Below, piece after piece: positions 1-7,352 of a DNA stretch of 7,352 nucleotides. A program made the translations under genes and the position numbers. Numbering within the stretch: the first letter of the stretch is position 1; each line of letters opens with the position of its first letter. The stretch lies in the NCBI GenBank assembly GCA_027294185.1, contig JAPUME010000213.1:1-7352 (forward strand), written 5' to 3'. The DNA is from Acidobacteriota bacterium (GTDB lineage Bacteria; Acidobacteriota; Terriglobia; UBA7540; JAPUME01). The notes below the pieces were generated by a model, which had not been told where the DNA came from, made no database searches, and saw only the letters and a program-made list of their open reading frames with translations.

Positions 1-483
1 CCGCAGTGCTCCGGGCTGCTGCTCGGTCGCAAGGACCTGATCCGGGCAACCCGGGTGAACAACTACCCTATTTCCGACACCATCGGTCGCCCCTGCAAAG
101 TGGGAAAGGAAGAGGTCGTGGGGCTGGTCGCTGCCGTCGAGCGCTATCTGAAGCTGGACCACGCGGCGGAGTGGCGGCGCTGGGAGCGGCAGGTAGACAA
201 AATCGAATCCGCAGCGAAATCAGTGCCGGGAATCGAAACCGAACGTCACGTTCCTGAAATCGCCAACCACGTCCCCCATCTGAAAGTGCTGTGGCCGGAG
301 CAGGATTGGAACTTCAGCGGCGAAGATTGCCTGAAGGCTCTCCAGGACGGTGATCCCCACATTGAAGTGGACCCCCAGGAGGGGGGTATTGTTCTGAACA
401 CCTTCATGCTGAATCCGGGGGAAGAGCGCGTCGTTGCAAAGAGACTTCGCCAGGTTCTGGCCGAAGCTTCTCAACGGAAGTGA
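1..483 (+). CDS. SelA-like PLP-dependent enzyme (possible ammonia-lyase/racemase type), C-terminal part, 5' end outside window
   Basis: The reading frame is open from base 1 to a TGA stop at 481-483, giving about 160 residues. It begins PQCSGLLLGRKDLI and soon reaches IGRPCKVGKEEVVGLVAAVE. Both stretches resemble the segment after the PLP-binding core in SelA-like fold-type I enzymes (selenocysteine synthase relatives, D-glucosaminate-6-phosphate ammonia-lyase DgaE type). The C-terminal small domain holds a GDPHIEV stretch and an LNPGEE motif before a final helix, as in these proteins. The catalytic lysine and most of the PLP site lie upstream of the window, so the substrate cannot be read. 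A GTG at 55 could be mistaken for a start, but homologous-looking sequence continues before it, so the gene is truncated by the window edge. True selenocysteine synthesis is unlikely from the divergent C-terminus; a small-molecule lyase is my inference. It lies 116 bp before the dehydrogenase genes on the same strand. Confidence 0.75.
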   Translation, partial: PQCSGLLLGRKDLIRATRVNNYPISDTIGRPCKVGKEEVVGLVAAVERYLKLDHAAEWRRWERQVDKIESAAKSVPGIETERHVPEIANHVPHLKVLWPEQDWNFSGEDCLKALQDGDPHIEVDPQEGGIVLNTFMLNPGEERVVAKRLRQVLAEASQRK

Positions 484-503
484 ACCCGGAGCCCTTCACG
501 AGT

Positions 504-542
504 TCAACCGAGGGTTGACAAATTTCAGGGAAAAGCTACCCT
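504..542 (+). promoter_or_regulatory. Candidate promoter with overlapping inverted repeat upstream of the dehydrogenase genes
   Basis: A perfect TTGACA -35 hexamer lies at 515-520. The best -10 I can place is TACCCT at 537-542 (16-bp spacer), which matches TATAAT at only three of six positions. The -35 box overlaps a perfect inverted repeat, TCAACC (504-509), GAG, GGTTGA (513-518). This could be an operator or a short hairpin at the end of the preceding transcript; no T-run follows it. No sigma54 -24/-12 element is visible, although acetoin operons of other bacteria often use one with AcoR. Confidence 0.35.
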
Positions 543-599
543 CGTGGAGCATTTGTTTTCTGCACCCTCTCCGTTGATCGAAGGAAGAAGAGCGCCTCA

Positions 600-1799
600 A
601 TGGCCGCCAAGATAATTATGCCGAAGCTGGGAATGGAAATGACCGAAGCCTCGGTAACCGCCTGGTCATTCAAAGAAGGCGAGGCGGTGAAAAAGGGCGA
701 TGTCGTGGTTCAAATTGAAACCGAGAAGATCACCTACGAGGTTGAGTCGCCCGAGACGGGAGTATTGCGGAAGATATTCGTCTGCGACGGAGAAACGAAG
801 CCCATCGGAGAGTTACTGGGTGTAATCACCGCTGAGGGCGAGGCCTTTGACGAGCGGGAGTTTGCCTCCCCTATGGCTCCACCCAAATCAGCAGTGAAGG
901 AGACCGCCACGCCCACCTCGCCCCGTTCGGAACCTCCTTCCTCAGCCCCAGCAAGGGGAGATCGGATCGTTGCTTCCCCATTAGCCAAGAAGCTGGCAAA
1001 GGAAAAAGGCATCGACCTCGCCACAGTCGCAGGCTCTGGCCCCGCGGGACGTATCACCGAAAAAGATATTTTCGCCGCCCTAGAGGCGGGACAGAACTCA
1101 CGGCCCGCGAAAACCGCCATCCCTGTAACACGGATGCGAAAAATCATTGCCGACCGGCTGACTAGGAGCTGGACTGCTCCCCACATCTATCTCACGATGG
1201 AAATCGACGCGACGGAATTGGTGAAACTCCGAGAGGCATTGCTGCCGGAAATCGAGCGCGAAACAGGCCGCAAGCTCGCCTACAACGATCTTTTGATCAA
1301 GACCCTTGCATCGGCGATTGAAAAGTTTCCCATCCTGACCGGAATCTTCAAAGGCGACCAAATCGAAATCCCTGACGAGATCAATATCGGGCTGGCCGTG
1401 GCGCTCGAAGAGGGCTTGGTGGTGCCGGTGATCCGTCGGGTGAATGAGTGCAGTCTGGCGGAGATCGTTTGCCGACGCACGGATTTGGTGGAGCGCGCCA
1501 AAGGGAAAAAACTTGGTGTTGACGAGCTTTCCGGAGGCACTTTTTCCCTTACGAACCTGGGGATGTTCGAGGTGGATTCGTTCACGGCCATCCTAAATCC
1601 TCCTCAAAGCGGGATTCTTTCGGTTGGAAAATTGAAGGATACACCCGTGGTAAGAGACGGTACCATCCACGTTGCACCGGTCCTGAAGCTGGTGCTCGGC
1701 GCGGACCATCGCGTGGTGGACGGGGCGGTAGCTGCCCAATTTCTGCAGGAGATAAAGCGAATCCTGGAAAGCGCGCGTGAACTCCTGATTCCCAGCTAG
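600..1799 (+). CDS. Dihydrolipoamide acyltransferase (E2) of a 2-oxo-acid/acetoin dehydrogenase complex
   Basis: The 399-residue cytoplasmic protein is the E2 core. It takes the acyl group from E1 on a swinging lipoyl arm and transfers it to CoA. A lipoyl domain fills about residues 2-78, with the probable lipoylated lysine at K43 in the ETEKI turn. A Pro/Ala/Ser-rich linker follows (about 85-122), then a peripheral-subunit-binding domain (about 123-160, with GSGPAGRITEKDI). The catalytic domain (about 171-399) has TFSLTNLGMF at 314-323 and the active-site motif HRVVDG with H370 and D374. There is one lipoyl domain, and the length is normal for a bacterial E2. The ATG at 600 is preceded by AAGGAAG at 581-587, a slightly long 12-nt spacing. 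E1 alpha starts 33 bp after its stop, so the genes are probably co-transcribed. The acoC role is inferred from its neighbours; the E2 sequence alone does not separate acetoin from pyruvate or branched-chain substrates. Confidence 0.93.
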   Translation: MAAKIIMPKLGMEMTEASVTAWSFKEGEAVKKGDVVVQIETEKITYEVESPETGVLRKIFVCDGETKPIGELLGVITAEGEAFDEREFASPMAPPKSAVKETATPTSPRSEPPSSAPARGDRIVASPLAKKLAKEKGIDLATVAGSGPAGRITEKDIFAALEAGQNSRPAKTAIPVTRMRKIIADRLTRSWTAPHIYLTMEIDATELVKLREALLPEIERETGRKLAYNDLLIKTLASAIEKFPILTGIFKGDQIEIPDEINIGLAVALEEGLVVPVIRRVNECSLAEIVCRRTDLVERAKGKKLGVDELSGGTFSLTNLGMFEVDSFTAILNPPQSGILSVGKLKDTPVVRDGTIHVAPVLKLVLGADHRVVDGAVAAQFLQEIKRILESARELLIPS

Positions 1800-1832
1800 G
1801 TCGAACGCCTGATACACTGGAGGCAAGCCAAA

Positions 1833-2801
1833 ATGCACTTGAAGCGAGAAAAAGCGTTGTGGGTCTATGAACGAATGGTCTTGATACGGAAATTCGAGGA
1901 CAAGGTTCACGACCTGTTCTCGGCGGGCAAGATTCCGGGATTCGTGCATCTCTATGCCGGTGAGGAAGCGGTGGCCGTCGGCGTCTGCGCGCACTTTCGC
2001 ACCGACGACTTCCTGACCAGCACGCACCGCGGCCACGGGCATTGCATCGCCAAGGGCGTGGAGGTTCGCGGCATGATGGCCGAGCTTTTCGGCAAGGCCA
2101 CGGGGTCGTGCAAGGGCAAGGGCGGCTCGATGCACATCGCCGACGTTGAGAAGGGAATGCTCGGCGCAAACGGCATCGTCGGCGGAGGCGCGCCGCTCGC
2201 CTGCGGCGCGGCGCTGACGGCACGCGTCAAGAAAACCGACCAGGTCACGGCCTGCTTTTTCGGTGACGGCGGGGCGAGTCAGGGCACCTTCCACGAAGCG
2301 CTCAACCTAGCTTCCATCTGGAAGCTGCCGGTGATTTTTGTCTGCGAGAACAATCTTTATGCGGAGGCCAGTCCCGTGAAGTACACGCTCAACGTCGAAA
2401 ACGTCGCCGATCGGGCCGCAGGCTACGGTGTGCCGGGCGTGATTGCAGACGGCATGAGCTTTTTCGATGTTTACGAAAAAGCCGGAGAAGCGGTCCGCCG
2501 CGCGCGCGCCGGTGAAGGACCCACGCTGATCGAGGCCAAGACCTACCGCTTCTACGGCCACTTCGAGGGAGACCCGGTCAACTACCGGCCTAAAGACGAA
2601 GAGCAGGCGTACCGAAAGCGGGATCCGATTACGGATTTCAAACAGAAAGTTCTCGCTAAAAAGTTGCTGAAAGCTGACGATCTTGAAAAGATCGAGAAGG
2701 AAACTCAGGCGGAGGTTGACGCCGCATTGGAATTTGCCGAATCCAGCCCGTTTCCGAAACTTGAAGAGATTTTAACGGACGTCTACGTGAACTACCCTTA
2801 G
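1833..2801 (+). CDS. acoA: Thiamine-diphosphate-dependent E1 component, alpha subunit (acetoin dehydrogenase type)
   Basis: This 322-residue protein would form an alpha2beta2 E1 with the gene that follows. E1 cleaves the substrate with thiamine diphosphate and reductively acylates the E2 lipoyl group. The ThDP/Mg binding motif is clear: GDG at 144-146 and NN at 173-174, with the usual spacing of about 28 residues. STHRGHGH (63-70) and YGHFEGD (241-247) match the cofactor-channel loops of the family. GFVHLYAGEEAVAVGVCAH, KGKGGSMHIAD and GMLGANGIVG are characteristic of the AcoA branch and less like classical PdhA; this is from memory of the family, not a search. The length is normal. The ATG is set by GGAGG at 1819-1823, nine bases upstream. 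The order E2, E1 alpha, E1 beta differs from the common acoA-acoB-acoC order. A pyruvate or branched-chain 2-oxo acid could be the real substrate. Confidence 0.9.
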   Translation: MHLKREKALWVYERMVLIRKFEDKVHDLFSAGKIPGFVHLYAGEEAVAVGVCAHFRTDDFLTSTHRGHGHCIAKGVEVRGMMAELFGKATGSCKGKGGSMHIADVEKGMLGANGIVGGGAPLACGAALTARVKKTDQVTACFFGDGGASQGTFHEALNLASIWKLPVIFVCENNLYAEASPVKYTLNVENVADRAAGYGVPGVIADGMSFFDVYEKAGEAVRRARAGEGPTLIEAKTYRFYGHFEGDPVNYRPKDEEQAYRKRDPITDFKQKVLAKKLLKADDLEKIEKETQAEVDAALEFAESSPFPKLEEILTDVYVNYP

Positions 2802-2804
2802 CGC

Positions 2805-2854
2805 TCAGAATAGCATCAGAAGCGCAAGGAATTCAGAAGATCAGGAAATCAGAG
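2805..2854 (+). repeat. Short tandem-like TCAGRR repeats in the E1 alpha/E1 beta spacer
   Basis: The 64-bp spacer contains five copies of TCAGAA or a close variant: 2805-2810, 2816-2821, 2833-2838, 2841-2846 (TCAGGA) and 2849-2854 (TCAGAG). Pitch varies (11, 17, 8, 8 bp). The last copy runs into the ribosome-binding site AGAGGAG (2851-2857) of the E1 beta gene. The purine-rich, unstructured leader may simply favour translation. Confidence 0.45.
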
Positions 2855-2865
2855 GAGCATTTGCC

Positions 2866-3879
2866 ATGGCGGAGAGAGAACTCACTTACCGCGAAGCGAT
2901 CAACGAGGCGTTAAGGCAGGAGATGCGCCGCGACGACACTATTATTCTGATGGGAGAAGACATCGCCGGCGGCAGCGGCCAGCCCAAGGAGTTGCAGGAC
3001 GCCTGGGGAGGTGTTCTGGGCGTCACCAAGGGCCTCTATACCGAGTTCGGCGCCGATCGCGTGCTGGACACACCGATTTCCGAGTCCGGCTACATCGGTG
3101 CGGCCATCGGCGCAGCGGCTACGGGCCTGCGCCCGGTGGCGGAGTTGATGTTCGTCGGTTTTATGGGCGTTTGTCTTGATCAACTGTTCAACCAGGCGGC
3201 GAAACTCCGCTACATGTTCGGGGGAAAGGCCAGAGTCCCGGTCACCATCCGCACCATGATCGGCGCAGGGTTGCGGGCCGCAGCCCAACATTCGACGGTG
3301 GACTACTCCGTGCTGACCCACTTCCCCGGGCTCAAATGCGTCGCCCCATCCTCAGCCTATGATGCCAAGGGTTTGCTGATCGCGGCGATTCGGGACGACG
3401 ACCCGGTGATCTTCTGTGAGCACAAGGCGCTTTACGGCGAAAAGAGTCCCGTTCCGGAAGAGAGCTACGTGGTCCCTCTGGGCACCGCGGACATCAAGCG
3501 CGAAGGACGCGACGTAACCCTGGTGGCGTTCGCCAAGATGGTTCACACCGCGCTGGCGGCAGCCGACGAGTTGAGCAAGAGCGGCATTCAGGCCGAAGTG
3601 GTGGACCCGCGCTCGCTCTCACCGCTCGATGAAGGGACCATTCTCGAATCGGTCAAGAAGACCCACCGCCTCGTCGTGGTGGACGAAGACACTCCGCGCT
3701 GCGGCATGGCGACCGACATCGTCTCGCTCGTCTCGCAGAAGGCTTTCGACTACCTGGACGCCCCGCCGCAGATGGTCACACCACCCCATACACCCGTGCC
3801 GTTCAGTCCCGTACTCGAAGATTCTTACCTTCCCACCCCCGAGCAGGTGGCCGACGCGGTCCGAGGCACACTTGACTGA
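2866..3879 (+). CDS. acoB: Thiamine-diphosphate-dependent E1 component, beta subunit (acetoin dehydrogenase type)
   Basis: The 337-residue protein has the transketolase-like pyrimidine domain followed by the transketolase C-terminal domain, and partners the E1 alpha subunit. DTPISE at 68-73 supplies the conserved glutamate (E73) that activates the thiamine aminopyrimidine ring, and AAQHS at 139-143 carries the conserved active-site histidine H142. Further family markers are PVAELMFVGFMGVCLDQ (90-106), FNQAAKLRYMFGG (108-120), YDAKGLLIAAIRDDDPV (165-181) and a C-terminal PHTPVPFSP (307-315). DAWGGVLGVTKGL near residue 45 and the overall match favour AcoB over pyruvate dehydrogenase beta. The ATG is set by AGAGGAG at 2851-2857, eight bases upstream. 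The gene follows E1 alpha by 64 bp and closes the cluster. No dihydrolipoamide dehydrogenase gene follows; instead the next gene is convergent. Confidence 0.92.
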   Translation: MAERELTYREAINEALRQEMRRDDTIILMGEDIAGGSGQPKELQDAWGGVLGVTKGLYTEFGADRVLDTPISESGYIGAAIGAAATGLRPVAELMFVGFMGVCLDQLFNQAAKLRYMFGGKARVPVTIRTMIGAGLRAAAQHSTVDYSVLTHFPGLKCVAPSSAYDAKGLLIAAIRDDDPVIFCEHKALYGEKSPVPEESYVVPLGTADIKREGRDVTLVAFAKMVHTALAAADELSKSGIQAEVVDPRSLSPLDEGTILESVKKTHRLVVVDEDTPRCGMATDIVSLVSQKAFDYLDAPPQMVTPPHTPVPFSPVLEDSYLPTPEQVADAVRGTLD

Positions 3880-3928
3880 TTTGGATTAGAGAAAGTCGTT
3901 AAGCGGAGGCCATTGAAATCCTGCCGCT

Positions 3929-3954
3929 GATCGGGAGGCAGCCACCTGCCGATC
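3929..3954. terminator. GC-rich hairpin in the convergent gap (weak terminator candidate)
   Basis: GGCAG (3937-3941) and CTGCC (3946-3950) can pair around a CCAC loop, extended by GATC (3929-3932) with GATC (3951-3954) across a four-base bulge. It starts 49 bp after the E1 beta stop, where a terminator is expected. No T-run follows on either strand, so an intrinsic terminator is not demonstrated. Confidence 0.3.
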
Positions 3955-4004
3955 TCGGGAAGGGATGATGAGTGCCTCTGCGCCTTTCCACCAAGACAAT
4001 CCTC

Positions 4005-4037
4005 AGCGGTTTCCCTCCGGGAACCCTAACAACCGCT
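4005..4037. terminator. Two-tier inverted repeat at the 3' end of the receptor gene (weak terminator candidate)
   Basis: AGCGGTT (4005-4011) pairs perfectly with AACCGCT (4031-4037). Inside it, TCCC (4012-4015) can pair with GGGA (4019-4022). The right arm overlaps the TAG stop of the receptor gene (4036-4038 on the minus strand). It could act on transcripts from either direction in this convergent gap, but neither strand shows a T-tract. Confidence 0.3.
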
Positions 4038-6465
4038 AGAAACCGAAGCGGATACCTACGTTTACCTGCTGGAACATGCCGAGTTGGATCCCCTGCGGAG
4101 CCCGGGAGGAGATGTAGATCTTGTTTGTCAGGTTCTTGATGGCCACATAGAGCTTAATCTGGTATCGCTCCCGCTGGTAGGTATAGTCGAACCCCAAATT
4201 CCAGAGCATAAAGCCCGGCAGCTTGCCCACCGTTCCGTCGAAAGAGGGCGCAAACGTATTCAGGTTGTCACCGAACTGGTTCCCCACGAAGGAACTGTCC
4301 AGCTGCATGCCGAACCCCTGCGGCTGGCGAACCCCAACCAGGAAAGAAAAGGTGTTTTTCGGAGCATAGGGAAGACGGTTCCCGCCATACAGGGCATTGT
4401 TAGTGAACTCGGCCACCGGCAGATACATATACCGGAAATCGGTAAAGACCACCGCGGGAGCCTTGACCCATTCATTCCAATTCACCCGCAGGCTGGTTTC
4501 AAACCCCTGGTGAAGCGTGGCGCCGCCGTTGATCAACGTCGTGGTAGCACCGCCCGACTCCGCACTCGGTATGATCTGATTCCGAAAGTCCAGCCGGAAA
4601 AACGTGACCTCTCCGGTTACAGCTCGATGAGGTCCCAAACGGACGCCCGCCTCGAAGTTCCAACTCATCTCCGCATTCAGATCCAGGGATTCCCCGCTTC
4701 GAGTTATCGCATCCTTGGTTCGCGGCGGAGAAAAGCCTCGGTGAACCCCTCCGAACAACGTGATCGTAGGAACCAACTTATAGGATATCCCCAACCCGGG
4801 GATCAGCGCAGTGAGCTCGTCCGTTTTGCGGACGTCCACATCGGTAGGAATCCCGCCAACGCGCTGGCGGAAAATGTGCCGCTCGTAGCGATAGTTCTCC
4901 ACGCGGATTCCGGGTGTGATGATCAAGTTGTCAAAAAGAAAGAAGCGATTCTGGAGGAAAAACGACCAGGCATTTCCGAAGCGGTCCTCATCGTCCCGCA
5001 GGATCCCCGTAAGAGAATCGAAGCTGGCACCGTTAATGCGCTTGTCATCGGCCGCCTCATGAATATAACGGACACCCGTATCAAGCTTCCCACGAACGCC
5101 TCCGAACTCATGCTCCAGAGCCAGGTTGCTTTGAATGCCAAGGACATCGAAGCGGCGGTTGCGGTTGCCGGTCGAATCACGCAGAAAAATCGCGCCGCCC
5201 GGGACGGTGAGGTCGCCCACGACGCCGATGTATTCCCTTCCCGCATCCAGGCGATCCCAGTCCTGCCGTCGCCAGTTACGAACAGTGTTATACGCAAAAA
5301 AAGTCGTCATTAAAACCGCGTGAGGATTCAAGATGGCCGTGTGTAAAAGTGAGCCGGAGTATCTCCGAACCCTTAGAAGATCGCTTGGCACCGCGTTCTG
5401 GTTTGGGTCCGTGAGGAACATGGGCGTGGTTAATCCCAAATACGTGGAATTCGATTTTTCTTCATAGACCCCCAGCTTGAAAGCGAAACTGTGATTTTCG
5501 GAAGGTTTCAGGGTGAACTTAAACTGAAAATCATCAATGTTGAAGTAGAAGCCTCGAAATCCGTTCCCCTGTTTTCGAAGGTAGTTCAGAAACCAACCGA
5601 CGCTCTGATTGGCATTGCTCCCTCCCACCGAAGCCTGGCCGTTGAAGAATCCTCCTTGTCCGCCCTCCACTTTTAACTGCCCGTGAGTCGAGGAGGGCGG
5701 GTCCGGGGTGACAAAGTTCACAACTCCCCCCACCGTCTGTGGGCCGTGCACGATCTGACCACTGCCCTTGAGTACCTCCACCCTCCGCATCCGGTCGATG
5801 GGGGGTGAGTAATACATTTCCGGCTCCCCGTAGGGGGCCAGGGCGATCGGGATGCCGTCCTCCATCATCAGCACCTTTCGGCTCCGGTCCGGATTGAGCC
5901 CGCGAATCCCAATATTGAGACGCATACCGACCGGCCCGGAATCCTCCCGCAGAGTAATGCCGGGAACCCTGCGCAACACTTCATTGGCATCCATGGGGTT
6001 CGACTCAGCCAGCTCCTCTTTCTGAATCAAGAAAACCGAGCCGGGAATTTCCAGCAAAACTTCCCTGGATTCGCCCACCACCTCAATGGAAGTTTCACTT
6101 CTACGGACGGAGACGAATTGCAGGTTCTGTTTTACAGCCGAGTCTGCATCGACTTGAATTTGCGCTTCCACCTGCTCAAAATCATCCGACAAGGCGCGAA
6201 GGATCAGAGAACCCGCCGCCAAATTCTCAAACCGGAATAGACCGGAGGGGTCGGTCCAGGTCTTGACGCCCCCCGGCTCCACCACGACCTTGACGCCCCC
6301 CAAGGGTACCTCTAAGGGGTCCGAAACAGTCCCCTCCACGCTCTGCGCTGCCGCGCCCCATGGAATCCACAGAAAAAGAATGCATGCCAAAGCGAACCGG
6401 CGAAGGGCCATTCTCTTCGCCCTACAACTTCCAGAAAATAAAGAGCTGATACCTTCCCCTTCCAT
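4036..6465 (-). CDS. TonB-dependent outer-membrane receptor, FecA-like, with N-terminal carboxypeptidase-regulatory-like domain
   Basis: With the ATG at 6465 the protein has 809 residues and would import a metal chelate across the outer membrane using TonB energy. A signal peptide (about 19-40: MALRRF, hydrophobic core, then AAA before QS) is followed by a carboxypeptidase-regulatory-like beta-sandwich (about 43-108), a TonB-box-like SIEVVG (about 126-131), a plug (about 135-255) and a 22-strand-type barrel ending in F809, the usual C-terminal aromatic. The plug segment DGIPIALAPYGEPEMYYSP and GPQTVGGVVNFVT resemble FecA-type ferric-citrate receptors; the ligand itself cannot be read. AAGGA at 6475-6479, nine bases upstream, supports ATG 6465. 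A TTG at 6483 lacks a ribosome site. The ATG at 6411 would give a classical short signal peptide (791 residues) and is a real alternative. The Fur-family gene lies 87 bp upstream on the same strand, with an operator-like site between. Confidence 0.93.
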   Translation of the reverse strand: MEGEGISSLFSGSCRAKRMALRRFALACILFLWIPWGAAAQSVEGTVSDPLEVPLGGVKVVVEPGGVKTWTDPSGLFRFENLAAGSLILRALSDDFEQVEAQIQVDADSAVKQNLQFVSVRRSETSIEVVGESREVLLEIPGSVFLIQKEELAESNPMDANEVLRRVPGITLREDSGPVGMRLNIGIRGLNPDRSRKVLMMEDGIPIALAPYGEPEMYYSPPIDRMRRVEVLKGSGQIVHGPQTVGGVVNFVTPDPPSSTHGQLKVEGGQGGFFNGQASVGGSNANQSVGWFLNYLRKQGNGFRGFYFNIDDFQFKFTLKPSENHSFAFKLGVYEEKSNSTYLGLTTPMFLTDPNQNAVPSDLLRVRRYSGSLLHTAILNPHAVLMTTFFAYNTVRNWRRQDWDRLDAGREYIGVVGDLTVPGGAIFLRDSTGNRNRRFDVLGIQSNLALEHEFGGVRGKLDTGVRYIHEAADDKRINGASFDSLTGILRDDEDRFGNAWSFFLQNRFFLFDNLIITPGIRVENYRYERHIFRQRVGGIPTDVDVRKTDELTALIPGLGISYKLVPTITLFGGVHRGFSPPRTKDAITRSGESLDLNAEMSWNFEAGVRLGPHRAVTGEVTFFRLDFRNQIIPSAESGGATTTLINGGATLHQGFETSLRVNWNEWVKAPAVVFTDFRYMYLPVAEFTNNALYGGNRLPYAPKNTFSFLVGVRQPQGFGMQLDSSFVGNQFGDNLNTFAPSFDGTVGKLPGFMLWNLGFDYTYQRERYQIKLYVAIKNLTNKIYISSRAPQGIQLGMFQQVNVGIRFGF

Positions 6466-6474
6466 GTGCCCTTT

Positions 6475-6479
6475 TCCTT
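6475..6479 (-). promoter_or_regulatory. Ribosome-binding site deciding the receptor start
   Basis: On the minus strand, AAGGA ends nine bases before the ATG at 6465. The upstream TTG (6483) and the downstream ATG (6411) have no comparable site; 6411 is preceded only by a weak GAAGAG. This favours an n-region about 18 residues longer than usual for the signal peptide. Confidence 0.5.
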
Positions 6480-6508
6480 TCAAGCCTTTTTTCGTCCCTT
6501 ATCTCTAC

Positions 6509-6525
6509 TTGCAATTCAGTTGCAA
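6509..6525 (-). promoter_or_regulatory. Operator-like site TTGCAA-N5-TTGCAA upstream of the TonB receptor gene
   Basis: TTGCAA at 6509-6514 and 6520-6525 flank a five-base spacer, 44 bp before the ATG at 6465. The 20 bases 6509-6528 match 7033-7052, before the Fur-family gene, at 18 positions. The core TGCAAnTnAnTTGCA has the 7-1-7 layout typical of Fur-family boxes. A weak minus-strand promoter could use the inner TTGCAA (6525-6520) as -35 and GATAAG (6503-6498) as -10, which would put the operator across the promoter; I see no better promoter here. Confidence 0.7.
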
Positions 6526-6552
6526 CATTAAGACATAAAAAAGCAAACTCTA

Positions 6553-7023
6553 TTAACCTCGACAGGCCGCGCAAATCCCGCCCGCCTCCATCCGTACCAC
6601 TTGAATCGAAAACCGCCGTTCGCGCTCGATTTGCCCTTTGAGTTTCTCGAAAAGCGAGCTTTCAAATTCCATAATGGCTCCACACTTCAGGCAAGCCAGA
6701 TGCAGGTGGTCCCGGGTGGTGCGGGCCTCGTAGAAGTGCTTTTCCCCTTCCAAGTGCATCAAGTCCAACTCATCCACCAGGCCATGTTTTTTTAGTAACG
6801 AAAGCGTCCGGTAGACAGTGACTTTGTTAAGCGTGGAATCACGCGACCGGGCCCGCCGCCAAAGCGTAAGAACGTCCAGATGGCGGTCGGCGCGTTGGAT
6901 GAGGTCCACTAGGATCCTGCGCTGGTGCGTCATGCGAACCCCGCGAGAGATCAACTCTTCGGCCAGGTTGCGGCGCGGATTCCGCTGCGCGGCGAGCATG
7001 GTGTGTTTCGGCTGAGTCCCCAT
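6553..7023 (-). CDS. Fur-family metal-responsive transcriptional regulator
   Basis: The 156-residue cytoplasmic protein has the Fur layout: an N-terminal winged helix with the recognition region NKVTVYRTLSLLKKHGLV (66-83), then a metal-binding dimerisation domain. Two CXXC pairs, CLKC (111-114) and CAAC (151-154), form the expected structural zinc site. The probable regulatory site is H48, E99, H106, H108 and E119, read by aligning DHLHLACLKCG with Fur and PerR. A glutamate at 119, where peroxide-sensing PerR has aspartate, favours metal sensing over peroxide sensing. The third-histidine position used by the nickel regulator Nur is R104 here, which argues against a Nur-type site. Length is typical. 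The ATG at 7023 has no strong ribosome site; an ATG at 6999 is possible but no better. The next gene on the strand is the TonB receptor. An operator-like site over the predicted transcription start implies autoregulation. Confidence 0.93.
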   Translation of the reverse strand: MGTQPKHTMLAAQRNPRRNLAEELISRGVRMTHQRRILVDLIQRADRHLDVLTLWRRARSRDSTLNKVTVYRTLSLLKKHGLVDELDLMHLEGEKHFYEARTTRDHLHLACLKCGAIMEFESSLFEKLKGQIERERRFSIQVVRMEAGGICAACRG

Positions 7024-7032
7024 AAATTCTTA

Positions 7033-7049
7033 TTGCAAGTGAGTTGCAA
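7033..7049 (-). promoter_or_regulatory. Operator-like site TTGCAA-N5-TTGCAA over the transcription start of the Fur-family gene
   Basis: TTGCAA at 7033-7038 and 7044-7049 flank GTGAG. The site sits immediately downstream of the predicted -10 box (7055-7060), covering roughly +1 to +16, a classical repressor position. It is nearly identical to the site before the receptor gene, and ends ten bases before the ATG at 7023. Confidence 0.72.
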
Positions 7050-7054
7050 CATGG

Positions 7055-7084
7055 ATTTTACTCCCCCACCGCTCAATTTGTCAA
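7055..7084 (-). promoter_or_regulatory. Sigma70-type promoter of the Fur-family gene
   Basis: On the minus strand, TTGACA (7084-7079, perfect -35) is followed after 18 bp by TAAAAT (7060-7055, five of six matches to TATAAT). Transcription would begin near 7048, giving a leader of about 25 bases before the ATG at 7023. The start point falls inside the operator-like repeat. Confidence 0.7.
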
Positions 7085-7284
7085 CATCTTTTCATCTTAA
7101 AGGGCCACCTTTTGCCCCCAATGGAGATAATCCTCCGTGGAACGGTTCCTAGAGGCATTAAATTGTGTTCCCCACCGCGCAACGCCCCTTCCCTCACCCC
7201 ATTGCAACGACATCTCCGAGGGCTACAGGAATTGCTCATGTATGGAAAGCTAGGAATATTTCGGCGGCTGTATTTTCCGCCAAC

Positions 7285-7313
7285 TTGCCAATCCAAAACT
7301 CCTATGCTAGATT
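7285..7313 (+). promoter_or_regulatory. Candidate rightward promoter for a gene beyond the window
   Basis: TTGCCA (7285-7290, five of six matches to the -35 consensus) is followed after 17 bp by TAGATT (7308-7313, four of six), preceded directly by TGC, an extended -10 feature. Transcription would begin near 7320 and leave the window; no start codon follows within it. Confidence 0.42.
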
Positions 7314-7331
7314 TTAGCGATTCTGGGACTA

Positions 7332-7351
7332 TTCAGGGGGGCCCGCCTGAA
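7332..7351. repeat. 20-bp near-perfect palindrome downstream of the rightward promoter
   Basis: TTCAGG (7332-7337) and CCTGAA (7346-7351) flank GGGGCCCG. Nine of ten symmetric base pairs match; the only mismatch is G7338/G7345. It lies about 12 bp after the predicted rightward transcription start, where an operator would sit. The window ends one base later, so its extent is uncertain. Confidence 0.5.
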
Positions 7352-7352
7352 A

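Follow-up and report, generated by a model that had tools for sequence, protein, structure and literature searches.

What is the role of the two near-identical stretches of intergenic DNA that flank a gene for a Fur-family regulator in the window (the whole 7,352-nucleotide stretch of Acidobacteriota DNA that was analyzed), and which metal would be involved? The reading that we favour, with a probability of roughly 0.8, is that the TTGCAAnTnAnTTGCAA pair represents putative Fur (iron) operators of the regulator encoded between them, which would control both its own gene and that of the adjacent TonB-dependent receptor.

The box pair and the two genes it accompanies

The features relevant to this question are, from upstream to downstream with respect to the regulator gene:

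7079..7084, minus strand: predicted -35 element (TTGACA) of the regulator gene, by consensus match only
7055..7060, minus strand: predicted -10 element (TAAAAT) of the regulator gene, by consensus match only
7033..7049, no strand assigned: putative operator box 2, TTGCAAGTGAGTTGCAA, an exact match that covers the predicted transcription start of the regulator gene
6553..7023, minus strand: Fur-family regulator gene, 156 aa as listed (PF01475 at 88.3 bits; alignments)
6820..6822, minus strand: codon of Val68, the recognition-helix residue preceding TVYR, which aligns with Ala53 of MgFur (the Fur of Magnetospirillum gryphiswaldense) and is associated with base 4 of the box
6509..6525, no strand assigned: putative operator box 1, TTGCAATTCAGTTGCAA, an exact match between the regulator and receptor genes
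4036..6483, minus strand: TonB-dependent receptor gene (carboxypeptidase-regulatory-like domain, plug and barrel; PF00593, PF07715 and PF13620 above cut-off)

A motif search of the window locates TTGCAA-N5-TTGCAA exactly at 6509-6525 and 7033-7049, and the 20-mers that contain the two boxes share 18 of 20 positions. An earlier note on this DNA had reported that agreement and the absence of any other paired TTGCAA from the window; both statements hold, the second even when 2 mismatches are allowed. At this tolerance, shuffled copies of the window contain a mean of 0.30 matches, with at least two in 8 of 200 shuffles. Exact matches average 0.0 in order-1 and 0.0013 in order-3 Markov copies, and two exact boxes are found in none of the 1500 copies of either order. 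The 15-bp core TGCAAnTnAnTTGCA has the 7-1-7 symmetry that the note had described, and both boxes differ, again as described, from the classical Fur box, which is TGATAATnATTATCA.

The placement of one site on the predicted start of the regulator gene and of the other before the receptor gene is likewise confirmed. A promoter-like site (TTGACA-18-TAAAAT, 11 of 12 consensus positions) occupies 7084-7055 on the minus strand. Since its -10 element ends 5 nt before the edge of the box at 7049, the regulator gene's predicted +1 falls within the box at 7033-7049. The box at 6509-6525 is flanked by the stop of the regulator gene (6553) and the start of the receptor gene. In the related loci introduced below, a promoter-like site of at least 9/12 occurs near 25 of the boxes that precede regulators (window included), and 12 of these boxes begin 3 to 7 nt past the -10 element, the remainder at other distances. 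It should be noted that relatives such as L012 and L013 start at the regulator's ninth residue, so that its true start may be the ATG at 6999. For the receptor, the ATG at 6465 looks more likely than the listed TTG at 6483, which is in the same frame.

Both the plug (PF07715) and the beta-barrel (PF00593) of the receptor score above cut-off, as is expected of a TonB-dependent receptor, and its carboxypeptidase-regulatory-like domain is N-terminal. The regulator exceeds the curated PF01475 cut-off of 23.1 bits by a wide margin (88.3 bits), which places it in the Fur family. In the profile search, neither protein reaches the cut-off of any NCBIfam model. A 2-oxo acid dehydrogenase complex is encoded by three genes on the plus strand, which are convergent with the receptor gene: a lipoyl/acyltransferase E2 (600-1799), an E1 (1833-2801) and a transketolase-like E1 beta (2866-3879).

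For comparison, we used relatives of the regulator, of which the best 80 of 540 bear Acidobacteriota names. A regulator was found by profile in 246 of 248 sequences (247 loci and the window). With exact copies dropped and near copies kept, 204 distinct loci remain: 97 from the set in which the ideas arose (window included) and 107 from a later held-out set. Positions 105, 107, 126 and 143 of the regulator, which align with what we take to be the second metal site of E. coli Fur (H87/D89/E108/H125), are not conserved among the 204 proteins. Conservation is 203 or 204 of 204 for His48, Glu99, His106, His108 and Glu119, which align with the presumed residues of the Fur iron site, and also for the four cysteines that we take to be the zinc site; the CxxC motifs of the window regulator are at 111/114 and 151/154. 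The aligned residues of the window regulator constitute a 3His/2Glu regulatory metal site, the make-up given for the regulatory iron site of Fur in the available part of PMC4506495. In addition, Glu85, Asp87, His90 and His96 are invariant in all 204 regulators and could form a further metal site.

The protein might instead be a PerR-type peroxide sensor, as PerR family models score next to those of Fur (60.3 vs. 66.6 bits), all far below their cut-offs. However, 203 of 204 relatives have Glu99, and not Asp, at the position that is presumably Asp in PerR, and the catalase gene of one close relative (L256, see below) has no box before its start. We therefore regard a PerR-type sensor as extremely improbable.

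Conservation of the box and the genes it precedes in relatives

In a search that extended about 300 bp upstream and 260 bp downstream of the gene, TGCRA-N5-TYGCA flanks 84 of the 204 related Acidobacteriota regulator genes (134 sites; window included), and it occurs inside none of the 204. Six rearranged half-site controls are found in 0, 2, 0, 1, 1 and 0 of the 204 loci, and other spacers in 1 (N3), 17 (N4), 3 (N6), 1 (N7) and 9 (N15). In a stricter form there are 12 N4 boxes, 11 of them in loci that also have N5 boxes. For the most part, the 4-bp-spacer variants (in L045, L046, L048, L049, L050, L054, L055, L057, L060, L061, L105 and L034) closely follow the regulator gene and have N5 boxes next to them. 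No box is present near the regulator gene in 120 of the 204 loci, among them those of the ten regulators nearest to that of the window within the best 80 of 540 (L035-L044; 71-76% identical). The box is thus real and conserved, yet it is a feature of a minority of the family.

The box pair could also be due to chance or be the site of an unrelated DNA-binding protein. Some boxes of relatives do occur in an unrelated context (L254, L255 and G051), and the window organism's own assembly contains two more exact TTGCAA-N5-TTGCAA in an unrelated repeat. The conservation at related regulators, the preference for the N5 spacing and the six silent control half-sites all argue against this explanation, and we give it hardly any credence, the least of all the readings considered.

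That assembly (1.67 Mb, about 75% complete) contains a single PF01475 match, namely the window regulator, and with at most one mismatch TTGCAAnTnAnTTGCAA is found there only at the two window sites (reversed control 0). The two further exact TTGCAA-N5-TTGCAA, on contigs C99 and C223, are in a common repeat of 210 bp with 98% identity (L001:1375-1584 and L004:1434-1643) that contains TTGCAAACATTTTGCAA. A tRNA-Ser gene adjoins the repeat in C99 (the L001 copy), and none is called in C223. We rejected these two boxes as operators, as they belong to a repeat, beside tRNA-Ser in C99, and have no nTnAn centre. The repeat is perhaps the end of a mobile element.

An outer-membrane gene is next downstream of the regulator gene in 59 of the 84 loci with a box vs. 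3 of the 120 without, where neighbours were typed by match to reference proteins and the counts are uncorrected for relatedness. The 59 neighbours comprise 18 TonB receptors, 12 large OMP_b-brl_4-type barrels and 29 genes for a protein of about 290 aa. Among the remaining 25 box loci, 22 have a neighbour without a match and 3 too little flank; the boxless loci consist of 3 with the 290-aa gene, 116 without a match and 1 with too little flank. The presence of a local box is thus associated with a neighbouring outer-membrane gene, and in relatives boxes are found between the regulator and the outer-membrane gene, the same place as that of the box at 6509-6525. The protein of about 290 aa has no Pfam match in the representatives searched, adjoins the regulator in 32 of the 204 loci (e.g. 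L054:5561-6466 and L057:2906-4335) and looks barrel-like by eye; in L057, a gene for a small cytochrome c comes after it. A scan of relatives' regulators and receptors for the box, which the earlier note had put forward as a check, is thus borne out in many relatives: the box is there in the 84 loci, often with an outer-membrane gene. It is missing from the other 120, the ten nearest regulators among them.

We scanned the eleven genomes whose regulators are closest to that of the window (71-76% identical) for TTGCAAnTnAnTTGCAA with at most one mismatch. None of the regulator genes in these genomes has a box of its own. The scan yields 15 sites in 6 of the 11 genomes (reversed control 1). Boxes precede FeoA-FeoB at three sites (L249, L257 and L260) and FTR1 permeases at five (L250, L252, L253, L258 and L259), and three boxes precede an outer-membrane barrel, two of them on a single contig (L251 and L262) and the third at L261. 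The remaining four comprise two in unrelated surroundings (L254 and L255), one at the end of a contig (L256) and one whose context was left uninspected. The catalase near the L256 box was rejected as a target, as the box is located beyond the gene's stop and not before its start. In other genomes, exact boxes precede FTR1 (L282 and L283), a TonB receptor (L280) and an ORF without a Pfam match (L281). The boxes before FeoAB and FTR1 therefore point towards an iron-import regulon: as expected for Fur, iron-uptake genes are found under the same box in close relatives, with at most one mismatch. The earlier proposal of a local regulon with autoregulation is retained for the window, where a putative operator pair accompanies the regulator and the adjacent receptor; for the family, it has to be widened, since in the nearest relatives the box, with at most one mismatch, precedes FeoAB and FTR1 genes located elsewhere in the genome.

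In the window organism's own assembly (about 75% complete), no FTR1 was found, the FeoB_N matches are weak (best 54 bits vs. 176 to 180 in relatives), and no box with up to 3 mismatches is present in the flanking stretches examined of the other receptors (L300, L301 and L303, the last of them below cut-off). For these reasons, we infer iron in the window organism from its relatives. An alternative is a regulator that responds to manganese, as rhizobial Mur does, or to zinc. Its best-matching solved structures are 5fd6 and 5fd5, entries called Ferric uptake regulation protein that we take to be rhizobial Mur/Fur, and the same protein site can hold Mn(II); a literature search gave no usable description of the Mur box for comparison. 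On the other hand, the CxxC at 111/114 of the window regulator is absent from 5fd6 in the alignment, and the targets in the closest relatives are FeoAB and FTR1. Manganese or zinc is thus unlikely in our view.

For the window, we keep to an iron-responsive Fur. Loaded with ferrous iron, the regulator would bind both boxes. When iron is plentiful, the regulator gene and the adjacent TonB receptor gene would be repressed, presumably through blocking of RNA polymerase at +1, and the ligand of the receptor would be iron-bearing.

The helix residue before TVYR and the fourth base of the box

Boxes near the regulators differ at base 4 of their half-sites, and this base varies with the residue that precedes TVYR in the recognition helix. 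In the first set, regulators with Ala (box in 31 of 34 loci) have GG on the two half-sites at 43 sites, AG at 7 and AA at 2. Those with Ser (10 of 10 loci) have AG at 11, GG at 3 and AA at 3, and those with Val (30 of 53 loci) have AA at 43, AG at 5 and AT at 1. In the held-out set, the Ala regulators (6 of 7 loci) have GG at 6 sites, AA at 1 and CC at 1, and the Val regulators (box in 7 of 100 loci) have AA at all 10. Seven new loci from outside the class all have Ala; 3 of them have a box, and 5 of 5 sites are GG. Among the alignment columns tested over the 84 box loci, the residue before TVYR explains base 4 best, with an adjusted share of 0.87 (next column 0.79).

We also examined 53 whole genomes: all those available with Ala regulators only (18), Ser only (3) or both (6), and 26 of 115 Val-only genomes, which were hand-picked, several of them with a local box. 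The exact TTGCAA form is present in 9 of the 53 (8 Val-only, the window organism's included, and 1 both; 0 of 18 Ala-only), and the exact TTGCGA form in 8 (6 of 18 Ala-only, 1 both and 1 Val-only), many of these sites being the local ones already counted. The Val-only exception, G051, has its sole TTGCGA box within an ORF. Reversed controls are found in 0 of 53 genomes for both forms. In G034, which encodes a Val and an Ala regulator, FeoAB and FTR1 are preceded by TGCAA boxes, and the boxes at the Ala regulator are of the TGCGA type.

From these sequence comparisons, Val68, the helix residue that precedes TVYR, probably contributes to the selection of base 4 of the box, here A. A stricter version, in which the residue at MgFur position 53 acts as a code (Val for TGCAA, Ala for TGCGA, Ser for both) and would separate the regulons of Acidobacteriota Fur paralogues within one cell, is tentative and on balance doubtful. 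Independent contrasts for the residue-base link number 1 to 2 pairs in the trees, which is too few, and in a second tree a branch that lacks support (4) sets the 20 Val rows and 2 of the Ser rows apart, so that shared ancestry can explain the link. Moreover, the affinity of MgFur, whose residue is Ala, was similar for the A/A form and for its natural operator, in which one side has A and the other G. If the strict code were true, it would provide a rule by which Fur proteins choose between near-identical boxes at a single helix position, one that is not among the base-reading residues named for the MgFur structure in the available part of PMC4506495.

Comparison with known Fur-family systems

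The earlier note had called the box lineage-specific, which has to be given up, as it matches both the Nur consensus of Streptomyces and the operator on which MgFur was crystallised. The former match raises the possibility of a nickel-sensing regulator akin to Streptomyces Nur, with a receptor that imports nickel. The two proteins, however, are only 27% identical; Nur has Ser before TVYR, and its His70/His72, which we take to be the nickel ligands, are replaced by Glu85 and Asp87 in the window regulator and in all 204 relatives. In close relatives, moreover, the boxes precede iron importers. The likeness is confined to Fur-family membership and to the box, which fits the Nur-box consensus of Streptomyces coelicolor, tTGCaa-N5-ttGCAA (PMC3919588, in part). 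We thus rejected Nur membership, since the box fits and a protein with Glu85/Asp87 does not, and we consider a nickel sensor very improbable.

The iron-responsive Fur reading has its counterparts in classical Fur and in MgFur. With the former, the system shares the 7-1-7 symmetry, the iron-site residues and, in relatives, iron-uptake targets, whereas the window box is TGCAA-based and the second-metal-site residues are unconserved here. MgFur protects TTAATCGCAACTCATTCGCAATTGC and was crystallised on TTAATTGCAAATCATTTGCAATTGC, which contains TTGCAAATCATTTGCAA, the same 17-bp pattern as the window box; it binds an operator of this pattern before the feoAB operon (feoAB1), and has both an iron-uptake target and the 3His/2Glu iron site in common with the present case (PMC4506495, in part). 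Its base-reading residues, Tyr56 and Arg57, align with Tyr71 and Arg72 of the window regulator. In contrast, the natural MgFur operator, TCGCAACTCATTCGCAA, departs from the 17-bp pattern, both forms being bound with similar affinity (PMC4506495, in part), Ala53 stands in place of Val68, and the first cysteine pair is absent from MgFur in the alignment.

Among open-licence PMC papers, we found no description of such a Fur box or iron regulon in Acidobacteriota. The box itself is already known from other Fur-family proteins, and the new part is its place in an Acidobacteriota Fur group: for these mostly uncultured bacteria, an iron regulon and its box are proposed from sequence. Taken together, the system is of a familiar type, in a lineage that has received little study.
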